This document shows, piece by piece, positions 1-64,000 of a stretch of 64,000 nt of DNA. The notes below the pieces were generated by a model that was given only the letters and a program-made list of their open reading frames with translations, had not been told where the DNA came from and did not search any database. This DNA comes from Pseudogemmatithrix spongiicola (lineage in GTDB: Bacteria; Gemmatimonadota; Gemmatimonadetes; Gemmatimonadales; Gemmatimonadaceae): NCBI RefSeq assembly GCF_030623445.1, contig NZ_CP130613.1, positions 310,001 through 374,000 of the forward strand. The letters run 5' to 3'. Position 1 is the stretch's first letter. Each line of letters begins with the position of its first letter. The position numbers and the translations under genes are program-made.

Positions 1-132
1 ATGAAGCCGGGCGCGCAGATGAACGTGATCGGCGTCGGCGAATACGACCCCATCCTCAAGGGTCCCGTCACCGCGGGCCTCACCGATGCGCAGATCGCCG
101 ATGTCGTGGCGTACCTGCGGTCGCTCAAGTGA
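1..132 (+). CDS. coxB: C-terminal end of cytochrome c oxidase subunit II (cytochrome c domain), partial
   Basis: Only the last 43 codons are inside the window; the gene begins before base 1, so the ATG at base 1 is internal. The residues MKPGAQM look like the methionine heme-ligand region of a class I c-type cytochrome, and the end (DAQIADVVAYLRSLK) is the usual C-terminal helix of such domains. Lying 17 bases before subunit I of an aa3-type oxidase, it is best explained as the cytochrome c extension of a caa3-type subunit II, which accepts electrons at the periplasmic face. A separate monoheme cytochrome cannot be excluded because the CuA domain is not visible. Confidence 0.65.
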   Translation: MKPGAQMNVIGVGEYDPILKGPVTAGLTDAQIADVVAYLRSLK

Positions 133-149
133 CCGGGAGAAACTGACCA

Positions 150-2066
150 ATGGCTAGCATTGCTGCCCCCACGCACGCCGGCTCGGTGTCCACGCCGGCG
201 GAGCAGACCGGGATCTGGAGCTGGATCACAACGGTCGATCACAAGCGGATCGGCACGCTGTACCTCTGGACCGCACTGATCTTCTTCCTGATCGGCGGCT
301 TCGAGGCCGTCCTGATCCGCACGCAGCTCATGCGCCCGAACATGGGCTTCGTGAGCGCCGAGACGTACAACCAGCTGTTCACGATGCACGGCACGACGAT
401 GGTGTTCCTCGCCGTCATGCCGCTCTCGGCCGCGTTCTTCAACTATCTCATCCCGCTGCAGATCGGTGCGCGTGACGTCGCCTTCCCGCGGCTCAACGCG
501 TTCTCGTACTGGGTGTACCTGCTGGGCGGCATCTTCATCACGATGCCGATCCTCTTCAAGGTCGCGCCGGACGGCGGCTGGTTCGGCTATGCGCCGCTGA
601 CGACGAACCGGTTCTCGTCGGGCCCCAACATCGACTTCTGGGTGCTGGGCCTGCAGATCCTCGGCGTGAGCTCGCTGGCCGCGGCGTTCAACTTCATCAC
701 GACGATCATCAACATGCGGGCGCCGGGCATGAGCCTGATGCGCATGCCGATGTTCACGTGGATGTCGTTCGTGGTGCAGTTCCTGATCATCCTCGCGTTC
801 CCGCCGATCACGGTGGCGCTGTTCTTCCTGCTGATGGACCGCTTCTTCGGGACGAACTTCTACGCCATCGCCGCCGGCGCCGACCCGCTGCTGTGGCAGC
901 ACCTGTTCTGGGTGTTCGGCCACCCCGAGGTGTACATCCTGATCCTGCCCGCCTTCGGCCTCGTGTCGGAGGTGCTGCCGACCTTCTCGAAGAAGCCGCT
1001 GTTCGGCTACAACGTGATGGTCTACTCGGGCATCATGATCGGCTTCCTCGGCTTCGGCGTCTGGGCCCACCACATGTTCGCGGTGGGCATGGGCGCGGTC
1101 GCGGACTCGATCTTCTCGCTGATGACGATGCTCATCGCGATCCCGACGGGCGTGAAGATCTTCAACTGGATCGCGACGATGTGGGCGGGCGAGATCCGCT
1201 TCACGGTCCCGATGAAGTTCGCCATCGCGCTCATCGCGATGTTCACGATCGGCGGCATCTCGGGCGTGATGCACAGCTCGCCGCCGTCCGACCTGCAGCA
1301 GACGGACACGTACTTCGTGGTGGCGCACTTCCACTACGTGCTGTTCGGCGGCTCGATCATGGGCATCTTCGCCGGCATCTACTTCTACTATCCGAAGATG
1401 ACCGGCCGGCATCTCGACGAGACGCTGGGCAACTGGCACTTCTGGCTGAACTTCATCGGCATGAACCTCACGTTCTTCCCGATGCACTTCAGCGGCCTCA
1501 CCGGTATGTCGCGCCGCATCTATACGTACGACGCCGGCCAGGGCTGGGACCTGTGGAACCTGCTCGCGACCTACGGCACGTACCTGCTGGTGGTGGCGAC
1601 GTCGGTGTTCGTGTGGAACTTCGTCCGCAGCCGCACGCGCGGCGCGATCGCCGGCAACGACCCCTGGGGCGCGGCGACGCTCGAGTGGTCCATCCCCTCG
1701 CCGCCGCCGGAGTACAACTTCGCGCAGCTGCCCGAGGTGACGTCGCGCTATCCGCTCTGGGACCTCAAGGCCCCGGAGAAGACCGCCGGCATCGAGCACT
1801 CGCATGCCGACGCGATGACGATCACCGACGCGCACGCCGTGCCGGTGCACGAGGAGACCGAGCGGCACACGGCCAAGGAACTCGGCATCCCGATGCCGTT
1901 GCCGACCGCCAAGCCGCTGTTCGTGGCGTTCATGATGGTCGTGATGTTCAGCGGCCTGCTCTTCCTGCGCAACGACATGTTCGCCGTGGCGATGACGCTC
2001 ACCATCGGCGGAGGCGCGGCGATGGCCGTCGGCCTCTACCTGTGGCTCACCAGCCCCCTCGAGTAA
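150..2066 (+). CDS. coxA: Cytochrome c oxidase subunit I (aa3/caa3 type)
   Basis: This 638-residue protein is the catalytic subunit of the heme-copper oxidase; it reduces O2 to water and pumps protons. The start follows a GGGAGA ribosome site. The N-terminal half has WITTVDHKRIGTLYL and GTTMVFL, typical of subunit I. The CuB/heme signature WQHLFWVFGHPEVYI, with the His-Tyr cross-link pair, is present, as is the later VVAHFHYVLFGG motif carrying both heme-axial and heme a3 histidines. About twelve membrane segments are visible, with two extra ones at the C terminus after a His-rich linker (about residues 545-580). The C-terminal extension resembles caa3 oxidases. It is co-transcribed with subunits II, III and IV. 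Confidence 0.97.
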   Translation: MASIAAPTHAGSVSTPAEQTGIWSWITTVDHKRIGTLYLWTALIFFLIGGFEAVLIRTQLMRPNMGFVSAETYNQLFTMHGTTMVFLAVMPLSAAFFNYLIPLQIGARDVAFPRLNAFSYWVYLLGGIFITMPILFKVAPDGGWFGYAPLTTNRFSSGPNIDFWVLGLQILGVSSLAAAFNFITTIINMRAPGMSLMRMPMFTWMSFVVQFLIILAFPPITVALFFLLMDRFFGTNFYAIAAGADPLLWQHLFWVFGHPEVYILILPAFGLVSEVLPTFSKKPLFGYNVMVYSGIMIGFLGFGVWAHHMFAVGMGAVADSIFSLMTMLIAIPTGVKIFNWIATMWAGEIRFTVPMKFAIALIAMFTIGGISGVMHSSPPSDLQQTDTYFVVAHFHYVLFGGSIMGIFAGIYFYYPKMTGRHLDETLGNWHFWLNFIGMNLTFFPMHFSGLTGMSRRIYTYDAGQGWDLWNLLATYGTYLLVVATSVFVWNFVRSRTRGAIAGNDPWGAATLEWSIPSPPPEYNFAQLPEVTSRYPLWDLKAPEKTAGIEHSHADAMTITDAHAVPVHEETERHTAKELGIPMPLPTAKPLFVAFMMVVMFSGLLFLRNDMFAVAMTLTIGGGAAMAVGLYLWLTSPLE

Positions 2067-2082
2067 ACCGGAGCTATTGACG

Positions 2083-2784
2083 ATGTCTGCGCATACTGCC
2101 GCTGCGCACGCCGCCGGTCACGAGGACGGCCACGTGCACCATCACTACACGACGACCGGGCTGGACAACCGGAAGATCGCCATCTGGGCGTTCATCGGGT
2201 CGGAGTGCATGCTCTTCGCGTCGCTGATCGCGACGTACCTGATCTACAAGGGCAAGTCGCTGGTCGGCCCCTTCCCGCACACGGAGTACGTGGACGCCGC
2301 GGGCAAGGTCTTCAAGCCGATCCTCGACATCCCCGTCACGTCGGCCTCGACCTTCGTGCTGCTGGCCTCGTCGTTCGCGATGGTGCTGGCCCTGCAGGCC
2401 GTGCAGCTCAAGGGCGTGCCGCTGCCCGCCGGCGCCGGCTGGTGGACGCGCGCCCAGCGCTCCTCGCAGCTCTGGCTCGGCGTCACGGCCTTCCTCGGCG
2501 CGACCTTCCTCGGCTTCCAGGCCTACGAGTTCACCGCCTTCGTGCACGAAGGCCTGACGATCAAGACCAACCTGTTCGGCTCGACGTTCTTCACGCTCAC
2601 CGGCTTCCACGGCGCGCACGTGACGGTCGGCGTGCTCTGGCTGATGTCGTTGCTGTGGGTGGACCGCACGCGCGGCCTCGCAGGCCCGGGGGACGAGCTG
2701 CTCGTCGACATCACGGCGCTTTACTGGCACTTCGTCGACGTCGTCTGGATCGTGATCTTCACGCTCGTCTACCTCATCCAGTGA
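2083..2784 (+). CDS. coxC: Cytochrome c oxidase subunit III
   Basis: This 233-residue membrane protein stabilises subunit I. After a His-rich N terminus (HEDGHVHHHY) there are about five membrane segments. KIAIWAFIGSECMLFASLIATYL and FTLTGFHGAHVTVGVLWL are characteristic subunit III stretches, the latter with the conserved FH..HV pattern. I chose the ATG at 2083 because CCGGAG lies about ten bases upstream; a TTG six bases earlier is possible but less likely. It begins 16 bases after coxA and precedes subunit IV by 14 bases, so all belong to one operon. Confidence 0.95.
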   Translation: MSAHTAAAHAAGHEDGHVHHHYTTTGLDNRKIAIWAFIGSECMLFASLIATYLIYKGKSLVGPFPHTEYVDAAGKVFKPILDIPVTSASTFVLLASSFAMVLALQAVQLKGVPLPAGAGWWTRAQRSSQLWLGVTAFLGATFLGFQAYEFTAFVHEGLTIKTNLFGSTFFTLTGFHGAHVTVGVLWLMSLLWVDRTRGLAGPGDELLVDITALYWHFVDVVWIVIFTLVYLIQ

Positions 2785-2798
2785 GCGGAGCAAGCGAC

Positions 2799-3113
2799 AT
2801 GGCACACGACAACAAGCACGCCGCCGCCCACGCGCACCCGAGCGGCAACACGTACCTGAAGGTCTTCGTCATCCTCACGGTGATCACGGTCATCGAGGTC
2901 TGGGCGTACTACATCCCGGCCCTCGTCGCCTCGCCGCTGTTCAATCCGTCGCTGATCGCGATGTCGGCGGCCAAGTTCGCCATCGTCGTCCTGTTCTACA
3001 TGCACCTCAAGTTCGACCACAAGCTGTTCCGGGTGCTGTTCAGCGGGCCGCTCATCATCGCCGGCGCCACGATCGTCGCGCTGCTCTTCCTCTTCGGGCA
3101 GTTCGCGCTCTAA
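2799..3113 (+). CDS. coxD: Cytochrome c oxidase subunit IV (caa3 type)
   Basis: A 104-residue protein with a His-rich cytosolic N terminus and three membrane helices. The segment AAKFAIVVLFYMHLKFDHKLFR is typical of the prokaryotic subunit IV family, a small structural subunit of caa3 oxidases. AGCGGAG lies 14 bases before the ATG. It is the last gene of the oxidase cluster before a strong hairpin at 3140-3168, consistent with an operon end. Confidence 0.9.
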   Translation: MAHDNKHAAAHAHPSGNTYLKVFVILTVITVIEVWAYYIPALVASPLFNPSLIAMSAAKFAIVVLFYMHLKFDHKLFRVLFSGPLIIAGATIVALLFLFGQFAL

Positions 3114-3139
3114 GGCGCCAGCCAGATCGGTGGGCACGA

Positions 3140-3168
3140 GGGGCGCCGCGACGACGTCGCGGCGCCCC
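3140..3168 (+). terminator. Probable transcription terminator after the caa3 oxidase genes
   Basis: A perfect 13-base stem (GGGGCGCCGCGAC paired with its complement) closes a three-base loop. It lies 26 bases after the subunit IV stop. The tail is pyrimidine-rich (CTCTCCCTACTCC) rather than a clean T run, so it may be a weak or attenuating terminator; ctaG follows 52 bases later. Confidence 0.6.
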
Positions 3169-3220
3169 TCTCCCTACTCCCCACCCAGAACGCCCTCCGT
3201 CTCCCGAGTAGTTTTCAGCC

Positions 3221-4045
3221 ATGGGCCTGCCGCAGCTGTTCCTCCACCCGAATGTCGACCTCAGCCAGGGCGGCTTCACCGTCCACTGGTCCACGGTCAT
3301 CGGCCTGCTCGCCCTGCAGGCCCTGTGGATCCTGCGCGTGCGCGCGCATCGGGGCGAGCACCGGCCCACGCCCTGGCAGGCGACGTCGTTCACGCTGGGG
3401 CTCGTGGTCATGTTCCTGTCGCTGAACGGGCCCATCCACGATATCTCGGACTACTACTTGTTCACGGGCCACATGGTGCAGCACCTCGTGCTCACCATCG
3501 TGACGCCCCCGCTGCTGCTCATGGGCACACCGGGCTGGATGCTGCGGCCGGCCCTGCGGGTGGGCTGGGTGAACGCGACGGCGCGTGTCGTGACCACGCC
3601 ACGGGCGGCGATCACGCTCTTCAACCTCGTGCTCGCCGGCTGGCACCTGCCACCGCTCTACAACGCGGCGATGTACTACCATGAGGTGCACATCATCCAG
3701 CACCTCATGTTCCTCGTGACCGCGGTGCTGATGTGGTGGCCGATGCTGAGCCCGATGCCGGAGCTGCCGCGGCTCAGCTACCCCGGGCAGATGCTCTACA
3801 GCTTCGTCATGACGCTGCCGATGACGATCGTCTCGATCTTCATCGTGTACGCCGATCACGTGCTGTATCCGGCCTACGCCAGTTCGCCGCGGCTCTGGGG
3901 GCTGTCGCCGCTCGAGGACCAGCGCCTAGGCGGGCTCATCATGTGGATCCCTGGCGGGCTGTTCTTCTATCTCCTGACCAGCGTGATCTTCTTCAAGTGG
4001 GTCACGTCGGCGCGGGACGACCAAGCGGCGGCGCAGGTGCGCTAG
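3221..4045 (+). CDS. ctaG: CtaG-type cytochrome c oxidase assembly protein
   Basis: A 274-residue integral membrane protein with about seven segments. GLPQLFLHPNVDL at the N terminus and the conserved histidines in YLFTGHMVQHLVLTIVTPPLL, LAGWHLPPLY and EVHIIQHLMFLVTAVLMWWP fit the caa3_CtaG family, which is needed to form active caa3 oxidase and probably delivers copper. The later segment DQRLGGLIMWIPGGLFFYL is also typical. Its position directly after the oxidase operon supports the role. It may be transcribed by read-through of the hairpin upstream. Confidence 0.88.
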   Translation: MGLPQLFLHPNVDLSQGGFTVHWSTVIGLLALQALWILRVRAHRGEHRPTPWQATSFTLGLVVMFLSLNGPIHDISDYYLFTGHMVQHLVLTIVTPPLLLMGTPGWMLRPALRVGWVNATARVVTTPRAAITLFNLVLAGWHLPPLYNAAMYYHEVHIIQHLMFLVTAVLMWWPMLSPMPELPRLSYPGQMLYSFVMTLPMTIVSIFIVYADHVLYPAYASSPRLWGLSPLEDQRLGGLIMWIPGGLFFYLLTSVIFFKWVTSARDDQAAAQVR

Positions 4046-4231
4046 TACGGCCCCATACAGCGACCGAGAAAGGGAGAGCGGTGTCTGGGCAGCGAAGTAG
4101 TCATGCTGGTAGAGGGGCGAGCTACCGATCGTCGTAGAATACTGCGTCAGGACTTGCGCCTATCCTAGCATCGTGCGAGGTTCTGCCAACAATGCGCTAA
4201 TCAATCGATTCGAAAAACTCGGAGGTCCGTG
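4046..4231 (+). other. Intergenic region at the left edge of an AT-richer stretch
   Basis: These 186 bases hold no recognisable gene. Base composition drops from the very GC-rich oxidase genes to a mixed sequence with TA-containing words. The only clear signal is the GGAGG ribosome site at 4221-4225 for the next gene. No convincing -35/-10 pair was seen. Confidence 0.5.
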
Positions 4232-5818
4232 ATGTTTAGAATCGCCCCCCCCCTTCTACTCGCCCTGGCACTGGTGGCTGGCTGCTCGGCGGAAGGCTCG
4301 GCGCCACACGAACTCCGTGCGGCAATCGCGGACTCGCTTGCAATGCTGAGGGTCGAGGGGACGGCTCCGCTCTCGCCTGAACAAGCGACGAGGATAGAGC
4401 GGATTCGCACCCAGCCTCATGTAGTCGATCTCCAGTTGGCGCGCTTCGAGGAGCCAACGGCGAACGCGATTGCAATCGCGACTGCTGTGACGATTCCGCT
4501 AGACAGCGTCCGCATCGTGGGGTTCACGAGGAATGCGATGACCGTTCATGCGGATGGACGGACGTCATGGAGCGGGCAAGGTGATTCCCCCGGACAGACG
4601 ATTCAACTTGTCTTCGGAAGTCTGGGCATGTACGCGAGCGCCACAGTGGGGCGGCACACCTACCGTGTTGAGCCTGTCGGGGGAGGAGTTCACGCAGTCA
4701 CCCGCGTCGACTACCGGCTCCTGCCGACGGAGGAGCCAACCGCCAGCGGCGTTCTAGACGCAGATTCGGTCGGAAGAATCGACTCGACGTCACTCCGAGG
4801 TATCGACCCGACCGCAGGAGGTCTGGTATTGAGTGCGTCCGAGTCGGCATTCGGCAGCCAGAGAGCGAGTCTCCGACTAAGTCGCACGGCGGCCAGTATT
4901 TCGCAGACGGACACCACGACAGTTATGGTCGCATACACCTCAGCGGTTACAGCGGCCGTCCTCGAGCCAGCATCGTTCATTCAGCTTGCTGTGGACGAAA
5001 CAAACACTGGATACGCGAATTCTGGAATCCCGTTGTTCATTCAACTTGTACACGCAGGAAAGGTACAGTACAGCGAACTTGGAAAATCGCACGATCAGCA
5101 TCTCACTGCCTTCCGTGCTACAGCGGATGGGGTGATGGATGCCGTGCACGGTTGGCGCGACCAGTATCTGGCAGATGTCGCGGTGTTGCTGGTGGATGAC
5201 GGCGAAGCGTGTGGCCTAGCATCCCAAATACTTGCGACCCACACGAGCGCATTTGCCGTTGTCCACCACGCTTGCGCTACGGGAAACTTCACGTTCGGGC
5301 ATGAGATAGGGCATCTCCAAGGTGCGCGGCATCAACTGGCGTATGACCCTGCGACGTCGCCGTTCGCGTACGGACACGGTTTCGTTGCTCCGAGCAACTC
5401 ATTCCGCACGGTTATGGCGGTCGTTGGACCGGCGCCGCGCGTGAACCACTGGTCAAACGACGATGACACAAACCCTGTCCGGGGTAGCGCTCAGAGTGAG
5501 GACAACGCCCGCGTTCTAAGCGAGACGCGATCAACAGTAGGCGCGTTCCGACGCCACATCTCGGTGGTGATCGACGGTCCAGCGTCCGTCCGCTCGTACG
5601 AGTTCTGTACATGGAACGCCGTAATCAGCGGCAATGTGCCTGCGGCTTCCTATCAGTGGGGCGGCGTCGCATCGGGTTCTGGATCGTCGATAACTGACGT
5701 GGTATCATCGACGGGAACCCTTAGTGTTGTCGTATACGACGCATACGGGCGCGGCAACGTGCATGAGCTACTGGTAACCGTCGACGATAACGGCCCGTCT
5801 TGTGGCGGAAACTCGTGA
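4232..5818 (+). CDS. Secreted metzincin-type zinc metalloprotease lipoprotein
   Basis: The 528-residue product starts with a lipoprotein signal (FRIAPPLLLALALVAGC; lipobox VAGC) so it should be anchored in an outer envelope layer. Residues 357-367 read HEIGHLQGARH, an exact HExxHxxGxxH metzincin zinc motif, and TVMA with Met395 forms a plausible Met-turn. The last 90 residues resemble an Ig/PKD-like beta domain (SYQWGG, TLSVVVYDAYG). ATG 4232 was chosen because GGAGG ends six bases before it; the GTG one codon earlier is too close. A run of nine C at 4245-4253 lies in the signal-peptide codons. Codon use is clearly less GC-biased than in neighbours, suggesting acquisition. Exact metzincin subfamily is not recognised. 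Confidence 0.82.
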   Translation: MFRIAPPLLLALALVAGCSAEGSAPHELRAAIADSLAMLRVEGTAPLSPEQATRIERIRTQPHVVDLQLARFEEPTANAIAIATAVTIPLDSVRIVGFTRNAMTVHADGRTSWSGQGDSPGQTIQLVFGSLGMYASATVGRHTYRVEPVGGGVHAVTRVDYRLLPTEEPTASGVLDADSVGRIDSTSLRGIDPTAGGLVLSASESAFGSQRASLRLSRTAASISQTDTTTVMVAYTSAVTAAVLEPASFIQLAVDETNTGYANSGIPLFIQLVHAGKVQYSELGKSHDQHLTAFRATADGVMDAVHGWRDQYLADVAVLLVDDGEACGLASQILATHTSAFAVVHHACATGNFTFGHEIGHLQGARHQLAYDPATSPFAYGHGFVAPSNSFRTVMAVVGPAPRVNHWSNDDDTNPVRGSAQSEDNARVLSETRSTVGAFRRHISVVIDGPASVRSYEFCTWNAVISGNVPAASYQWGGVASGSGSSITDVVSSTGTLSVVVYDAYGRGNVHELLVTVDDNGPSCGGNS

Positions 5819-6336
5819 CATTGCGCTTTCGCTCGGCGAGCCGAATGCCGCGATTGTGTCCTGCGCCTGCGAAGCACTCAGCGTGTTTGCGATTTGTACT
5901 TTCGTGCATCTTGGCTGTGTTGCCGAGCTGTGCGCCAAGCCGCCCACCGCTCGGCCCAACGCAACGACCGACAGACGTCGTCGGCTGCTACTCCACGACG
6001 TTGAGCAGATGGAGCGGACCACGCCTGTCGCCAAACCCGCCTTCGGTGATCGTCTTGCTCGATTCACTCGGAACCGTCGGGATCGAGTCTGGCGAGCGCC
6101 TTGCGAGGGGATATCCGTTGAACGCACCTTCGCCCTTTACAATGTCCTTCTGGCGTCGACTCGAGACCGAGCACTTGTACATCGTGTTTTCTAATGAAGG
6201 AGTAGTTGGTGTCAGGGCGAACCTTGTGTGGGGCTGGGGCGACGACTCGTGGCGCGGCACCGTGCACGCCTTCACGGATGTGCCGCCGTACTTGGAAGCG
6301 CGAGCAAGCATTCGCCTTGATCCACGGCCGTGCTGA
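5815..6336 (+). CDS. Small lipoprotein of unknown function
   Basis: About 173 residues if translation starts at the GTG overlapping the previous stop (GTGA at 5815-5818); an ATG at 5845 is the alternative. A hydrophobic stretch ends in a lipobox (LAVLPSC), followed by DVVGCYSTTLSRW and then a compact beta-rich domain with many aromatic residues (FWRRLE, LVWGWGDDSWRGTVHAF). The pattern GCY...W after a lipobox is what I would expect from short envelope proteins of this phylum, but no function can be assigned. It shares the AT-richer composition of the metzincin gene and is probably coupled to it. A competing frame at 5802-6194 lacks these features. Confidence 0.6.
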   Translation: MTLRFRSASRMPRLCPAPAKHSACLRFVLSCILAVLPSCAPSRPPLGPTQRPTDVVGCYSTTLSRWSGPRLSPNPPSVIVLLDSLGTVGIESGERLARGYPLNAPSPFTMSFWRRLETEHLYIVFSNEGVVGVRANLVWGWGDDSWRGTVHAFTDVPPYLEARASIRLDPRPC

Positions 6337-6459
6337 GCTTGCGTTCGTGCCTACGCAGCGACCCCTTTTTCGTGCCTGCGCACTGGATGATGCTTCGCTA
6401 TTGCGTCGCCTGATGGGCAGACCTTCCGGAAAAGAGGTTTTGCCTTATTCTACTCGTAC
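6337..6459 (+). other. Intergenic region before dacB
   Basis: These 123 bases are AT-richer than average. TTATTCT, 10 bases before the dacB ATG, resembles a -10 element, but no good -35 partner is visible, so I do not call a promoter. Confidence 0.4.
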
Positions 6460-8016
6460 ATGCTTTACCGCCGTTCAGTCATGTGTTTCGCCGTTGTGGT
6501 CGTCTGCAGTGCTGGAGTCCAAGCGCAGGCGGCCCCCGGCACGAAGGCCGCGCCAAGTCCTGCGGCTCCGCCGGCGCGTCCGCCCGCATCCACCGCGGCC
6601 CGCCGTCCCGCGCCGCGGCCGGCCCTGCGTGCCACCACGCCGCGGGGCATCGAGATGCTCCGACGCGATCTCTCTCAGCTCATCAACGCCAGCACGATAA
6701 GCGGCGAGTGGGGCGTGATGGTCGTCTCGCTCGCGACCGGCGACACGCTGTTCTCCCGCGAGGCGGACGAGCTGCTCCTGCCGGCTTCGACGATGAAGCT
6801 CTACACCGCGGCGCTTGCCTTTGAGCGCTTCGGCCCCGCCCACCAGTTCCGCACGGACGTGCTGCGGGATGGATTCATCGCGGCCGACGGCACGCTCGAC
6901 GGCAATCTCTATCTCAAGGGCGCTGGCGATCCGGCCCTCGGCGCACGCTATGCGCGCTGGAACGACGGCACGCCGCCGATGCAGTCGATCGCCGAGTTGG
7001 TGTATGCCAGCGGCGTACGACGCATCCGCGGCGACATCGTCGGCGATGCGTCGGCCTTCGAGAGCCGGCGCGTGCCCGAAGGCTGGCGCACGCGCTACCT
7101 GCAGGCGGGCTACGCCGCGCGGGTCTCGGCGCTCTCCGTGAACGAGAACATCGCGAACGTCGTCGTGCGGAGCACTGCGTCGGGCGCGACGGTCACCTTC
7201 GACGAGCCGCTGATCGACCTGCCGATCCATCCGACCGTCACCGTGCGCCCGGGCAGTCGTTCGGCACGCATCCGCGTCTGGCAGGACACCACGGAGGACC
7301 GATTCCGCGTGCACGGATGGATCGGGGCCTTGAGTCCGGAGCGCACGTATCGCGTGGTCGTCGAGCAGCCGGAGCGGTTTGCGGCGGCCGCGTTCCGTGC
7401 GGCGCTGCAGAAACGGGGCATCATCGTCGAAGGCGGGGCCCGTGCGGAAGCGGCGCCCCCGGAAGCCGAGCGGCTGACGGCCTGGGCCTCGCCGCCGCTG
7501 GCGCAGTTGGTACTGACGATGAACGGCGAGAGCAACAACCACTTCGCCGAACTGCTGTTCCGCAACGCAGCGCGCTCCGTGCGCGGCGTGGGCTCGGCCG
7601 AAGCGGCCAACGAGGCGCTGCGCAGCTTTCTCGCCGAGCGTGCCGGCGTGCGCCGCGACGCAGTGTATGCCGCAGACGGCAGCGGCCTCTCGACGCTGGA
7701 CCGCGTGACGACGCGCTCGATGGTACAGTTGCTGGCCTACGCGCAACAGGCGCCGTGGGGCGAGGTGTTCCAGGCGACGCTGCCAGTCGCTGGCCGCTCG
7801 GAGACGCTGCGCACCCGCATGCGACGCACGGCGGCGGACAACAACCTGCGCGGCAAGACGGGCACGACGAACGACGTCAGTTCACTCGCCGGGTACGTGC
7901 GCACGAAGGACGGGGAGCTGCTGGCGTTCGCGTTCCTCTACAATGGGCGCGAGCTGTGGCGCGCGCGCGCGGCCATCGACGCGATGGGTGTGACGCTGGC
8001 GGGGTTTGCTAGGTGA
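6460..8016 (+). CDS. dacB: D-alanyl-D-alanine carboxypeptidase/endopeptidase, PBP4 type (S13)
   Basis: The 518-residue precursor has a signal peptide (CFAVVVVCSAGVQAQA) and an Ala/Pro-rich linker, then a class C low-molecular-mass PBP domain. All three active-site motifs are present: SxxK as S110-T-M-K113 (LPASTMKLY), SNN in MNGESNNHFAELLFR, and KTG at K466 (GKTGTTND). This family trims peptidoglycan pentapeptides and cuts cross-links in the periplasm. Length matches the family. A second ATG seven codons downstream would also leave a good signal peptide. It is monocistronic and converges with 8026-8394. Confidence 0.95.
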   Translation: MLYRRSVMCFAVVVVCSAGVQAQAAPGTKAAPSPAAPPARPPASTAARRPAPRPALRATTPRGIEMLRRDLSQLINASTISGEWGVMVVSLATGDTLFSREADELLLPASTMKLYTAALAFERFGPAHQFRTDVLRDGFIAADGTLDGNLYLKGAGDPALGARYARWNDGTPPMQSIAELVYASGVRRIRGDIVGDASAFESRRVPEGWRTRYLQAGYAARVSALSVNENIANVVVRSTASGATVTFDEPLIDLPIHPTVTVRPGSRSARIRVWQDTTEDRFRVHGWIGALSPERTYRVVVEQPERFAAAAFRAALQKRGIIVEGGARAEAAPPEAERLTAWASPPLAQLVLTMNGESNNHFAELLFRNAARSVRGVGSAEAANEALRSFLAERAGVRRDAVYAADGSGLSTLDRVTTRSMVQLLAYAQQAPWGEVFQATLPVAGRSETLRTRMRRTAADNNLRGKTGTTNDVSSLAGYVRTKDGELLAFAFLYNGRELWRARAAIDAMGVTLAGFAR

Positions 8017-8025
8017 CTGGCTCGC

Positions 8026-8394
8026 TCAGGAGCATCGCCGATACCAGCTCCACGAGCCGATCGCCAATCCACCGACTGCTCCGACAACAATGTACGCCTT
8101 GCCCTTAACGGGACCTGACTCTCGCGTGCCGACTGTGCGAGGAACGCTCGCATAAACTGCCACGAGAGCGCCGGCGAGCGCACCGAGCCCGGCGCCCAGC
8201 ACCATGTCGCGGGCAGGCCCGCGCGAGCAAGCCGGTGGCGCCGTGACCAGTTGTTCGCCATTCGCAGCGACCGCTGGCGGCTCGGCCCTCGCACGCAAGT
8301 GCCGAATCGTCTGTTGCGCCTCTGCGTCCCGCGGCAGGACGAGGGCCAGCGCGAGCATTAGTCTGGGCTGAAAGACGCGCATCGACGCTTTCAC
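8026..8394 (-). CDS. Hypothetical exported protein with one glycine-rich membrane segment
   Basis: Up to 122 residues; the start is GTG at 8394 or ATG at 8382. The N terminus (RLMLALALVLPRDAEA) is a signal peptide. The middle has DMVLGAGLGALAGALVAVYA, a glycine-zipper-like membrane stretch, and a second hydrophobic segment YIVVGAVGGLAIGSWSW near the C terminus. It starts six bases after the DUF2007-like gene ends, so the two form a pair. Function unknown. Confidence 0.6.
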   Translation of the reverse strand: MKASMRVFQPRLMLALALVLPRDAEAQQTIRHLRARAEPPAVAANGEQLVTAPPACSRGPARDMVLGAGLGALAGALVAVYASVPRTVGTRESGPVKGKAYIVVGAVGGLAIGSWSWYRRCS

Positions 8395-8400
8395 TCAGAC

Positions 8401-8655
8401 TCAGCTGAGCAATGGCTTCTCCGGCGGCTTTGGATCCGTCGCCGCCGCCGCATCGAGCAACCGCACCGCCGTGTCCACATCCCCCTGCCGCACGACCAGC
8501 CGCACGGGATGCAGGATGTTGAGGAACGGCAGCATCTCACCCGCATTGTCCTTCAGCAGCATCGACGGGATGCTGTTGGCGTCGAGCACCGCCTGCGCAA
8601 ACTCGGCTTCAATGCTGTTCTGGAACGTCCGGACCACGTACGCATTTTCTGGCAT
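8401..8655 (-). CDS. DUF2007-type small protein (putative signal-transducing)
   Basis: An 84-residue cytosolic protein. YVVRTFQNSIEAEFAQAVLDANSIPSMLL followed by VRLVVRQGDVDTAVRLLD is the ferredoxin-like fold of the DUF2007 family: a 'transfer through sequence variation' of N-terminal beta-alpha-beta, then a short beta strand and a helix with acidic residues. GGAGGG lies ahead of the ATG. IS481 copy 1 is inserted 62 bases upstream of this start, in the same orientation, and probably replaced part of the native promoter. No specific role is known to me. Confidence 0.75.
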   Translation of the reverse strand: MPENAYVVRTFQNSIEAEFAQAVLDANSIPSMLLKDNAGEMLPFLNILHPVRLVVRQGDVDTAVRLLDAAAATDPKPPEKPLLS

Positions 8656-8717
8656 CGTGCCCTCCGGGCGGAACAGGTGAGCGGGAATCGTAGCACCGGC
8701 GCGCGGGCGCGGCTAGG

Positions 8718-9752
8718 TGTCGGTTCTAAGGACGTTGTTCACGCTGCATGAGGAAGTGGAGCAGCGGCGGGACGCGGCCGAGCGACCGGTGCGGCCGTTC
8801 GACGTTGTAGCAATCTAGGAAGTCGGGCAGCGCCGCGTTGCGGTGCGCCGAGGTCCGGTATGGCTTCTTGTAGGCCCAGCGGCGGAGCGCGGTCTGGATG
8901 AAGCGCTCCGCCTTGCCGTTCGTCTGCGGGCGGTAGGGCTTGGTGCGCAGGTGCCGGATCCCGTGCGCGGCCAGCGCGGCCTGCACCGCGTGGCTCGTGT
9001 ACGCCTTGGCGTTGTCGGTCATCACACCGGTGACGGCGATGCCCAGCTGCGCAAACCAGCGGCGCGCCGCCTCGAGGAAGCGGGTGCACGCCGCCGCGTC
9101 CTGTGTCGGCAGCAGCGCCGCGTACGCGAGCCGCGTCGCGTCGTCGACCGCGACGTGGAGATGGTCCTGCCCGAGCCCCCGACGGCGGCCGACCTTCGAG
9201 CGGTTGCCGTGCGCGCGATGGCCCGCCGTGACGAAGCGATCGAGGGCCTTCGTGTCGACATGCACGAGCTCGCCGGGCGTCTCGCGCTGGTAGCGCGGCC
9301 CGCCCGTCGCCCCCGGGGCCCTTCAGCCGGCCCTGGCCCGCGCGCGTGAGGACCCGGCCCACGGTCGAGACCGCGAGCCCGAGCCGCTCCGCGATCTCCG
9401 GCCCGGTGAGCCGCGTCGCGCGCAGGCGGAGAATCCGCTCGATGAGCGCCGGCCGCGTGGCGGTCGGCGAGCGATGCGGGCGCGAGGAGCGGTCGGCCAG
9501 CGCCGCCCAGCCCCCGGCCGCGAAGCGGCGCAGCCACTTGTAAGCCGTGCTCGGGCTGATGTGGAGGGCCGCGGCGACGGCGCGCACCGGCTCGCCGTCG
9601 AGGACCACCCGGCGGACGAGCTCGGCTCGCCCCCAGGCGGTCAATCGCGCATTGTTGTGGATGTTCACTGAGGCCTCTGGCTGAAGGTTGGGTGGCTCGC
9701 ACCTCCAGCTTCCTCAGTTATGCCTCAGTGAACAACCTCTTTAGAACCGACA
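8718..9752 (-). mobile_element. IS481-family insertion sequence, copy 1 (frameshifted)
   Basis: The ends are visible: a 25-base terminal inverted repeat at 8718-8742 (TGTCGGTTCTAAGGACGTTG...) pairs with 9728-9752, with three mismatches. A 6-base target duplication GCTAGG flanks both ends (8712-8717 and 9753-9758), so the element is 1035 bases and inserted by normal transposition. It carries a single transposase frame on the minus strand, broken by a frameshift. The target core CTAG is shared with the second IS481 copy at 47736. Confidence 0.93.
8726..9668 (-). pseudogene. IS481-family DDE transposase, interrupted by a frameshift
   Basis: The first frame (start 9668) gives the helix-turn-helix half: ISPSTAYKWLRRFAAGGWAALADRSSRP and TGPEIAERLGLAVSTVGRVL. 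The catalytic half continues in another frame to 8726: GELVHVDTKALDR, HVAVDDATRLAYAALLP, VMTDNAKAYTS, RTKPYRPQTNGKAERFIQTALRRWAY and YNVERPHRSLG, which supply the DDE residues. The shift must fall between about 9297 and 9323, because the second frame has a stop just upstream and the first loses similarity just downstream. That interval holds runs of C and G, so a sequencing error is possible. IS481 elements normally use one frame, so a real indel would inactivate it. Confidence 0.85.
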
Positions 9753-9824
9753 GCTAGGCGCTCGCGGCGTATCTGACATACTCCGATGCATATGTGGTGG
9801 TTCCCAGGAGTGGACAGGAGCTGA

Positions 9825-9892
9825 CTTTACCACGAAAGCACGAAGACACGAAGGAATCGAATCCTTCGTGTCTTCGTGCCTTCGTGGCAAAG
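9825..9892. repeat. 68-base inverted repeat built from CTTCGTG units, copy 1
   Basis: Two 31-base arms (9825-9855 and 9862-9892) pair with two mismatches around a 6-base loop. Each arm is made of 8-base steps, CCTTCGTG-TCTTCGTG-CCTTCGTG on the right. It lies 12 bases past the stop of the minus-strand peptidase at 9905 and probably folds into a terminator-like hairpin. The right arm holds an intact copy of the IS110 target (TTCGTGC-CT-TCGTGG, 9873-9887). A related, larger copy surrounds the IS110/IS30 pair at 23637-26165. Confidence 0.85.
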
Positions 9893-9904
9893 CCGCTCAG
9901 GTGA

Positions 9905-11734
9905 TCAACGCGACCGCAGCGTCGACATGCCACCCTTCTGCGAGTCGGCCGTCACGGTGAACGGCCCCGTGCCCTGCACGATCCACTTCACGCGCACGAT
10001 GCCCTGGCCCGGGATGTTCGCCACACGGATGCGCGCCGGGTCGAGCTTCTGCTCCGTCGCGTCTCCGCTGAGCGGGTTGTCAATCGTGAAGCCGGCAATC
10101 ACCCGCCCGCCGGTGAGCGACACGAGGTTCGGCCGCGTGATGCGGTTCTCGAGGTCCTGCTGCGTGTGCGTCGGCGCGACGCGGCGGTTCACCACGACTG
10201 CGGTCACCTCGGTCAGTCCGTTGCCCAGCGACCGCGTCGTCACGCTGTCCACTTCGACCAGCGGCATCTGCGAGGTCTGGTACAGCGTGAACATCATGTT
10301 GCGGTGGCCATCACTCTGCAGCATGAAACCGGGCTCGACGCGGCCGAAGTTCTTCTTCGTGCCGCCGACCTCGACCTTGCCGTACTGCGGGTGGTCGACC
10401 TCCGTCCACTCCACCATCGCCTCGCCCATGAGCAGCAGGCGGTTGAAGCGCGATTCCGTCGTCTGGTACTGGCGGTTGTTCGGGTTCCCGCCACCGAAGC
10501 CACCGCCGCCACGCTCCGGCTGCTGGTAGAAGTACAGGAACGGCGTCCACAGCTCGTTCGAGAACGTGAGGATGCCGCGCGCGCCGTAGAACCAATCGAG
10601 CTCGCCGCCCCACACCGTATAGAGGTCCTTCCAGACGATCATGTAGCGGTAGCCCGGCAGCACCTCCTCACCCACGCGGCCAAGCACATCGAAAACCTGC
10701 ACGTCCTGCGGGCGATACTCGTCCTGTGGGACGCCCGGGCCGCGGAGCAGCATGCCGCCGGAGTTGTGGTAGCTCTGGGCGCCGGCGATGTTCGGATGCG
10801 CGATTACGAAGTCCATGATGTTGCGCGTCTCGATCAACGAACCCGGATAGCGATCTGCGCCGCCCTGCACGTACTGCGGCGCCCAGCGCCACGGCCAGTT
10901 GCGGTTCGGATCATAGACGCCCGGGCCATCCTCGTTCACGACGCCGTCACCATCGTTGTCGAAGCCCTCGGCGCCCAGCAGGTCGTACTCGCCCTGCTCG
11001 CCGGGGAGTACGGGCACGAGCAGACGCGGGTCCTCCGGCGACACGCGGAAGCGGCCGTTCGGGTTGCGGCGGCGCATCTGCGTGATGTGACCGTCGCCGT
11101 TCAGGTCGTCGAGCCCGTCCTCATCCATGCGGCCGTCGCCGTCGGTGTCACGCGGCGCGAGGCCGGTGCGCGGCGAACTCGCGTTGTTCGGCTGGTGGAT
11201 GTAATGGTCGCGGCCGTCGGGATTGATGGACGGCACGATGTACAGCGTGTAGTTGCGCAGCAGCGAATCCACGGCCGGCACGCGGTCGGCCATCTCGGCG
11301 AGGTACCAGGCCGTGTACAGCGAGAACTCGGCGCCCTGAATCTCGTTGGCGTGGATGTTGCCGTCGATCCACATGGCCGGCTTCTTGTCTGCGTCGCCGA
11401 CGGCGTGGTTGGTCACCGTGAGCAGGAACATGTCCCGGCCTTCGGTACTCTTGCCGATGCTCCCGAGCTTCACGAAGCCCGGGTGCGCCGCGGCGAGGCG
11501 GCGGCCGATCTCGAGGAGTCCGGCGTGGTCGTAGAAGCGGTCCCAGCTCACCGCGACCTTCGGGTTCGGCGGGGAGCCGAGCGCGGCCAACGCACCGGCC
11601 ACCGGCGCCTGTGTGGCGCGCGTCGGCGGGGGTGCCGTGCGGATCTGCTGCGCGTCGAGCGTGTGCAGCGCGGAGGCAGCCAACAGGGCCGCAGTGCCGA
11701 GCGCTGCAATCGATGTCGTGCGAATGATGGTCAT
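9905..11734 (-). CDS. Secreted zinc carboxypeptidase, M14 family (active-type)
   Basis: A 609-residue precursor with a signal peptide (ALGTAALLAASALHTLDAQQ). The M14 centre looks complete: H128 and E131 in GNIHANEIQGAE, the INPDGRDHY substrate-binding stretch, the third zinc histidine in AQSYHNSGGML, and a likely catalytic Glu in LTFSNELWTP. Between them sit Asp-rich calcium-binding-like loops (DTDGDGRMDEDG, DNDGDGVVNEDG). A C-terminal beta domain follows. It should remove C-terminal residues from peptides outside the cytoplasm. Its start is seven bases after the stop of a paralog that has lost these residues, so the pair is one operon. Confidence 0.9.
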   Translation of the reverse strand: MTIIRTTSIAALGTAALLAASALHTLDAQQIRTAPPPTRATQAPVAGALAALGSPPNPKVAVSWDRFYDHAGLLEIGRRLAAAHPGFVKLGSIGKSTEGRDMFLLTVTNHAVGDADKKPAMWIDGNIHANEIQGAEFSLYTAWYLAEMADRVPAVDSLLRNYTLYIVPSINPDGRDHYIHQPNNASSPRTGLAPRDTDGDGRMDEDGLDDLNGDGHITQMRRRNPNGRFRVSPEDPRLLVPVLPGEQGEYDLLGAEGFDNDGDGVVNEDGPGVYDPNRNWPWRWAPQYVQGGADRYPGSLIETRNIMDFVIAHPNIAGAQSYHNSGGMLLRGPGVPQDEYRPQDVQVFDVLGRVGEEVLPGYRYMIVWKDLYTVWGGELDWFYGARGILTFSNELWTPFLYFYQQPERGGGGFGGGNPNNRQYQTTESRFNRLLLMGEAMVEWTEVDHPQYGKVEVGGTKKNFGRVEPGFMLQSDGHRNMMFTLYQTSQMPLVEVDSVTTRSLGNGLTEVTAVVVNRRVAPTHTQQDLENRITRPNLVSLTGGRVIAGFTIDNPLSGDATEQKLDPARIRVANIPGQGIVRVKWIVQGTGPFTVTADSQKGGMSTLRSR

Positions 11735-11740
11735 CGTCGA

Positions 11741-13420
11741 TTACCGGGCGCGGAGGGTGATGGTCTGGGTGCTGAGCCCCGCGTGCGGCGAGCCCACGTT
11801 CAACGTGACGGTCGAGTTCGGCGCGCCGACGACCAACCACTCGAAGCTCTCGTTGCCGCCGCTGCCACGCAGCGCATTCACGTACTGCATGCGGCGGCCG
11901 CCGCTCAGCTGTTGGTCGCGCCCAAGCGCCATCTCGACGCGCACGCGCTGCGGCAGCCGCGAGCGGACACCGAGGGCCGAGTTGCTGGGCAGGAAGCCAT
12001 CATTCACCACGGTCGCGCGGATGCGATACACGCGCGGGCCGACTTCGGTGACGCTGATGTCCTTCACGCTCACGTTCGGCAGGCTCTCGACGAGCTTGCG
12101 GACGAAGCCGCCATGCCGCGCGGCGAGTGAGTCGAGTTCGCTGCCCGGCGGGTTCAGCGTTGCGCCGGGGGCGAAACCTCCGACTTCCACCGGCTGGCCG
12201 TCGATGGTGAAGCCCTGTACGGCCTGCCACTCGACGAACGCGCTCGGGTTGTTGGCCTTGAGCCAGCGGTAGTCGTTGCGCTCCGCGGCGAGTGGGTCGG
12301 GCGTCGGTGCGCGACGGGTGCTGTCCGCGGCAGCCTTGCCCGGCCACCAGACGCGCGAGCCGAAGGCGAAGCGCCCCATGTGGAAGTACGACCACGAGAG
12401 CGGATCACCGACTTCAGCGGCCGACGCCGGCCCCTCGCTCCAGCGCGTGATGCGCTTGAAGTCCGCCGACATGGCGTTGAACCACGTGTTGTCGGCCGGC
12501 AGCGATGCGGTGAGCGGTCCGCCAGCCGAGGTGCCCTGTGGATTCCCGCCGATGCCTGGGACGGTGCGGCCTTCCCAGGCCTTGATCAGGTTGTCCTGCA
12601 TACCGAGGACATACACCGCGGCGATGTTGTCATGCGTGCTCACGAACTCGGCCACGCCTCGCGCCTCCTCGGCCGAGAACGGATGCAGGCCGGAGTTGTC
12701 GGAGAAGAAGCGGAAGTTGTTCGCGAAGTTCCTCGAGATGTCCGTGCCGCCGACGGCGTCTTCGTTGTACTCGCCGTCCGCGTCGTTGTCGCGCCCTTCG
12801 ACCAGCAGGCGATACATGCCGCGTTCGCCCTTCGACGCGTCGGCGCGGCGCATCAGTGCCGGATCCGTCGCGTCGGCGATCCACTCACCGTCCGTGGCCT
12901 TCACGCGCATCATCGTGATGATGCCGTCGCCGTTGAGGTCATCTGGCCCGTCCTCATCGTCCGCCATGTCGCGGTCATCGTCGAACTTGGTGTCGTTGCC
13001 CTTGCGCTCCCAGCGGAGTGCCCCGAAGTACGCTTCGGTCGCATCCGGATTGAGCCGCGGCACCACGTACACCGTGCGCTGGGCCAGCAGCTGAGCGGTC
13101 GCCGCATCCCGCGCGAGGTCGCGCACGAGGCGCAGCGCCACCTCCGAGCTGCTCACCTGCGGCCCGTAGGCGCCGGCGAGGATGAGGACCGCGGGCTTAT
13201 CGTCGGCGCCGAGTCGCACCACGTGCACGGGACGGCGTCCCGGCGAGGTGGCGAGCACCGATACGTTCACCAGCGCCGGCTTGCTGCGGGCGATGGAGTC
13301 GAGCACCGCCGTGAGGCGAGCGTTGGTGTGGTACCCGTCGGTGGGGCGCCCTTGGGCGCCGGACGGGAGGGCGAGGACCGCGAGCAGCGTGGCCGCGCCG
13401 AGCGAGCGGATGAGAGGCAT
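11741..13420 (-). CDS. M14-family paralog, probably catalytically inactive
   Basis: A 559-residue secreted protein from ATG 13420 (signal MPLIRSLGAATLLAVLALPSGAQG); the open frame continues upstream but without a plausible start. Overall architecture follows the neighbouring M14 enzyme, including the Asp-rich loops (DDDRDMADDEDGPDDLNGDG, RDNDADGEYNEDAV). However, the zinc motif expected as GxHGDEVSGxE reads GAYGPQVSSSE, with Tyr85 and Gln88 in place of His and Glu. The third His region reads VLGMQDNLIK, and the catalytic Glu region FGSRVWWPG lacks Glu. It is most likely a pseudo-peptidase, perhaps a binding or regulatory partner of the downstream enzyme. Confidence 0.8.
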   Translation of the reverse strand: MPLIRSLGAATLLAVLALPSGAQGRPTDGYHTNARLTAVLDSIARSKPALVNVSVLATSPGRRPVHVVRLGADDKPAVLILAGAYGPQVSSSEVALRLVRDLARDAATAQLLAQRTVYVVPRLNPDATEAYFGALRWERKGNDTKFDDDRDMADDEDGPDDLNGDGIITMMRVKATDGEWIADATDPALMRRADASKGERGMYRLLVEGRDNDADGEYNEDAVGGTDISRNFANNFRFFSDNSGLHPFSAEEARGVAEFVSTHDNIAAVYVLGMQDNLIKAWEGRTVPGIGGNPQGTSAGGPLTASLPADNTWFNAMSADFKRITRWSEGPASAAEVGDPLSWSYFHMGRFAFGSRVWWPGKAAADSTRRAPTPDPLAAERNDYRWLKANNPSAFVEWQAVQGFTIDGQPVEVGGFAPGATLNPPGSELDSLAARHGGFVRKLVESLPNVSVKDISVTEVGPRVYRIRATVVNDGFLPSNSALGVRSRLPQRVRVEMALGRDQQLSGGRRMQYVNALRGSGGNESFEWLVVGAPNSTVTLNVGSPHAGLSTQTITLRAR

Positions 13421-13562
13421 CGTCTCGTGGGAAAAGGGTGCAGGGAGTATACGCGGCGCCGAGAGGGGCCGTTGGGCCCTGTGGCCATCCGACACAGGGC
13501 AGGGTGAAACCTCGATTGCCGCGGGTCGCGTAGGCCGGATAGACCCCTCAAGAGCATCCGAC
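13421..13562. other. Divergent promoter region between M14 paralog and permease
   Basis: These 142 bases separate two divergent start codons and must carry both promoters. I see no convincing -35/-10 pair. A GC-rich imperfect dyad (GGGCCGTTGGGCCC, 13467-13480) is the only local structure. Confidence 0.4.
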
Positions 13563-15992
13563 ATGGAATCCTGGCTGCGCGACATCCGCCTTGGCCTGCG
13601 TACCCTGCGCAAGAGTCCTGCCCTGACGATCATCTCGTCGATTGCGCTGATGTTCGGCATCGGCCTGACCACGATGATGTTCAGCATCGTGTACGGTGCC
13701 TTGCTGCGCGGCCTGCCCTTCGAGGACGGGGAGCGCATCGTCAGCGTCTGGCGCGCGAACACGCGCAATACGAACATCGATCGCCAGTCGCTGCCTATCC
13801 AGGACTACGTGGACGTGGCGGCCCAGCAGCGGGTCTTCGCGCAGTTCGGGGCGTATACCGGCGGCACGATGAACGTCTCGGGCACCGAACGTGCCGAGCG
13901 GTACGCGGGCACCTGGATCACGGCGCAGGCCCTGGAGATACCCGGCATCCTGCCGGCGCTGGGCCGCACCTTCCGGCCCGGCGAAGACAGCCCAGGCGGC
14001 GCCAAGGTCGCCATCATCGGGCACGCGATGTGGCGCGACCGCTTCGGCAGCTCGCCGTCGGTGTTGGGCCAAACGATCCGCGTGAACAGTGAGCCGTATG
14101 AGATCGTCGGCGTGATGCCCGAGGGCTTCGCGTATCCCGAGAACGGCGAACTCTGGCTTCCGCTGCAGACGGACCCGCTGGCCACGGCGCGCGGCGCCGG
14201 GCAGTTCGTCAACGTGGTCGGCAAGTTGAATGCGGGCGTCACGCTCGACGGGGCCTCCGCAGAGCTGGCGACGATCTTTGGGCGCCTCGCCACGGAGCAT
14301 CCGGAGTCCAATCGCGACTACACGGCCTACGCCATGGAGTTTACGCGCGCGTTCATCGGCGACGAGCCGACGCAGCTGCTCTACACGATGCTCGGCGCGG
14401 TGTTCTTCGTGCTGCTGATCGCCTGCTCGAACGTGGCGAACCTGCTGCTCGACCGCGCGGCGCATCGCAGCAAGGAAGTCGGGGTGCGGTCGGCGCTCGG
14501 GGCGACGCGCGGGCAGATCGTGCGCATCTTCCTCGCCGAGGCCTTCGTGCTCTCGATGATCGGCACGGTGCTCGGCATCGTGATCGCCAAGGTCGGCATC
14601 GACGCGTTCACGCGGGCCATCGTCGATACCGACCCGCCGTTCTTCCTGACCTTCGAGCTGTATCCGCCGGTGTTGGCGTTCGCGATCGGCGTGTCGTTCC
14701 TCGCGGCGCTGCTCGCCGGGTTGATTCCCGCGTACCAGGCGTCACGGGGCGACATCGCCGAGATCCTGAAGGATGAGACGCGCGGCGCGTCGAGTCTCAA
14801 GATCGGCAAGCTGAGCAAAGGTTTGGTCGTCTTCGAGATCGCGCTGTCCTGCGGCCTGCTCGTGGCGGGCGGTCTCATGATCAAGAGCGTGGTGAAGGCG
14901 AACTCGCGCGACACCGGCTTCGCCATGGAAACGGTGTTCACGGCGCGCGTCGGCTTCCCGACCGGCTCGGCGGACACGGTGACGCAGCGCGCATTCTGGG
15001 AACAGCTGCCGGACCGCGTCGCGGCGATTCCCGGCGTGCAGGCGATGGCGTTGGCGTCGGGGCTGCCGAGCGCCGAGCAAGGGTTCGGCCAGGACGGCGT
15101 GACGATCGAAGGGCGCGTGTATAACGACGGCAGTGAAGTGGGCGCGACGCGCTTCGGCAGCGTGACGCCGGGCTTCCTCGAGACCTTGGAGATCCCGCTG
15201 CGGCAGGGACGCGCAATCGACGCGACCGATCGTCCGGGCGCACTGGACGTGGCGGTCGTGAACGAGCGCTTCGTGCGCGAGTACTTTCCCGATGGCGAGG
15301 CGCTGGGCAAGCGGGTGCGCCTCGGCGGCATCGCGCCGGAGAACCAGAATCCGTACCTCACGATCGTCGGCGTGATCGGCGATGTGATGGTCGGCAATCC
15401 CGATGACCCGCGCCCGCCGCTGCTGCTGCGTCCGTTTGCGCAGGCGCGCTCGCAGTTTGCGTACATCGCGGCGCGTACGGGCACGGACCCGATGACGCTG
15501 ACGCAGCCGGTGCGCGAAGCGGTGGCGTCGTTGAATCCCGACATCCCGATCTACTGGCCGATGACGCTCAAGCAGGCGGCCGCGCAGAACCTGTGGTTCG
15601 TGCGCGTGTTCGGCACGATGTTCGCCATCTTCGGACTCGTGGCGCTGTTCCTGGCGAGCATCGGGCTCTACGCGGTGATGAGCTTCGCGGTGAGCCGGCG
15701 CACGCGGGAGATGGGCATCCGCAAGGCGCTGGGCGCGACGCCCGGACGTGTGATCCGTCTGGTGTTCTCGAGCGGCGCGTGGCAGCTGGGCATCGGGATG
15801 ACGATCGGCATGGCGATGGCGGCCGGCATCTCACGGCTGCTCACCGTGATTCTTTACGACGTGCAGCCGTTGGATCCGATGGTGTTCGGACTCGTGGCGT
15901 TCACGCTGGGCGCGTCGGGCGCGCTGGCCTGCCTCATTCCGGCGCGACGCGCGACGCGGGTGGATCCGTCGGAGGCGATGCGGGTGGAGTAA
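13563..15992 (+). CDS. Orphan ABC-type permease with duplicated MacB/FtsX units (ADOP-like)
   Basis: An 809-residue inner-membrane protein from ATG 13563. It opens with WLRDIRLGLRTLRKSPALTIISSIALMFGIG, typical of the 'acidobacterial duplicated orphan permease' class, then a MacB-like periplasmic domain (about 60-270), an FtsX-type three-helix block with EVGVRSALGATRGQIVRIFLAE, a second periplasmic domain, and a second FtsX block with EMGIRKALGATPGRVIRLV. It ends in RATRVDPSEAMRVE, the usual C-terminal coupling motif. No ATPase gene lies beside it. The substrate is unknown. Confidence 0.88.
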   Translation: MESWLRDIRLGLRTLRKSPALTIISSIALMFGIGLTTMMFSIVYGALLRGLPFEDGERIVSVWRANTRNTNIDRQSLPIQDYVDVAAQQRVFAQFGAYTGGTMNVSGTERAERYAGTWITAQALEIPGILPALGRTFRPGEDSPGGAKVAIIGHAMWRDRFGSSPSVLGQTIRVNSEPYEIVGVMPEGFAYPENGELWLPLQTDPLATARGAGQFVNVVGKLNAGVTLDGASAELATIFGRLATEHPESNRDYTAYAMEFTRAFIGDEPTQLLYTMLGAVFFVLLIACSNVANLLLDRAAHRSKEVGVRSALGATRGQIVRIFLAEAFVLSMIGTVLGIVIAKVGIDAFTRAIVDTDPPFFLTFELYPPVLAFAIGVSFLAALLAGLIPAYQASRGDIAEILKDETRGASSLKIGKLSKGLVVFEIALSCGLLVAGGLMIKSVVKANSRDTGFAMETVFTARVGFPTGSADTVTQRAFWEQLPDRVAAIPGVQAMALASGLPSAEQGFGQDGVTIEGRVYNDGSEVGATRFGSVTPGFLETLEIPLRQGRAIDATDRPGALDVAVVNERFVREYFPDGEALGKRVRLGGIAPENQNPYLTIVGVIGDVMVGNPDDPRPPLLLRPFAQARSQFAYIAARTGTDPMTLTQPVREAVASLNPDIPIYWPMTLKQAAAQNLWFVRVFGTMFAIFGLVALFLASIGLYAVMSFAVSRRTREMGIRKALGATPGRVIRLVFSSGAWQLGIGMTIGMAMAAGISRLLTVILYDVQPLDPMVFGLVAFTLGASGALACLIPARRATRVDPSEAMRVE

Positions 15993-15995
15993 GCC

Positions 15996-16565
15996 CTAGC
16001 GCGGCGCGAGCCAGCGCGCCGCGAGTACGCCGCCGAGGAAGCCGCCCAGGTGCGCCTGCCAGCTGATGCCCGGCTGGCCGGGCAGCACACCAAGCACCAC
16101 GGAGCCCCAGGTCACCGTGACCGCGATGCTGAGCAGGATGGCGCCGACCGACCGCGCGTACCATCCGGCGAGCATCAGGAATCCGAGGTAGCCGAACACG
16201 ACGCCGCTGGCGCCGATGTGCACGCTGCCCGGCGCACCGAATGTCCACGCGCAGAGGCCGGCCCCGAGCATCGAGAGCAGCGTGACCGGCACGAAGTGCT
16301 TGCTGTCGCGCAGCATCACGAGCCAGCCGAGGACGATCAGCGGCACGGTGTTGGCGATCAGGTGCTCGGTGCTGCCATGCAGGAAGGGCGCAAAGAGGAT
16401 GCCCCAGAGGCCCTGCTTCGTGCGCGGGTGGATGCCCCAGGCCATCACGGCGTTGTTCGTGACGACTTGGGCGGCGAAGCCGGCCCACACGACGGTGACG
16501 GAGCCACCGATGGTGGTGGCCTGCTGCTTGAGCGTGCGCGCGGTGGCTTTGACGACGGTTTTCAT
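15996..16565 (-). CDS. Rhomboid-family intramembrane serine protease
   Basis: A 189-residue protein with about six membrane helices. The catalytic pair is visible: Ser in VHIGASGVVFGYLGF (GxSG) and His in ISWQAHLGGFLGG. The N-terminal LFAPFLHGSTEHLIANTVPL matches the conserved HxxxxHxxxN region of TM2. Such enzymes cut transmembrane segments of membrane proteins. Start ATG 16565; the divergent helicase start is only 24 bases away, so regulatory sites of the two must overlap. Confidence 0.9.
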   Translation of the reverse strand: MKTVVKATARTLKQQATTIGGSVTVVWAGFAAQVVTNNAVMAWGIHPRTKQGLWGILFAPFLHGSTEHLIANTVPLIVLGWLVMLRDSKHFVPVTLLSMLGAGLCAWTFGAPGSVHIGASGVVFGYLGFLMLAGWYARSVGAILLSIAVTVTWGSVVLGVLPGQPGISWQAHLGGFLGGVLAARWLAPR

Positions 16566-16589
16566 CGGTAAAGAAGTGTATCTTTCATA

Positions 16590-18269
16590 ATGACAAATCG
16601 CGCGTCCGACCCCATGCCTGCCGCCGGATTCGCGTCCCTCGGCCTCGATGCCCGCGTCCTCGCGGCGCTCACCGCCCTTGGGTACGAGGAGCCCACGCCC
16701 ATCCAGCGGGCGGCCATCCCGCTGCAGATCGCCGGCCGCGACGTCTTGGCGCAAGCGGCCACCGGTACCGGCAAGACGGCGGCGTTCGCGCTGCCGCTGC
16801 TCCAGCACCTGCGCACCGATGCGCCGCCACGCGAACGGACCAGCGCACTGGTGCTGGTCCCTACGCGCGAGCTGGCTATGCAGGTTGCAGAGGCGATCTA
16901 CCGCTACGGCAAGTCCATGGGCGTGCACGCGGTGCCGGTCTATGGCGGCACGGCGATCGACGGCCAGATCCGCCAGCTCAAGCGCGGCGTGGACATCGTG
17001 ATCGCCACGCCGGGGCGCGCGCTGGACCACATCCGGCGCAAGACCGTGCACCTGCAGGGGATCCGCACGGTGGTGCTCGACGAAGCCGATGAGATGCTCG
17101 ATATGGGCTTTGCCGACGACCTCGAGGCGATCCTCGCCGAGACGCCCGCCGAGAAGCAGGTGGCGCTGTTCTCGGCCACGCTGGCGCCGCGCATCATGGC
17201 GATCGCCAAGTCGCATCTGCGCAATCCGGAACTGATCAGCATCGAGCCGGAGAAGCTCAAGGCCGGCAAGGCGGCGAAGGTGCGGCAGGTGGCCTACATC
17301 GTGCCGCGGGCGCACAAGATGGCGGCCCTGGGTCGCATCCTCGACGTGGAGCAGCCGGAGAGCGCGATCGTGTTCTGCCGGACGCGCACCGAGGTGGACG
17401 AACTCACCGAGACGATGAACGCGCGCGGCTATGCGGCCGAGGCGCTGCATGGCGGCTTGAGCCAGGACCAGCGCGACCGCGTGATGAAGCGCTTCCGGGG
17501 CAAGACGACGGACCTGTTGATCGCGACGGACGTGGCGGCGCGCGGCCTGGACGTGTCGCACGTGACGCACGTGGTCAACTACGACGTGCCGAACGCGAGC
17601 GAGGCGTATGTGCATCGCATCGGCCGCACGGGCCGTGCGGGGCGCGAGGGGACGGCGATCACGCTGGCGGAGCCGCGCGAGCATCGCTTGCTCAAGAGCT
17701 TCGAGCGCGCGACGGGTCGTCCGGTGGAGGTCGCCCCGGTGCCGACGGTGGCGGACCTGAAGGCGGCGCGTGTGGAGCAGGTGCAGGAGAAGCTGCGTGC
17801 GACGATCCTCGACGGCGGGCTGGAGGATTGGCGGCGCATCGTGGCGGGCATGGCGACGGAGTTCGATCCGATGGATATCGCCGCGGCGGCGTTGAAGCAG
17901 GGGGCCACGCCGGCGGACGAGGAGACCGAGATTCCGGCGGGGCCGCCGGCACGCGAGAAGCATCCGGCGCGCGCGCGAGAGGACGTGAAGAAGGCGCGCA
18001 CGATCGCCCGCGGTGCCAAGGGTGGCGGGATGACGAAGCTCTACGTGGGTGCCGGCCGCAAGCTGAAGGTGCGGCCGGGCGACCTCGTGGGCGCGATCGC
18101 CAACGAAGCGGGCGTCGATGCCGCGACGCTCGGCACGATCACGATCTTCGATCGGCACAGCATCGTCGAGGTGCCGGCCGCGGCGGCCGATGACGTGCTG
18201 CGCGCGATGGCGAAGGCGACGATCAAGGGCAAGAAGATCCTCGTGCGCCGGGATCGCGAAGGCAGCTGA
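16590..18269 (+). CDS. DEAD-box ATP-dependent RNA helicase with C-terminal RNA-binding domain
   Basis: The 559-residue protein has the Q motif and motif I (EEPTPIQRAAIPLQ, ATGTGKTAAFALPLL), Ia (PTRELAMQV), II (VLDEADEMLDMGF), III (SATL), V (ATDVAARGLDVSHV) and VI (HRIGRTGRAGREG). Residues from about 485 (KLYVGAGRKLKVRPGDLVGAIANEAG...VRRD) match the DbpA-type RNA-binding domain found in DbpA and DeaD. It probably remodels rRNA or mRNA structures. The ATG at 16590 has no clear ribosome site, and ATG 16614 is an alternative. Confidence 0.95.
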   Translation: MTNRASDPMPAAGFASLGLDARVLAALTALGYEEPTPIQRAAIPLQIAGRDVLAQAATGTGKTAAFALPLLQHLRTDAPPRERTSALVLVPTRELAMQVAEAIYRYGKSMGVHAVPVYGGTAIDGQIRQLKRGVDIVIATPGRALDHIRRKTVHLQGIRTVVLDEADEMLDMGFADDLEAILAETPAEKQVALFSATLAPRIMAIAKSHLRNPELISIEPEKLKAGKAAKVRQVAYIVPRAHKMAALGRILDVEQPESAIVFCRTRTEVDELTETMNARGYAAEALHGGLSQDQRDRVMKRFRGKTTDLLIATDVAARGLDVSHVTHVVNYDVPNASEAYVHRIGRTGRAGREGTAITLAEPREHRLLKSFERATGRPVEVAPVPTVADLKAARVEQVQEKLRATILDGGLEDWRRIVAGMATEFDPMDIAAAALKQGATPADEETEIPAGPPAREKHPARAREDVKKARTIARGAKGGGMTKLYVGAGRKLKVRPGDLVGAIANEAGVDAATLGTITIFDRHSIVEVPAAAADDVLRAMAKATIKGKKILVRRDREGS

Positions 18270-18298
18270 ACGCGACGCGTAGCGCCGCGCCACAAACA

Positions 18299-18332
18299 CG
18301 AAGGCCCGATCTCGCGAGAGACCGGGCCTTCG
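18299..18332. terminator. Bidirectional terminator between helicase and small lipoprotein gene
   Basis: CGAAGGCCCG and CGGGCCTTCG form a perfect 10-base stem; the loop itself contains the palindrome TCTCGCGAGA. It sits 29 bases after the helicase stop and 21 bases beyond the stop of the minus-strand gene at 18354, so it can end both transcripts. Confidence 0.8.
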
Positions 18333-18353
18333 ATGCGTCAGGAACGACGCAGC

Positions 18354-18533
18354 TTACATCGCCTTCGTGGCGGCCGAATCCGTCTTCGTCGAATCCGTCT
18401 TCGTCGAGTCGGTCATCGCAGCGGCAGAATCCGTCGCGGCAGGCGTGGTGGTCTCAGCCGGGGTCGTCTCCTCGGCCTTGGGGGCGCAAGCGGCGAACAG
18501 CACAACGGCGGCGAGAAGAGCAAGGCGCTTCAT
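18354..18533 (-). CDS. Short lipoprotein with a Thr/Ser/Ala-rich tail
   Basis: 59 residues from ATG 18533. MKRLALLAAVVLFAACAPK is a textbook lipoprotein signal (lipobox FAAC). The mature part, about 44 residues, is low-complexity (AEETTPAETTTPAATDS) with the repeat TDSTK-TDSTK-TDS. It likely serves as a membrane-anchored, disordered or wall-contacting peptide. Function unknown. A candidate promoter lies about 70 bases upstream. Confidence 0.75.
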   Translation of the reverse strand: MKRLALLAAVVLFAACAPKAEETTPAETTTPAATDSAAAMTDSTKTDSTKTDSAATKAM

Positions 18534-18781
18534 ACTTGGTGAATCTCCAGGGAATTGTTGGTGCGGGTACGCGCGACCTGTTCGCGCTCGCCACACTAGG
18601 GAGAAGATTACCTATTGAGGGGGTGCCTCGTCAACGCCGTAAGTTGTTTATTAACAGGAGGTTACGGCGAATCGCTGTCAGTCTGACTGAGACTGAAGCT
18701 AGTAAGACATTGCCAGACAACAACTTGGGTGACTTTCCCGCCGCGGGTGTGCGCCCCGGACAGTCGCCGCGCGCCCTCGCA
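18534..18781. other. Intergenic region with a small dyad and a candidate promoter
   Basis: 248 bases, AT-richer than neighbours. CAGTC-TGACTGA-GACTG (near 18680-18696) is a small dyad. No RNA gene recognised. Confidence 0.4.
18605..18634 (-). promoter_or_regulatory. Candidate promoter for the short lipoprotein gene
   Basis: On the minus strand TTGACG (18634-18629) is followed after 18 bases by TAATCT (18610-18605), a reasonable sigma-70 pair. It would give an untranslated leader of about 65 bases before ATG 18533. Recognised by eye only. Confidence 0.35.
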
Positions 18782-19651
18782 CTAACGCGGGCTGGCGAGG
18801 AACTCCCGCATCTCGCGGTGCAACCACGCTGGCTCATCGAGCATGATGAAGTGATACGCCGTGTCGTGAATGCGCAGGCGCTGTGTGGCGAGCGATGCGT
18901 ACTGGTTCGCGGCGATGCGTTCGAGGCCTTCGCGCGACTGTCCCATCGTCGCGTAGGCGGCCCACGCGTGGACGTTGAGGACCGGGACGCGCACGCGCGC
19001 GAGATCGGCGCGTAGGTCTTCGACGTACATGTCGTGCATGGCGACGGCCATCGTGCCCATGTCGCTGTCACGGCCATGCCGTGCGAGCATCGCGTGCGCG
19101 GCCGTATCGCGCGCCATCATCTTGAGCTGCGCGTCCTGCATCCGCATGTAGTTCTCCCGGGCGCCCGGCGACATCATCATGCGGTGCATCTGCGCGGCCA
19201 TCGGACGCATGGTCTCGCGCGTGGCATTGGGATTCATGAGGGTGCCGAAGAACGGCATGCCGTCGATGTTGACGACGGCGCCGGGCAGGTCGGGATGGTC
19301 GGCGGCGATCCAGAGCGCGAGGAAGCCGCCGAGCGAGTGGCCGACGATGACGGGCTTCTCGAGGCGACGCTCGCGGACATACGCGACGATGGCCTCGCGC
19401 TGCATGCGGAGCCACCCGGTGTCCGTGGCGATCGGCGGGACGCCGGCGAAGCCGGCCAGCGAGAACACGTGCACCTGGTGGTCCTTGGCGAACTCGGCGG
19501 CGGTGGCGCGCCAGACCTCGCCGCTGTTCGTGAGCCCGGGGATGAGGAGCATCGGCGGGCCGTTGCCGACGACGTCGACGCGGAACGGTTCCTGTGCGTG
19601 CAGTGCGGGCGTGGCGGCGAGGAGCGCCGCTGTGACGATTGAACGGAACAT
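18782..19651 (-). CDS. Secreted alpha/beta hydrolase
   Basis: 289 residues from ATG 19651 with a signal peptide (SIVTAALLAATPALHAQ). The fold markers are PPMLLIPGLTNSGEVW (oxyanion region) and the nucleophile elbow VIVGHSLGGFLALWIA. The likely catalytic His is in AYHFIMLDEPAWLHREMREFL. A Met/His-rich stretch (MRPMAAQMHRMMMSP) lies in the cap region. The acid residue is not obvious. It probably hydrolyses an ester or amide outside the cytoplasm; the substrate is unknown. Confidence 0.88.
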   Translation of the reverse strand: MFRSIVTAALLAATPALHAQEPFRVDVVGNGPPMLLIPGLTNSGEVWRATAAEFAKDHQVHVFSLAGFAGVPPIATDTGWLRMQREAIVAYVRERRLEKPVIVGHSLGGFLALWIAADHPDLPGAVVNIDGMPFFGTLMNPNATRETMRPMAAQMHRMMMSPGARENYMRMQDAQLKMMARDTAAHAMLARHGRDSDMGTMAVAMHDMYVEDLRADLARVRVPVLNVHAWAAYATMGQSREGLERIAANQYASLATQRLRIHDTAYHFIMLDEPAWLHREMREFLASPR

Positions 19652-19746
19652 GCAAGGTCCTGGCAAGAGTTGCCTTTCCCTACGTGGCGGTGCCGCAGAG
19701 GTTTTCTTCGCTGTCGCGTGTCGGGTCCACGGGTCATATTTGGTAC

Positions 19747-20256
19747 ATGTCCCCTCGCGACCGCCTGCTCGATGCGCTGCGGCGCGCGCACGATGGCCAG
19801 CCGTGGCATGGCCCCTCGCGCAGCGAGGTGCTGCGTGACGTGACCGCGCGGGAGGCGTGCTTCCGTGCGGCGCCGGACGCCCATACGATCTGGGAGCTCG
19901 TCCTGCACATGCGCAGCTGGACGGAGGAGGTGCTGGCCCGTGCGCGGGGCGCCGTGCCGGACGAGCCCGCTGCCGGCGACTGGCCGCCGATGCTCGATCC
20001 GGCCGACGAGACCGCCTGGCGGGCGACACTGCGCTCCTTGGACGCGGCGCACGAAGCGCTGTGGCGGCATGTCGAGACGATGGATGACGCCGCGCGCGCG
20101 CAGCGCGTCGCGAACCGACCCGATGACCCGCCGGACAGCGGCATCACGCAGCGCGCGATGATCCGGTCGCTCGCCGAACACGATGTGTACCACACGGGGC
20201 AGCTCGCAATCCTCAAGCGGATCGCGCGGTCGGCCCTCTCCTCTCCCCCCAAGTAA
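19747..20256 (+). CDS. DinB-like four-helix protein
   Basis: 169 residues starting at ATG 19747. The metal-binding histidines typical of the DinB superfamily are present in HTIWELVLHMRSWTEEVLARA and, near the C terminus, AEHDVYHTGQLAILKR. Members bind a divalent metal in a four-helix bundle; some are thiol-dependent transferases, but most have no known role. It ends three bases before the UPF0182 gene start, so the two are likely co-transcribed. Confidence 0.82.
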   Translation: MSPRDRLLDALRRAHDGQPWHGPSRSEVLRDVTAREACFRAAPDAHTIWELVLHMRSWTEEVLARARGAVPDEPAAGDWPPMLDPADETAWRATLRSLDAAHEALWRHVETMDDAARAQRVANRPDDPPDSGITQRAMIRSLAEHDVYHTGQLAILKRIARSALSSPPK

Positions 20257-20259
20257 TCC

Positions 20260-23034
20260 GTGGCCACGATCAATACCGCCCAGCGCCGATCGAGCATCCT
20301 GATCATCGGCGTTCTCCTGCTCCTGCTCGGCATCCCCGCCATCGCCACGGTCTACACCGACTGGCTATGGTTCCAGGAAATCGGCTTCGAGCGCGTGTTC
20401 ACGTTGCGCATCACGGCGCAGCTGGTCCTCGGCGGCATCGCGCTGCTGCTGGGCTTCGGCCTGCTGTACGGCAACGCTCGCCTGGCGCTGCGCGGGATGG
20501 AGCGCAGCGCCGAGAGCATCCGCGTCCTGGCCGCCGGCGGCGTCGAGATGCGGGTGAAGTTCCTCGTCGCGGCGGCGCATCGCCTGGCGCTGCCGGCCAC
20601 TGCGTTCTTCGCGTTGCTGCTCGGGAGCGGATTGGCGTCGCGCTGGCGCACGCTCATCCAATTCTGGTATCGCACGCCGTTCGGCGATGTGGATCCGATC
20701 TTCCAGCGCGACATCTCGTACTACGTGTTCACGCTGCCGGCCGTACAGGTCGCGTTGGACTGGATCTGGGGCGTGGTCTTCGTGTCGTTGCTGTTCGTCT
20801 CGCTGCCGATCTACCTCGTGCGCGGCGATGTGGGCGTCCGGCTCGGGCGCTTGAGCATTGCGCCGCAGGCGGAGTGGCATCTTGCCGCACTCGGCGCGCT
20901 CTGGCTTGTCCTCTCGGCGCTGCGCACGTGGGTCGTGGGCATGCCCAACCTGCTGTTCGGCACGCACGGGCCGCTGCAGGGCGCGAGCTACACGGACCTC
21001 TACGTGCGCATGCCCGGCCTGAAGCTGCTGGCCGTCCTGCTGCTGCTCGGGGCCGTGGCGCTATTGTGGGGCGCGCGCCGCGGCAATCTTGCGCGCGTCG
21101 CGGTCGTGGTGGTCGTGGGCAACTTCCTCCTCACGGCACTGGTGAACGGCGTCGTGCCGGGTGTCGTGCAGCGGCTCGTCGTGCAGCCGAACGAATTGGC
21201 CAAGGAGACGCCGCAGATCGCCCATCACATCGCGGCCACGCGGCGGGCGTGGGGACTCGATGCGGTCGAGCGGCGCGAGCTCGACGGCGACCAGCAGCTG
21301 ACGGCGCGCGACATCGCCGCCAACCGCTCGACGATCGACAACGTCCGCCTCTGGGACCGCGAGCCGCTGTTGCAGACCTTCGGGCAGATCCAGTCGATCC
21401 GCACGTACTACGACTTCGTCGCCGTGGACGACGACCGCTACATCGTGGACGGGCAGATGCGGCACGTGCTGCTCTCGGCGCGCGAGCTCGACCCGGCATC
21501 GCTGCCGACACGGACGTTCGTGAACGAGCACCTGACGTTCACGCACGGCATGGGCCTGACGCTCGGTCCCTCCAACGAGTTCACGGCGCAGGGCCTGCCG
21601 GTGCTCTGGATGCAGGACCTGCCGCCGACGTCGACGATCACGCAGCAGGTGGGGCGTCCGCAGATCTACTTCGGCGAGCTCGATCGCACCTGGGTGCTGG
21701 CGCCGTCGCGGCAGCGGGAGTTCGACTTCCCCTCGGCGGAAGGAGACGAGGCCGAGTACTCGACGTACGCCGGACGCGCCGGGGTGCCGTTGAGCTCGTA
21801 TGGGCGCAAGCTGGCGTTCGCGCTGCGCTTCGGATCGATGAACATCCTGTTGTCATCGGACCTCACGGACAGTACGCGCATCCTCTTCAACCAGCAGGTC
21901 CGCAAGCGGGCGCAACTGGCGCTGCCGTTCCTCGCCTTCGACAACGACCCGTACCTCGTCGTCACCGACAGCGGGCGGCTCGTGTGGATGCTCGACGCAT
22001 ACACCGCCACTGACCGCTATCCGTATTCGGCACGCACCAGCGACGGGCTCAACTACCTGCGCAACAGCGTAAAGGTGGCGGTGGATGCCTACGACGGCGA
22101 CATCCGTGCCTGGCTCGTGGACCCGGCCGATCCGATGATCAACACGCTTTCGAAGATCTATCCGGACCTGCTGCGACCGCTGGCCGGCATGCCGGCGGAC
22201 CTGCGCGCGCACATGCGGTACCCCGAGGACCTGTTCCGCGCGCAGACGGGCTTGTACGCCACGTTCCACATGACGGACCCCGAGACGTTCTATCACCGCG
22301 AAGACCAGTGGCAGATCCCCGCCGCGCAGCAAGGCGCGGTGCGCAGCGGCTACGCACGCCACATCGTGATGCGGCTGCCCGGCGAGCGCGACACCGAGTA
22401 CCTGATGATGCGGCCGTTCACGCCGCGTCAGAAGGACAACCTGGCGGCGTGGATGGTCGCGCGGAACGACGGCGAGCACTACGGCAAGCTGATCTCGTAC
22501 CGGTTCCCGCGGCAGAGCCTGGTGTTCGGCCCGACGCAGATCGCGAACCGCATCAACCAGGACACCGAAGTCTCGCGGCAGGTCTCGCTGTGGGACCAAG
22601 GCGGCTCGGAGGTGATTCGCGGCGAACTGCTGGTGATCCCGATCGAAGCGTCGCTGCTCTACGTACAGCCGCTGTACCTGCGGGCGCAGGGCGGCAAGAT
22701 TCCCGAGCTCAAGCGCGTGATCGTGGCGCACAACGATCGCGTGGTCATGGAGGAGACGCTGGAGGGCGGGCTGTCGGTGCTCTTCGGCGACGGGACGGGA
22801 CTCGCCCGCGCTAGCTCGCGTGCCTCGTCGCATGCTGCGGATGCAACGGCGGGCGGAGCGGCGCGCGGCAGCGACACGGCGGCCCGGCCCCTCGATGCCG
22901 AGCGTGCCGCACTCATCCAACAGGCGGTCCAGCTGTACGAACGGGCGCGCAACGCACAGCGCAACGACGACTGGGCGACCTACGGCGACGCGATGAAGCG
23001 TCTCGGTGAGGTGCTGCAGCGGCTGAGGCAGTGA
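20260..23034 (+). CDS. UPF0182-family large membrane protein
   Basis: 924 residues from GTG 20260. Seven or so membrane helices in the first 310 residues (ILIIGVLLLLLGIPAIATVYTDWLWFQEIGFERVF is the hallmark start of this family), then a long extracytoplasmic domain with family stretches such as ETPQIAHHIAATRRAWGLD, RTYYDFVAVDDDRY and FHMTDPETFYHREDQW. The C terminus is Ala-rich and then helical. The family is widespread and of unknown function. It overlaps the following gene by one base (TGATG). Confidence 0.92.
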   Translation: MATINTAQRRSSILIIGVLLLLLGIPAIATVYTDWLWFQEIGFERVFTLRITAQLVLGGIALLLGFGLLYGNARLALRGMERSAESIRVLAAGGVEMRVKFLVAAAHRLALPATAFFALLLGSGLASRWRTLIQFWYRTPFGDVDPIFQRDISYYVFTLPAVQVALDWIWGVVFVSLLFVSLPIYLVRGDVGVRLGRLSIAPQAEWHLAALGALWLVLSALRTWVVGMPNLLFGTHGPLQGASYTDLYVRMPGLKLLAVLLLLGAVALLWGARRGNLARVAVVVVVGNFLLTALVNGVVPGVVQRLVVQPNELAKETPQIAHHIAATRRAWGLDAVERRELDGDQQLTARDIAANRSTIDNVRLWDREPLLQTFGQIQSIRTYYDFVAVDDDRYIVDGQMRHVLLSARELDPASLPTRTFVNEHLTFTHGMGLTLGPSNEFTAQGLPVLWMQDLPPTSTITQQVGRPQIYFGELDRTWVLAPSRQREFDFPSAEGDEAEYSTYAGRAGVPLSSYGRKLAFALRFGSMNILLSSDLTDSTRILFNQQVRKRAQLALPFLAFDNDPYLVVTDSGRLVWMLDAYTATDRYPYSARTSDGLNYLRNSVKVAVDAYDGDIRAWLVDPADPMINTLSKIYPDLLRPLAGMPADLRAHMRYPEDLFRAQTGLYATFHMTDPETFYHREDQWQIPAAQQGAVRSGYARHIVMRLPGERDTEYLMMRPFTPRQKDNLAAWMVARNDGEHYGKLISYRFPRQSLVFGPTQIANRINQDTEVSRQVSLWDQGGSEVIRGELLVIPIEASLLYVQPLYLRAQGGKIPELKRVIVAHNDRVVMEETLEGGLSVLFGDGTGLARASSRASSHAADATAGGAARGSDTAARPLDAERAALIQQAVQLYERARNAQRNDDWATYGDAMKRLGEVLQRLRQ

Positions 23035-23630
23035 TGTCGCGAGACCCACGCGTCGACTCCTACATCGCCAAGGCCCAGCCCTTCGCCCAGCCGATCATGC
23101 ACCACCTGCGTGCGGTGGTGCACGAGGCCTGTCCGGAGGTGGAGGAGACGATCAAGTGGGGCATGCCGAGCTTCATGCACCATGGCATACTCGCGGGCAT
23201 GGCGGCGTTCAAGGCGCATGTGGCCTTTGGCTTCTGGAAGGGCAGGCTGGTGACGGGCGACGCCGCGCGGTCCCGCGAGGCGATGTGGAGCTTCGGGCGT
23301 ATCACGTCGCTCGACGACCTGCCGAAGAAGCGCCAGCTCCTCGCGATGGTGAAGAAGGCGGCGAAGCTCAACGAGGCCGGTGCCACGGCGCCGCGCACAG
23401 TGAAGCATGCAAAGCCAGTGCTGCGCTTGCCGGCGGACCTCGCTACCGCGTTAAAGGCGAAGCCCGCGGCGAAGGCGTTCTATGCCACGCTCCCGCCCTC
23501 GGCGAAACGCGATTACGTCGAGTGGATCACCGAGGCCAAACAGCCGGCGACGCGCGCGAAGCGAGTGGCGCAGGCGGTGCAATGGCTTGGCGAGGGGAAG
23601 CGGCGGAACTGGAAGTACGAGACGCGCTGA
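23034..23630 (+). CDS. DUF1801 / YdeI-OmdA-type protein
   Basis: 198 residues, start ATG 23034 coupled to the previous stop. The N-terminal part (SYIAKAQPFAQPIMHHLRAVVHEACPEVEETIKWGMPSFMHHG...) is a DUF1801 domain with the usual aromatic pocket. The C-terminal part (LPADLATALKAKPAAKAFYATLPPSAKRDYVEWITEAKQPATRAKRVAQAVQWLGEGKRR) is the YdeI/OmdA 'bacteriocin-protection' type helix bundle. This fusion is a known combination. Role unknown. Confidence 0.88.
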   Translation: MSRDPRVDSYIAKAQPFAQPIMHHLRAVVHEACPEVEETIKWGMPSFMHHGILAGMAAFKAHVAFGFWKGRLVTGDAARSREAMWSFGRITSLDDLPKKRQLLAMVKKAAKLNEAGATAPRTVKHAKPVLRLPADLATALKAKPAAKAFYATLPPSAKRDYVEWITEAKQPATRAKRVAQAVQWLGEGKRRNWKYETR

Positions 23631-23662
23631 ACTGCCTTACCACGAAGTGGCTGTGTTGGAAG

Positions 23663-24601
23663 TCAAGCGGTGGTGGGCGTCGGTGACGCCTGCCACCGCG
23701 TTTGATGTTTGACCATCGCGTTGAGGATGACGAGGAGGCGGCGCATGCACGCGGTCAGGGCGAGCTTCTTCGGCTTGCCGGCGGCGACGAGGCGCCGATA
23801 CATCGCGCGTACGACGGCGTTGCAGCGGATCGCCGCGAGGGTCGCCATGTAGAGCCCCGTGCGGACGTCGGCGCGGCCGCCGCGGATGCGCCGCACGCCG
23901 CGCCAGCGGCCCGACTCCTGCGCGTAGGGCGCCAGCCCGACGAGGGCGGCGATCTCCTTCGCGGACAGCGCGCCGAGCTCCGTGAGGCGCGCGATCAGCA
24001 GCCGCGCCGTCTGCGGCCCGATGCCCGGCACGCTCGTGAGGAGCTCCTCCTGCGCGCGCCAGAGCGGCGAGCCCTGGATCCAGCGGTCCGTCTCGTCCTC
24101 GAGGGCCCGGAGCGCCCGCTCCAGCGCGCGGATCGTCTGCCGGACGCTCGGCTGCACGCTGCGGCGCGCCACCGCGAGCCGGTTGTGCTCCATCGTCAGC
24201 ATCTCGACGAGCTGCCGCCGCCGGTCGACGAGCGCCGCGAGCTCCTGCGTCGCCGCGTCGGGCAGCGGCCGCGCGGCCGGGCGCACCGTCGCCGCGAAGC
24301 GCGCGAGCAGCGCCGCGTCGAGCCGGTCCGTCTTCGCCAGCTGCCCGACGCTCTCGGCGAAGCGCCGCACCTGCCGCGGATTCACCACCGCGACCGGCAC
24401 GCCCGCCGCCGCGAGCGCCGCCGTCAGCGGCACGTGGTAGGCGCCCGTCGCCTCCAGCACGACCAGCGTCGGCCCCTGCGCGCCCACGCGCGCCACCGTC
24501 GCGGCGATGCCCGCCGCGTCGTTCGCGTGCTGCCACGCCGCGCCCGTCGCGTCCGCGCCGTCCAGCGTGCCCTGGCTCACATCGATCCCGATGTACGTCA
24601 T
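23663..24601 (-). CDS. IS110-family DEDD recombinase (transposase)
   Basis: 312 residues from ATG 24601. The RuvC-like DEDD residues are visible: Asp in TYIGIDVSQGTLDGA, Glu in TLVVLEATGAYHVPL, and two Asp in QLAKTDRLDAALLARF. The C-terminal half has the family's transposase_20 region, TSVPGIGPQTARLLIA...ELGALSAKEIAALVGLAPYAQESG, which holds the nucleophilic serine region (SGRWRG), and ends in KKLALTACMRRLLVILNAMVKH. It works with a bridge RNA made from its own 5' end to join donor and target. The gene appears intact. Confidence 0.95.
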   Translation of the reverse strand: MTYIGIDVSQGTLDGADATGAAWQHANDAAGIAATVARVGAQGPTLVVLEATGAYHVPLTAALAAAGVPVAVVNPRQVRRFAESVGQLAKTDRLDAALLARFAATVRPAARPLPDAATQELAALVDRRRQLVEMLTMEHNRLAVARRSVQPSVRQTIRALERALRALEDETDRWIQGSPLWRAQEELLTSVPGIGPQTARLLIARLTELGALSAKEIAALVGLAPYAQESGRWRGVRRIRGGRADVRTGLYMATLAAIRCNAVVRAMYRRLVAAGKPKKLALTACMRRLLVILNAMVKHQTRWQASPTPTTA

Positions 24602-24793
24602 CCGTCCCTCGCCGCGTGAGGACCGCGCGCGCCCGGCCTTGCGCCATGCGGGCTCGCGGCCCCAGCGGCTGTTCGGGCGTCCCGCGATCGGTTCGACGAC
24701 GCTCCCGCTTCGTGACGGGCTCTGCACGCCCCTGGCACGACAATCGAGCTGTCGCCGCCCCGATGACTTACCACCATTCGTGTGAGACATACA
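24602..24793 (-). ncRNA. Predicted IS110 bridge RNA
   Basis: Reading the minus strand, a first stem CGAC(A)GCTC/GAGCGTCG (24754-24746 with 24704-24697) encloses a loop whose 5' side has TCGTGCC (24740-24734), identical to the left target plus the first core base, and whose 3' side has CACGAAG (24714-24708), complementary to core CT plus TCGTG of the right target. A GGGC/GCCC hairpin caps it. A second stem CGCCCG/CGGGCG (24679-24674 with 24635-24630) encloses ACAGCCGCT (24672-24664), matching the right-end donor ACAGCCACT with one G-T wobble, and GCAAG (24642-24638), complementary to CTTGT of the left end. It too has a GGGC/GCCC cap. The order LTG-RTG-LDG-RDG is that of IS621. RNA ends are not determined. 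Confidence 0.75.
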
Positions 24794-24818
24794 AGGCACG
24801 AAGACACGAAGAGAGGAT

Positions 24819-26041
24819 GAATTCAAGCAATCAATGCAACAGCTTCGTCGAAGACTTCTGCCGGGGTGCGGAAGTCGAGCGTCTTGCGGGGCCGTCCATT
24901 GAGCTGAGCCGCGACGGCATCGAGCTGCCGCTGCGTAACGTTGGCGAGGCTCGTGCCCGTGGGGAAGTACTGCCGCAGGAGGCCGTTCGTGTTCTCGTTG
25001 GTGCCGCGCTGCCACGGACTGTACGGATCGCAGAAGTAGACCTGCACGCCGGTGGCGACGGTGAAGCGCTGGTGGTGCGCGAGTTCCTTGCCGCGGTCCC
25101 AGGTGAGCGAGCGCGCGACGTGCGCCGGCAGCCGCCGGATCTGGCGGATGAGCGCGGGCACGACGCGGCCCGGCTCCTTGCTCTCGACCTTCACGAGGAT
25201 CGTGAAGCGCGACGTGCGCTCCACGAGCGTGGCGATGTGCGTGTTGCCGCCGCCGGCGAGGAGGTCGCCCTCCCAGTGGCCGGGCACGGCGCGGTCCTCG
25301 ACCTCGGCCGGGCGCGCGCTGATGGGAATGGCATCGACGATCTGCCCGCGCCCCTGGCCCTTGCGCGTCGAGGCGCGGGCGCGCCGCACCACGCGTCCCG
25401 TGCGCAGGTGCCTCAGCAGTTCCTTCTTGAGCACGCCGCGCGCCTGGACGTACAGCGAGCGGTAGATCGTCTCGTGCGACACGTGCAACTCCGGCTCGTG
25501 CGGGTAGGTGCGGCGGAGCCACGCGCTGATCTGCTCCGGTGACCAGCGCAGCTTCAGCTTCGCTGCAATGAGATAGCGCAGGCGCGGCCGGGACGCGAGG
25601 CGGCAGGCCTTCGGCCGACGCGCGGACTTCCACGCGACCGCGTCGGCGCGGACGGCCCGATACTTCGTCGGGCCCCCATGACGTGCGACCTCACGACTGA
25701 TGGTCGATGCGGCACGGCCCAGGGCGCGGCCGATCGCTCGGTAGGATTCGCCGGCGGCGAGCCCGCGCGAGATGCGCTCCCGTTCGTCGAGCGACAGCGC
25801 CAACGCCGATCGTGCACGCAGGCGCGGCGAGATGCCCCCTTGCTTGCGAATCACGCCGTGAAGTGCGCCGGGATCCTTGGCGAGGTCGCGGGCGATCTCG
25901 CGGACCGAGTCACCGGCGCGATAGCGCGCCCAGAGTTCAGCGCGCTGCTGCCACGTGTAGCCGTGCGGGCTGGGGATGAACATCGCGACAACCTCCATAT
26001 AGAAGGAACTATGGAAGGTGTTGCATCGACCCTCTGAATCC
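24819..26041 (-). mobile_element. IS30-family insertion sequence
   Basis: Imperfect terminal inverted repeats flank the transposase: ATTCAAGCAATCAATGCAAC... (24821-24846) and its counterpart at 26014-26039, 19 of 26 matching with the block ATGCAACA perfect. The outer limits could be a base or two further out, and I could not identify a target duplication, so the boundaries are approximate. It sits between the arms of the CTTCGTG repeat, a few bases from IS110. Confidence 0.8.
24823..25983 (-). CDS. IS30-family transposase
   Basis: 386 residues. I chose ATG 25983 because GGAGG lies eight bases before it; an ATG at 25998 overlapping that GGAGG is the alternative. N-terminal helix-turn-helix repeats (RAGDSVREIARDL, LAAGESYRAIGRALGRAASTISREVARHG) precede the family's core: RWSPEQISAWLRRTYP, SHETIYRSLY, then the DDE residues in PGHWEGDLLAGGGNTHIATLVERTSRF, LTWDRGKELAHHQRF and DPYSPWQRGTNENTNGLLRQYFPTG. 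The frame looks intact. Confidence 0.95.
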   Translation of the reverse strand: MFIPSPHGYTWQQRAELWARYRAGDSVREIARDLAKDPGALHGVIRKQGGISPRLRARSALALSLDERERISRGLAAGESYRAIGRALGRAASTISREVARHGGPTKYRAVRADAVAWKSARRPKACRLASRPRLRYLIAAKLKLRWSPEQISAWLRRTYPHEPELHVSHETIYRSLYVQARGVLKKELLRHLRTGRVVRRARASTRKGQGRGQIVDAIPISARPAEVEDRAVPGHWEGDLLAGGGNTHIATLVERTSRFTILVKVESKEPGRVVPALIRQIRRLPAHVARSLTWDRGKELAHHQRFTVATGVQVYFCDPYSPWQRGTNENTNGLLRQYFPTGTSLANVTQRQLDAVAAQLNGRPRKTLDFRTPAEVFDEAVALIA

Positions 26042-26072
26042 AGTAGTCATTCCGTGATGTCGACATGTAATG

Positions 26073-26112
26073 CTTGGGGGTCCGCACCGAATCTTCGGTG
26101 CGGACCCCCAAG
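26073..26112. repeat. 19-base perfect hairpin between IS30 and the BNR gene
   Basis: CTTGGGGGTCCGCACCGAA (26073-26091) and its exact complement (26094-26112) are separated by only TC. Both orientations would fold into an extremely stable structure. It lies 62 bases beyond the 3' end of the minus-strand gene at 26174 and may act as its terminator, but there is no U tract on either side. Confidence 0.75.
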
Positions 26113-26173
26113 GACCTTTCGAATGCTTGCCCATCAATTCCTTCGTGACTTCGTGCCTTCGTGGTGAATGCCG

Positions 26174-29100
26174 TTACATCCGCCGCCCGGGCGTCCACGG
26201 CGCGCCCTGCGCCTCGGCCTCGCGCTCGAGGCGGGCGAGGTCGTTGGCGAAGAACGCGTCGAGCGCCTGCTTGATGGCCGGGAACTCCCGCGCGACGATC
26301 TCCAGCTGCTGTTGCTGGGTCTGCGTCGGCACGCCGAGTGTCTCGCCGAAGCTGGCGGCGCGGTTCATGCGGCCGAGCAACGACTGCGCGACGGGTTCCG
26401 AGTACCGCCCCGGCGTGTTGTCGCCGCTCAACTGCTCGCGGATGCCGCGCAGGCGCGCGATGGCCGCGCGCACGTCGGCGTCCAGCGTGGTCGGCTTGGT
26501 GATGCGCTCCACGGCCTGCTGCAGCGCATCGAGCCGCGTGCTCACCTCGGCCATCACCGCGTTGGTACCGAGTACCACGCGCTGGAGCTCCTGCGCGCGG
26601 CGCTGATACTGCAGGGCACGTTCGCGGTCCGCGACGGTCACGGGTGCATTCGGCAGCAGCTTGACCTCGAAGGTGCTGGGCTGCGTGATGGCCGTCCGCT
26701 GGCCCGCCACGCGCTTGAAGAGCTGTACGCGATACGTGCCGGGGACGACGAAGGGTCCGTTGCCGCCGCGCGGCCCATTGGCGCCGCCGGCAGCTCCGCC
26801 ACCGCCGCCACCACCGCCGCCGCCCCCGAAGCCGCCCTGCTGCTGAGCGCCGACCGGATTCACGCCGGGCCAGCGCAGGTTCCACACGACGCGGTTGGTT
26901 CCCGCCGTGTTGGTCCCGTCGAAGCGCGAGACGACCGCGCCGCTGGCATCGGTAATCTCGACCTCGACCGATGGCGCCTCTTCCTCCTGCTCAGCCTTCA
27001 GTGCCTCCCGGCCCGGAAAGGGCACGTCCGCACCCGAGCGATTGAGGCCTTGCTCGCGCTGCTCACGCTGCTGCCGCGCCGAGCGGTACTGGCTGCGCAG
27101 GTGGTACGTGATGGCCGCGCCGACCGGCGGGTTGTTGGCGAAGTAATGGCTCGCGCCCTGGAAGCTGACGCCGTTGCCGCCGAGCGGCGAATCCTGCATG
27201 AAGAGGTGCGCTGCACGGCTTGGGAGCAGCGCCGCCTCGGCGCGCAGCAGCTCCGGCGTCAGCGCGCGCAGCGCGGAATAGTCGTCGAGGACGAAGATGC
27301 CGCGTCCGAAGGTGGCGACGACGAGGTCGTCCATCTCCGGATGGATGGCGATGTCACGGATGGAGATGGGCGGCATACCGCCGCGCATGGCCTGCCAGCG
27401 CGCGCCGTCGTCGATCGAGACGAAGAGCCCGAACTCGGTGCCCGCGAAGAGCAGGCCCTTCATCTTCGGGTCCTCTGCGATCACGTGCACGCTGCCGCGC
27501 GCGGGGAGGTTGCCGGCGATGGACGTCCAGGTGCGGCCGCGATCGGTGGAACGCAGCACGTAGGGCTTGAAGTCGCCGCGCTGGTAGTTGATGACCGAGG
27601 CGTAGACCGTGTTGGCGTCATGGGCCGACGCGACGATGTCGGCGATGTACGAGGTGTCCGGCACGCCGGGTAGGCGATCGATGCGACGCCAGTTGGCGCC
27701 GCCGTCCTCGGTCACCTGAATGAGTCCATCATCGGTGCCGGCATAGATGAGGCCTTCCACGCGTGGCGACTCATCGACGGCTGAGAGATTGCCGTAGAAG
27801 GCCGTCGACGTATTCCGCGAGACGGCGTCCACGCTCCACACGCGGCCCTGCATCTTGAGTTCGGGCCGCGAGAGGTTGCGCGTCAGGTCCGGCGAGATGG
27901 CCGTCCACGAATCGCCGCGGTCGTTCGAGCGCCACAGCCGCTGCGAACCGAAGTAGAGGCGCGTGCGGTTGTGCGGCGAGATGATGAGCGGCGAGTCCCA
28001 GTTGAAGCGCGAGGCCGGCTCGCCGGGCGCCGGCTGCGGGACGATGTTCACGCCCTCGCCCGTGCGGCGGTCGAAGCGCGTGAGGCCGCCGTTCTGCGAC
28101 TCGGCGTAGATGGTGTTCGGATCCGCGGGATCGACGCGGCTCTGGAAGCCGTCGCCGCCGTTGGTGACGAACCAGTCGGAGTTCCGGATACCGTTGTCGT
28201 TGTTGGTGCGCGTCGGGCCGCAGAACGAGTAGTTGTCCTGCGTGCCGCCGCAGACGAGGTAGAACGGTGCCTCGCGGCTGATGTCGATCTTGTAGAACTG
28301 TGCGAGCGGAAGGTTCGCGAAGAACTTGTACGTGCGGCCGCCGTCAAAGCTCTCGTAGAGGCCACCGTCGGAGCCGATGAGCAGGTGTTCCGGATCGTCG
28401 GGATCGGCCCAGAGCGCGTGATTGTCGACGTGCTTGCCGTCCTCGCCGAGCGCGCTGAAGGTGCGGCCAGCGTCGTTGGAGACCTGCGTGCGCACGTCCA
28501 TGGAGTAGACGCGGTCCGGATTCACCGGATCGACGAAGATCTCTTGGTAGTAGAGACCGATCGTCGCGTAGCTGCCCTGCCGCCGCCAGCTCGCACCGCC
28601 ATCGTCGGAGCGAAACGTTCCGCCGCGCTGGCCACCAGCTTCCGCAATCGCATACACGACGTGCGGATGCGAGGGCGAACGCGCGAGGCCGATGCGGCCT
28701 TCGCCGTTCGGCACGCCGCTGACTTGCTTCCAGGTCTTGCCGCCGTCGGTGGAGCGGTGCAGGCCGCTCTCCGGTCCGCCGGCGAGGTAGCCGAAGAAGT
28801 GGCGATGCCGCTGCCAAGTCGAGGCGAGCAGGATGTCTGGGTTGTTGGGGTCCACGAGCACGTCGTTCACTCCGGCCCAACGCGTGCCTTTGAGGATGTT
28901 GGTCCAGGTCTCGCCGCCGTCGGTGGTCTTGTAGAGGCCGCGCTCTCCGCCTTCGGAGAACAGCGGGCCCTGCGCGGCGACGTACATCACCTTGGAATCG
29001 CGCGGGTCGAAGGCGATGCGTCCGATGTGCTCGGACTCCTTGAGGCCCATGTTCCGCCAGGTGCGGCCGCCGTCCTCGGACTTGTAGATGCCGTTGCCGT

Positions 29101-29512
29101 AGCTGACCGAGCGCTGCGCGTTGTTCTCGCCGGTGCCGACCCACACGGTGTTCGGATCCTTGGGATCCAGCACGACGGTGCCCACGGAGTACACATCCTG
29201 CTGGCTATCGAAGATCGGCGCCCAGGTGGTGCCGGCGTTCTCGGTCTTCCAGACGCCGCCGGAGGCGACCCCGACATACCAGGTCTTCTTGTCGGGCGCG
29301 ACGGCGATGTCGCCGATGCGGCCGGAGTACGTGGCGGGGCCGATGGCGCGGAAGCGGAAGGCGCTCAGCGCCGAATTGGGCAGGGCGCCGCCGCCGGAGT
29401 CGGCCTGTGTGGTATTGGGGCCAGCCGCGGCCGGACGGGCACCGGGACGGCCTTGGGCGGCCAGCGCCAGCGGGAGGGCGAGCAGGAGAGCGAAACTCGA
29501 GGACGCGCGCAT
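26174..29512 (-). CDS. Large secreted BNR/Asp-box (sortilin-like) repeat protein
   Basis: 1112 residues with a signal peptide (SFALLLALPLALAAQG). The first two thirds carry repeated Asp-box units such as SEDGGRTWRN, TTDGGETWTN, STDGGKTWKQ and SDDGGASWRR, which build one or two beta-propellers of the VPS10/sortilin or exo-sialidase-like type. A C-terminal FnIII-like part follows (EVEITDASGAVVSRFDGTNTAGTNRVVWNLRW), with a run of about a dozen glycines and then a helical tail. No sialidase arginine triad could be confirmed. Such proteins are abundant in this type of bacterium and may bind or process extracellular substrates. Confidence 0.88.
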   Translation of the reverse strand: MRASSSFALLLALPLALAAQGRPGARPAAAGPNTTQADSGGGALPNSALSAFRFRAIGPATYSGRIGDIAVAPDKKTWYVGVASGGVWKTENAGTTWAPIFDSQQDVYSVGTVVLDPKDPNTVWVGTGENNAQRSVSYGNGIYKSEDGGRTWRNMGLKESEHIGRIAFDPRDSKVMYVAAQGPLFSEGGERGLYKTTDGGETWTNILKGTRWAGVNDVLVDPNNPDILLASTWQRHRHFFGYLAGGPESGLHRSTDGGKTWKQVSGVPNGEGRIGLARSPSHPHVVYAIAEAGGQRGGTFRSDDGGASWRRQGSYATIGLYYQEIFVDPVNPDRVYSMDVRTQVSNDAGRTFSALGEDGKHVDNHALWADPDDPEHLLIGSDGGLYESFDGGRTYKFFANLPLAQFYKIDISREAPFYLVCGGTQDNYSFCGPTRTNNDNGIRNSDWFVTNGGDGFQSRVDPADPNTIYAESQNGGLTRFDRRTGEGVNIVPQPAPGEPASRFNWDSPLIISPHNRTRLYFGSQRLWRSNDRGDSWTAISPDLTRNLSRPELKMQGRVWSVDAVSRNTSTAFYGNLSAVDESPRVEGLIYAGTDDGLIQVTEDGGANWRRIDRLPGVPDTSYIADIVASAHDANTVYASVINYQRGDFKPYVLRSTDRGRTWTSIAGNLPARGSVHVIAEDPKMKGLLFAGTEFGLFVSIDDGARWQAMRGGMPPISIRDIAIHPEMDDLVVATFGRGIFVLDDYSALRALTPELLRAEAALLPSRAAHLFMQDSPLGGNGVSFQGASHYFANNPPVGAAITYHLRSQYRSARQQREQREQGLNRSGADVPFPGREALKAEQEEEAPSVEVEITDASGAVVSRFDGTNTAGTNRVVWNLRWPGVNPVGAQQQGGFGGGGGGGGGGGAAGGANGPRGGNGPFVVPGTYRVQLFKRVAGQRTAITQPSTFEVKLLPNAPVTVADRERALQYQRRAQELQRVVLGTNAVMAEVSTRLDALQQAVERITKPTTLDADVRAAIARLRGIREQLSGDNTPGRYSEPVAQSLLGRMNRAASFGETLGVPTQTQQQQLEIVAREFPAIKQALDAFFANDLARLEREAEAQGAPWTPGRRM

Positions 29513-29637
29513 GGTGGGGCGTGGGGTCGAGGACAGGCACCCGGCCGGGCGCCGGGGACACAGGATTCTACGCCCCGAGGCAACCCTCCGCTGGATGTCG
29601 GGTGACCGAAGGGGCGAACCCTTGTTCCAGAGGCCTC
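29513..29637. other. Divergent promoter region
   Basis: 125 bases between the divergent BNR and PDZ genes. CACCCGGCCGGGCG (about 29547-29560) is a GC-rich dyad. No clear promoter elements seen. Confidence 0.35.
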
Positions 29638-30585
29638 ATGATGACCCCGACAACCCTCCGTGCCGCCGTCCTGTTCGCGGCGCTTCCCCTCGCGGCCGCC
29701 GACGCGCAGCAGGTGCGCGTCTTCTCCGGATCGCCGCGCGAGATCGAAATCATCCGTGGATCCGTGGTGATGGATCGCCCGGTGCTCGGACTCACGCTCG
29801 TCGACGACAGCGAGCGTGCCGATACCCTCGGCCTGCGCGTCAGCGACGTGACGCCGGAGTCGCCGGCGCAGAAGGCCGGCCTCAAGGCGGGCGACCGGCT
29901 GCAGAGCATCAACGGTACCTCGCTGCGCGCCAATCGTGCCGACGCGGGCGAAGATGACTACGACGGCGTCTTGATGCGCCGGCTGCAGCGCGAGATGGAG
30001 AAGGTGAAGGCGGGCGACACCGTGCGCCTGCAGGTGCTGAGCGAGGGCCGCTCGCGCGAGGTCCGCGTGGTGCCGGTGCGCGCCGACGAACTCTACCAGA
30101 ACGAACGCAGCCTGCTCCGCCGTCGCGTGGCGGATGACCGACCGGTGATCGGCGTGACGACCTCGCCGAGCGGCAATGCGCGTGACACCCTCGGCGTGTT
30201 CGTGAGCGCGGTGACCGAGGACGGTCCGGCGGCGAAGGCCGGCATCATCGAAGGCGATCGCATCGCCGCGGTCAACGGCGTCTCGCTGCGCGTGGCGCGC
30301 GAGGATGCGGGTGATGCGCAGGTCGCGATGGCGAAGGCGAACCGCCTGCGCAGCGAGCTGGCGAAGGTGGAGAACGGCCAGTCGGTGGAGCTCACGGTCG
30401 TCAGCGCTGGCCGCAGCCGCACGGTGCGTGTGACGCCGGTGCTCTCGAGCACGCTGCCGGGCAACGAGGGCGGATTCTTCATGTGGACCACGCCGCCGGT
30501 GCCGCCCACCCCGCCGGTGCAGCCGGTCGCGCCGACGGCCCCGACGCGCGGGCGGGTGATGCTCAGGGACGTGCGAGTACTGTGA
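29638..30585 (+). CDS. Secreted protein with two PDZ domains
   Basis: 315 residues from ATG 29638, which has AGAGG five bases upstream. A signal peptide (AAVLFAALPLAAADAQQ) precedes two tandem PDZ domains: LGLRVSDVTPESPAQKAGLKAGDRLQSINGTSL (about 65-155) and LGVFVSAVTEDGPAAKAGIIEGDRIAAVNGVSL (about 180-275). A Pro-rich tail follows (PPVPPTPPVQPVAPTAPTRG). No protease domain is present, so it is probably a scaffold or chaperone-like periplasmic protein. Its 3' end overlaps the convergent gene by 23 bases. Confidence 0.85.
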   Translation: MMTPTTLRAAVLFAALPLAAADAQQVRVFSGSPREIEIIRGSVVMDRPVLGLTLVDDSERADTLGLRVSDVTPESPAQKAGLKAGDRLQSINGTSLRANRADAGEDDYDGVLMRRLQREMEKVKAGDTVRLQVLSEGRSREVRVVPVRADELYQNERSLLRRRVADDRPVIGVTTSPSGNARDTLGVFVSAVTEDGPAAKAGIIEGDRIAAVNGVSLRVAREDAGDAQVAMAKANRLRSELAKVENGQSVELTVVSAGRSRTVRVTPVLSSTLPGNEGGFFMWTTPPVPPTPPVQPVAPTAPTRGRVMLRDVRVL

Positions 30586-31138
30586 GCAGTACGCGGCTCG
30601 CCCGCGCGGCTTCCTTGGCGCGCGGGATGAGCGCGACCCGGATCGAGACGTCGCGGTCCTCGGTGACGCGGATCGAGTCCACCACCGAGTAGCCGAAGTT
30701 GCTGCTGTCGGGCTTGATGGCAGCCGGAAAATCGAAGTTCAGCGCCACCGGACCGGACTCGCCGCGCACGCGCGCCACGAGGAGCTGCCCCGCCTTCATG
30801 GGCACGCGGTAGGTGCGTTGGATGTGCGCGCCGGCGGTGAACAGCACCGTCGCGCGCGGACAGGCCGGGTCGAGCTCGATGCGCGTCAGCGGCAGGTCGT
30901 TCTCGTCCGGCCGCGCCGAGAGGAGCTCGACGGCCGTATCCGGCAACATCGCGCAGAGTGTGGGGTCTGCGCCGGCCCCCGCCTCGGCCACAATCGTGCG
31001 GCGGTCATTGGGCGGGGCGTCCTGCGTCTCGCGCGCGCAGCCGATGACGAGCACTGCACACACGAGCGGGAGGAAGTACCGCGCGGCCGGGGACGAGTGT
31101 CCCCGGCCGCGCGTGTGCAACTGGTCCTGCGGACTCAC
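30563..31138 (-). CDS. Lipoprotein of unknown function downstream of SusD
   Basis: Up to 191 residues if the GTG at 31138, overlapping the SusD stop (GTGA), is used. The hydrophobic stretch FLPLVCAVLVIGC gives a lipobox IGC only at residue 34, and a 15-base perfect hairpin (31080-31113) lies inside these first codons, so a start nearer the signal sequence is possible. The mature part is a beta-rich domain (TVLFTAGAHIQRTYRVPMKAGQLLVARVRGESGP). It resembles carbohydrate-binding beta sandwiches in outline only; no function assigned. Confidence 0.6.
   Translation of the reverse strand: MSPQDQLHTRGRGHSSPAARYFLPLVCAVLVIGCARETQDAPPNDRRTIVAEAGAGADPTLCAMLPDTAVELLSARPDENDLPLTRIELDPACPRATVLFTAGAHIQRTYRVPMKAGQLLVARVRGESGPVALNFDFPAAIKPDSSNFGYSVVDSIRVTEDRDVSIRVALIPRAKEAARASRVLLTVLARP
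31080..31113 (-). terminator. Hairpin just after susD, possibly its terminator
   Basis: A perfect 15-base stem (CGCGCGGCCGGGGAC and complement) closes a GAGT loop, 22 bases past the SusD stop on the minus strand. No U run follows. It either ends or attenuates the SusCD transcript, or lies within the leader codons of the downstream lipoprotein. Confidence 0.5.
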
Positions 31139-32730
31139 GGCGTCGGCGAGGAGTTGGCTGCGCCGCTGCCGCCCCAGGTGTAGAGGGCTTCGTTCTTCAC
31201 GCCGAGTTCCTTGGCCGGCACGGGCATCTCGCGCGGCGTCCCGACGAGCAGGCCGTTCGTCGCGCGGCGCCGCACGTAGAACACGGATGCGCCCTGTGAG
31301 AGCAGCTCGATCTCGTTCTCGTACATGATCTTGTCGAGCAGTGACGCGGCACCTTCGCCGGCGGTGGCGGCGGAGAGCCCGCCACGCGTCACGCGGGTGC
31401 GGTTGATGAGCGTGGCCGCGAGCGTGAGGTTGGTGTTCGCGCGCGCGAGGGCCTCGGCGTGGATCAGGTCATTCTGGGCGCTCATGATGAGCGGAACTGG
31501 ACCGTAGCCTGAGTAAATCGAGTTCAGGTCCTGAGTACCAGAGGCGTCCCAACGGATGTGGCCGATGTTCGACTGGTGGTACTGGCCGCGCGAGGCGAAG
31601 AACGCCTCGTAGCCCGACCAGGCGAAGTCAGTGCCGGCGTTGGCGGTACGTGCCACCGTGCCGTAGTCACCTTCCATGTCCGCGGTACCAAAGGAACCGT
31701 CGCCGAGGCGGCGGTCCGGCGAGTTCGGCTGGGCGTTGCCGCCATCGGGATACGGCGTGGCCTGCGTCACCGGGTCGAGCAGGTTGGCGACGCGCGTGTG
31801 CACGCGGATGCCAAAGATGTCGTTGGTCCACGACTGCATCATGGGGCAGATCGAGGCGCAGCCGTCGCCGACGAAGACGAAGTCCTGCGTGAGGCCCGCC
31901 GCGGCGAACGTGGCGACCTGTGCCCAGTTCACGGAGGCGTTCTCGGCTTCGGTGCGGGGCCAGTAGGCCAACGTCATCGCCGCCACCGTGTTGGCGAGCC
32001 GCGCGATGTCGACGTTGGTGTAATCGCCGCCGTCGCCGTGCCAGGCATCGGGCACGGTGAAGGTGTTAGCGGTGGCGATGGCCGCGGCGCTCTGCAGCTT
32101 CGCGACGGCCGAGTCGCGGAGCACGGAGCGGTGCACATACGAGAGGGCGCCGAGGTCCGCGTTCTCGTCGATGAAATAGCCCTTGTCGTAGTTCAGGGCG
32201 ATCTGGCCAAGCGCGGCGCCGAGCATCAGCTCGGCAACGGCCTCGGCGCGCGCCGTGCGGGCCGCATTGCCGATGACAAGGTTGTTGTTGCGAATCGCGA
32301 CGAGCACGTCCATGGCCGTGGCGGCGACGGAGTAGTAGCCCTCCCAGTACCACTCGATGCTCGTACGGCCGGCGGCGGCCGGGTCGTTCTGCCAGCTGCG
32401 TGTGTTGCGCGTGCCGTCGCCGTCGACCGACGAGTAGAAGTTCATGTTGAAGTTGTTCCACGACGCAGTGTGCGAGCGCGCCTGCGTCGTGAGCGGACCG
32501 ACGGCCTGCAGCCCGTTATACGTGTTGTAGAACGAGATGAGGGTGCCGCCCGCGATCGCTTCGACGGCGTCGGGGTCGGAGAGTGCGCGGCTGGCGTCGG
32601 GCGCATTCGGGTTGGTCACATCGAGGGAGTTGCAGCCAAGGGCCAGAAGGGCGCCAAGGGCCACGATCCCCTTGCGAGTCAGGGTGCGCATGGCGCGGAG
32701 ACTCCGGAGGGAAGAAGTGGTCGTATGCAT
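31135..32730 (-). CDS. SusD/RagB-family outer-membrane nutrient-binding lipoprotein
   Basis: 531 residues. ATG 32730 overlaps the SusC stop by one base (TAATG); ATG 32691 (MRTLTRKGIVALGALLALGC) gives a cleaner lipoprotein signal, with a GGAG upstream, and may be the true start. The start of the mature part, NSLDVTNPNAPDASRALSDPDAVEAIAGGTLI, and the C-terminal ...LIHAEALARANTNLTLAATLINRTRVTRGG...LLDKIMYENEIELLSQG are characteristic of SusD-like TPR proteins. It should form the lid of the SusC transporter next door. Confidence 0.9.
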   Translation of the reverse strand: MHTTTSSLRSLRAMRTLTRKGIVALGALLALGCNSLDVTNPNAPDASRALSDPDAVEAIAGGTLISFYNTYNGLQAVGPLTTQARSHTASWNNFNMNFYSSVDGDGTRNTRSWQNDPAAAGRTSIEWYWEGYYSVAATAMDVLVAIRNNNLVIGNAARTARAEAVAELMLGAALGQIALNYDKGYFIDENADLGALSYVHRSVLRDSAVAKLQSAAAIATANTFTVPDAWHGDGGDYTNVDIARLANTVAAMTLAYWPRTEAENASVNWAQVATFAAAGLTQDFVFVGDGCASICPMMQSWTNDIFGIRVHTRVANLLDPVTQATPYPDGGNAQPNSPDRRLGDGSFGTADMEGDYGTVARTANAGTDFAWSGYEAFFASRGQYHQSNIGHIRWDASGTQDLNSIYSGYGPVPLIMSAQNDLIHAEALARANTNLTLAATLINRTRVTRGGLSAATAGEGAASLLDKIMYENEIELLSQGASVFYVRRRATNGLLVGTPREMPVPAKELGVKNEALYTWGGSGAANSSPTP

Positions 32731-35700
32731 TAGAAGCCGATCTCCACCATGGCCGTCAGCGTGCGGAAGACGGGGTACGTGAAGTAGTCGACGCGATAGG
32801 CAAAGGGGTTGCCGCCGCCCGGGCCAGCGACTTCGGGGTCGTAGCCCGAATAGTTGGTGAACGTCAAGAGGTTGCGGCCGACGAGGCCGAGGCGGACCGT
32901 GCGGCCGCCGAGGCCGACGCGTTCGGTGAGCGCCGACGGCAGCGAGTAATTGATGGCGAGCTCGCGGAGGCGGATGTACGAGCCGTCTTCGACGAAGAAC
33001 GTCGACGGGTCGAAGTTGTTGTAGAACGCCGAGTAGTAGCCCACAGGCTTTTTCTCAACTTCCGGCTTGCCGCGCTGGTCGATGACCGGATCGCGGAGGT
33101 CGAAGATCGGCCACTGGCGGGTGTAGTTGTAGATGTCGCCGCCCTGAACCCAGTTGACCACAGCTGAGATCGACAGGCCTTTCCACGTCGCCTGCGTGTT
33201 GAACGCGAGGTTGAAGTCCGGATTCACGTCGGCGATCTGCATGACGTTGGACCCGTTCTCATCCACGTAACGGAGCGGAACCTCGGCGGAGGTGCGCCAC
33301 TGCGAAGCACGCACGAAGTAGCCTTCCTCGTTGCGGACGTAGTCAGCCGCCGTGCCCGTGAGACCACCGCGCGCAATGGTCTGCTGCAATTCCTGCGGCG
33401 TGCGAATCCAGCGCGAGCCGTAGACGACGCCGAAGGTCTCCCCGGGCGCGATCCGGAAGATGGCCGTGTTGTCGTCGGTGGGGTCCGGACCGACGAGGAA
33501 AGGCGCAACGTTCAGAGACTCAACAGTCTGACGGGTGCGGTCGGCCGCGATGTTGAGGCGCCAGAAGAAGTTCTGGGTCTGCATCAAGACGGCGCCCACC
33601 GCGATCTCGTGCGTGATTGCCTTTAGAGAACCGGCGTTGAGCCACTGATTCTGGTAGCCCGTAACGGCCGAAACCGGGACCTGGAGAATCTGGTCCGTCG
33701 TCAGCTTGTCCGAGTACGAGTACTCGAGCGTGTAATTGCGGAGGAAGTCGATGTTGAAGCCGACTTCGGTCTCACGGGACTGCGCGGGGCGGAGGTTGGG
33801 GTTGCCGAGCGTCACCTTTACCGGCACGCCGCCGACGAGGGCGAACTGCTCGTACTGCGCGTCGTACACGGGGCGCAGGCCGGCCGTACCGAACGAGGCG
33901 CGGAGCTTGAACTCATCGACACCCGGCAGCGTGAAGTCCTCCGACACGCGGTAGGCGATCGAGCCGCGGCCATAGATGGCCGAGCGCTGGTCCTTGCCGA
34001 ACAGCGAGGACTGGTCCTGCCGAACGAGGCCGTCGACGATCAGCTTTTCCTTGTAGTCGAAGGTGCTGACGAGGAAGACGTTGTTGTTGCGGATGTCCTG
34101 CGTGAACGAACCCGGGGCCACCGGCGCCGACGGGCCGCGGACGATGCCCGAGAACTCTGGTACGCGCGGGACCTGGAACGACGGCGCGAAGACCGTCAGC
34201 TGCAGGTTCCGCTGGTCTTCATAGACCCACGCGGCCTTGGTGGTGTTTGTGAAGTCGCCGAAGCGGCGCACGGACGTGAGCGAAGCGCCGAGGTTGTACG
34301 CGCGGGTCTCGGAGGACGCCATGAACAGCGAGCCGTCGTCGACATTGCCGGACGAGTTCGTGAAACCCAGCGGTGTGAAGTTCTTGCTACGGTTATTGCC
34401 GGTGTCGAAGTTGGCGTTCGCCTCGGCCGTGAGCCAGTCGAGCACACGGAAGTTGACTTTACCGAAGCCTGTGAAGCGCGTGCGGTCGATCGTATTGTCG
34501 GTCAAGTACGCGGTGTAGAGGGGGTTCGAAACGTTGCCTGTGCGGCCCGGCTGGCGCACACGCGGATCGTAGGGTTCGCCGTTCGCGCCGTCGCGCTCAA
34601 GGTCAATGTTCGGCTCGAGCATGCGGAGGCCGAAGAACGCGGACCCGGCACCCTCACCGTCCGTGTTGTCAGCCGTCGACGTGCCAAAGAACGCGCCAGT
34701 CTGAAAGTCGAGGCGGTCAGAGAGTGCGACGCTGGCATTCACGCGGAAGTTCCGGCGCGTGAACCCGTCGACGAGATTGAGGACGCCTTGGTCGCGCGAG
34801 TTCTGAAACGACGCGTTGATGGACGCATTCCCACGGCGCTGGCCGACGGAGATGTAGTTCGTCATGAACGTGCCGGGGCTGTACACCTGCTCGAGCTGGT
34901 TGAAGTACTCAGGGTACGGGTTGTCCGAAATGCCGTCCGCCTCGGGAATCCGGTTTCCAGACCCGTCCAGCCGGAACGAGCCGTCCGGATTCAGCTGGAA
35001 GGCGTGCGACATGTTGTTCGGGATAGTGCGACGGATTGCGTTCTGGCCGAACTCGTTGCGCACCGTGATCTCGGTGCGGCCTTCTGACAGCTGCCGTCCA
35101 CTCTTGGTGAAGATCTGGATGACGCCATTCGCGGCGTCCGACCCATACAGCGAGCTCGCGGCGGCACCCTTAATCACCTCGATGCGCTCTATGTCCTCCG
35201 AATTGATGTCGGCGAGGGAGATGCGCGTGATGGTCCCGTCAATGATGACGAGCGGGTCCTGGCGCCCGGTGAGCGAGGTGGCGCCGCGGAGGCGGATGGC
35301 TGGGGCCGTCCCAGGTGCGCCGGACGGGGCCGAAACCGTCGCACCGGCGACGCGGCCGTTGATGCCGCCGAGCGCCGACGTGGCTGGGACTTCCTTCAGC
35401 TGCGCCGCGTCGACCACGCCGACGGAGAAGGCCGTCTTGCGCGTGGAGATCGCGTCCGACGTCCCGGTCACGACCATCTGGTCGAGATTGAGGACGTCGC
35501 GCTCCAGCTGGAAGTTGGCGGTGCCGGCGCGACCACTGATGGTGATCGTGATGCGGCTGGGCTTGTAGCCGACGGCGCGGGCGAGGACGATCACGCTCTG
35601 GCCGTCGGGCACGTTCGCCACGATGCGATAGTTGCCCTGCGCATCGGTGCGGGCGGAGGCCCCCGGAAGCTCCGGAAGCGCAACGAGCGCGTTCTCGAGC

Positions 35701-35822
35701 GGGCCTCCGCCCGTCGTCACGCGCCCGCTGATGGTGGATTGTGCGGCCAAGGCGCTGCTCGTGAGCAGCAGCGTGGCGAGGGCGAACAACGTTCGCTTCC
35801 AAGTGGGGGTGCGCCGTTCCAT
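32730..35822 (-). CDS. SusC/RagA-type TonB-dependent outer-membrane transporter
   Basis: 1030 residues from ATG 35822 (MERRTPTWKRTLFALATLLLTSSALAAQ signal; the open frame upstream is not coding). Domains: CarboxypepD-like beta domain (STISGRVTTGGGPLENALVAL..., 27-110), plug with VDAAQLKEVPATSALGGINGRVAGATV and the SusC hallmark IRLRGATSLTGRQDPLVIIDG, then ...DIERIEVIKGAAASSLYGSDAANGVIQIFTK, then a long beta-barrel ending in an aromatic residue (TLTAMVEIGF). It imports a polymer fragment using TonB energy, together with the SusD protein. The substrate cannot be told from sequence. Confidence 0.95.
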   Translation of the reverse strand: MERRTPTWKRTLFALATLLLTSSALAAQSTISGRVTTGGGPLENALVALPELPGASARTDAQGNYRIVANVPDGQSVIVLARAVGYKPSRITITISGRAGTANFQLERDVLNLDQMVVTGTSDAISTRKTAFSVGVVDAAQLKEVPATSALGGINGRVAGATVSAPSGAPGTAPAIRLRGATSLTGRQDPLVIIDGTITRISLADINSEDIERIEVIKGAAASSLYGSDAANGVIQIFTKSGRQLSEGRTEITVRNEFGQNAIRRTIPNNMSHAFQLNPDGSFRLDGSGNRIPEADGISDNPYPEYFNQLEQVYSPGTFMTNYISVGQRRGNASINASFQNSRDQGVLNLVDGFTRRNFRVNASVALSDRLDFQTGAFFGTSTADNTDGEGAGSAFFGLRMLEPNIDLERDGANGEPYDPRVRQPGRTGNVSNPLYTAYLTDNTIDRTRFTGFGKVNFRVLDWLTAEANANFDTGNNRSKNFTPLGFTNSSGNVDDGSLFMASSETRAYNLGASLTSVRRFGDFTNTTKAAWVYEDQRNLQLTVFAPSFQVPRVPEFSGIVRGPSAPVAPGSFTQDIRNNNVFLVSTFDYKEKLIVDGLVRQDQSSLFGKDQRSAIYGRGSIAYRVSEDFTLPGVDEFKLRASFGTAGLRPVYDAQYEQFALVGGVPVKVTLGNPNLRPAQSRETEVGFNIDFLRNYTLEYSYSDKLTTDQILQVPVSAVTGYQNQWLNAGSLKAITHEIAVGAVLMQTQNFFWRLNIAADRTRQTVESLNVAPFLVGPDPTDDNTAIFRIAPGETFGVVYGSRWIRTPQELQQTIARGGLTGTAADYVRNEEGYFVRASQWRTSAEVPLRYVDENGSNVMQIADVNPDFNLAFNTQATWKGLSISAVVNWVQGGDIYNYTRQWPIFDLRDPVIDQRGKPEVEKKPVGYYSAFYNNFDPSTFFVEDGSYIRLRELAINYSLPSALTERVGLGGRTVRLGLVGRNLLTFTNYSGYDPEVAGPGGGNPFAYRVDYFTYPVFRTLTAMVEIGF

Positions 35823-36012
35823 ACGGAGGGCCGCTCCTGAGTGAAGGGGTGGGACGCGTACTCGCCGAGCAATGCTGGACGAAGTCGCGGCGAGCAACAA
35901 TGACGTAAATAGGATGTAACCGCAATAGCCCCCCACCGGCTCGCCACGGCCGCCGCACCGGTGACCCCCCAGCCCTTGCGGGGGTACTCCCATCATCGCT
36001 ACGTGTGTACCT
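35823..36012. other. Divergent region between the SusC gene and the orphan plug gene
   Basis: 190 bases. A TA-containing block (TGACGTAAATAGGATGTAAC, 35901-35920) is a likely promoter area on the minus strand, but no proper -35/-10 spacing was found. Inverted G/C blocks near 35930-35992 may form hairpins. Confidence 0.35.
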
Positions 36013-36849
36013 GTGCGTTCCCCTCTGCTGTCACTTCTGCGGTTCGGTGTCTGCTGCGCGGCCCTGTTCTGGGCCGACGCCGAGGCTGCGGGCCAGCGCG
36101 CGCCTGAGCGGCGCGGGGCCCCGGCGCAGAGCGCACCGAGCCTTCCCGGCCGGTTCTTCGGCACCGTCGTCGATGCCTCCACGAAGCGACCCATCGCCGG
36201 GGCGCGCATCTCCTCGCCGAGCCTGAGCGCCATCACCGTCACGGACTCCGTGGGCCGCTTCGACATCCCGGTCGTGCCGCCGGGCCTCGTCCGCTTCTAC
36301 GTGGTGGCCGCGGAGTTTCCGCGCGCCAACGTCACCTTGGCGTTCGCCTCCGGCGAGGAGATGGAGCGGGTGCTCGAACTCGACTCGACCTCGGTCGCTC
36401 CCACGCCCGCGCGCGACGGCACCGCGCAGGCGCTGCCGGAGGTCACGGTCGAAGCCACCCCCCTCGCGCCCGTGTGGCTGCGGGACTTCGAACGCCGCCG
36501 CGAGACGGGACGCGGGCAGTACGTCACGCGCGACGAGATCACACGGCGCAACTACAACCGGCTCTCCGACATCGTGCAAACGATGCGAGGCGTGACCATG
36601 GACTGCGGCGGCGGCGGGTCCGGCTGCCAGATCCGCATGGTCCGAGCGCCGATGCAGTGCTATCCGGAATACTGGATCGACGGCCAGCTGAACAACGCCT
36701 GGGGGCCCGTGATCCCCGTGCGCGACATCGAGGCGATGGAAGTGTACACGGGCCCCACCGACACGCCCGGCGAGTTCGCCGGGCGCAATGCAGGCTGCGG
36801 CACGATCGTGATCTGGACCAGCGGCGGCCCGCGCCGCCGCCGGCCCTGA
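36013..36849 (+). CDS. Orphan CarboxypepD-like plus TonB-plug protein without a barrel
   Basis: 278 residues from GTG 36013 with a signal peptide (LLRFGVCCAALFWADAEAAG). A carboxypeptidase-regulatory-like domain (RFFGTVVDASTKRPIAGARISSPS...), about residues 48-120, is followed by a plug-like domain: GRGQYVTRDEITRRNYNRLSDIVQTMRGVTMDC, then CYPEYWIDGQLNNAW...IPVRDIEAMEVYTGPTDTPGEFAG..CGTIVIWT. This parallels the plug of TonB receptors, but the protein ends where the barrel should begin. Extra cysteines (DCGGGGSGC, MQC, AGCG) may form disulfides. Probably a periplasmic or outer-membrane-associated accessory; function unknown. Confidence 0.8.
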   Translation: MRSPLLSLLRFGVCCAALFWADAEAAGQRAPERRGAPAQSAPSLPGRFFGTVVDASTKRPIAGARISSPSLSAITVTDSVGRFDIPVVPPGLVRFYVVAAEFPRANVTLAFASGEEMERVLELDSTSVAPTPARDGTAQALPEVTVEATPLAPVWLRDFERRRETGRGQYVTRDEITRRNYNRLSDIVQTMRGVTMDCGGGGSGCQIRMVRAPMQCYPEYWIDGQLNNAWGPVIPVRDIEAMEVYTGPTDTPGEFAGRNAGCGTIVIWTSGGPRRRRP

Positions 36850-36858
36850 CCACGCCGC

Positions 36859-39591
36859 CTAGAAGGAGCCGCCGAGCAGCACGGCGTTGAAGACCATGCG
36901 GTCCAACGCGCGCCACCAGCCGCGGAACATCGGATCGTTGGTGAACATCACCACGTTGCCGCGGCCGACGCGCTCCTGCACGATGAAGGCGCTGCCGCGC
37001 AGCAGGCGCTCGGAGTTGTCCGGGAAGGTGAAGCCGCCGCGCTTAAGCGTTCCCGTGGTCGGGAACACGGCGACGTTGCCGCCGTCGTGGCTCAAGCCAA
37101 GCACGCTGCTGCCGCCCACGAGCACGGGCATGCGCTGCTTCTCCATGCCGAGCGTGACCCAGTTGGTGAGGTCGAGCACGACGTCGAAGTGCGAGCCCGG
37201 CAGGTCGGCGAGCTGATCGGCGCAGGCGTTCGGGCTGGCCGTGGCGCGCGTGGAATCCAGCGGGGCGGCCGTCGAGCGCGTGGGCTCGGCCTTCTTGTCC
37301 GCGCAGGTGATGCGACGCGCACTGGTGAGGCCCACGTCCTCGCGCGTGGCCCAGCTGGTGGCGCCGCCGAAGGTCACGAGCGCGCCGCCATTCTCCACCC
37401 AGCGCTTCAGGTTGGCGCCGTTGCCCTGCACGCCGCCGCTCGGGATGATGATGCCCGTGAACGCCGAGAGGTCGCCGTTGAGCGCGTTGGCGCTGATCGG
37501 CGTGAAGCGCACGCCGTAGCGCTGCTCCAGCGACCACCACACGGCGCCGAAGCTGGTGTGCGAGATGTTGCCTTCGGCGACTACGGCGATGCTCGGCCGC
37601 TTGAGGTCCACGACCACGCTGGATCCCGTGCCGTACTGCGCGTCGTCGGGGAAGGCGCTGTTGACGCCGCGCACTTCGACGCCGGCCAGCTTGGCCAGCG
37701 TGTCGACACGCGCCGCGAGCGTCGTCTCGTTGCGCGACACGCGCGCTACCCAAGTACCGCGCGGCCAGGTGACGTTGCCCGTTTGGATGGGCTGCGCCGC
37801 GATGGCGACGCGGAATCCCTCCTGCATCAGCTGTGCCGCGAGCTTGGCGGCGTTGTTGCGATCGTTGCGCCAGAGATAGGCCGAGCGAGCATCGCGCCCC
37901 TCAACGATGCCGCCCGTGATGGCATGCGGCAGCACCTCGGCGCCCATCCGCACGCCGTTGGTGAACGAGAGCAGCTGGCCTTGCAGGGCCGGGGCGTCCT
38001 CCGTCCAGTAGGCCTCGACGCCGTAGGCGACGGGCAGCGCCCACGCCGAGACGTCGTAGAACTCGTAGCCTTCGGTGTCGTCGGCGTTGCGCGAGCGCTG
38101 CTGGTTGCGCTGGAACTTGGCGAGTTGTTCACGCGCGAACACGGGATCGAGCTCGGGGTCGGCCTCGAGCAGGGCCTTGGCGAGCTTGCCCTGCGGCTGG
38201 GCGAGGTCCACCACGTAGGAGCCGGCGGGGAAGTTGCGGGCGCGCGTGCCGTCCTCGGTGTAGCTCGAGGCCCGCGTGCTGCTGAAACCGGCCGTGGTGC
38301 GCGTGACTTCGATGCCGGCGCGCATCAGCGCCGCGGCCAGCTCGGCGGCGCGCACCGGGTCACTGCCCGGCACGAAGACGACGCGCTTGATGGTGCCGTT
38401 GCGGCCGTCGGTGACGGCCTTGGCGCGGAACGCGGCATAGTCGCGCACCATCTCGCGGGCGCGCGCGGCGGAGGTCTCGAAGGTCGCGATGCTCGCGACG
38501 TAGTGCTTGCTGATGCCGTCGCGCAGCGAGAGCAGCGTGCCGTCCTCGCGGTACTGCAGCAGCGCGGGGCCGCCGTCTGTCTCGTACGTGGTGCCCATGG
38601 CGCCGTTCAGCGACGGCCAGGAGTCGTAGTAGCCCGGATAGTAGAGGTCGAAGGCGTCGCGGACGAAGTACAGCCAGCCGTAGCGGTCGAAGGCGGCGGC
38701 GTTGCCGCGGCCGATGGCCTCGCTCCACTTGAAGGGCCAGCCGGAGATGTTCGCGTTCACCGGCCGCGCGGCGGGCGCCATGTAGTACGTCGAGGTGTAG
38801 CCGTGCAGGTCGGCGGTGACCATCGGGTGCCAGCGCAGCATGCCGCCCGTGATGGCCTGCACCTCACGCTGCGTGATGGCCATGAGGTCGCGGTTCATGT
38901 CGAACCGGTAGTGGTTGAAGCGGCCGCGCGTGGCCCAGGGCTGGCCGCGCTGCTGCTCGAGCGCGGTGGCCTCGGCGCTGCCGACGGCGATCGAGTTGCT
39001 CCACACCGCGAAGCGCTCGTGGCCGTCGGGGTTGGAGCTGGGGTTGATGATGACGATGGCGTTCTTGAGGTGCTCCAGCGTCGCCGGCTCGTTGGACGCG
39101 GCGAAGTGATAGAGCAACTGCATCGAGGCCTCGAAGCCCGGCACCTCGTCGCCGTGCACGGAGCCGGAGAACCACACCACGGCCGGCGTGCGGGCGATCA
39201 CGGCATCGAGCTGAGCCTGCGTGGCGCCGCGCGGGTCGGCGATGCGGTCCAAGTCGGCGCGGATGGCGTCCAGCCGCGCGATGTTCTCCGGCGACGACAC
39301 GATGTAGATGCGCATCGTGCGGCGCTCGTTGCTCACGCCGATCTCCTCGACACGCACGCGATCCTTGGCCGCCTCGGCGATGGCCAGCAGCACGCGCTCC
39401 TGCAGGTGGTACTGCGTGTGCGCATCGCCGACGTTGAAGCCGAGGATGCTCTCGGGGCGGGGGACGCCTTGGCGGTAGGGGCCGCGATCGTAGAACGAGA
39501 ACTTCGCGTCGTCGCGGAGGGGGTTGTCCCAGGGGTGCTGCGCTGCCGCGGGCAGCGCGAGGAGCATCAGTGCGAGGAGTAGGCGCGGCAT
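36859..39591 (-). CDS. Secreted M14 zinc carboxypeptidase with C-terminal amidotransferase-like domain
   Basis: 910 residues from ATG 39591 (signal MPRLLLALMLLALPAAAQ). The M14 centre is complete: H146 and E149 in GSVHGDEVPGFE, the NPSSNPDGHERF loop, third zinc His in VTADLHGYTSTYYM, and the likely catalytic Glu in TTYETDGGPAL. After about residue 420 there is a different alpha/beta part (VVFVPGSDPVRAAELAAALMRAG...; FTGIIIPSGGVQGNGANLKRWVENGGALVTFGGATSWA) resembling a class I glutamine amidotransferase-like domain. The enzyme should act on peptides outside the cell membrane. It converges with the orphan plug gene across nine bases. Confidence 0.9.
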   Translation of the reverse strand: MPRLLLALMLLALPAAAQHPWDNPLRDDAKFSFYDRGPYRQGVPRPESILGFNVGDAHTQYHLQERVLLAIAEAAKDRVRVEEIGVSNERRTMRIYIVSSPENIARLDAIRADLDRIADPRGATQAQLDAVIARTPAVVWFSGSVHGDEVPGFEASMQLLYHFAASNEPATLEHLKNAIVIINPSSNPDGHERFAVWSNSIAVGSAEATALEQQRGQPWATRGRFNHYRFDMNRDLMAITQREVQAITGGMLRWHPMVTADLHGYTSTYYMAPAARPVNANISGWPFKWSEAIGRGNAAAFDRYGWLYFVRDAFDLYYPGYYDSWPSLNGAMGTTYETDGGPALLQYREDGTLLSLRDGISKHYVASIATFETSAARAREMVRDYAAFRAKAVTDGRNGTIKRVVFVPGSDPVRAAELAAALMRAGIEVTRTTAGFSSTRASSYTEDGTRARNFPAGSYVVDLAQPQGKLAKALLEADPELDPVFAREQLAKFQRNQQRSRNADDTEGYEFYDVSAWALPVAYGVEAYWTEDAPALQGQLLSFTNGVRMGAEVLPHAITGGIVEGRDARSAYLWRNDRNNAAKLAAQLMQEGFRVAIAAQPIQTGNVTWPRGTWVARVSRNETTLAARVDTLAKLAGVEVRGVNSAFPDDAQYGTGSSVVVDLKRPSIAVVAEGNISHTSFGAVWWSLEQRYGVRFTPISANALNGDLSAFTGIIIPSGGVQGNGANLKRWVENGGALVTFGGATSWATREDVGLTSARRITCADKKAEPTRSTAAPLDSTRATASPNACADQLADLPGSHFDVVLDLTNWVTLGMEKQRMPVLVGGSSVLGLSHDGGNVAVFPTTGTLKRGGFTFPDNSERLLRGSAFIVQERVGRGNVVMFTNDPMFRGWWRALDRMVFNAVLLGGSF

Positions 39592-39785
39592 CGAGGAGCG
39601 AGGAGCGAGGGGAAGGAACGAGGAACCGAAGGAATGGGGCCGAAGGGAACGGCTCGGCCCTGGATCCGAGGTACGGAAAGCTACGAAAGAGAGGGGGAAG
39701 GGGCCATTTCCCCCTCCCCCTCCGCCCCTCCTTGCCTCGTCCCTCGCCGCTCGATCCCTCCCTTCGCTCTTCGCTCCTCGTCTGT
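39592..39785. other. Intergenic region with purine-rich/pyrimidine-rich mirrored arms
   Basis: 194 bases between kup (end 39786) and the M14 start. CGAGGAGCGAGGAGCGAGG (39592-39610) pairs with 39762-39780 with two mismatches, and inside it a seven-base stem GGGGGAA/TTCCCCC (39693-39714) surrounds the centre. Nearly the whole interval is low-complexity, purine-rich on the left and pyrimidine-rich on the right. Confidence 0.7.
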
Positions 39786-41768
39786 TCAGAACTCGATCTG
39801 CGTCCCGAGCTCGACCACGCGGTTGGGCGGCAGCTGGAAGTACTGCGTGGCGCTGCGCGCATTCCGCGACATCACCGCGAAGAGCTTCTTGCGGAAGATG
39901 TTCATGGACATGGCGCCCTTCTTCCACGGCCCGCTGCGCGGGATGAGCTGTTCGCGGCCGAGGTAGTAGCTGGTGTCGAGCGGCCGCGCGGCGATGCCGG
40001 CGTCGCGGCAGCGCTGGAGGATCTCCTTCACGTCGGGGCCTTCCATGAAGCCATAGGTGCCGATCACGCGGAAGAAACCGTGGCCCAACGCCTCGATGCT
40101 CACGCGTTCGTGCCGCTGGGTCTCGGGGACGTCGGCCGTTCGGATGGACATGAGGATCACGGTCTCATGCAGCACCTTGTTGTGCTTCAGGTGGTGCAGC
40201 AGCACGACCGGTGTGCCCTGGATCTCCGAGGTCATGAAGACGGCCGTGCCGGGCACGCGGGTCTTCGGGTGATCGCCGATGTCCGCGAGGAAGGTCTCCA
40301 TCGGGAGCGAGATGTCCTGCATGCGCTCCGTGAGGATCAGGCGCCCGCGCTTCCACGTGGTCATCATCGTGAAGATCGCGATGGCGACCACCACGGGGAC
40401 CCAGCCGCCGTGGATGAACTTGGAGGCGCTGGCACTGAAGAGCACGACGTCGATGACGCCGAAGACGAGCAGGAACGCCAGCACCTTCCACAGCGGCCAA
40501 TGCCAGCGCCGCAGCGCGATGATGCTGTAGAGGATGGTGCTGAGGACGAACGTCCCGGTGACGGCGATGCCGTATGCGGCGCCGAGGGCCTCCGAGCTCC
40601 GGAAGCCGAACACCATGAGCAGGCAGCCGACGGCCAGCGCACTGTTGATCTCCGGGATGTAGATCTGCCCGAACTCCTTCGCCGAGGTGTGGGTGATCGT
40701 CATGCGCGGCGAGTAGCCGAGCTGGATGCACTGCTGCGTGATCGAGAAAGCCCCCGAGATCATGGCCTGCGAGGCGATGACCGTCGCCATCGTCGCCAAC
40801 GCGACCATCGGATACAGCAGCGCGCGCGGCGCGAGCAGGAAGAACGGATTCTCGATGGCCGTCGGGTCGGTGAGCAGCAGCGCGCCTTGGCCGAAGTAGT
40901 TCAGCAGGAGCGCCGGCAGCGCGATCGTGAGCCAGGCGACGCGGATCGGCCGCTTGCCGAAGTGGCCCATGTCGGCGTAGAGGGCCTCGCCGCCGGTCAC
41001 GACCAGCACGACGGCGCCCATGATGAAGAAGCCGGCCGCGCCGACGTCCTGGAAGAACCGCAGCGCGTACAGCGGGTTCACCGCGGCGAGCACGCCCGGG
41101 TGCTTGAGGAGCGACAGCGTCCCGAGGATCGCCAGCACGGCGAACCACAGCAGCGTGATGGGGCCGAAGAAGGCCCCGACCCTCGCCGTGCCGAACTTCT
41201 GCGCCACGAACAGCCCGACGAGGATGACGGCCGAGAGCGGCACGACGGCCGGCTCGAAGGCGTCGGAGACCACCGTGAGGCCTTCCATGGCCGAGAGCAC
41301 CGAGATGGCCGGCGTGATCATGCCGTCGCCGTAGAGCAGGGCCGCGCCCATGAGGCCGATGGCGATCACGAGGAAGCGATTGGAACGCTTGCCCGGCTCT
41401 TTCTGGAGGATGAGCGCGAGCATCGCGAGGATGCCGCCCTCGCCGCGATTGTCGGCCCGGAGGATGAACACGATGTACTTGACCGTGATCACCAGCACGA
41501 GGGCCCAGAAGACGAGCGAGAGCACGCCGAGCACGTGCTCTGGCGTGGGCGTGATACCGTACTTCTCGCTGAAGACCTCGCGCAGCGCGTAGAGCGGCGA
41601 GGTGCCGATGTCGCCGTACACGACGCCGAGGGCGCCGAGGGCGAGGATCGCGAGCCGCTTGCCGGTGGGATTGGCCTCGACGTGATGCCGTTCCGGCGGT
41701 TTGTACTCGGCGGTCATCCGCACCGACGGTCGCGGGTCGGGAGTCGCCTGAGGGTTGTCGTCCGACAT
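39786..41768 (-). CDS. kup: Kup-type potassium uptake transporter
   Basis: 660 residues from ATG 41768. The hallmark start of the transporter is LAILALGALGVVYGDIGTSPLYALREVF, followed by ADNRGEGGILAMLALI, GAALLYGDGMITPAISVLSAMEGL and about twelve membrane segments, then a cytosolic C-terminal domain of about 200 residues (from about 455). The proton-coupled K+ import role is family knowledge. It is preceded by 196 bases containing the terminator of the efflux operon. Confidence 0.95.
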   Translation of the reverse strand: MSDDNPQATPDPRPSVRMTAEYKPPERHHVEANPTGKRLAILALGALGVVYGDIGTSPLYALREVFSEKYGITPTPEHVLGVLSLVFWALVLVITVKYIVFILRADNRGEGGILAMLALILQKEPGKRSNRFLVIAIGLMGAALLYGDGMITPAISVLSAMEGLTVVSDAFEPAVVPLSAVILVGLFVAQKFGTARVGAFFGPITLLWFAVLAILGTLSLLKHPGVLAAVNPLYALRFFQDVGAAGFFIMGAVVLVVTGGEALYADMGHFGKRPIRVAWLTIALPALLLNYFGQGALLLTDPTAIENPFFLLAPRALLYPMVALATMATVIASQAMISGAFSITQQCIQLGYSPRMTITHTSAKEFGQIYIPEINSALAVGCLLMVFGFRSSEALGAAYGIAVTGTFVLSTILYSIIALRRWHWPLWKVLAFLLVFGVIDVVLFSASASKFIHGGWVPVVVAIAIFTMMTTWKRGRLILTERMQDISLPMETFLADIGDHPKTRVPGTAVFMTSEIQGTPVVLLHHLKHNKVLHETVILMSIRTADVPETQRHERVSIEALGHGFFRVIGTYGFMEGPDVKEILQRCRDAGIAARPLDTSYYLGREQLIPRSGPWKKGAMSMNIFRKKLFAVMSRNARSATQYFQLPPNRVVELGTQIEF

Positions 41769-41897
41769 TATGGGGAGGGGCCGGTCCTGCACCCCAGGGA
41801 TTGCAGCGGGCTGGGTGCGCCGAATGTCGGCGCACACCGCGGCGTGGGCTGCCCGCGCCGCGTCAGGGAATGTATGGCGGGGCGCAGGGGATGCAAA

Positions 41898-41934
41898 CGA
41901 AGCGGGCGACGCGCACCGCGCATCGCCCGCTTCG
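41898..41934 (-). terminator. Rho-independent-like terminator of the efflux operon
   Basis: CGAAGCGGGCGA and TCGCCCGCTTCG form a perfect 12-base stem with a 13-base loop. On the minus strand the hairpin is followed by TTTGC. It lies 31 bases past the permease stop at 41965. A second small AT patch (TTATATAA, 41943-41950) precedes it. Confidence 0.75.
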
Positions 41935-41964
41935 GCCTGCAGTTATATAAGAAGGCGGCCGGCG

Positions 41965-43185
41965 CTACTCGTAGCGCAGGGCGATGATCGGATCCATCTT
42001 CGCCGCGCGTCGCGCGGGGTACACGCCGAACACGACGCCGACGAATGCCGAGAAGGCGAAGGCCAGCACGACGGACGAACTGCCGACTTCGGTGTTCCAG
42101 CCCAGCAGCTTCGTGAACGCCATCGCACCACCGGCGCCGACGGCGATGCCGATCGCGCCACCCACGAGGCAGAGCACCACGGCCTCGATGAGGAACTGGA
42201 AGAGGATGTTGATCTTCGTCGCGCCGAGCGCCTTGCGGATGCCGATCTCGCGCGTGCGCTCGGTGACCGACACGAGCATGATGTTCATGATGCCGATGCC
42301 GCCGACGAGCAGCGACACCGCGGCGATGCCGGCGAGCAGCATCGAGAACACCTGCGTGGTCTCGCCCAACGTGTTCAGGAAGTCGGCCTGGTTGCGGATC
42401 TGGAAGTCGTCCGGTCGCTCGGGGCGCAGCTTGTGCTCGCGGCGGAGGATCTTCTGGATGTCCGCCATCGTCTCGGGAATCTGCGCCTCGCTCGGGGCGA
42501 GCACGGAGATCGACCGCAAGCGGTTGGAGCCCATGACGCGGAAGCGCGCCGTCTGGATCGGGATGAGGACCTGGTCATCCGGGTTGTTGAACGGCGAGGC
42601 CTGGCCCTTGGACTTGAACGCGCCGACGACGAGGAACTGGATGCCGCGGATGCGGATGTTCTCGCCGATGATGCCGTCGGCGCTCTGCAAGCCGAGGTTC
42701 TGCCACACGGTCGGGCCGACGACGGCCACGCGCTGCCGGCTCTCGTCCTCACCTTGGGTGAAGAAGCGGCCGGCTTCCATCTCGTACTTGCGGACTTCCG
42801 GGAAGTTGGCCGACGTCCCCACGACCTGCGTGCCGGCGTTCTTGTTGAGGAACTGGATCTGCAGGTTGGACGACATCTCGGGCTGCACCGCGGTGAGCAC
42901 GGTGCCGCGCTCGACGAGCGCCTGCGCATCTTCCATCGTGAGCCGCGTGCGGACGTCAAAGCTCATCACGCCGCCGGAGCGCGCCTGGCCGGGCGACACC
43001 GTGAGCAGCGTGGTGCCGAGGGACGAGATGCGGTCGTTCACGGCCTTCTGCGCGCCGCGGCCGAGGGCCACGACGGCGATGACCGCGGACACGCCGATCA
43101 CGATGCCGAGCATCGTGAGCAGCGAGCGCATCTTGTTGGCGCGCAGTGCGCCGAGCGCAACGCGGATCGTTTCGCCGATGAGCAT
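41965..43185 (-). CDS. MacB-like FtsX-type permease (no fused ATPase)
   Basis: 406 residues, ATG 43185. One N-terminal membrane helix (MRSLLTMLGIVIGVSAVIAVVAL), a MacB periplasmic domain (about 45-270) and three C-terminal helices with the coupling motif RTREIGIRKALGATKINILFQFLIEA. It ends in RRAAKMDPIIALRYE. The N-terminal ATPase of E. coli MacB is absent, and no separate ATPase gene follows. It begins five bases after the adaptor gene stop. Together with the adaptor and TolC-like channel it should form a tripartite exporter of unknown substrate. Confidence 0.9.
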   Translation of the reverse strand: MLIGETIRVALGALRANKMRSLLTMLGIVIGVSAVIAVVALGRGAQKAVNDRISSLGTTLLTVSPGQARSGGVMSFDVRTRLTMEDAQALVERGTVLTAVQPEMSSNLQIQFLNKNAGTQVVGTSANFPEVRKYEMEAGRFFTQGEDESRQRVAVVGPTVWQNLGLQSADGIIGENIRIRGIQFLVVGAFKSKGQASPFNNPDDQVLIPIQTARFRVMGSNRLRSISVLAPSEAQIPETMADIQKILRREHKLRPERPDDFQIRNQADFLNTLGETTQVFSMLLAGIAAVSLLVGGIGIMNIMLVSVTERTREIGIRKALGATKINILFQFLIEAVVLCLVGGAIGIAVGAGGAMAFTKLLGWNTEVGSSSVVLAFAFSAFVGVVFGVYPARRAAKMDPIIALRYE

Positions 43186-43189
43186 CGAA

Positions 43190-44917
43190 TTACCTCGGCC
43201 GCCCGCCGCCAGGGCCTGCCGGCGCGCCGCCGAGCGGTGACGCGCCACCGGTCATCGCGCGCATGCGGTCCTGGTTCTCCTGCCGCTGCGCCTGGAGCGC
43301 GACGGCGCTGAGCAGCGCAACCTGCTCGCCTTCCTCGAGACCACTGAGGACTTCGGTGTAGTCGTAATCGGCGACGCCGAGGCGGACCATGCGCGGCTCC
43401 CAGGTGGAGTCGGCCTTCTGGACGAAGACGAGGCCAGAGCGCGAACCGGCGCGGCTGCCGCCATTGCGGGCGGCGCCACCGGTCTGCGCGCCCGGTGCCT
43501 GCAGCGCGCGCGGACCATTGCGCGCCGGCGTGGGCTGGCCCGTGGGGGCCGCCGGCCCTGCGGTGCGTGCGCCGCCGCCCTGCTGGCGCGCCAGGCAGGC
43601 CCGTGCGACCATCGCGTCGACGCCGAGCTCGGTGTACGCCGCGCGAATGCCGCCCATGAGGGCCGGGCGATCCGCATCATTGCTGCGCATCGCCGTCTGC
43701 AGCGAGTCGAGGCGCCGCGCGACGGCCGGCTTGGCCGCGCGGGCATCCGCAACCGCCTTGCACTGCGCGTCCGTGACGTCGGGCATCTGGAAGCCACCCT
43801 GGCCGCCCTGACGCCCGCCCTGCTGCGCCGAGAAGTCCGCATAGCCCGGTCGCGCCTGCGCGCCACCGGCCGGCGGGCCGCCCTGCGGACGCGCGCCGCC
43901 GTTCATGCCCATGGGGGCACCGCCGCCGAAGCCGCCGCCCATCGCGCTGCGCAGCTGCGCCTGCACGCTGTCGGCGTTGAGGCCCAGGAGTCCGGCCACC
44001 TGCGCCACTTCACGCACCGAGCGAATCGCTTCGTTCGGCACCGCAATCACGTTCTCGCGGCGATCTGAGATGATGCTCACCTCGCCGTTCATGCCGGGGA
44101 GGAGCAGGCCCTCGCGGTTCTCGAGCGAGACGAGCACCGGAAACATCGTGACGTTCTGCTGCACGACGGCCTGCGGCTCGATCTTCTCGACGGTGCCGCG
44201 GAAGGGACGATCAGGGAAGGCGTCGACGATCACCGTCGCTTCCTGGCCCTGCATCACGCGACCGATGTCCGTTTCGTTGACCAGCGCGCGGGCGCGGACC
44301 TTCGTGAGGTCGGCCATCTTGATGATGGTCGTGCCGCCACCGACGGCCTGCGTGCCGGACTGAATCACCTGACCCAGCGCGACGGGCTTCTCGATGACCG
44401 TGCCGCGCACCGGCGCGACGACGCGCGCGTCGTCGAGACGCTGCTGCGCGAGGTCGAGGTTGGTGCGCGCACGCACGATCTGCGAGAGCGCGTTCTGGTA
44501 CGTGAGGCCGGCCTGCTCGTTCTCCTGCGCCGTGATGATCTGCGAGCGGAAGAGTTCGTCCGAACGCTTCTTGTTCTGCTCGGCCACGGCCAGCGAGGCC
44601 TGCGCGGACTCCAGGTCGGCCTTCGACTGGTCGAACTGGTTCTGCACGTCGCGCGTGTCGAGCTGGACGATCAGCTCGCCGGGGTTGATGAGCGAGCCCG
44701 TCTCGACGGGCATCTCGATGATCTGGCCGGAGGCGCGGGACTTCACCTCGACGACGTTGATCGGCTCGATGATGCCCGTGGCTTCCGCCTGGACGATGAT
44801 GGTGCGACGCTCGATGGGCGCCGTGGAGATGCGGAGCGGCGCGGCGGCCTTCTTGCCGCAGGCGGCGACGAGGCCGAGGGCGGCGAGGAAGGCGAGGGAA
44901 AGGCGGCGGGGCGACAC
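43190..44917 (-). CDS. Periplasmic adaptor lipoprotein (HlyD/MacA type) with a large insertion
   Basis: 575 residues. Lipobox at AALGLVAAC20. Barrel-sandwich part VEVKSRASGQIIEMPVETGSLINPGELIVQLD, an alpha-helical hairpin (about 90-165), the second lipoyl half VVAPVRGTVIEKPVALGQVI, and a beta-barrel domain ending near IAVPNEAI (298). Residues 299-494 form an unusual Gly/Gln/Ala/Pro-rich insertion containing a short helical block with two cysteines (DAQCKAVADARAAKPAVARRLDSL...ARACLARQ). The C-terminal domain resumes at GLVFVQKADSTWEPRMVRLG. Adaptors of this family are normally 370-450 residues, so the insertion explains the length. Confidence 0.92.
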   Translation of the reverse strand: MSPRRLSLAFLAALGLVAACGKKAAAPLRISTAPIERRTIIVQAEATGIIEPINVVEVKSRASGQIIEMPVETGSLINPGELIVQLDTRDVQNQFDQSKADLESAQASLAVAEQNKKRSDELFRSQIITAQENEQAGLTYQNALSQIVRARTNLDLAQQRLDDARVVAPVRGTVIEKPVALGQVIQSGTQAVGGGTTIIKMADLTKVRARALVNETDIGRVMQGQEATVIVDAFPDRPFRGTVEKIEPQAVVQQNVTMFPVLVSLENREGLLLPGMNGEVSIISDRRENVIAVPNEAIRSVREVAQVAGLLGLNADSVQAQLRSAMGGGFGGGAPMGMNGGARPQGGPPAGGAQARPGYADFSAQQGGRQGGQGGFQMPDVTDAQCKAVADARAAKPAVARRLDSLQTAMRSNDADRPALMGGIRAAYTELGVDAMVARACLARQQGGGARTAGPAAPTGQPTPARNGPRALQAPGAQTGGAARNGGSRAGSRSGLVFVQKADSTWEPRMVRLGVADYDYTEVLSGLEEGEQVALLSAVALQAQRQENQDRMRAMTGGASPLGGAPAGPGGGRPR

Positions 44918-44962
44918 GGAAAACTCCGAGAGAAAACGAAAGGGCGGGGGTCGGATCGGCGA

Positions 44963-46270
44963 TTACTGCAGGTCGCGGCCGATGAGGGCCTCGATCTGCG
45001 CCTTGGCCGTGCGGGCATCCAAGCGCGCCTGGATGAGGTCACGACGGGCCTGGTCGAGCGTGGTCTGCGAGTTGAGTACGTCCAGCAGCGTCGAGGCGCC
45101 GAGGGCATAGCGCTCCTGCTGCACGCGCAGGTCTTCCTCGCCGGCGGCGACGCTGGCGAGCTGGATCTGCACGCGCGCCTCGGCCGTGCGGAAGGCGCCG
45201 AGCTGCTGGATCATGAGCTGGCGCGCGTTGAGGCGCGCGTCGCGCAACTGCACTTCCGCGTTGTCTTCGGCGACGGCGGCCGCGACGACCTGCTGCTCGC
45301 GGTTGAGATTGTTGAAGAGCGGGAAGTTGATGCTCAGCGAGGTCGAGATGTTGCGGTTGCGCTGGTCGCCGAGGAAGCGGAAGCCCGAGTCGGCGGCGGC
45401 GAAGCTCCAGCCGAGGCCGGCGGAGACGGTGGGCAGGTACGGCGTCTTGGCGGCGCGGGAGGACTGGCGGGCGGCGGCAACCTGCGCCTGCGCCTGCTTC
45501 ACGGCCGGGCCCTGCTCGGCGATCTCGAGCAGCTCTACATCCGAAAGCGAGATCGTGCCGGTCTCGGCGGTGTCGTCGGCGGCGGCCGTGACGATGTACG
45601 TGGTGCCGACGAGGCGCGAGAGCGCGGCGTTGGCAGTGGCCAGCGAGTTCTCGGCCTGGAGGATGGCGAGGCGCGCGTTGCCGACCTGGATGGACGTGCG
45701 CAGCGAGTCGGAGCGGGTGGCGGCACCGGCCTGCACACGGGCCGTGGACGCGCGGAGCTGCTGCTCGGCCTGCTCGAGCTGCTTCTGCGCCGCGGCGCGC
45801 TGCTCACGCGCGGCGAGGACGCCGTAGTACTGCTGCTTCACCTGCAGCGCGACGTTGAACGACTGCGAGACCTCGGTGGCCTCGGCGGCGTCGACGTTGG
45901 CGCGGGCGGACTGGAGTTCGAAGTAGCGGCGGCCGCCGTCGAAGATCTCGAGGTTGCTGTTGAAGCGGTGAGAACCGCGCCAGGGCTGGTCGGTGGACAC
46001 GACCTGGTTGAAGTCCGGCACGAAGCGCGAGCCGTCCTGGCGCGAGACGCCGGCGCCGAACGAGAGGTTGGGCAGGAACGCCGCATAGCGCGAGCGCACC
46101 GCCGCGGCGTTGGTGCGCAGGGCGTTGCGGGCCTGCACGGCGGCCGGCGCGTTGCGCCGGGCGAGCCGCACGGCCTCTTCAAGCGCAATCGGCCGCGCAT
46201 CCTGCGCGACCGTCACCTGGGGGAGCACTGCGAGTCCCGCGACCATCATCGACCGAACCATCGCCTTCAT
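44963..46270 (-). CDS. TolC-family outer-membrane channel
   Basis: 435 residues with a signal peptide (MMVAGLAVLPQVTVAQ). Two OEP repeats with long coiled-coil helices are visible, starting at ALEEAVRLARRNAPAAVQARNALRTN and again at DVELLEIAEQGPAVKQAQAQVAAARQSSRAAKTPYLPTVSAGLGW. The C-terminal repeat ends in ERYALGASTLLDVLNSQTTLDQARRDLIQARLDARTAKAQIEALIG, standard for the family. It forms the exit duct of the exporter encoded downstream. Its ATG overlaps the stop of the Spy-like gene (ATGA, 46267-46270). Confidence 0.93.
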   Translation of the reverse strand: MKAMVRSMMVAGLAVLPQVTVAQDARPIALEEAVRLARRNAPAAVQARNALRTNAAAVRSRYAAFLPNLSFGAGVSRQDGSRFVPDFNQVVSTDQPWRGSHRFNSNLEIFDGGRRYFELQSARANVDAAEATEVSQSFNVALQVKQQYYGVLAAREQRAAAQKQLEQAEQQLRASTARVQAGAATRSDSLRTSIQVGNARLAILQAENSLATANAALSRLVGTTYIVTAAADDTAETGTISLSDVELLEIAEQGPAVKQAQAQVAAARQSSRAAKTPYLPTVSAGLGWSFAAADSGFRFLGDQRNRNISTSLSINFPLFNNLNREQQVVAAAVAEDNAEVQLRDARLNARQLMIQQLGAFRTAEARVQIQLASVAAGEEDLRVQQERYALGASTLLDVLNSQTTLDQARRDLIQARLDARTAKAQIEALIGRDLQ

Positions 46271-46644
46271 TGCCGCTTCTCCTGGCGTCGCGCTTCCTCG
46301 CGCTCACGCTGTATCTGATCGTAGGTGGCCTGCTGCTCGGGAGTGAGCAGCTGCCGGATCCGCTGACGGGCCGCGGCGCCGACAGAATCGAGCTGCGGAC
46401 GCACGGGGGCCATCAAGCTGTCGACCTGGCGGTTCCGGTCATCGAGAATGGAATCGAGTTGGGCGCGCTGGCTCGCGTCCATGCCGAGGTCGTCGGCCAG
46501 CCGAGCCCGCATCGCACGGGCATCGCCCCACTCGCGTTGCATGCGTTCCCGGAGGATCGCACGGTCCGCCGCCGCCCCGATCGCGGCCCCAGCCAGCAAG
46601 GCCGCGATGAAGAACGCGACGGCGTACCCATTGGTTCGACGCAT
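46267..46644 (-). CDS. Spy/CpxP-like periplasmic protein, membrane-anchored
   Basis: 125 residues: one N-terminal membrane helix (AVAFFIAALLAGAAIGAAAD), then a helical domain with MRARLADDLGMDASQRAQLDSILDDRNRQVDSLM and the LTxxQ-type motif RQRIRQLLTPEQQATYDQIQRERE near the C terminus. That motif is the signature of the Spy/CpxP/heavy-metal-resistance family, which binds misfolded periplasmic proteins or metals. Position between the anti-sigma-like gene and tolC suggests a stress sensor or chaperone of the operon. Confidence 0.82.
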   Translation of the reverse strand: MRRTNGYAVAFFIAALLAGAAIGAAADRAILRERMQREWGDARAMRARLADDLGMDASQRAQLDSILDDRNRQVDSLMAPVRPQLDSVGAAARQRIRQLLTPEQQATYDQIQREREEARRQEKRQ

Positions 46645-46659
46645 CGTACCCGCCGTTCG

Positions 46660-47046
46660 TTAGTGGTCGGTAACGGCGCGCAGGGTTGCCTGTGCGTCGG
46701 GGGGCACGAGGCCCCGGCGGGCGAAGGTCTGCGGCGCCGTCCGGCCGGCCGGCGTCTCGATGACCGACTCGATGGCCATGCGGCGCTCCAGGGCGCGCTC
46801 GCGCAGGAACACCGACGCGGCGACGATCAGCGTCAGCCCCGCGGCGATGAGGCCGAACTGATAGGCACGCTCGGACATCACCCACCACGCCCGCTCCTCG
46901 CGGCCGCGTTCGATGCGCGCGAGGATGCGCTGCTCGAGGGTGGTCCAGTACGACGCGTCGGCCGGGGGCGCAACGATGGCGCGCAGCTCGCGCGTCAGCT
47001 CGTCCTCGTCGCGGACGATGCGGGGTCCAAGGGGATTCTCACTCAT
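46660..47046 (-). CDS. Probable anti-sigma factor or single-pass membrane partner of the sigma factor
   Basis: 128 residues with one membrane helix (QFGLIAAGLTLIVAASVFL) near the middle. The ATG overlaps the sigma factor stop by four bases (ATGA), the usual arrangement for sigma/anti-sigma pairs. The cytosolic N terminus (DEDELTRELRAIVAPPADASYWTTLEQRILARIER) is acidic and short, without a ZAS zinc motif. No similarity to a named family was recognised, so the role rests on context and topology. Confidence 0.65.
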   Translation of the reverse strand: MSENPLGPRIVRDEDELTRELRAIVAPPADASYWTTLEQRILARIERGREERAWWVMSERAYQFGLIAAGLTLIVAASVFLRERALERRMAIESVIETPAGRTAPQTFARRGLVPPDAQATLRAVTDH

Positions 47047-47633
47047 GATTGCCTCAATGCGCCCAAGACTTGGCGCAGCTGTGAACGGGCGTAGTGCAGA
47101 TCGGAGCGCGCCGTCCCTTCCGGGATGTCGAGCATCTGGCCGATCTCTGCGTGCTTGTAGCCTTCCACGTCGTGCAGCACGATGACGGCGCGCTGCCGGG
47201 CGGGAAGGGTGTTGAGGGCCTCGGTCAGGCGCGCGCGGAGCTCGCCCTTCTCGGCCGGATCCCGGAACGGCGATGCCACCGTCTCGGGGAGTTCGTCTGC
47301 GTCGCGCACCTTGCGGCGGCGCGTCACATCCAATGCGGCGTTGGCCACGATCCGGTGCAGCCAGGCCCCGAAGGCCTGGTCCGGCAGGAAGCGATCGATG
47401 GCGCGGTAGGCGTGGAGGAAGGCCTCCTGCACCGCGTCCTCGGCGTCCTCGTGGTTGATCACGATGGCCCGGGCCACGGCATACGCCCGCCGCTGGTGGC
47501 GACGCACGAGTTCCGAAAAGGCCGCCTGCTCGCCGCGCTGGGCGGCGAGCACGATGTCCTTCTCGTCGGCGGGCCGTTCAGTCACGGTCCGCCGCGCGGA
47601 GGTTCCCCGCCAGGGGAGGGCAATCGAGGTCAT
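47043..47633 (-). CDS. ECF-type RNA polymerase sigma factor
   Basis: 196 residues from ATG 47633. Sigma-70 region 2 is DIVLAAQRGEQAAFSELVRRHQRRAYAVARAIVINHEDAEDAVQEAFLHAYRAIDRF, and region 4 is RLTEALNTLPARQRAVIVLHDVEGYKHAEIGQMLDIPEGTARSDLHYARSQLRQVL with its helix-turn-helix. It likely switches on this operon in response to envelope stress and is held by the downstream membrane protein. A TTG two codons earlier is an alternative start. IS481 copy 2 is inserted about 100 bases upstream. Confidence 0.95.
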   Translation of the reverse strand: MTSIALPWRGTSARRTVTERPADEKDIVLAAQRGEQAAFSELVRRHQRRAYAVARAIVINHEDAEDAVQEAFLHAYRAIDRFLPDQAFGAWLHRIVANAALDVTRRRKVRDADELPETVASPFRDPAEKGELRARLTEALNTLPARQRAVIVLHDVEGYKHAEIGQMLDIPEGTARSDLHYARSQLRQVLGALRQS

Positions 47634-47663
47634 TGGCAACGCTCACTGGTCACGCTCTCCTGT

Positions 47664-47686
47664 ACGCGAAACGGGGCCGCGGCGTT
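47664..47686 (-). promoter_or_regulatory. Candidate autoregulatory ECF promoter
   Basis: On the minus strand AAC (47686-47684) is followed after 17 bases by CGT (47666-47664), matching the AAC/CGT cores of ECF promoters, about 30 bases before the sigma gene. The rest of the -35 (CAACGCC) fits only loosely. Both motifs lie downstream of the IS481 insertion, so they survive it. Confidence 0.3.
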
Positions 47687-47735
47687 GGGCGGGGGATGGG
47701 GTGCGACAGGCTATCCGGCATTGGACAGCCCTAGG

Positions 47736-48752
47736 TGTAGTGGCTCAGCACGTTGTTGACAGGTGCTGGGCGAGCCGCATCGCCGGGGTCGTGTTGCCGA
47801 GGGCGCTGTGCCGCCGCTCGGTGTTGTAGAAGGAGAGATAGTGCGCGAGCGCCCGGGTCCGCCAGCCTGAGCGCGCATACGCCCGGTTGTAGGCCCATTC
47901 AGTGATCAGCGTGCGGATGAAGCGCTCCGCCTTCCCGTTCGTCTGCGGCCGGTAGGGCCGCGTGAAGCGCTGGCCGATGCCGAGGGCCAGGGCCTGCTCG
48001 CCGAAGGGCAGCGCGCGGTAGCAGCTGCCGTTGTCGGTGAGCACGCGCTCGACCGTGATGCCGAGCGCCGCGTACCACGCGACCGCCCGCGCGAGGAAGC
48101 CGGCCGCGGCTTCCGCGGTCTCCTCCGGCAGCACCTCGACGTACGCGAGGCGCGTGTGGTCGTCGATCGCGACGTGCACGAACTCCCAGCCGCGGCCGTG
48201 CGTCCGCCGGGTGTAGTCACCGTGGATGCGGTGCCCCACGCGCGAGATGCGGGCAAGCTTCTTGATGTCGAGGTGCACGAGCTCGCCGGGCCGGTCCCGC
48301 TCGTAGCGGACGATGCGCCGCGGCCCGTCGACGCGCGGCAGGCGGCCCAGGCCGAGGCGGCGCAGCTCGCGGCCGACGGTCGAGAGCGGGATGCCGTAGT
48401 GCTGGGCGATGCGGCGGCTGGACCAGCGCTGGCCGCGGCGCTTGCGGATCTGCCGCCGCCAGCGGCGCGGGATCCGCGTCGGCGACCGGTGCGGGCGCGA
48501 CGACCGGGTCTCGACGTCGTGGGGGCGCTCGAGCCACGCGTAGATCGTCTGGCGGGAGACCGCGAGGTCGCGGGCGACCTGCGCCACCTTCGCGCCGGCG
48601 GCGACGCGGCGGCAGGCCTCCCGTCGCAGATAGGGCGTCAGGCGTGCATTCTTGTGGGTGTTCATGGGGCCTCTGGCGTTGCCGGTTGAGTGGACTCGAC
48701 AACCCCAGCTTGGTGAGGCTACGCCCTGTGAACAACCTCCTGAGTCACTACA
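47736..48752 (-). mobile_element. IS481-family insertion sequence, copy 2 (intact)
   Basis: Terminal inverted repeats of 28 bases at 47736-47763 (TGTAGTGGCTCAGCACGTTG...) and 48725-48752, 24 of 28 matching. A 6-base duplication CCTAGG flanks the element (47730-47735 and 48753-48758). Total 1017 bases. Rejoining the flanks restores GACAGCC-CTA-GGCTGTC, a seven-base stem with a three-base loop, so the element inserted into a hairpin. It shares the CTAGG target end with copy 1, but the two transposases are only distantly alike. Confidence 0.95.
47745..48665 (-). CDS. IS481-family DDE transposase
   Basis: 306 residues, uninterrupted. Helix-turn-helix part KVAQVARDLAVSRQTIYAWLER and RWSSRRIAQHYGIPLSTVGRELRRLG; catalytic core with GELVHLDIKKLARI, FVHVAIDDHTRLAYVEVLPEET, RVLTDNGSCY and RPYRPQTNGKAERFIRTLITEWAYNRAY, ending in YNTERRHSALGNTTPAMRL. 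All three acidic residues appear present, so the element may still be mobile. Confidence 0.96.
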   Translation of the reverse strand: MNTHKNARLTPYLRREACRRVAAGAKVAQVARDLAVSRQTIYAWLERPHDVETRSSRPHRSPTRIPRRWRRQIRKRRGQRWSSRRIAQHYGIPLSTVGRELRRLGLGRLPRVDGPRRIVRYERDRPGELVHLDIKKLARISRVGHRIHGDYTRRTHGRGWEFVHVAIDDHTRLAYVEVLPEETAEAAAGFLARAVAWYAALGITVERVLTDNGSCYRALPFGEQALALGIGQRFTRPYRPQTNGKAERFIRTLITEWAYNRAYARSGWRTRALAHYLSFYNTERRHSALGNTTPAMRLAQHLSTTC

Positions 48753-48768
48753 CCTAGGCTGTCAAACG

Positions 48769-49353
48769 TTACGCGGCGACGGTGCCGCGCAGGCCGATCT
48801 CGTCGGCGCGGGCGCGCATCGCCTCGATGACGAACGCGATATGCGGCTCGAGTTCCACCCCGAGCTCCTGTGCGCCGAGGATGACGTCCTCGCGGCTGAC
48901 GCCGCGGGCGAAGGCCTTGTCCTTCATCCGCTTCTTGACGCTGGAGGCTTCGAGGTCGAGCACGCTCTTGGAGGGGCGGACGAGGGCGGCGGCGGTGATG
49001 AGGCCGCAGAGCTCGTCGACGGCGAAGAGCGTCTTGGCCATGCGGGTCTCGCGGGCGACGCCGGTGTAGTGCGCGTGGCCGAGGATGGCTTGGCAGATCT
49101 CGTCGGAAACACCGAGGCTGCGGAGGTGGCGCACACCTTCCGCGGGATGCTCGGCGTCGGCGGCGTGGGCGTCGTTGGGATAGCGCTCGTAGTCGAAGTC
49201 GTGGAGCAAGCCCGCGACGGCCCAGTCGTTCTCGCTCTCCCCGAAATGGCGGGCGTAGGCGACCATGGCGGCCTCTACGCTCTTCATATGGTTTCTCAGG
49301 GAGGGATTGGTGGTCCAATCTTCCATGAGTTTGAGGGCCTCAGTCCGGTTCAT
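48769..49353 (-). CDS. HD-domain metal-dependent hydrolase
   Basis: 194 residues from ATG 49353. HD signature residues: SLRNHMKSVEAAM, then VAGLLHDFDYERYPNDAHAADAEHPAEGVRHL and ILGHAHYTGVARETRMAKTLFAVDELCGLI. This matches the short HDIG-like hydrolases often annotated 'HAD/HD family', which act as phosphohydrolases on nucleotides or similar compounds. It ends just inside the restored hairpin used by IS481 copy 2. Substrate unknown. Confidence 0.88.
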   Translation of the reverse strand: MNRTEALKLMEDWTTNPSLRNHMKSVEAAMVAYARHFGESENDWAVAGLLHDFDYERYPNDAHAADAEHPAEGVRHLRSLGVSDEICQAILGHAHYTGVARETRMAKTLFAVDELCGLITAAALVRPSKSVLDLEASSVKKRMKDKAFARGVSREDVILGAQELGVELEPHIAFVIEAMRARADEIGLRGTVAA

Positions 49354-49740
49354 TCTTTCGGTGGGAGAGGGGAGAGGGAGGTACGGGCGGGGGTGGGGAG
49401 ACGTCTCACGGGATATGGGAGACGGTGGGGAGGGGGGAGGCGTAGGCCAATCTAATGTTTGCCACGTCGTCTCCCGAACCTTGCCCGTCTGCCCCCCGTC
49501 TCCCGCATTCGCGTCTCTCCATCTCCGCCCGTACTCACGTCTTACGTCTCCCAGCCGCGGCGGGGCGGGAGACGGTCGCGGGAGACGGGAGAGGGTCGAG
49601 CGACGGGAGACGAGGGATTCCCCTACAGAGTTTCCCCTAAAGTCTGACACCCTTGGGGGAGGGTTGGGGCGAGTTTACCCGCGGCCCTCCCCCGGCCGCG
49701 CGGTCGGGGCTGCCCACCCCCCAACCCGCGGAGCCGGGTA
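49354..49740. other. Intergenic region with eight GGGAGACG/CGTCTCCC motifs
   Basis: 387 bases without a gene, between the HD gene and ccoN. The 8-mer GGGAGACG occurs at 49396, 49417, 49567, 49580 and 49605, and its complement at 49468, 49497 and 49545. Spacing is irregular, so this is not a CRISPR. Nearer to ccoN, GGGTTGGGG (49661-49669) pairs with CCCCAACCC (49719-49727). The cbb3 promoter must lie here but was not identified; no FNR-like TTGAT-ATCAA box was seen. Confidence 0.75.
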
Positions 49741-51924
49741 ATGAGTACGCACGTCGAGACTTTTTCCTACGATGATGCGATCGTCCGCAAGTTCCTCTGG
49801 GCGACCATCATCTGGGGCATCGTCGGATTCACGGTCGGGTTGCTGATCGCGCTGCAGCTCGCGAATCCCTGGTTCAACTTCGACATCTCGTGGCTGTCCT
49901 TCGGACGCCTGCGCCCGCTGCACACGAACGCGGTGATCTTCGCGTTCGCGGGCAACGCGATCTTCACCGGCGCCTACTACTCCACCCAGCGACTGCTCAA
50001 GACGCGGATGTTCTCCGACCGCTTGAGCGCGTTCCACTTCTGGGGCTGGCAGGCGATCATCGTCGCCGCGGCACTGACGCTGCCGCTCGGCTTCACGCAG
50101 GCCAAGGAGTATGCGGAACTCGAGTGGCCGATCGACGTGGCCATCGCGGTGGTGTGGGTGGCCTTCGCCGTGAACTTCTTCGGCACGATCGCGCGGCGTC
50201 GCGAGCGGCACATCTACGTGGCGATCTGGTTCTACATCGCCAGCATCGTGACCGTGGCGCTGCTGCACATCTTCAACAACCTCAGCGTCCCGGCCGGCTG
50301 GCTGAAGAGCTATTCGCTCTACGCCGGCGTGCAGGACGCGTTCATGCAGTGGTGGTACGGGCATAACGCCGTCGCGTTCTTCCTGACGACACCGTTCCTC
50401 GGCCTGATGTACTACTTCATGCCGAAGGCCGCCGAGCGGCCGGTGTTCTCGTACAAGCTGAGCATCCTGCATTTCTGGTCGCTGGTGTTCCTGTACATCT
50501 GGGCCGGGCCGCACCACCTCCACTACACGGCGCTGCCGGAGTGGGCGAGCACGCTGGGCATGCTCTTCTCGGTGATGCTGTGGATGCCGAGCTGGGGCGG
50601 CATGGTGAACGGCCTGCTGACGCTGCGCGGCGCCTGGCACAAGGTCACGGAAGAGCCGGTGCTCAAGTTCTTCGTCGTCGCGATCACGGCGTACGGCATG
50701 AGCACCTTCGAGGGCCCGATGCTCTCGGTGAAGAGCGTGAATGCGCTCGCGCACTACACGGACTGGATCATCGCGCACGTGCACACGGGGGCGCTAGGCT
50801 GGAACGGCCTGCTCACCTTCGGCATGGTGTACTGGCTGGCCCCGCGGCTGTTCCAGGCGCCGCTGCATTCCAAGAAGCTCGCGGAAGTGCACTTCTGGAT
50901 CGCCACCTTCGGCATCCTGCTGTATGTGGCCAGCATCTACTCGGCTGGCATCACGCAGGGGCTGATGTGGCGCGCGTTCGACGAGACGGGTCGCCTGGCG
51001 TATCCCGACTTCGTCGAGACGGTGATGCAGCTGATGCCGATGTACTGGGTGCGCGTGGCGGGCGGCACGCTGTACATCATCGGCTCGCTGATCTTCCTGT
51101 ACAACATCGCGATGACGTGGAAGGCGCGTCCGGCGGCGTACGAGGTGCCGCAGGTGTCGGCGCCGCCGCTGGCGAAGGCGTACGAGGAGCACCGCGTGCC
51201 CGAGACGGGCGGCGTCATCGGCAAGTTCGCGAACCTCAACTGGCACCGTCGCTGGGAAGGCCTGCCGCTGCTGTTCACGGTGATGACCGTGCTCGCGGTG
51301 GTGGTGGCCTCGCTGGCGGAGATCATCCCCACGTTCCTGATCAAGAGCAACGTGCCGACGATCGCCAGCGTGAAGCCGTACACGCCGCTGGAACTCGCCG
51401 GCCGCGACCTCTACATCAAGGAAGGCTGCTTCAACTGCCACTCGCAGATGGTGCGGCCGCTGCGCTACGAGACGGAGCGCTTCGGCGAGTACTCGAAGCC
51501 GGGTGAGTTCGTGTACGACCATCCGTTCCTGTGGGGTTCGCGTCGCATCGGACCCGACTTGGCGCGCGTGGGCGGCAAGTATCCGGACCTCTGGCACGTG
51601 CGGCATTTCGCCGAGCCGAAGAGCATCGTGCAGAACTCCATCATGCCGGTGTACAAGCATCTGCAGGAGCGCCCGCTGGACTTCGCGGGCATCCAGCGTC
51701 GGGTCGACGCGATGGTGATGCTCGGCGTGCCGTACGGCGAGGCCGTGCAACGCGCGCCCGAGATGGCGCGTGAACAGGCGGTGCAGATGGCGGCGGCGAT
51801 CGAGTCGCAGGGCGGTCCGAGCGGGCTGGCCGACAAGGAAGTGATCGCGCTGGTCGCGTACCTGCAGCGCCTGGGGCGCGACATCAAGACGCCGGTGGTC
51901 TCGGACGGAGGGACGCAGCCGTGA
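49741..51924 (+). CDS. ccoN: cbb3-type cytochrome c oxidase, fused subunits I and II (CcoNO)
   Basis: 727 residues. The first 470 are CcoN: FGRLRPLHTNAVIFAFAGNAIFTGAYYSTQRLL (heme b ligand), MQWWYGHNAVAFFLTTPFLG (CuB region), IWAGPHHLHYTALPEWAS and IIAHVHTGALGWNGL. After a linker and one membrane helix, a CcoO cytochrome c part follows with C563-FNC-H (GCFNCHSQMVRPLRYE), HPFLWGSRRIGPDLARVGGKY and the Met ligand in NSIMPVYKHL. A single chain carrying both subunits is known in some phyla. This high-affinity oxidase works at low oxygen. Confidence 0.96.
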   Translation: MSTHVETFSYDDAIVRKFLWATIIWGIVGFTVGLLIALQLANPWFNFDISWLSFGRLRPLHTNAVIFAFAGNAIFTGAYYSTQRLLKTRMFSDRLSAFHFWGWQAIIVAAALTLPLGFTQAKEYAELEWPIDVAIAVVWVAFAVNFFGTIARRRERHIYVAIWFYIASIVTVALLHIFNNLSVPAGWLKSYSLYAGVQDAFMQWWYGHNAVAFFLTTPFLGLMYYFMPKAAERPVFSYKLSILHFWSLVFLYIWAGPHHLHYTALPEWASTLGMLFSVMLWMPSWGGMVNGLLTLRGAWHKVTEEPVLKFFVVAITAYGMSTFEGPMLSVKSVNALAHYTDWIIAHVHTGALGWNGLLTFGMVYWLAPRLFQAPLHSKKLAEVHFWIATFGILLYVASIYSAGITQGLMWRAFDETGRLAYPDFVETVMQLMPMYWVRVAGGTLYIIGSLIFLYNIAMTWKARPAAYEVPQVSAPPLAKAYEEHRVPETGGVIGKFANLNWHRRWEGLPLLFTVMTVLAVVVASLAEIIPTFLIKSNVPTIASVKPYTPLELAGRDLYIKEGCFNCHSQMVRPLRYETERFGEYSKPGEFVYDHPFLWGSRRIGPDLARVGGKYPDLWHVRHFAEPKSIVQNSIMPVYKHLQERPLDFAGIQRRVDAMVMLGVPYGEAVQRAPEMAREQAVQMAAAIESQGGPSGLADKEVIALVAYLQRLGRDIKTPVVSDGGTQP

Positions 51925-52121
51925 AACTGGTCGACGTGATGAGCGCCTCCGGCCTCTCCGGCTACGCCATCGTGGCGCTGCTGCTGTTCTTCGCGGCGTT
52001 CCTGATGGTGCTGGCGATGATCCTTGCCCCCGGCTCCACGGCGCGCATGGCGCGCGCCGCGCAGCTGCCCCTCGACGACGACACGCGGTCCCCCCAGGGG
52101 ACCGGGAGCACCAATGGCTGA
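51921..52121 (+). CDS. ccoQ: cbb3 oxidase small subunit CcoQ-like
   Basis: 66 residues from GTG 51921, overlapping the CcoNO stop (GTGA). One membrane helix (YAIVALLLFFAAFLMVLAMIL), then a short polar tail. Position between CcoNO and CcoP and the single-helix layout match CcoQ/FixQ, which stabilises the complex; the sequence itself is too short to be diagnostic. Confidence 0.75.
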   Translation: MKLVDVMSASGLSGYAIVALLLFFAAFLMVLAMILAPGSTARMARAAQLPLDDDTRSPQGTGSTNG

Positions 52122-52689
52122 GCAAAGCGACGACAAGCTCCTGGGCCACGAGTACGACGGCATCCAAGAGTACGACAACCCGATGCCGCGCTGGTGGGTC
52201 TGGGTGTTCTGGGCGACGATCGTGTTCGTGCCGCTCTATTACATCCTGCCCGCGCCGTTCGGCGAGGGTGAGGGCACGGTGGCGCAGTACGAGGCCGATG
52301 TCGCGCGGCACCAGGCCGCGCAGCCGACGCAAGTCGCTGCGACGGTCACCGATGAGGAGTTGCACGAGCTCTCGGAAGACGACGAGGCGCTGGCCGACGG
52401 AAAGGCGGTCTATGCGGCCAACTGCGCCGCCTGCCATCGCGCCGACGGCGGCGGCTTGATCGGCCCGAACCTCACCGACGACGCGTGGATCCACGGCGGC
52501 GTGCCGGTGCAGGTGCGCCACACGATTGCGGTGGGCGTGCTCGAGAAGGGGATGCCGCCCTGGGAGCGCATCCTCAAGCCCGAGCAGCTGAATCACGTGA
52601 CCGCGTACGTGCTCTCGCTCAAGGGCACGAACCCGCCGAACCCGAAGGCGCCGGAGGGCGCCCCCGCCGCGCCCGCGAGCGGGACGTGA
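52114..52689 (+). CDS. ccoP: cbb3 oxidase subunit III, cytochrome c CcoP
   Basis: 191 residues from ATG 52114, eight bases inside the previous gene. Begins with the CcoP-N domain (HEYDGIQEYDNPMPRWWVWVFWATIVFVPLYYI), one membrane helix, then a single cytochrome c domain with C104-AA-C107-H (NCAACHRADGGGLIGPNLTDDAWIHGG) and Met ligand in EKGMPPWE. Classical CcoP has two c-type hemes; this one shows only one CxxCH, which is known in shorter homologs. Confidence 0.93.
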   Translation: MAEQSDDKLLGHEYDGIQEYDNPMPRWWVWVFWATIVFVPLYYILPAPFGEGEGTVAQYEADVARHQAAQPTQVAATVTDEELHELSEDDEALADGKAVYAANCAACHRADGGGLIGPNLTDDAWIHGGVPVQVRHTIAVGVLEKGMPPWERILKPEQLNHVTAYVLSLKGTNPPNPKAPEGAPAAPASGT

Positions 52690-54092
52690 CCGCGCCCCCG
52701 GTCGCCAAGGGACGCGTCCTCGCGACGCTCAACGAGGACGGCTCGCGCCGCTGGATCCGCCCCCGCCCGTCGCCGGGCAAGTGGCTGATCCGGCGGCGGG
52801 TGGTGGCCTACGCGCTGATGGCCTTCTACCTCGCGTTCCCGCACCTGCGCTGGAACGGCAAGCCGTGGATGCTGCTCGACCTGCCCAAGCGGGAGTTCAC
52901 GTTCTTCGGCAGCACCTTCCTGCCCACGGACACGCTGCTGCTGATGCTGCTGTTCGTGAGCGTGCTGGTGTTCATCTTCCTGCTCACGGCGCTGTTCGGC
53001 CGCGTGTGGTGCGGCTGGGCCTGCCCCCAGACGGTCTGGATGGAGTTCCTCTTCCGGCCGATCGAGCGGCTGGTCGAAGGCGGCTACACGCAATCGCGCG
53101 CGCTCGACCGGGACAAGAAGCACTTCACGCCGCGGCGCCTGCTCAAGTACGCGATCTACGGCGTCCTGGCCGTCGTGCTCGGCAATACCTTCCTCGCGTA
53201 CTTCGTCGGCACGGAGTCGCTGTTCCGCTGGATGGCGCAGTCGCCGTTCGAGCATCCGACGCCGTTCCTCGTGATGGCGACGGTGTCGCTCGGCGTGTTC
53301 CTCGACTTCACCTGGTTCCGCGAGCAGACCTGCATCGTGGCCTGCCCCTACGGCCGCTGGCAGTCGGCCCTGCTCGACAAGCAGTCGGTGATCGTCGCGT
53401 ATGACGTGACGCGCGGGGAGCCGCGCGGCCACGGCACGGGCGCACGTCCGGGACTCGGCGACTGCGTGGCCTGCAACGCCTGCGTGAACACCTGCCCGAC
53501 GGGCATCGACATCCGCGACGGCCTGCAGATGGAGTGCATCCACTGCACGCAGTGCGCGGACGCCTGCGACGCCATCATGGACAAGGTCGGCAAGCCGCGC
53601 GGCCTCATCCGCTACACCTCGCAGGATGCGTTGGCGGGCAAGCCGCCGAAGTTCCTGCGCGTGCGCACGGTGCTGTATCCGTTGGTCTTCACGCTGTTCT
53701 TCGGTGCCTTCCTCATCGCGCTGGCGACGCGGTCGACGGCCGACGTCACGTTGCTCGGGCCGATCGGCGCGCCGTTCACGCGCGAGGCCGACGGGTCGGT
53801 GGTGAACCAGGTGCGCATCAAGATCGCCAACCGCACGGGGCGCGAGCAGTCGTACGACATCGCGTACCTCGACGAACCGGGCGCCAACTTCATCGCGCCG
53901 GAGAACCCGTTGCGCGTCGCGGCGGGCGCGACGGTGACGACGTCGGTGTTCATCGTGCAGCCGGCCGCGCGTTTCGCCGCGGGCGAGCGGCGCGTCCGCC
54001 TACGCATCGACGACAACGCGAAGTTCGAGCGCGAGTTCACGTGGCGCCTGCCCGGGCCCGTGGGCGACGCATCCACCCCGGAGGTTCCGTGA
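52686..54092 (+). CDS. ccoG: cbb3 oxidase accessory/assembly protein CcoG
   Basis: 468 residues from GTG 52686, overlapping the ccoP stop by four bases. Several membrane helices with FGRVWCGWACPQTVWMEFLFRPIERLVEG, typical of RdxA/CcoG/FixG. A ferredoxin-like part has two clusters' worth of cysteines (CVACNACVNTCPTGIDIRDG and CIHCTQCADACD). The C-terminal Ig-like domain begins near VNQVRIKIANRTGREQSYD. CcoG is thought to reduce copper during CuB assembly. Confidence 0.95.
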   Translation: MTAPPVAKGRVLATLNEDGSRRWIRPRPSPGKWLIRRRVVAYALMAFYLAFPHLRWNGKPWMLLDLPKREFTFFGSTFLPTDTLLLMLLFVSVLVFIFLLTALFGRVWCGWACPQTVWMEFLFRPIERLVEGGYTQSRALDRDKKHFTPRRLLKYAIYGVLAVVLGNTFLAYFVGTESLFRWMAQSPFEHPTPFLVMATVSLGVFLDFTWFREQTCIVACPYGRWQSALLDKQSVIVAYDVTRGEPRGHGTGARPGLGDCVACNACVNTCPTGIDIRDGLQMECIHCTQCADACDAIMDKVGKPRGLIRYTSQDALAGKPPKFLRVRTVLYPLVFTLFFGAFLIALATRSTADVTLLGPIGAPFTREADGSVVNQVRIKIANRTGREQSYDIAYLDEPGANFIAPENPLRVAAGATVTTSVFIVQPAARFAAGERRVRLRIDDNAKFEREFTWRLPGPVGDASTPEVP

Positions 54093-54571
54093 AGCGCGGT
54101 TGGCAGTGGCCAGTGCTCATCACGCTCGCGTTGGCGTTCACGGTGGGCGTGAACGTGGTGATGCTGCTGGCCGCGGGGTCGGATCCCAACGGCACGGTGG
54201 TGGAGCCCGATTACTACCGCAAGGCCGTGGAGTGGGACCGCACGATGGAGCGCCGCGCGGCGAGCGCGGCGCTGGGGTGGACGGCGACGGCGACGCTGGG
54301 AGCGATGGACGCCGCCGGCGACCGCACGCGTGCGCTCGCCGTGGCGTTGCGCGACACCGCCGGCGCAGCCATTTCGGATGCCGAGGTGAGCGCGACGCTG
54401 ATCCATAATCGCGAAGCGTCCACGCCGATTGCGCTGACGCTGCGTGCCGACGGTGGCGGACGATACGTGGTGGACGGTGCGCTCGTGCACGCCGGCCAGT
54501 GGGAAGTGCGCATCGTCGCGCGGCGCGGGAGCGAGCGCTTCGAGACGTCGTTGCGGGTCAAGGCGCCGTAG
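54089..54571 (+). CDS. ccoH: FixH/CcoH-family protein
   Basis: 160 residues from GTG 54089, overlapping the ccoG stop. A membrane anchor (WPVLITLALAFTVGVNVVMLLAAG) is followed by VVEPDYYRKAVEWDRTMERRAASAALGW, the FixH signature, and a beta domain. It is needed for maturation of cbb3 oxidase. Placement between ccoG and ccoI matches many cbb3 loci. Confidence 0.9.
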   Translation: MKRGWQWPVLITLALAFTVGVNVVMLLAAGSDPNGTVVEPDYYRKAVEWDRTMERRAASAALGWTATATLGAMDAAGDRTRALAVALRDTAGAAISDAEVSATLIHNREASTPIALTLRADGGGRYVVDGALVHAGQWEVRIVARRGSERFETSLRVKAP

Positions 54572-54573
54572 GC

Positions 54574-55305
54574 GTGTTCGCGCTCGCCAGCTCGGTCTTC
54601 GTCGCCGGATTGCTCGGCAGCGCGCATTGCGCCGGGATGTGCGGCAGCTTCGCCTGCCTCGCATCGGGTGGTGATGCCTCACGCGGGCCGGCGGTGTTGC
54701 GCTCCACGGCGGCCTACAATCTCGGGCGTCTGCTCAGCTACGCGACGTTGGGGGCACTCGCCGGCGCGGCGGGGGCCGGGTTGAACAAGGCGGGAGCAAT
54801 CGCCGGGCTCGCGCGTCCGGCGGCCATCGTCGCCGGTGTGTTGCTGATCCTCTGGGGTCTGGCATCCCTGCTGGCAGCGCTTGGCCTGCGCATTCCTTCG
54901 CTGGATGTGCCGCCCGCGCTCGCGACGCGCGTCGCGCGCGCGGTGCGCGTGGTGCAGGACCGTCCGCCGAGCGTGCGCGCGCTGGCGATCGGCGCGCTCT
55001 CGGCGGCACTGCCCTGCGGCTGGCTGTACGCCTTCGTGGCCACGTCGGCGGCCGCGGGCTCGGCGCTGGGCGGCGCGACGGTGATGGCCGCGTTCTGGCT
55101 GGGCACCGTGCCGTTGCTTGCCGCTGTCGGCCTTGGCGCGCAGCGCCTGCTGGGGCGCTTCCGCAGCCGCCTGCCCGTGATGACCGCGAGTGTGCTGGTG
55201 ATTCTCGGAGTGCTCACCGTCGCCGGCCGTCTGACGCCGGCGATGCCCCATGCCAACGCCATGACGACCTCGAGCAGCGCCGATGGGCAGCACACTCACC
55301 ACTGA
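54574..55305 (+). CDS. Membrane protein of the TauE/SafE- (UreH/DsbD-like) type in the cbb3 operon
   Basis: 243 residues from GTG 54574, three bases after the previous stop. About six membrane helices; GLLGSAHCAGMCGSFACLASGG and NLGRLLSYATLGALAGAAGAGLNKA are typical of the family labelled 'sulfite exporter TauE/SafE' or 'urease accessory UreH-like', which is common beside ccoI. The paired cysteines in the first helix (HCAGMCGSFAC) may handle copper or thiols. Met/His-rich tail (MPHANAM...GQHTHH) fits metal binding. It overlaps ccoI by 23 bases. Confidence 0.82.
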   Translation: MFALASSVFVAGLLGSAHCAGMCGSFACLASGGDASRGPAVLRSTAAYNLGRLLSYATLGALAGAAGAGLNKAGAIAGLARPAAIVAGVLLILWGLASLLAALGLRIPSLDVPPALATRVARAVRVVQDRPPSVRALAIGALSAALPCGWLYAFVATSAAAGSALGGATVMAAFWLGTVPLLAAVGLGAQRLLGRFRSRLPVMTASVLVILGVLTVAGRLTPAMPHANAMTTSSSADGQHTHH

Positions 55306-57730
55306 GCTGACGCTCGGCGTCGGCGCCGATGCGCGCTGTGCGCACTGTGGCCTCGAGGCCACGGCGGGCGACGCGCGCACTGTGGATGGCGCGACCTACT
55401 GCTGCGCCGGCTGCGAGACGGCGGCGAGCATCATCCGCCAGAGTGGGCTCAGCGGCGGCTTCTACGCGCTGCCGGAGCGCCGCTCGAGCCGTGTGGCGCC
55501 GAGCGGGCGCAGCTATGCGGAGTTCGATCACGAGGCCTTCCACGCCGCGCATGTGAAGGCCCTGCCCGACGGACTGCGCGAAGTGCAGTTCTACCTCGAG
55601 GGCGTGCATTGCGCGTCCTGCGTGTGGTTGGTGGAGCGCGTGCCGTTGATCGTGCCCGGCGCGGTGCGCGCCGAGCTGGACGTAACGCGCGCGGTGGCGC
55701 GGCTCGCGTGGGATCCGACGGCCGTGTCGCTGAGCGCGCTGGCGCGGGCGCTGGACCAGTTGGGATACCCGCCGCATGCCTTCCGCGGCCACCGCGCGGA
55801 CGAGGCGCGGAAGGCCGAGGAGCGCGCGATGCTGACGCGCATCGGCGTCGCAGGGGCGATCGCCGGCAACGTGATGACGATCGCGCTGGCGCTGTACTCG
55901 GGGATCTTCAGCGGCATGGAGCGCGAATTCGAGCGCTACTTCCGCTGGTTGAGTTGGATCCTCGTGACACCGGCGCTGTTCTGGCCTGGGCGCACCTTCT
56001 TCACGAGCGCGTGGCAGGCACTGAAGAACAAGCGGCTGCACATGGACGTGCCGATCGCCCTGGCGCTGGCGCTGGGCTACGTGCAGGGCGCGGTGAACAC
56101 GCTGCGCGACGGTGGTCCGATCTATTTCGATGCCGTCGGCACGCTGATCTTCCTGCTGCTCGTCGGCCGTTACCTGCAGCACCGCGCGCAGCGCAGCGCG
56201 GCGGATTCGGCGGCCTTGCTTGGCGCACTGTCGCCGGCCACGGCGCGCGTGGTGGATGGGGAGCACGTGAAGGAAGTGCCGAGCGAGGCCGTGCTGCCCG
56301 GCATGACGCTGGACGTGCGACCGGGCGACACGCTCGCTGCCGACGGCACCGTGGTCCGCGGCACCTCATCGTTGGATCTCGCGCTGCTGACGGGTGAATC
56401 GCGGCCGGTGCGCGTCGGCGAGGGGGAGAAAGTGTTCGCCGGTACCGTGAACCTCTCGTCGCCGCTGCGCGTGCACGTGGAGGAAGCGGGCATTACGAGT
56501 CGGCTCGGCCGCCTGCTGCGCGACGTGGAGGACGGCTCGCGTGAACGACCGCCGGTGGTGCTGCTGGCGGATCGCATCGCCGGCTACTTCATCGCCGTCG
56601 TGCTGGTGTTGGCAGCCATCACCGCGACGCTCTGGTGGCAGCGCGACATGTACTTCGCGATCGACAGCGCCATCGCGCTGCTGGTCGTGACCTGTCCGTG
56701 TGCGTTGGCGATCGCCACGCCGCTGGCGTTCACGGTGGCGGTCGGGCGTGCGGCGGGGCGCGGCATCCTGGTGAAGGGTGCGCATTCGCTCGAGACGCTC
56801 ACGGGGCGCGGCACGATCTTCCTCGACAAGACGGGCACGCTCACCGAAGGCCGCATGGAGCTCGAGGCCTTCGACGGGCCGGCGGAGTTGCGCAGCGCGA
56901 TTCTCGGGCTCGAGCGGCACTCGCGGCATCCCGTCGCGGCGGCGTTTGCGCAGGCCTGGGCGGATGTCGAGCCGCGCGACGTCGTGGAGTACGAGGAGAC
57001 GCTCGGCGGCGGCCTGCGCGGGCGCGTGGATGGTCGGGAGCTGATCGTCGGACGCCCTGAGTGGGTGCTCGCGCGCAGCGCACGTGTCGCGGAGCGCCTG
57101 CAGGGTGCGTCGCCGCTCGATGCGCGGCTCACGCCGGTGCTCATCGCCGTGGATGGCGAGGTTGTGGCGCGGGCGGGCTTCGGCGATCCGCTGCGCAGCA
57201 CCGCCAAGGGTATGATCGGCGAACTGCAGGCGCATGGCTGGGAGGTGCGTCTCCTCAGCGGCGATGCGCCGCAGGTGGTGCGGGCCGTGGCGTCGGCCTT
57301 GGGCATCCCCGCCGAGCAAGCCGAGGGTGCGGCGAGCCCCGAGCGAAAGCGCGAGGCGATTGCGGCTGCGCGTGCGCAGGGCACCGTGGTCATGGTCGGC
57401 GACGGCGTGAACGACGCGGCGGCTATCGCGGCGGCCACGGTGGGCATCGCCGTGCGGGGCGGCGCCGAGGCGTCGATGGCGGCGGCGGATGTGTACCTGG
57501 CGAAGCGCGGGGTGGCCTCGCTGGGCGAGTTGTTCGCGGGCGCACGCCGCACGACCAGCGTGATCCAACGCAACATGGCGGTCGCGCTGGGCTATAATGC
57601 GATCAGCGTCGCGATGGCGATGATGGGGATCCTGGATCCGCTCTTCGCCGCGGTGCTGATGCCCTTGGGCTCGGTGACGGTGATCCTCGCCACCTGGCGC
57701 GCGACGACGTTCCCGAAGGAGGCCCTGTGA
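55283..57730 (+). CDS. ccoI: Copper-transporting P1B-type ATPase CcoI/FixI
   Basis: 815 residues. N-terminal extra Cys motif region CAHCGLEA...YCCAGCETA, an HMA-like domain with GVHCASCVWLVERV, membrane helices, the metal site VVTCPCALAIATPLAF, phosphorylation site DKTGTLTEG and hinge GDGVNDAAAIAAA. This subtype supplies copper to the CuB centre of cbb3 oxidase. It is the next-to-last gene of the operon; ccoS overlaps its stop. Confidence 0.95.
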   Translation: MGSTLTTELTLGVGADARCAHCGLEATAGDARTVDGATYCCAGCETAASIIRQSGLSGGFYALPERRSSRVAPSGRSYAEFDHEAFHAAHVKALPDGLREVQFYLEGVHCASCVWLVERVPLIVPGAVRAELDVTRAVARLAWDPTAVSLSALARALDQLGYPPHAFRGHRADEARKAEERAMLTRIGVAGAIAGNVMTIALALYSGIFSGMEREFERYFRWLSWILVTPALFWPGRTFFTSAWQALKNKRLHMDVPIALALALGYVQGAVNTLRDGGPIYFDAVGTLIFLLLVGRYLQHRAQRSAADSAALLGALSPATARVVDGEHVKEVPSEAVLPGMTLDVRPGDTLAADGTVVRGTSSLDLALLTGESRPVRVGEGEKVFAGTVNLSSPLRVHVEEAGITSRLGRLLRDVEDGSRERPPVVLLADRIAGYFIAVVLVLAAITATLWWQRDMYFAIDSAIALLVVTCPCALAIATPLAFTVAVGRAAGRGILVKGAHSLETLTGRGTIFLDKTGTLTEGRMELEAFDGPAELRSAILGLERHSRHPVAAAFAQAWADVEPRDVVEYEETLGGGLRGRVDGRELIVGRPEWVLARSARVAERLQGASPLDARLTPVLIAVDGEVVARAGFGDPLRSTAKGMIGELQAHGWEVRLLSGDAPQVVRAVASALGIPAEQAEGAASPERKREAIAAARAQGTVVMVGDGVNDAAAIAAATVGIAVRGGAEASMAAADVYLAKRGVASLGELFAGARRTTSVIQRNMAVALGYNAISVAMAMMGILDPLFAAVLMPLGSVTVILATWRATTFPKEAL

Positions 57731-57903
57731 GCGTGCTGTTCCTGTTGGTGCCGTTGGCGATCCTGCTGGTGGCGATCTTTGTCGGCGCCTACGTGTGGAG
57801 CACGCGCACGGGGCAGTTCGACGATCTCACCACGCCGGCGATGCGCGCGGTGCACGACGACGGGACCGTCACCCCTCCGCCGCGGCCGCCCGAAGCGCGT
57901 TGA
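57727..57903 (+). CDS. ccoS: cbb3 oxidase assembly protein CcoS
   Basis: 58 residues from GTG 57727, which overlaps the ccoI stop (GTGA). Single membrane helix (FLLVPLAILLVAIFVGAYVWS) followed directly by TRTGQFDDLTTPAMRAVHDD, the conserved CcoS segment. It is needed for cofactor insertion into cbb3 oxidase. Its 3' end overlaps the convergent P-type ATPase by 35 bases. Confidence 0.9.
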   Translation: MSVLFLLVPLAILLVAIFVGAYVWSTRTGQFDDLTTPAMRAVHDDGTVTPPPRPPEAR

Positions 57904-59710
57904 CGATGACGGCGATGTCGATCGCCTCCTGCACCAGCGCTCCGGCCGTGGGCGGCAGGTAGCCCAGCGCGGCGACGACCATGCCGGCCGCGGAGAGCGC
58001 GAGGCCGGCACCGATGCTCTGCTTCGCGATGCGCACCGTGCGCTGCCCGATGGCGACGGCTTCTTCCACGCGCATCACGTCATCGGCGAGCAGCACCACG
58101 CCGGCCGCTTCGGCGGAGATGCCGCCGCCGTGCGCGGCCAACGCGACACCCACGGTCGCAGAGGCGAGCGCGGGCGCATCGTTGGTGCCGTCGCCGACCA
58201 TGAGCACGCGACGGCCTTCGGCTTCCAGCGCCTTCACGGCTGCGACCTTGTCCTGCGGGAGTTGGTCGCCGCGAGCTTCGGTGATGCCGACTTCGCGGGC
58301 GATCTTCGCCACGTTGTCGGCGTGGTCGCCGGAGAGGAGCACGACGCGCGTCAGTCCCCGCGCGGCCAGCCGCGGTCCGAGCTGCTCGAGCCCTGCGCGC
58401 AGGCGGTCTGCGTAGTGGATCACGCCCAGCGAGTCGTCGCCGACGGCGATGAAGGCGCGCAGCCCGCCGGACTGCCCATCATGGAACGCTGCCACGGTGT
58501 CCGCCAGCGCGGGATGCCGCTCGGTGACGATGGACCGCTCGCCGACCGTCACGCGGCGGCCGTCCACGGTACCGCTCACGCCGCGGCCCGCGTACTCGGT
58601 GATGTCCGACGCCTTGGGGAGGTCGAGCCCGCGGTCCAGCGCTTCGGCGACCGTCGAGCGCGCCAACAAGTGGCCGCTGCCGACTTCGATCGCTGCCCCG
58701 AGGCGCAGCAAGGCGTTGGCGTCGGGACCGCGCAGCGATTCCACGCGCGCCACGGCCGGCCGCCCGATGGTGAGCGTGCCCGTCTTGTCGAATACCACGG
58801 TGTCGACGCGTGAGAGCAGCTCGAGCGCCGAGCCGTTGCGGACGACGATGCTGCGCCGCGCCGCGCGGTTGATGCCGCCGATCACCGCGACCGGTGTGGC
58901 GATGATGAGCGGGCAGGGCGTGGCGACGACGAGCACGGCCAGCACACGGCTCACGTCGCCGGAGATCCACCACGCGATCGCGCAGGCGGCGAGCGTGAGC
59001 GGCGTGAACCACACGGCCCAGCGGTCGGCGAGGCGCTGGATGGGCGCCTTCTCGGCCTGCGCCGTGCGGACCAAGTCGACGATGCGCGCGTAGAGCGATT
59101 CGCGCGCCGGCGCCGTGACGCGCAGGACAAGCGGGCTCTGCAGGTTCACCACTCCAGAGCTCACGTGTGCCCCTGGCCCCACGCGCTCGGGCAGTGGTTC
59201 GCCGGTCACGCGCGACGTGTCGAGCGAGCTCGAGCCTTCGAGCACCGTGGCGTCGCAGGGCAGCATCTCCCCCGGGCGCACGAGGATTGCGTCGCCGACC
59301 GCGACCGCGTCGGCCGGCACGTCCTCGAGGTCGTGCACGTCGTTGCCGCGGAGACGATGCGCGATGCGCGGTGCGGCGGCCTCCAGTTCGCGCACGGCGG
59401 CCGAGGCGCGGCCTTCCGCGTAGCGCTCGAGGAGCTCGCCGCCCGTCTGCATGAGGACGATGACGAGGCCGGCGACGGGTTCGCGCAGCGCGATGGCCGT
59501 GACGATGGCCAGCATGGCGACGACGTCGGCGGCGAACTCGCCGCGGACCATGCCGCGCAGGGTCCGGAACGCGACCGGCGCGCCGAGGAGGATCAGCGCG
59601 CCGTACTGGAGCCAGAACGCGAGCGTGTCGAAGCGCTCGCCGATGTGGAGCAGCCCGCCGACGACGAGCGCGAGAACCGCGAACGCCGGCGCGCGGGCTG
59701 CGCGCAGCAT
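57869..59710 (-). CDS. P1B-type heavy-metal ATPase with a TPCPL site
   Basis: 613 residues from ATG 59710. No N-terminal HMA domain. The membrane metal site reads VVATPCPLIIATPVAV (TPC rather than CPC), with DKTGTLTIGRP, GDGTNDAPALASA and a late LVQEAIDIAVIVNALRA helix. TPC plus a QExxD-type sixth helix is what I recall for the P1B-5-like group, linked to Ni/Fe export, but it lacks the hemerythrin tail of some of those. Metal specificity therefore remains open. It begins five bases after a 55-residue membrane protein. Confidence 0.88.
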   Translation of the reverse strand: MLRAARAPAFAVLALVVGGLLHIGERFDTLAFWLQYGALILLGAPVAFRTLRGMVRGEFAADVVAMLAIVTAIALREPVAGLVIVLMQTGGELLERYAEGRASAAVRELEAAAPRIAHRLRGNDVHDLEDVPADAVAVGDAILVRPGEMLPCDATVLEGSSSLDTSRVTGEPLPERVGPGAHVSSGVVNLQSPLVLRVTAPARESLYARIVDLVRTAQAEKAPIQRLADRWAVWFTPLTLAACAIAWWISGDVSRVLAVLVVATPCPLIIATPVAVIGGINRAARRSIVVRNGSALELLSRVDTVVFDKTGTLTIGRPAVARVESLRGPDANALLRLGAAIEVGSGHLLARSTVAEALDRGLDLPKASDITEYAGRGVSGTVDGRRVTVGERSIVTERHPALADTVAAFHDGQSGGLRAFIAVGDDSLGVIHYADRLRAGLEQLGPRLAARGLTRVVLLSGDHADNVAKIAREVGITEARGDQLPQDKVAAVKALEAEGRRVLMVGDGTNDAPALASATVGVALAAHGGGISAEAAGVVLLADDVMRVEEAVAIGQRTVRIAKQSIGAGLALSAAGMVVAALGYLPPTAGALVQEAIDIAVIVNALRAAAAEG

Positions 59711-59714
59711 GGGC

Positions 59715-59882
59715 TTAGTGCTGCGTCGAGGCGGCGGCACCTTCGGCCGCGTGGCCCTCGAACTTCTTGTTGGTGAGCGTCATCGTCACGACGACGACGA
59801 TTGCAACGAACACGAGCCCGACGAAGAAGCCTGTCAGGTGGGCCTTGGTGTCGCGGCCCGTCATGGGAGTTCCGGCAGTCAT
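59715..59882 (-). CDS. Small single-pass membrane protein before the P-type ATPase
   Basis: 55 residues from ATG 59882: a short N terminus, one membrane helix (LTGFFVGLVFVAIVVVVTMTL) and a charged, Ala/His-containing tail (NKKFEGHAAEGAAASTQH). It lies five bases before the ATPase and 42 after ppi. The length, topology and coding-like codon use suggest a real gene, perhaps a small ATPase partner. No family recognised. Confidence 0.55.
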   Translation of the reverse strand: MTAGTPMTGRDTKAHLTGFFVGLVFVAIVVVVTMTLTNKKFEGHAAEGAAASTQH

Positions 59883-59924
59883 TGGGGGGTCCGGAGGAAG
59901 GAGGGGATCAGGCGCTGGCGCGCG

Positions 59925-60383
59925 TCAGCTGACGCGCACCGTCACCATGTGGTCGCGGTCGGTCAGCTGGTTCATCACGTCGAGACCGGACGTGACCTGC
60001 CCGAACACCGTGTGCACGCCGTTCAGGTGCCGCGTGTTGGCTTCGCTGAGCACCATGAAGAACTGCGAGCCGCCGGTGTCCTTGCCGGCGTGGGCCATCG
60101 ACAGCGCGCCGACCTTGTGCGTCTGCGGATTGCCCGCGGTCTCGCACTTGATCTTGTAGCCCGGGCCGCCGGTGCCCGGCGGGCCCTTGGGCGTGCCGCC
60201 GATCTTCGCGTTCGGGCAACCGCCCTGGACGACGAAGTCGGGGATGACGCGATGGAAGCGGATCTGGTCGTAGAAGCCCTCGTTGGCGAGCTTCTCGAAA
60301 TTGGCGACCGTGCCGGGAGCGTCCTTCTCGAAGAGCTCTGCGGTGATGGTGCCCTTGTTGGTTTCGAACGTGGCGGTCTTCAT
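59925..60383 (-). CDS. Cyclophilin-type peptidyl-prolyl cis-trans isomerase
   Basis: 152 residues without a signal peptide, so cytosolic. Active-site residues of the family are visible: [44 protein letters not shown]. It lacks the Trp of human cyclophilin A (here H at ARHLNG), as many bacterial ones do. Nine bases separate it from the upstream lipoprotein gene. Confidence 0.95.
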
Positions 60384-60392
60384 GCCCGAAAT

Positions 60393-60869
60393 CTAACGCC
60401 GCCGGGGCGGTGAGGTAGCCACGAATTGGTAGTAGCGCGGCACCTTGCAGCCGTTGCGCAGCGCGGGCTCGAAGGTCCATTGGGCGATCGCGTTGCGGGC
60501 CCCTGTCGTGAGCCAGGCGCTCGTGGATTCGATCACCGTGAACGTGCTCATGTCGGGCTTGCCGAGGGTATCGACCAGGACCTCGACCTTGAGCGACGAG
60601 CTGCCATCGCGGCGCACGGCCGCGCGTGGGACCGGCGTGCGGATGGGCGGCGGTTGCATCCGCACGGGGGTCGGCACGCGCTCGACGTCGAGGCGCGGGT
60701 TGAGCGCAGCGTCTTCGCGGGCGAGCACGCAGGAGTCGGCCGGCGGTGCGAGGACCTGGGCGTTGCGGGTCTCCGGCTCGGCGGTCTTCGTGGCGCAGGC
60801 CGAGACGGCGAGAACGGCGGCCAGCGCCGTGAGCGGCGCGACGAGGCGGGGCAGGGCAGGCTTGGGCAT
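60393..60869 (-). CDS. Lipoprotein with TonB-C-terminal-like domain
   Basis: 158 residues from ATG 60869 (overlaps the nth stop by one base). Lipobox AVSAC, a Pro-rich linker (PTPVRMQPPPIRTPVP), then a domain of about 90 residues with LKVEVLVDTLGKPDMSTFTVIESTSAWLTTGARNAIAQWTFEPALRNGCKVPRYYQF, the TonB-C fold used in energy-transducer-like proteins. Without an N-terminal membrane helix it is not a classical TonB; perhaps it links envelope layers. Confidence 0.78.
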   Translation of the reverse strand: MPKPALPRLVAPLTALAAVLAVSACATKTAEPETRNAQVLAPPADSCVLAREDAALNPRLDVERVPTPVRMQPPPIRTPVPRAAVRRDGSSSLKVEVLVDTLGKPDMSTFTVIESTSAWLTTGARNAIAQWTFEPALRNGCKVPRYYQFVATSPPRRR

Positions 60870-61531
60870 CACGGAAGTTCAGCAGAGGGGCAGATATCGG
60901 CCAGTGCGCAGTCGCCGCACTTCGGCTTGCGGGCATCACAGGTGCGACGGCCGTGCCAGATCATCAGGTGCGAGAGCATGGTCCAGCTCTCGCGCGGGAA
61001 CAACGGCATCAACGCCCGCTCGACCTTCACGGGGTCGCTTTCCTTCGTGAGACCGAAGCGCCGCGCAAGCCGCTGCACGTGCGTATCGACCACGACGCCT
61101 TCGTTGATGCCGTAGGCGTTGCCGAGCACCACGTTCGCCGTCTTGCGGCCGATGCCCGGCAGCGTCACCAGCGCATCCATGTCCGCCGGCACTTCGCCGC
61201 CGTGTGTCTCCACGACTTGCGTGGCGAAGCCGGAGAGTGATTTGGCCTTGTTGCGGTAGAACCCCGTGCTCTGGATGACCTGCTCGATCTCCTCGCGCGG
61301 GGCTTGGGCGAGCGCCTCGGCGTCGGGCCAGCGCCGGAACAGCTCGGGCGTGACCATGTTGACGCGCTTGTCCGTACACTGCGCCGAGAGGATTGTTGCG
61401 ACGGCCAGCTCGTAGGGATTGCGGTAGTCGAGTTCGCAGTGCGCGTCGGGGTAGAGCGCGAGCAGCCGACGGTGGATCTCGGCGGCGTGGGCCTTGAGCG
61501 CCGCGCCGCGCAGGGCCTTCCGGCGCGTCAA
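60869..61531 (-). CDS. nth: Endonuclease III
   Basis: 220 residues. The DNA glycosylase/AP-lyase for oxidised pyrimidines: catalytic Lys in the helix-hairpin-helix LVTLPGIGRKTANVVLGNAYG, catalytic Asp in VVVDTHVQRLARRFGLT, and the 4Fe-4S cysteines in C-DARKPKC-GDC-ALADIC. Start overlaps the polX stop by four bases (ATGA type), so repair functions are co-expressed. Confidence 0.97.
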   Translation of the reverse strand: MTRRKALRGAALKAHAAEIHRRLLALYPDAHCELDYRNPYELAVATILSAQCTDKRVNMVTPELFRRWPDAEALAQAPREEIEQVIQSTGFYRNKAKSLSGFATQVVETHGGEVPADMDALVTLPGIGRKTANVVLGNAYGINEGVVVDTHVQRLARRFGLTKESDPVKVERALMPLFPRESWTMLSHLMIWHGRRTCDARKPKCGDCALADICPSAELP

Positions 61532-63270
61532 CGCGCGGCCGCCGCGCGGCGCCGACGCGTCGCGAAGGCCACGAAGTCCTCGGCGCTACGCGTGTTGATC
61601 ACATCCTCGGGGCGCAGCCAGGCCTTGCGGGCCATGCCGATGCCGAGGGCCATGTTCTCGAGGCCATCTACGGAGTGAGCATCCGGTCCGATCTCGATCG
61701 TCGCGCCGTACTTGCGGGCGAGGCGCGCGAGCCGCCAGTCGAGGTCGAGGCGATGCGGGTCGGCATTGAGTTCGACGGCGACGCCGAGCCGGCCGGCTTT
61801 CTCGAGCACGGCGTCCATGTCGATTGCAAACGGTTCACGCGTCAGCAGCAGCCGCCCCGTGGGATGCCCGAGCACGCTGATGTGCGGGTCGTCGAGTGCC
61901 TTCAGCACGCGATCCGTCATCTGGCGCTCGTTCATGCCGAGGCGCGAGTGGATGGACGCGATCACGTAGTCGAAGCGATCGAGCACGTCGGTGGGATAAT
62001 CGATGCGTCCGCAGGGCAGGATGTCCGCTTCGACGCCCTTGAGCACGCGGAAGTCGGAGAACGAGGCATTGATGGCGTCGATCTCATCGTGCTGGCGCGC
62101 CAGCGATTCCGCGCTCAAGCCGCCCGCGTAGAACGCGCTCTGCGAATGGTCGGAGACGCCGAGGTAGCTCCAGCCGCGCGCCCGCGCCGCCGCCGCCAAC
62201 TCGGCGATCGTCGCGCCGCCGTCGGAATACTGCGAGTGGCAGTGCAGCACCCCGCGGATGTCCTCGAGGGTGACGAGGCCGGCGAAGCCCTCGGTCTCGG
62301 CGTGCTCGCTCTCGCCCATGCCTTCGCGTAGCTCGGGTGCCAACCAGGGCAGCCCGATGGCGGCGTAGAGCGCGGGCTCGTCGGCGAGTTCGATGACGCG
62401 GCCGCTGGCGTCGCGCAGGTCGTGGTCGCCGAGCGTGAGTCCGCGCAGCGCGGCGCGCGTGACGACCTCCTGCACGTGCGCGGCGGACCCCGTGGCGCGG
62501 AACCAGGCGACGACGAACTCAGTGGCGGGCACGCAATGCAGTTGCAGGCGCACGCCGTCGTCGAAGCGGATGGCGACGTGCCGCGTGCCGCTGCCCACCG
62601 AGTCGCGCACGCCCGGCGAGCGGGCGAAGGCCGCGGCGATCGCTTCCGGCTCGCGCACGCAGGCCGCGACGATCTCCACGTCCCGTACGGTCTCGCAGTG
62701 GCGGCGCACGGCGCCGGCGATCTCGGCGCGCACGACGCCGCTCAGGCGACGCACCGCCGAGAGCAGGCGCTCGGCTTCGGCGCGGCCATGCGGCAGCAGG
62801 ATCTGCGCGCCGCTCTCCTTCAGCCAGGCGATGCCACGCAGCACCTGCTCCGCGGTGCGCTCGCCGAAGCGTGGCAGCTTGGCCAGGCGGCCATCGCGCG
62901 CGGCGTCCTCGAGTTCCTGCAGGGTGTCGATGCCGAGCCCTTCGTGGATGCGGCGGATGCGCGAGGGACCGAGGCCCGGCACGCGCATCATCTCGAAGAG
63001 GCCTTCCGGCGTGCTCTCGCGCAGGCGGTCGAGCAATTCGGAGTCGCCGTCGTCGCGGAGCTGCTCGAGGACCTCGATCACTTCCGGCGCAAAGCGGCGC
63101 TTGTCGCGCTTGAGGAGCTCCTTGAGCGGCTTGGCTTCGTCGGCCGCGAGCGAGCGGGCGGCGTCGGCGAAGGGGGCGGGCACGGCCGGATCCTCGCCCT
63201 GCAGCTCGAGCAGCGCGACGATTTCGTGCAGCAGGTGCGACGCGGCCTTCGAATCCATCCCGGCGCTCAC
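61528..63270 (-). CDS. polX: PolX-type protein: degenerate polymerase domain plus PHP exonuclease
   Basis: 580 residues from GTG 63270 (overlapping the previous stop); ATG 63258 is possible. Two helix-hairpin-helix motifs (MRVPGLGPSRIRRIHEGLG, AKLPRFGERTAEQVLRGI), the nucleotidyltransferase region (EIAGAVRRHCETVRDVEIVAA), then a PHP domain with HCHSQYSDG, LGVSDHS, GVEADIL, IASIHS, LGHPTGR, ELNADPHRLD and GPDAHS. The PHP metal residues look complete. In the polymerase centre, DxD reads D197-V-E199 and the third Asp position reads Gln243, so polymerisation is doubtful. Confidence 0.92.
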   Translation of the reverse strand: MSAGMDSKAASHLLHEIVALLELQGEDPAVPAPFADAARSLAADEAKPLKELLKRDKRRFAPEVIEVLEQLRDDGDSELLDRLRESTPEGLFEMMRVPGLGPSRIRRIHEGLGIDTLQELEDAARDGRLAKLPRFGERTAEQVLRGIAWLKESGAQILLPHGRAEAERLLSAVRRLSGVVRAEIAGAVRRHCETVRDVEIVAACVREPEAIAAAFARSPGVRDSVGSGTRHVAIRFDDGVRLQLHCVPATEFVVAWFRATGSAAHVQEVVTRAALRGLTLGDHDLRDASGRVIELADEPALYAAIGLPWLAPELREGMGESEHAETEGFAGLVTLEDIRGVLHCHSQYSDGGATIAELAAAARARGWSYLGVSDHSQSAFYAGGLSAESLARQHDEIDAINASFSDFRVLKGVEADILPCGRIDYPTDVLDRFDYVIASIHSRLGMNERQMTDRVLKALDDPHISVLGHPTGRLLLTREPFAIDMDAVLEKAGRLGVAVELNADPHRLDLDWRLARLARKYGATIEIGPDAHSVDGLENMALGIGMARKAWLRPEDVINTRSAEDFVAFATRRRRAAAAR

Positions 63271-63722
63271 TCTTCCTTGCCCGCGTGCTCCGACAGCGTG
63301 TCGATGAGCTGGTGCAACTGTCGTTCGGTGAGGTCGATCTCCTCCGCCGCGGCCTCGACATCGAGCAAGCCGGCGCGCATGGAGACCGCCACCTGATTGA
63401 GATAGCGGATCTTCGCGAGGATCTCGTCGGTGTGCTTGCGCAGCCCGAGGAAGCGGCGCTTTTCGGCCAGCGCGCGGCGGTGGCGCTTGATGAGCTCCTG
63501 CGGCGACATGCGCTTGGCGAGCGCGATCACTTCCTCGCGGGAGCGGCCGGGCAACGCGCCGCGGTCGGGCAGACCGAGATCATCCCAGGCCTCGTCGGCG
63601 AACCAGAGACGGCCCACGTACTCGATGCCGTCGTAGGTGATGCGCACCGAGACGTTGTAGCGGCGCCCGTCCATCTCGACGGTCGCCACATACGGTTGGA
63701 TGATCTCGTCGTGCGTCGCCAT
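63267..63722 (-). CDS. Conserved protein of unknown function upstream of polX
   Basis: 151 residues, overlapping polX by four bases and the upstream hydrolase by one. An N-terminal beta region (VATVEMDGRRYNVSVRITYDGIEYVGRLWFAD), then mostly helical sequence with many charges (LTERQLHQLIDTLSEH at the end). No family recognised. The tight coupling suggests work with PolX. Confidence 0.65.
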   Translation of the reverse strand: MATHDEIIQPYVATVEMDGRRYNVSVRITYDGIEYVGRLWFADEAWDDLGLPDRGALPGRSREEVIALAKRMSPQELIKRHRRALAEKRRFLGLRKHTDEILAKIRYLNQVAVSMRAGLLDVEAAAEEIDLTERQLHQLIDTLSEHAGKEE

Positions 63723-64000
63723 CAGGGGCCGAGTGAGGATGCCGTGCGTGCGAGGAAGTCCTCGACGGCGGCGAAGAGCCGTGCCGGTTGTTCAACATAC
63801 GGCACGTGCCCGCAGTCATCCAGCCACAGGCTCTCGGCGCCGAGCGCGGCGGCGCAGGCCTGCGCGGAGGCGAGGGGGATGGGGTCCTGCCGCCCGTGCA
63901 CCACCAGTGCGGGGATGCGGAGCGTCCGGAGCGCGTCCCGCAGGTCGAAGTCGCCCAACGATTCCCAGATGCTCTGCTGCACGCGGCCCGTCACACGGAA
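63722..64000 (-). CDS. Alpha/beta hydrolase, C-terminal part (runs off the window)
   Basis: The visible part, 92 residues, carries the end of an alpha/beta hydrolase: LRTLRIPALVVHGRQDPIPLASAQACAAALGAESLWLDDCGHVPYVEQPARLFAAVEDFLAR, with the acid residue Asp in GRQDP and the catalytic His in CGHVPYVE. This resembles prolyl-aminopeptidase-type hydrolases. The nucleophile lies outside the window. First gene of the minus-strand operon that ends with the P-type ATPase. Confidence 0.88.
   Translation of the reverse strand, partial: FRVTGRVQQSIWESLGDFDLRDALRTLRIPALVVHGRQDPIPLASAQACAAALGAESLWLDDCGHVPYVEQPARLFAAVEDFLARTASSLGP

What the first reader, a model, noticed from the sequence alone, without database searches (positions are those of the whole stretch)
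24602..24795. A complete IS110 bridge RNA is readable in the 5' end of the element
Four guide segments were located, in the order expected for IS621-type bridge RNAs, each in an internal loop capped by a GGGC/GCCC hairpin. The left target guide is TCGTGCC, identical to the left target. The right target guide is CACGAAG, complementary to CT-TCGTG of the right target, core included. The left donor guide is ACAGCCGCT against ACAGCCACT at the right end of the element, one G-T wobble. The right donor guide is GCAAG against CTTGT at the left end. The target and donor sequences were deduced independently, from rejoining the interrupted repeat. The element's end-to-end junction also resembles the IS621 donor as I remember it. 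Weak point: the second core base in the left target guide is A where T is expected, and the right donor guide is short. Bridge RNAs are known for the family; this guide set and target are probably undescribed.
Basis: partly seen in the sequence, partly recalled or inferred. Interest (0 to 1): 0.9.

Follow-up and report, generated by a model that had tools for sequence, protein, structure and literature searches.

The report
IS110 jumping gene's bridge RNA
A small bacterial jumping gene carries an RNA that spells out both the jumping gene's own ends and the repeated hairpin sequence it jumps into. The reading is correct; the RNA is a new example of the recently described bridge RNAs, and in related genomes its spelling changes to match each genome's own version of that repeat.

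Summary
The window carries an intact IS110-group element (minus strand, 23648-24795) whose 194-nt leader encodes an IS621-type bridge RNA. A covariance model built from 18 relatives, with the window's own clade left out, finds it at 24763-24629 over its full length (E 1.4e-14). That model matches exactly eight places in the genome, which are the eight IS110 copies. Across 36 related RNAs they covary with the element's flanks and ends: right target guide 167/180 matches (shuffled 56±9), left donor guide 243/252 (183±5), right donor guide 144/144 (136.4±0.8), left target guide 180/231 (117±6). The 'short' right donor guide is normal, because it is discontiguous as in IS621. The A at the second core base of the left target guide is a real, clade-specific mismatch. 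The target is the arm of a large palindromic repeat present about 100 times in the genome. In the repeat-bearing relatives the right target guide matches the commonest dialect of that repeat, clearly in two genomes and marginally in two. This is a new member of a known kind; the guide-dialect tracking is the most interesting part. Expression and activity are untested.

The parts
23648..24795 (-). IS110-group insertion sequence (1148 bp counting one CT core, at 24795-24794; the other core copy is AG at 23646-23647 on the + strand)
   Evidence: flank/target rejoining, 3 copies in the genome
23663..24601 (-). DEDD recombinase/transposase, 312 aa
   Evidence: Pfam DEDD_Tnp_IS110 7e-25 and Transposase_20 2.1e-17; PDB IS621 2e-37, ISCro4 8e-37
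24602..24795 (-). left end (5' non-coding leader), template of the bridge RNA
24629..24763 (-). bridge RNA core: target-binding loop followed by donor-binding loop
   Evidence: model R1, 69.2 bits, E 1.4e-14, full length
24733..24741 (-). left target guide GTCGTGCCA: 7 of 9 match the left target; first base and second core base do not
24708..24714 (-). right target guide CACGAAG, 7/7 with CTTCGTG including the core
24706..24707 (-). candidate handshake guide CG after the RTG (1 of 2 pairs with donor bases 6-7)
24664..24672 (-). left donor guide ACAGCCGCT against ACAGCCACT, one rG:dT wobble
24646..24647 (-). distal part of the right donor guide, AU, pairing AT at donor positions 13-14
   Evidence: IS621 scheme in PMC11208158
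24638..24642 (-). right donor guide G-CAAG against CTTG-T
24636..24637 (-). candidate handshake guide GC after the RDG (2 of 2 pairs with target bases 6-7)
24796..24811 (-). left target flank, repeat arm ...CTTCGTGTCTTCGTGC
23640..23647 (-). right target flank CT-TCGTGG, rest of the same repeat arm
23663..23669 (-). region of the TTGACT -35-like box near the right end, which lies 17 nt from TATGTC only when the ends are joined in a circle (coordinates approximate)
   Evidence: the proposed promoter is inferred

Best explanation
This is an intact IS110-group insertion sequence whose 5' leader encodes an IS621-type bridge RNA. The likely cycle is: the element excises as a circle; joining its ends makes the donor ACAGCCA-CT-TGTAT and may build a promoter that transcribes the bridge RNA; the recombinase uses the second RNA loop to hold the donor and the first loop to find TTCGTGC-CT-TCGTG in the arm of a host palindromic repeat; it then recombines at the CT core. 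Sequence anatomy, structure conservation and guide/flank covariation are shown here. Transcription, excision, protein binding and strand exchange are inferred from IS621.
For: Blind covariance-model hit at this place, and exactly the 8 IS110 copies genome-wide. Helices covary among 18 relatives: 29 two-sided changes against 9.4 (sd 2.8) shuffled; sliding partners by one column drops pairing from 94% to 44-54%. Guides covary with flanks and ends in 36 elements, above every one of 20,000 shuffles for each guide. Clear compensatory cases: RTG CACGAAG/CTTCGTG, CACAGAG/CTCTGTG, CACGGAG/CTCCGTG, GGCTGAG/CTCAGCC, AACGCAG/CTGCGTT; RDG CAAG/CTTG, GAAG/CTTC, TAAG/CTTA, CGAG/CTCG. Recombinase homologous to IS621 and ISCro4. 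Three near-identical copies at three loci in the same repeat arm.
Against: No RNA or activity data. The window LTG mismatches at the second core base and at position 1. LTG matches are weaker than RTG matches across relatives and need one base of register freedom either way. LTG and RTG are complementary to each other, so the loop could collapse. The -10 box of the proposed junction promoter is weak (TATGTC), and only 16 of 36 relatives have a good -35 box at that spacing. No Rfam family matched the region at any useful score; whether the held Rfam copy includes a bridge-RNA family was not checked.
Confidence: 0.95

Rival explanations
1. The leader is a structured 5' UTR or regulatory RNA of the transposase gene, and the guide matches are chance or compositional in GC-rich DNA.
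For: GC is 75% and the single-sequence fold is only modestly better than shuffles (z -1.9).
Against: RTG and LTG together appear in 0.02% of shuffled leaders, and guides covary with flanks in relatives above all 20,000 permutations.
Confidence: 0.02
2. Target choice is made mainly by DNA structure (a hairpin, as for other elements that recognise palindromes), and the RNA guides only follow inherited sequence.
For: The targets are arms of long palindromes or, in many relatives, sites that look like integron attC hairpins.
Against: Guide letters change with target letters even between members of one genus. L062 and L077 are one element in two different sequences that share the bases read by the start of the right target guide (CTAGG).
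Confidence: 0.04
3. The copy is a dead relic whose bridge RNA no longer works, the core-base A being a damaging mutation.
For: Second core base of the LTG is A, not U, in the window and in L060.
Against: Open, full-length recombinase; three copies 98-100% identical in protein; the same A is carried by all three copies and by the element of another species, which has itself moved into its own genome's repeat.
Confidence: 0.05

Closest known systems
IS621 (IS110 group, E. coli) and its bridge RNA (PMC11208160, PMC11208158)
   Same: Leader position, two loops in the order target then donor, four guides with core overlap, discontiguous right donor guide, CT core, right donor half CTTGTAT, DEDD plus Tnp-domain recombinase, target in a palindromic extragenic repeat
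   Different: Recombinase only distantly related; left target guide arm about 3 nt longer in this clade; second core base of the left target guide is A; right target guide pairs 7 nt naturally; one more nucleotide between AU and G-CAAG; a different target
ISCro4 (IS110 group; PDB 9t56)
   Same: Homologous recombinase (8e-37)
   Different: Its RNA and target were not compared here
IS1111 and IS110 seekRNA elements (PMC11187229)
   Same: RNA-guided target choice; natural reprogramming between relatives reported
   Different: IS1111 members carry the RNA downstream of the gene and have long subterminal inverted repeats; this one carries it upstream
REP-targeting insertion sequences ISPpu9, ISPpu10, ISPa11, ISRm22 (PMC1525189)
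   Same: Insertion into a dispersed palindromic repeat
   Different: Different repeat family and different hosts; the study predates bridge RNAs

Membership tests
IS110 family, IS110 group | DEDD RuvC-like domain (PF01548) plus Tnp domain (PF02371) with conserved SG motif | tested here: met
   (both above gathering score); catalytic EATG, KTD..DA and ESG stretches align to IS621
IS110 family, IS110 group | Long non-coding left end, short right end, no long subterminal inverted repeats | tested here: met
   left end 194 nt, right end about 15 nt after the stop codon; no long inverted pair between the ends listed
IS110 family, IS110 group | CT core at both ends, no longer target duplication | tested here: met
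   all copies flanked by CT; rejoined target occurs uninterrupted 66 times
IS621-type bridge RNA | Conserved secondary structure with target-binding loop then donor-binding loop | tested here: met
IS621-type bridge RNA | LTG and RTG complementary to bottom and top strand of the target | tested here: met
   RTG 7/7; LTG 7/9 in the window; covariation in relatives
IS621-type bridge RNA | LDG and RDG complementary to the element's own joined ends | tested here: met
IS621-type bridge RNA | Handshake guides pairing with bases 6-7 of the other DNA | tested here: inconclusive
   after the RTG 43/72 against 30.4 (sd 3.1); after the RDG 36/66 against 31.4 (sd 3.0), not significant
IS621-type bridge RNA | Promoter rebuilt at the circle junction | tested here: inconclusive
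   TTGACT-17-TATGTC; good -35 box in 16 of 36 relatives
IS621-type bridge RNA | RNA expressed, bound by the recombinase, directs recombination | not testable with these tools
   needs experiment
IS1111 group | RNA downstream of the gene and 7-17 bp subterminal inverted repeats | tested here: not met
   RNA upstream; no such repeats listed

The most novel reading that the evidence does not exclude
The target guide is being re-tuned by evolution to the host's own dialect of a palindromic repeat, independently in two IS110 lineages. In the window's genome the repeat arm is mostly TTCGTG and the guide is CACGAAG. In a congener it is mostly TCTGTG and the guide is CACAGAG, while that element's left guide still reads closer to the old dialect. 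In a third genome, of another genus, TCCGTG is the commonest form and the guide is CACGGAG. The RNA-guided element would thus track a fast-evolving host repeat.
Probability: 0.5. Interest if true: 0.6.

Novelty: new member of a known kind. Interest (0 to 1): 0.42.

Why it matters
It adds a bridge RNA supported by covariation, with a full 7-nt right target guide and eight genomic insertions in two lineages. It also offers a natural series of guide/target pairs in congeners that differ by one or two bases, which makes the question of how bridge RNAs acquire new targets directly testable. The abundant, dialect-variable hairpin repeat makes an unusually clean record of natural reprogramming.

Tried and rejected
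Rfam search for a curated match: nothing at gathering score, and only one chance-level hit at E 4.7. Sigma-70 scan of the linear element: none; only the joined ends give a candidate promoter. RNAalifold on the full diverse leader set gave a poor global fold; trimming to the core gave the expected structure. Literature searches for the repeat sequence and for IS110 with such a repeat in Gemmatimonadota-like hosts found nothing relevant. Chance or UTR-only reading rejected. AlphaFold was not run: sequence homology to IS621 made it unnecessary.

Full report
WHAT IS THERE. On the minus strand of the window lies an IS110-group insertion sequence, 23648-24795, with an open 312-aa recombinase at 23663-24601. 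Pfam finds both IS110 domains, and the closest solved structures are the IS621 and ISCro4 recombinases. The genome holds three near-identical copies of this element (family A) and five copies of a second element with about 50% protein identity (family B).

THE TARGET IS REAL. The three family A copies sit at three loci, all between ...CTTCGTGC-CT and TCGTGGT. The rejoined sequence CTTCGTGNCTTCGTGG occurs 66 times uninterrupted in the genome, 0 times in the reversed control, mostly as inverted pairs about 100 bp apart. The ten pairs inspected are the outer arms of long, nested palindromes of 54-214 nt.

STRUCTURE. I trimmed 18 related leaders, left the window's clade out, and aligned them. RNAalifold, given no guide information, recovers the two-loop architecture, with an unpaired, invariant A in the first stem where IS621 has its flipped-out A43. 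The named helices show 29 two-sided changes against 9.4±2.8 in shuffles, and pairing collapses when partners are slid by one column. A covariance model from these 18 matches the window at 24763-24629, minus strand, over its full length with E 1.4e-14; the next window hit has E 0.37. In the whole genome it finds eight places, which are exactly the eight IS110 copies.

GUIDES. Guide columns were fixed by the alignment and compared with each element's own flanks and ends. Over 36 distinct leaders: RTG non-core matches 167/180, shuffled 56±9; LDG 243/252, shuffled 183±5; RDG 144/144, shuffled 136.4±0.8; LTG (33 elements with a full left flank) 180/231 with one base of register freedom either way, shuffled 117±6. 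None of 20,000 shuffles reached the observed value for any guide. With one element per distinct RTG (22) the result stands: 97/110 against 33±6. Two cautions apply. Element ends were located with short patterns that fix the core and part of the donor, so donor scores are partly constrained, whereas non-core target bases were free. Related elements are not independent. The strongest single facts are compensatory changes: RDG GAAG with end CTTC (family B), TAAG with CTTA (L075, L140), CGAG with CTCG (L082).

The right donor guide is not short. In IS621 it is discontiguous, AU then CAAG with flipped-out bases between (PMC11208158), and the window has AU-GGC-G-CAAG, one base longer. The A at the second core base of the LTG is real, shared with L060, and unlike most relatives; this clade also has three extra nucleotides in the left target guide arm. 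Because the target is a tandem TCGTG repeat, the two target guides are complementary to each other, and the lone MFE fold closes the loop with part of the LTG paired to the RTG. Whether this inhibits the RNA is unknown.

GUIDE AND REPEAT DIALECT. Counts of the tandem arm in its TTCGTG, TCTGTG and TCCGTG spellings are 101/10/3 in the window's genome (family A RTG CACGAAG), 0/192/27 in congener G015 (RTG CACAGAG), 25/0/38 in G067 (RTG CACGGAG), 21/18/2 in G008 (RTG CACGAAG), and 1/0/1 in G304 (RTG CACGGAG). G110 has none, and its element has an unrelated guide. The match is clear in G000 and G015; in G067 and G008 two spellings are of similar number, so only the direction agrees. Family B in the window's genome carries CACGGAG and pairs with TTCGTG through one wobble; one copy (L056) sits in a CTCTGTGC-CTCCGTG site. 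Within the genus, 3 of the 4 repeat-rich genomes carry such an element and 0 of the 13 others do (4/680, p about 0.006 by hand; the fourth repeat-rich genome is only 71% complete). The element in G015 has a re-tuned right guide but a left guide (TCGTGTC) still nearer the other spelling. On a recombinase tree the elements with this target type fall in two separate clades; at least two changes of target type are forced by well-supported branches. This suggests, but does not prove, convergent targeting; exchange of the target loop by recombination is not excluded.

MECHANISM. Shown here: anatomy, conserved structure, guide covariation, insertion specificity. Inferred from IS621 (PMC11208160, PMC11208158): circular intermediate, promoter at the joined ends (TTGACT-17-TATGTC), RNA binding by the recombinase, strand exchange at CT. 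Handshake guides are only partly supported: significant after the RTG, not after the RDG.

VERDICT. The finding is correct. It is a new member of a known kind: Durrant et al. predicted bridge RNAs in 85.7% of the IS110-group elements of ISfinder (PMC11208160). Targeting of palindromic repeats by such elements is also known (PMC1525189). The dialect tracking is the part worth following.

Noticed in passing
L066, L067, L068, L132, L064, L063, L069, L133, L070, L078, L081, L083, L084 (right flank CTAACG); L044, L047, L048, L080 (right flank CTTGTTA): Many relatives with an upstream bridge RNA appear to target integron attC-like sites: their right target guides end in CGTTAG or read TAACAAG, and L068 is followed by a full attC-like palindrome ending GTTAGGC. 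attC targeting is known for IS1111-type elements with a downstream RNA (PMC11187229); here the RNA is upstream.
   Followed up: partly
window 24815-26056: An IS30-type element (7 copies in the genome) lies inside the same palindromic repeat as the IS110, between its two arms.
   Followed up: partly
L054 (G000:C1:3081013-3083428): A family B and a family A IS110 sit in opposite arms of one hairpin repeat, in opposite orientation, about 250 bp apart between the matched regions.
   Followed up: no
L087, L089, L092, L094, L096, L100, L109, L111, L113, L115: The host repeat is a family of nested palindromes (54-214 nt) with shared outer arms and variable inner palindromes, abundant in 4 of 17 genomes of the genus and absent or nearly so in the rest. 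How it spreads is unknown and no paper was found for the sequence.
   Followed up: partly
L060, left target guide in the leader: In G015 the right target guide fits the TCTGTG repeat but the left guide (TCGTGTC) fits it poorly, as if re-tuning were incomplete.
   Followed up: partly
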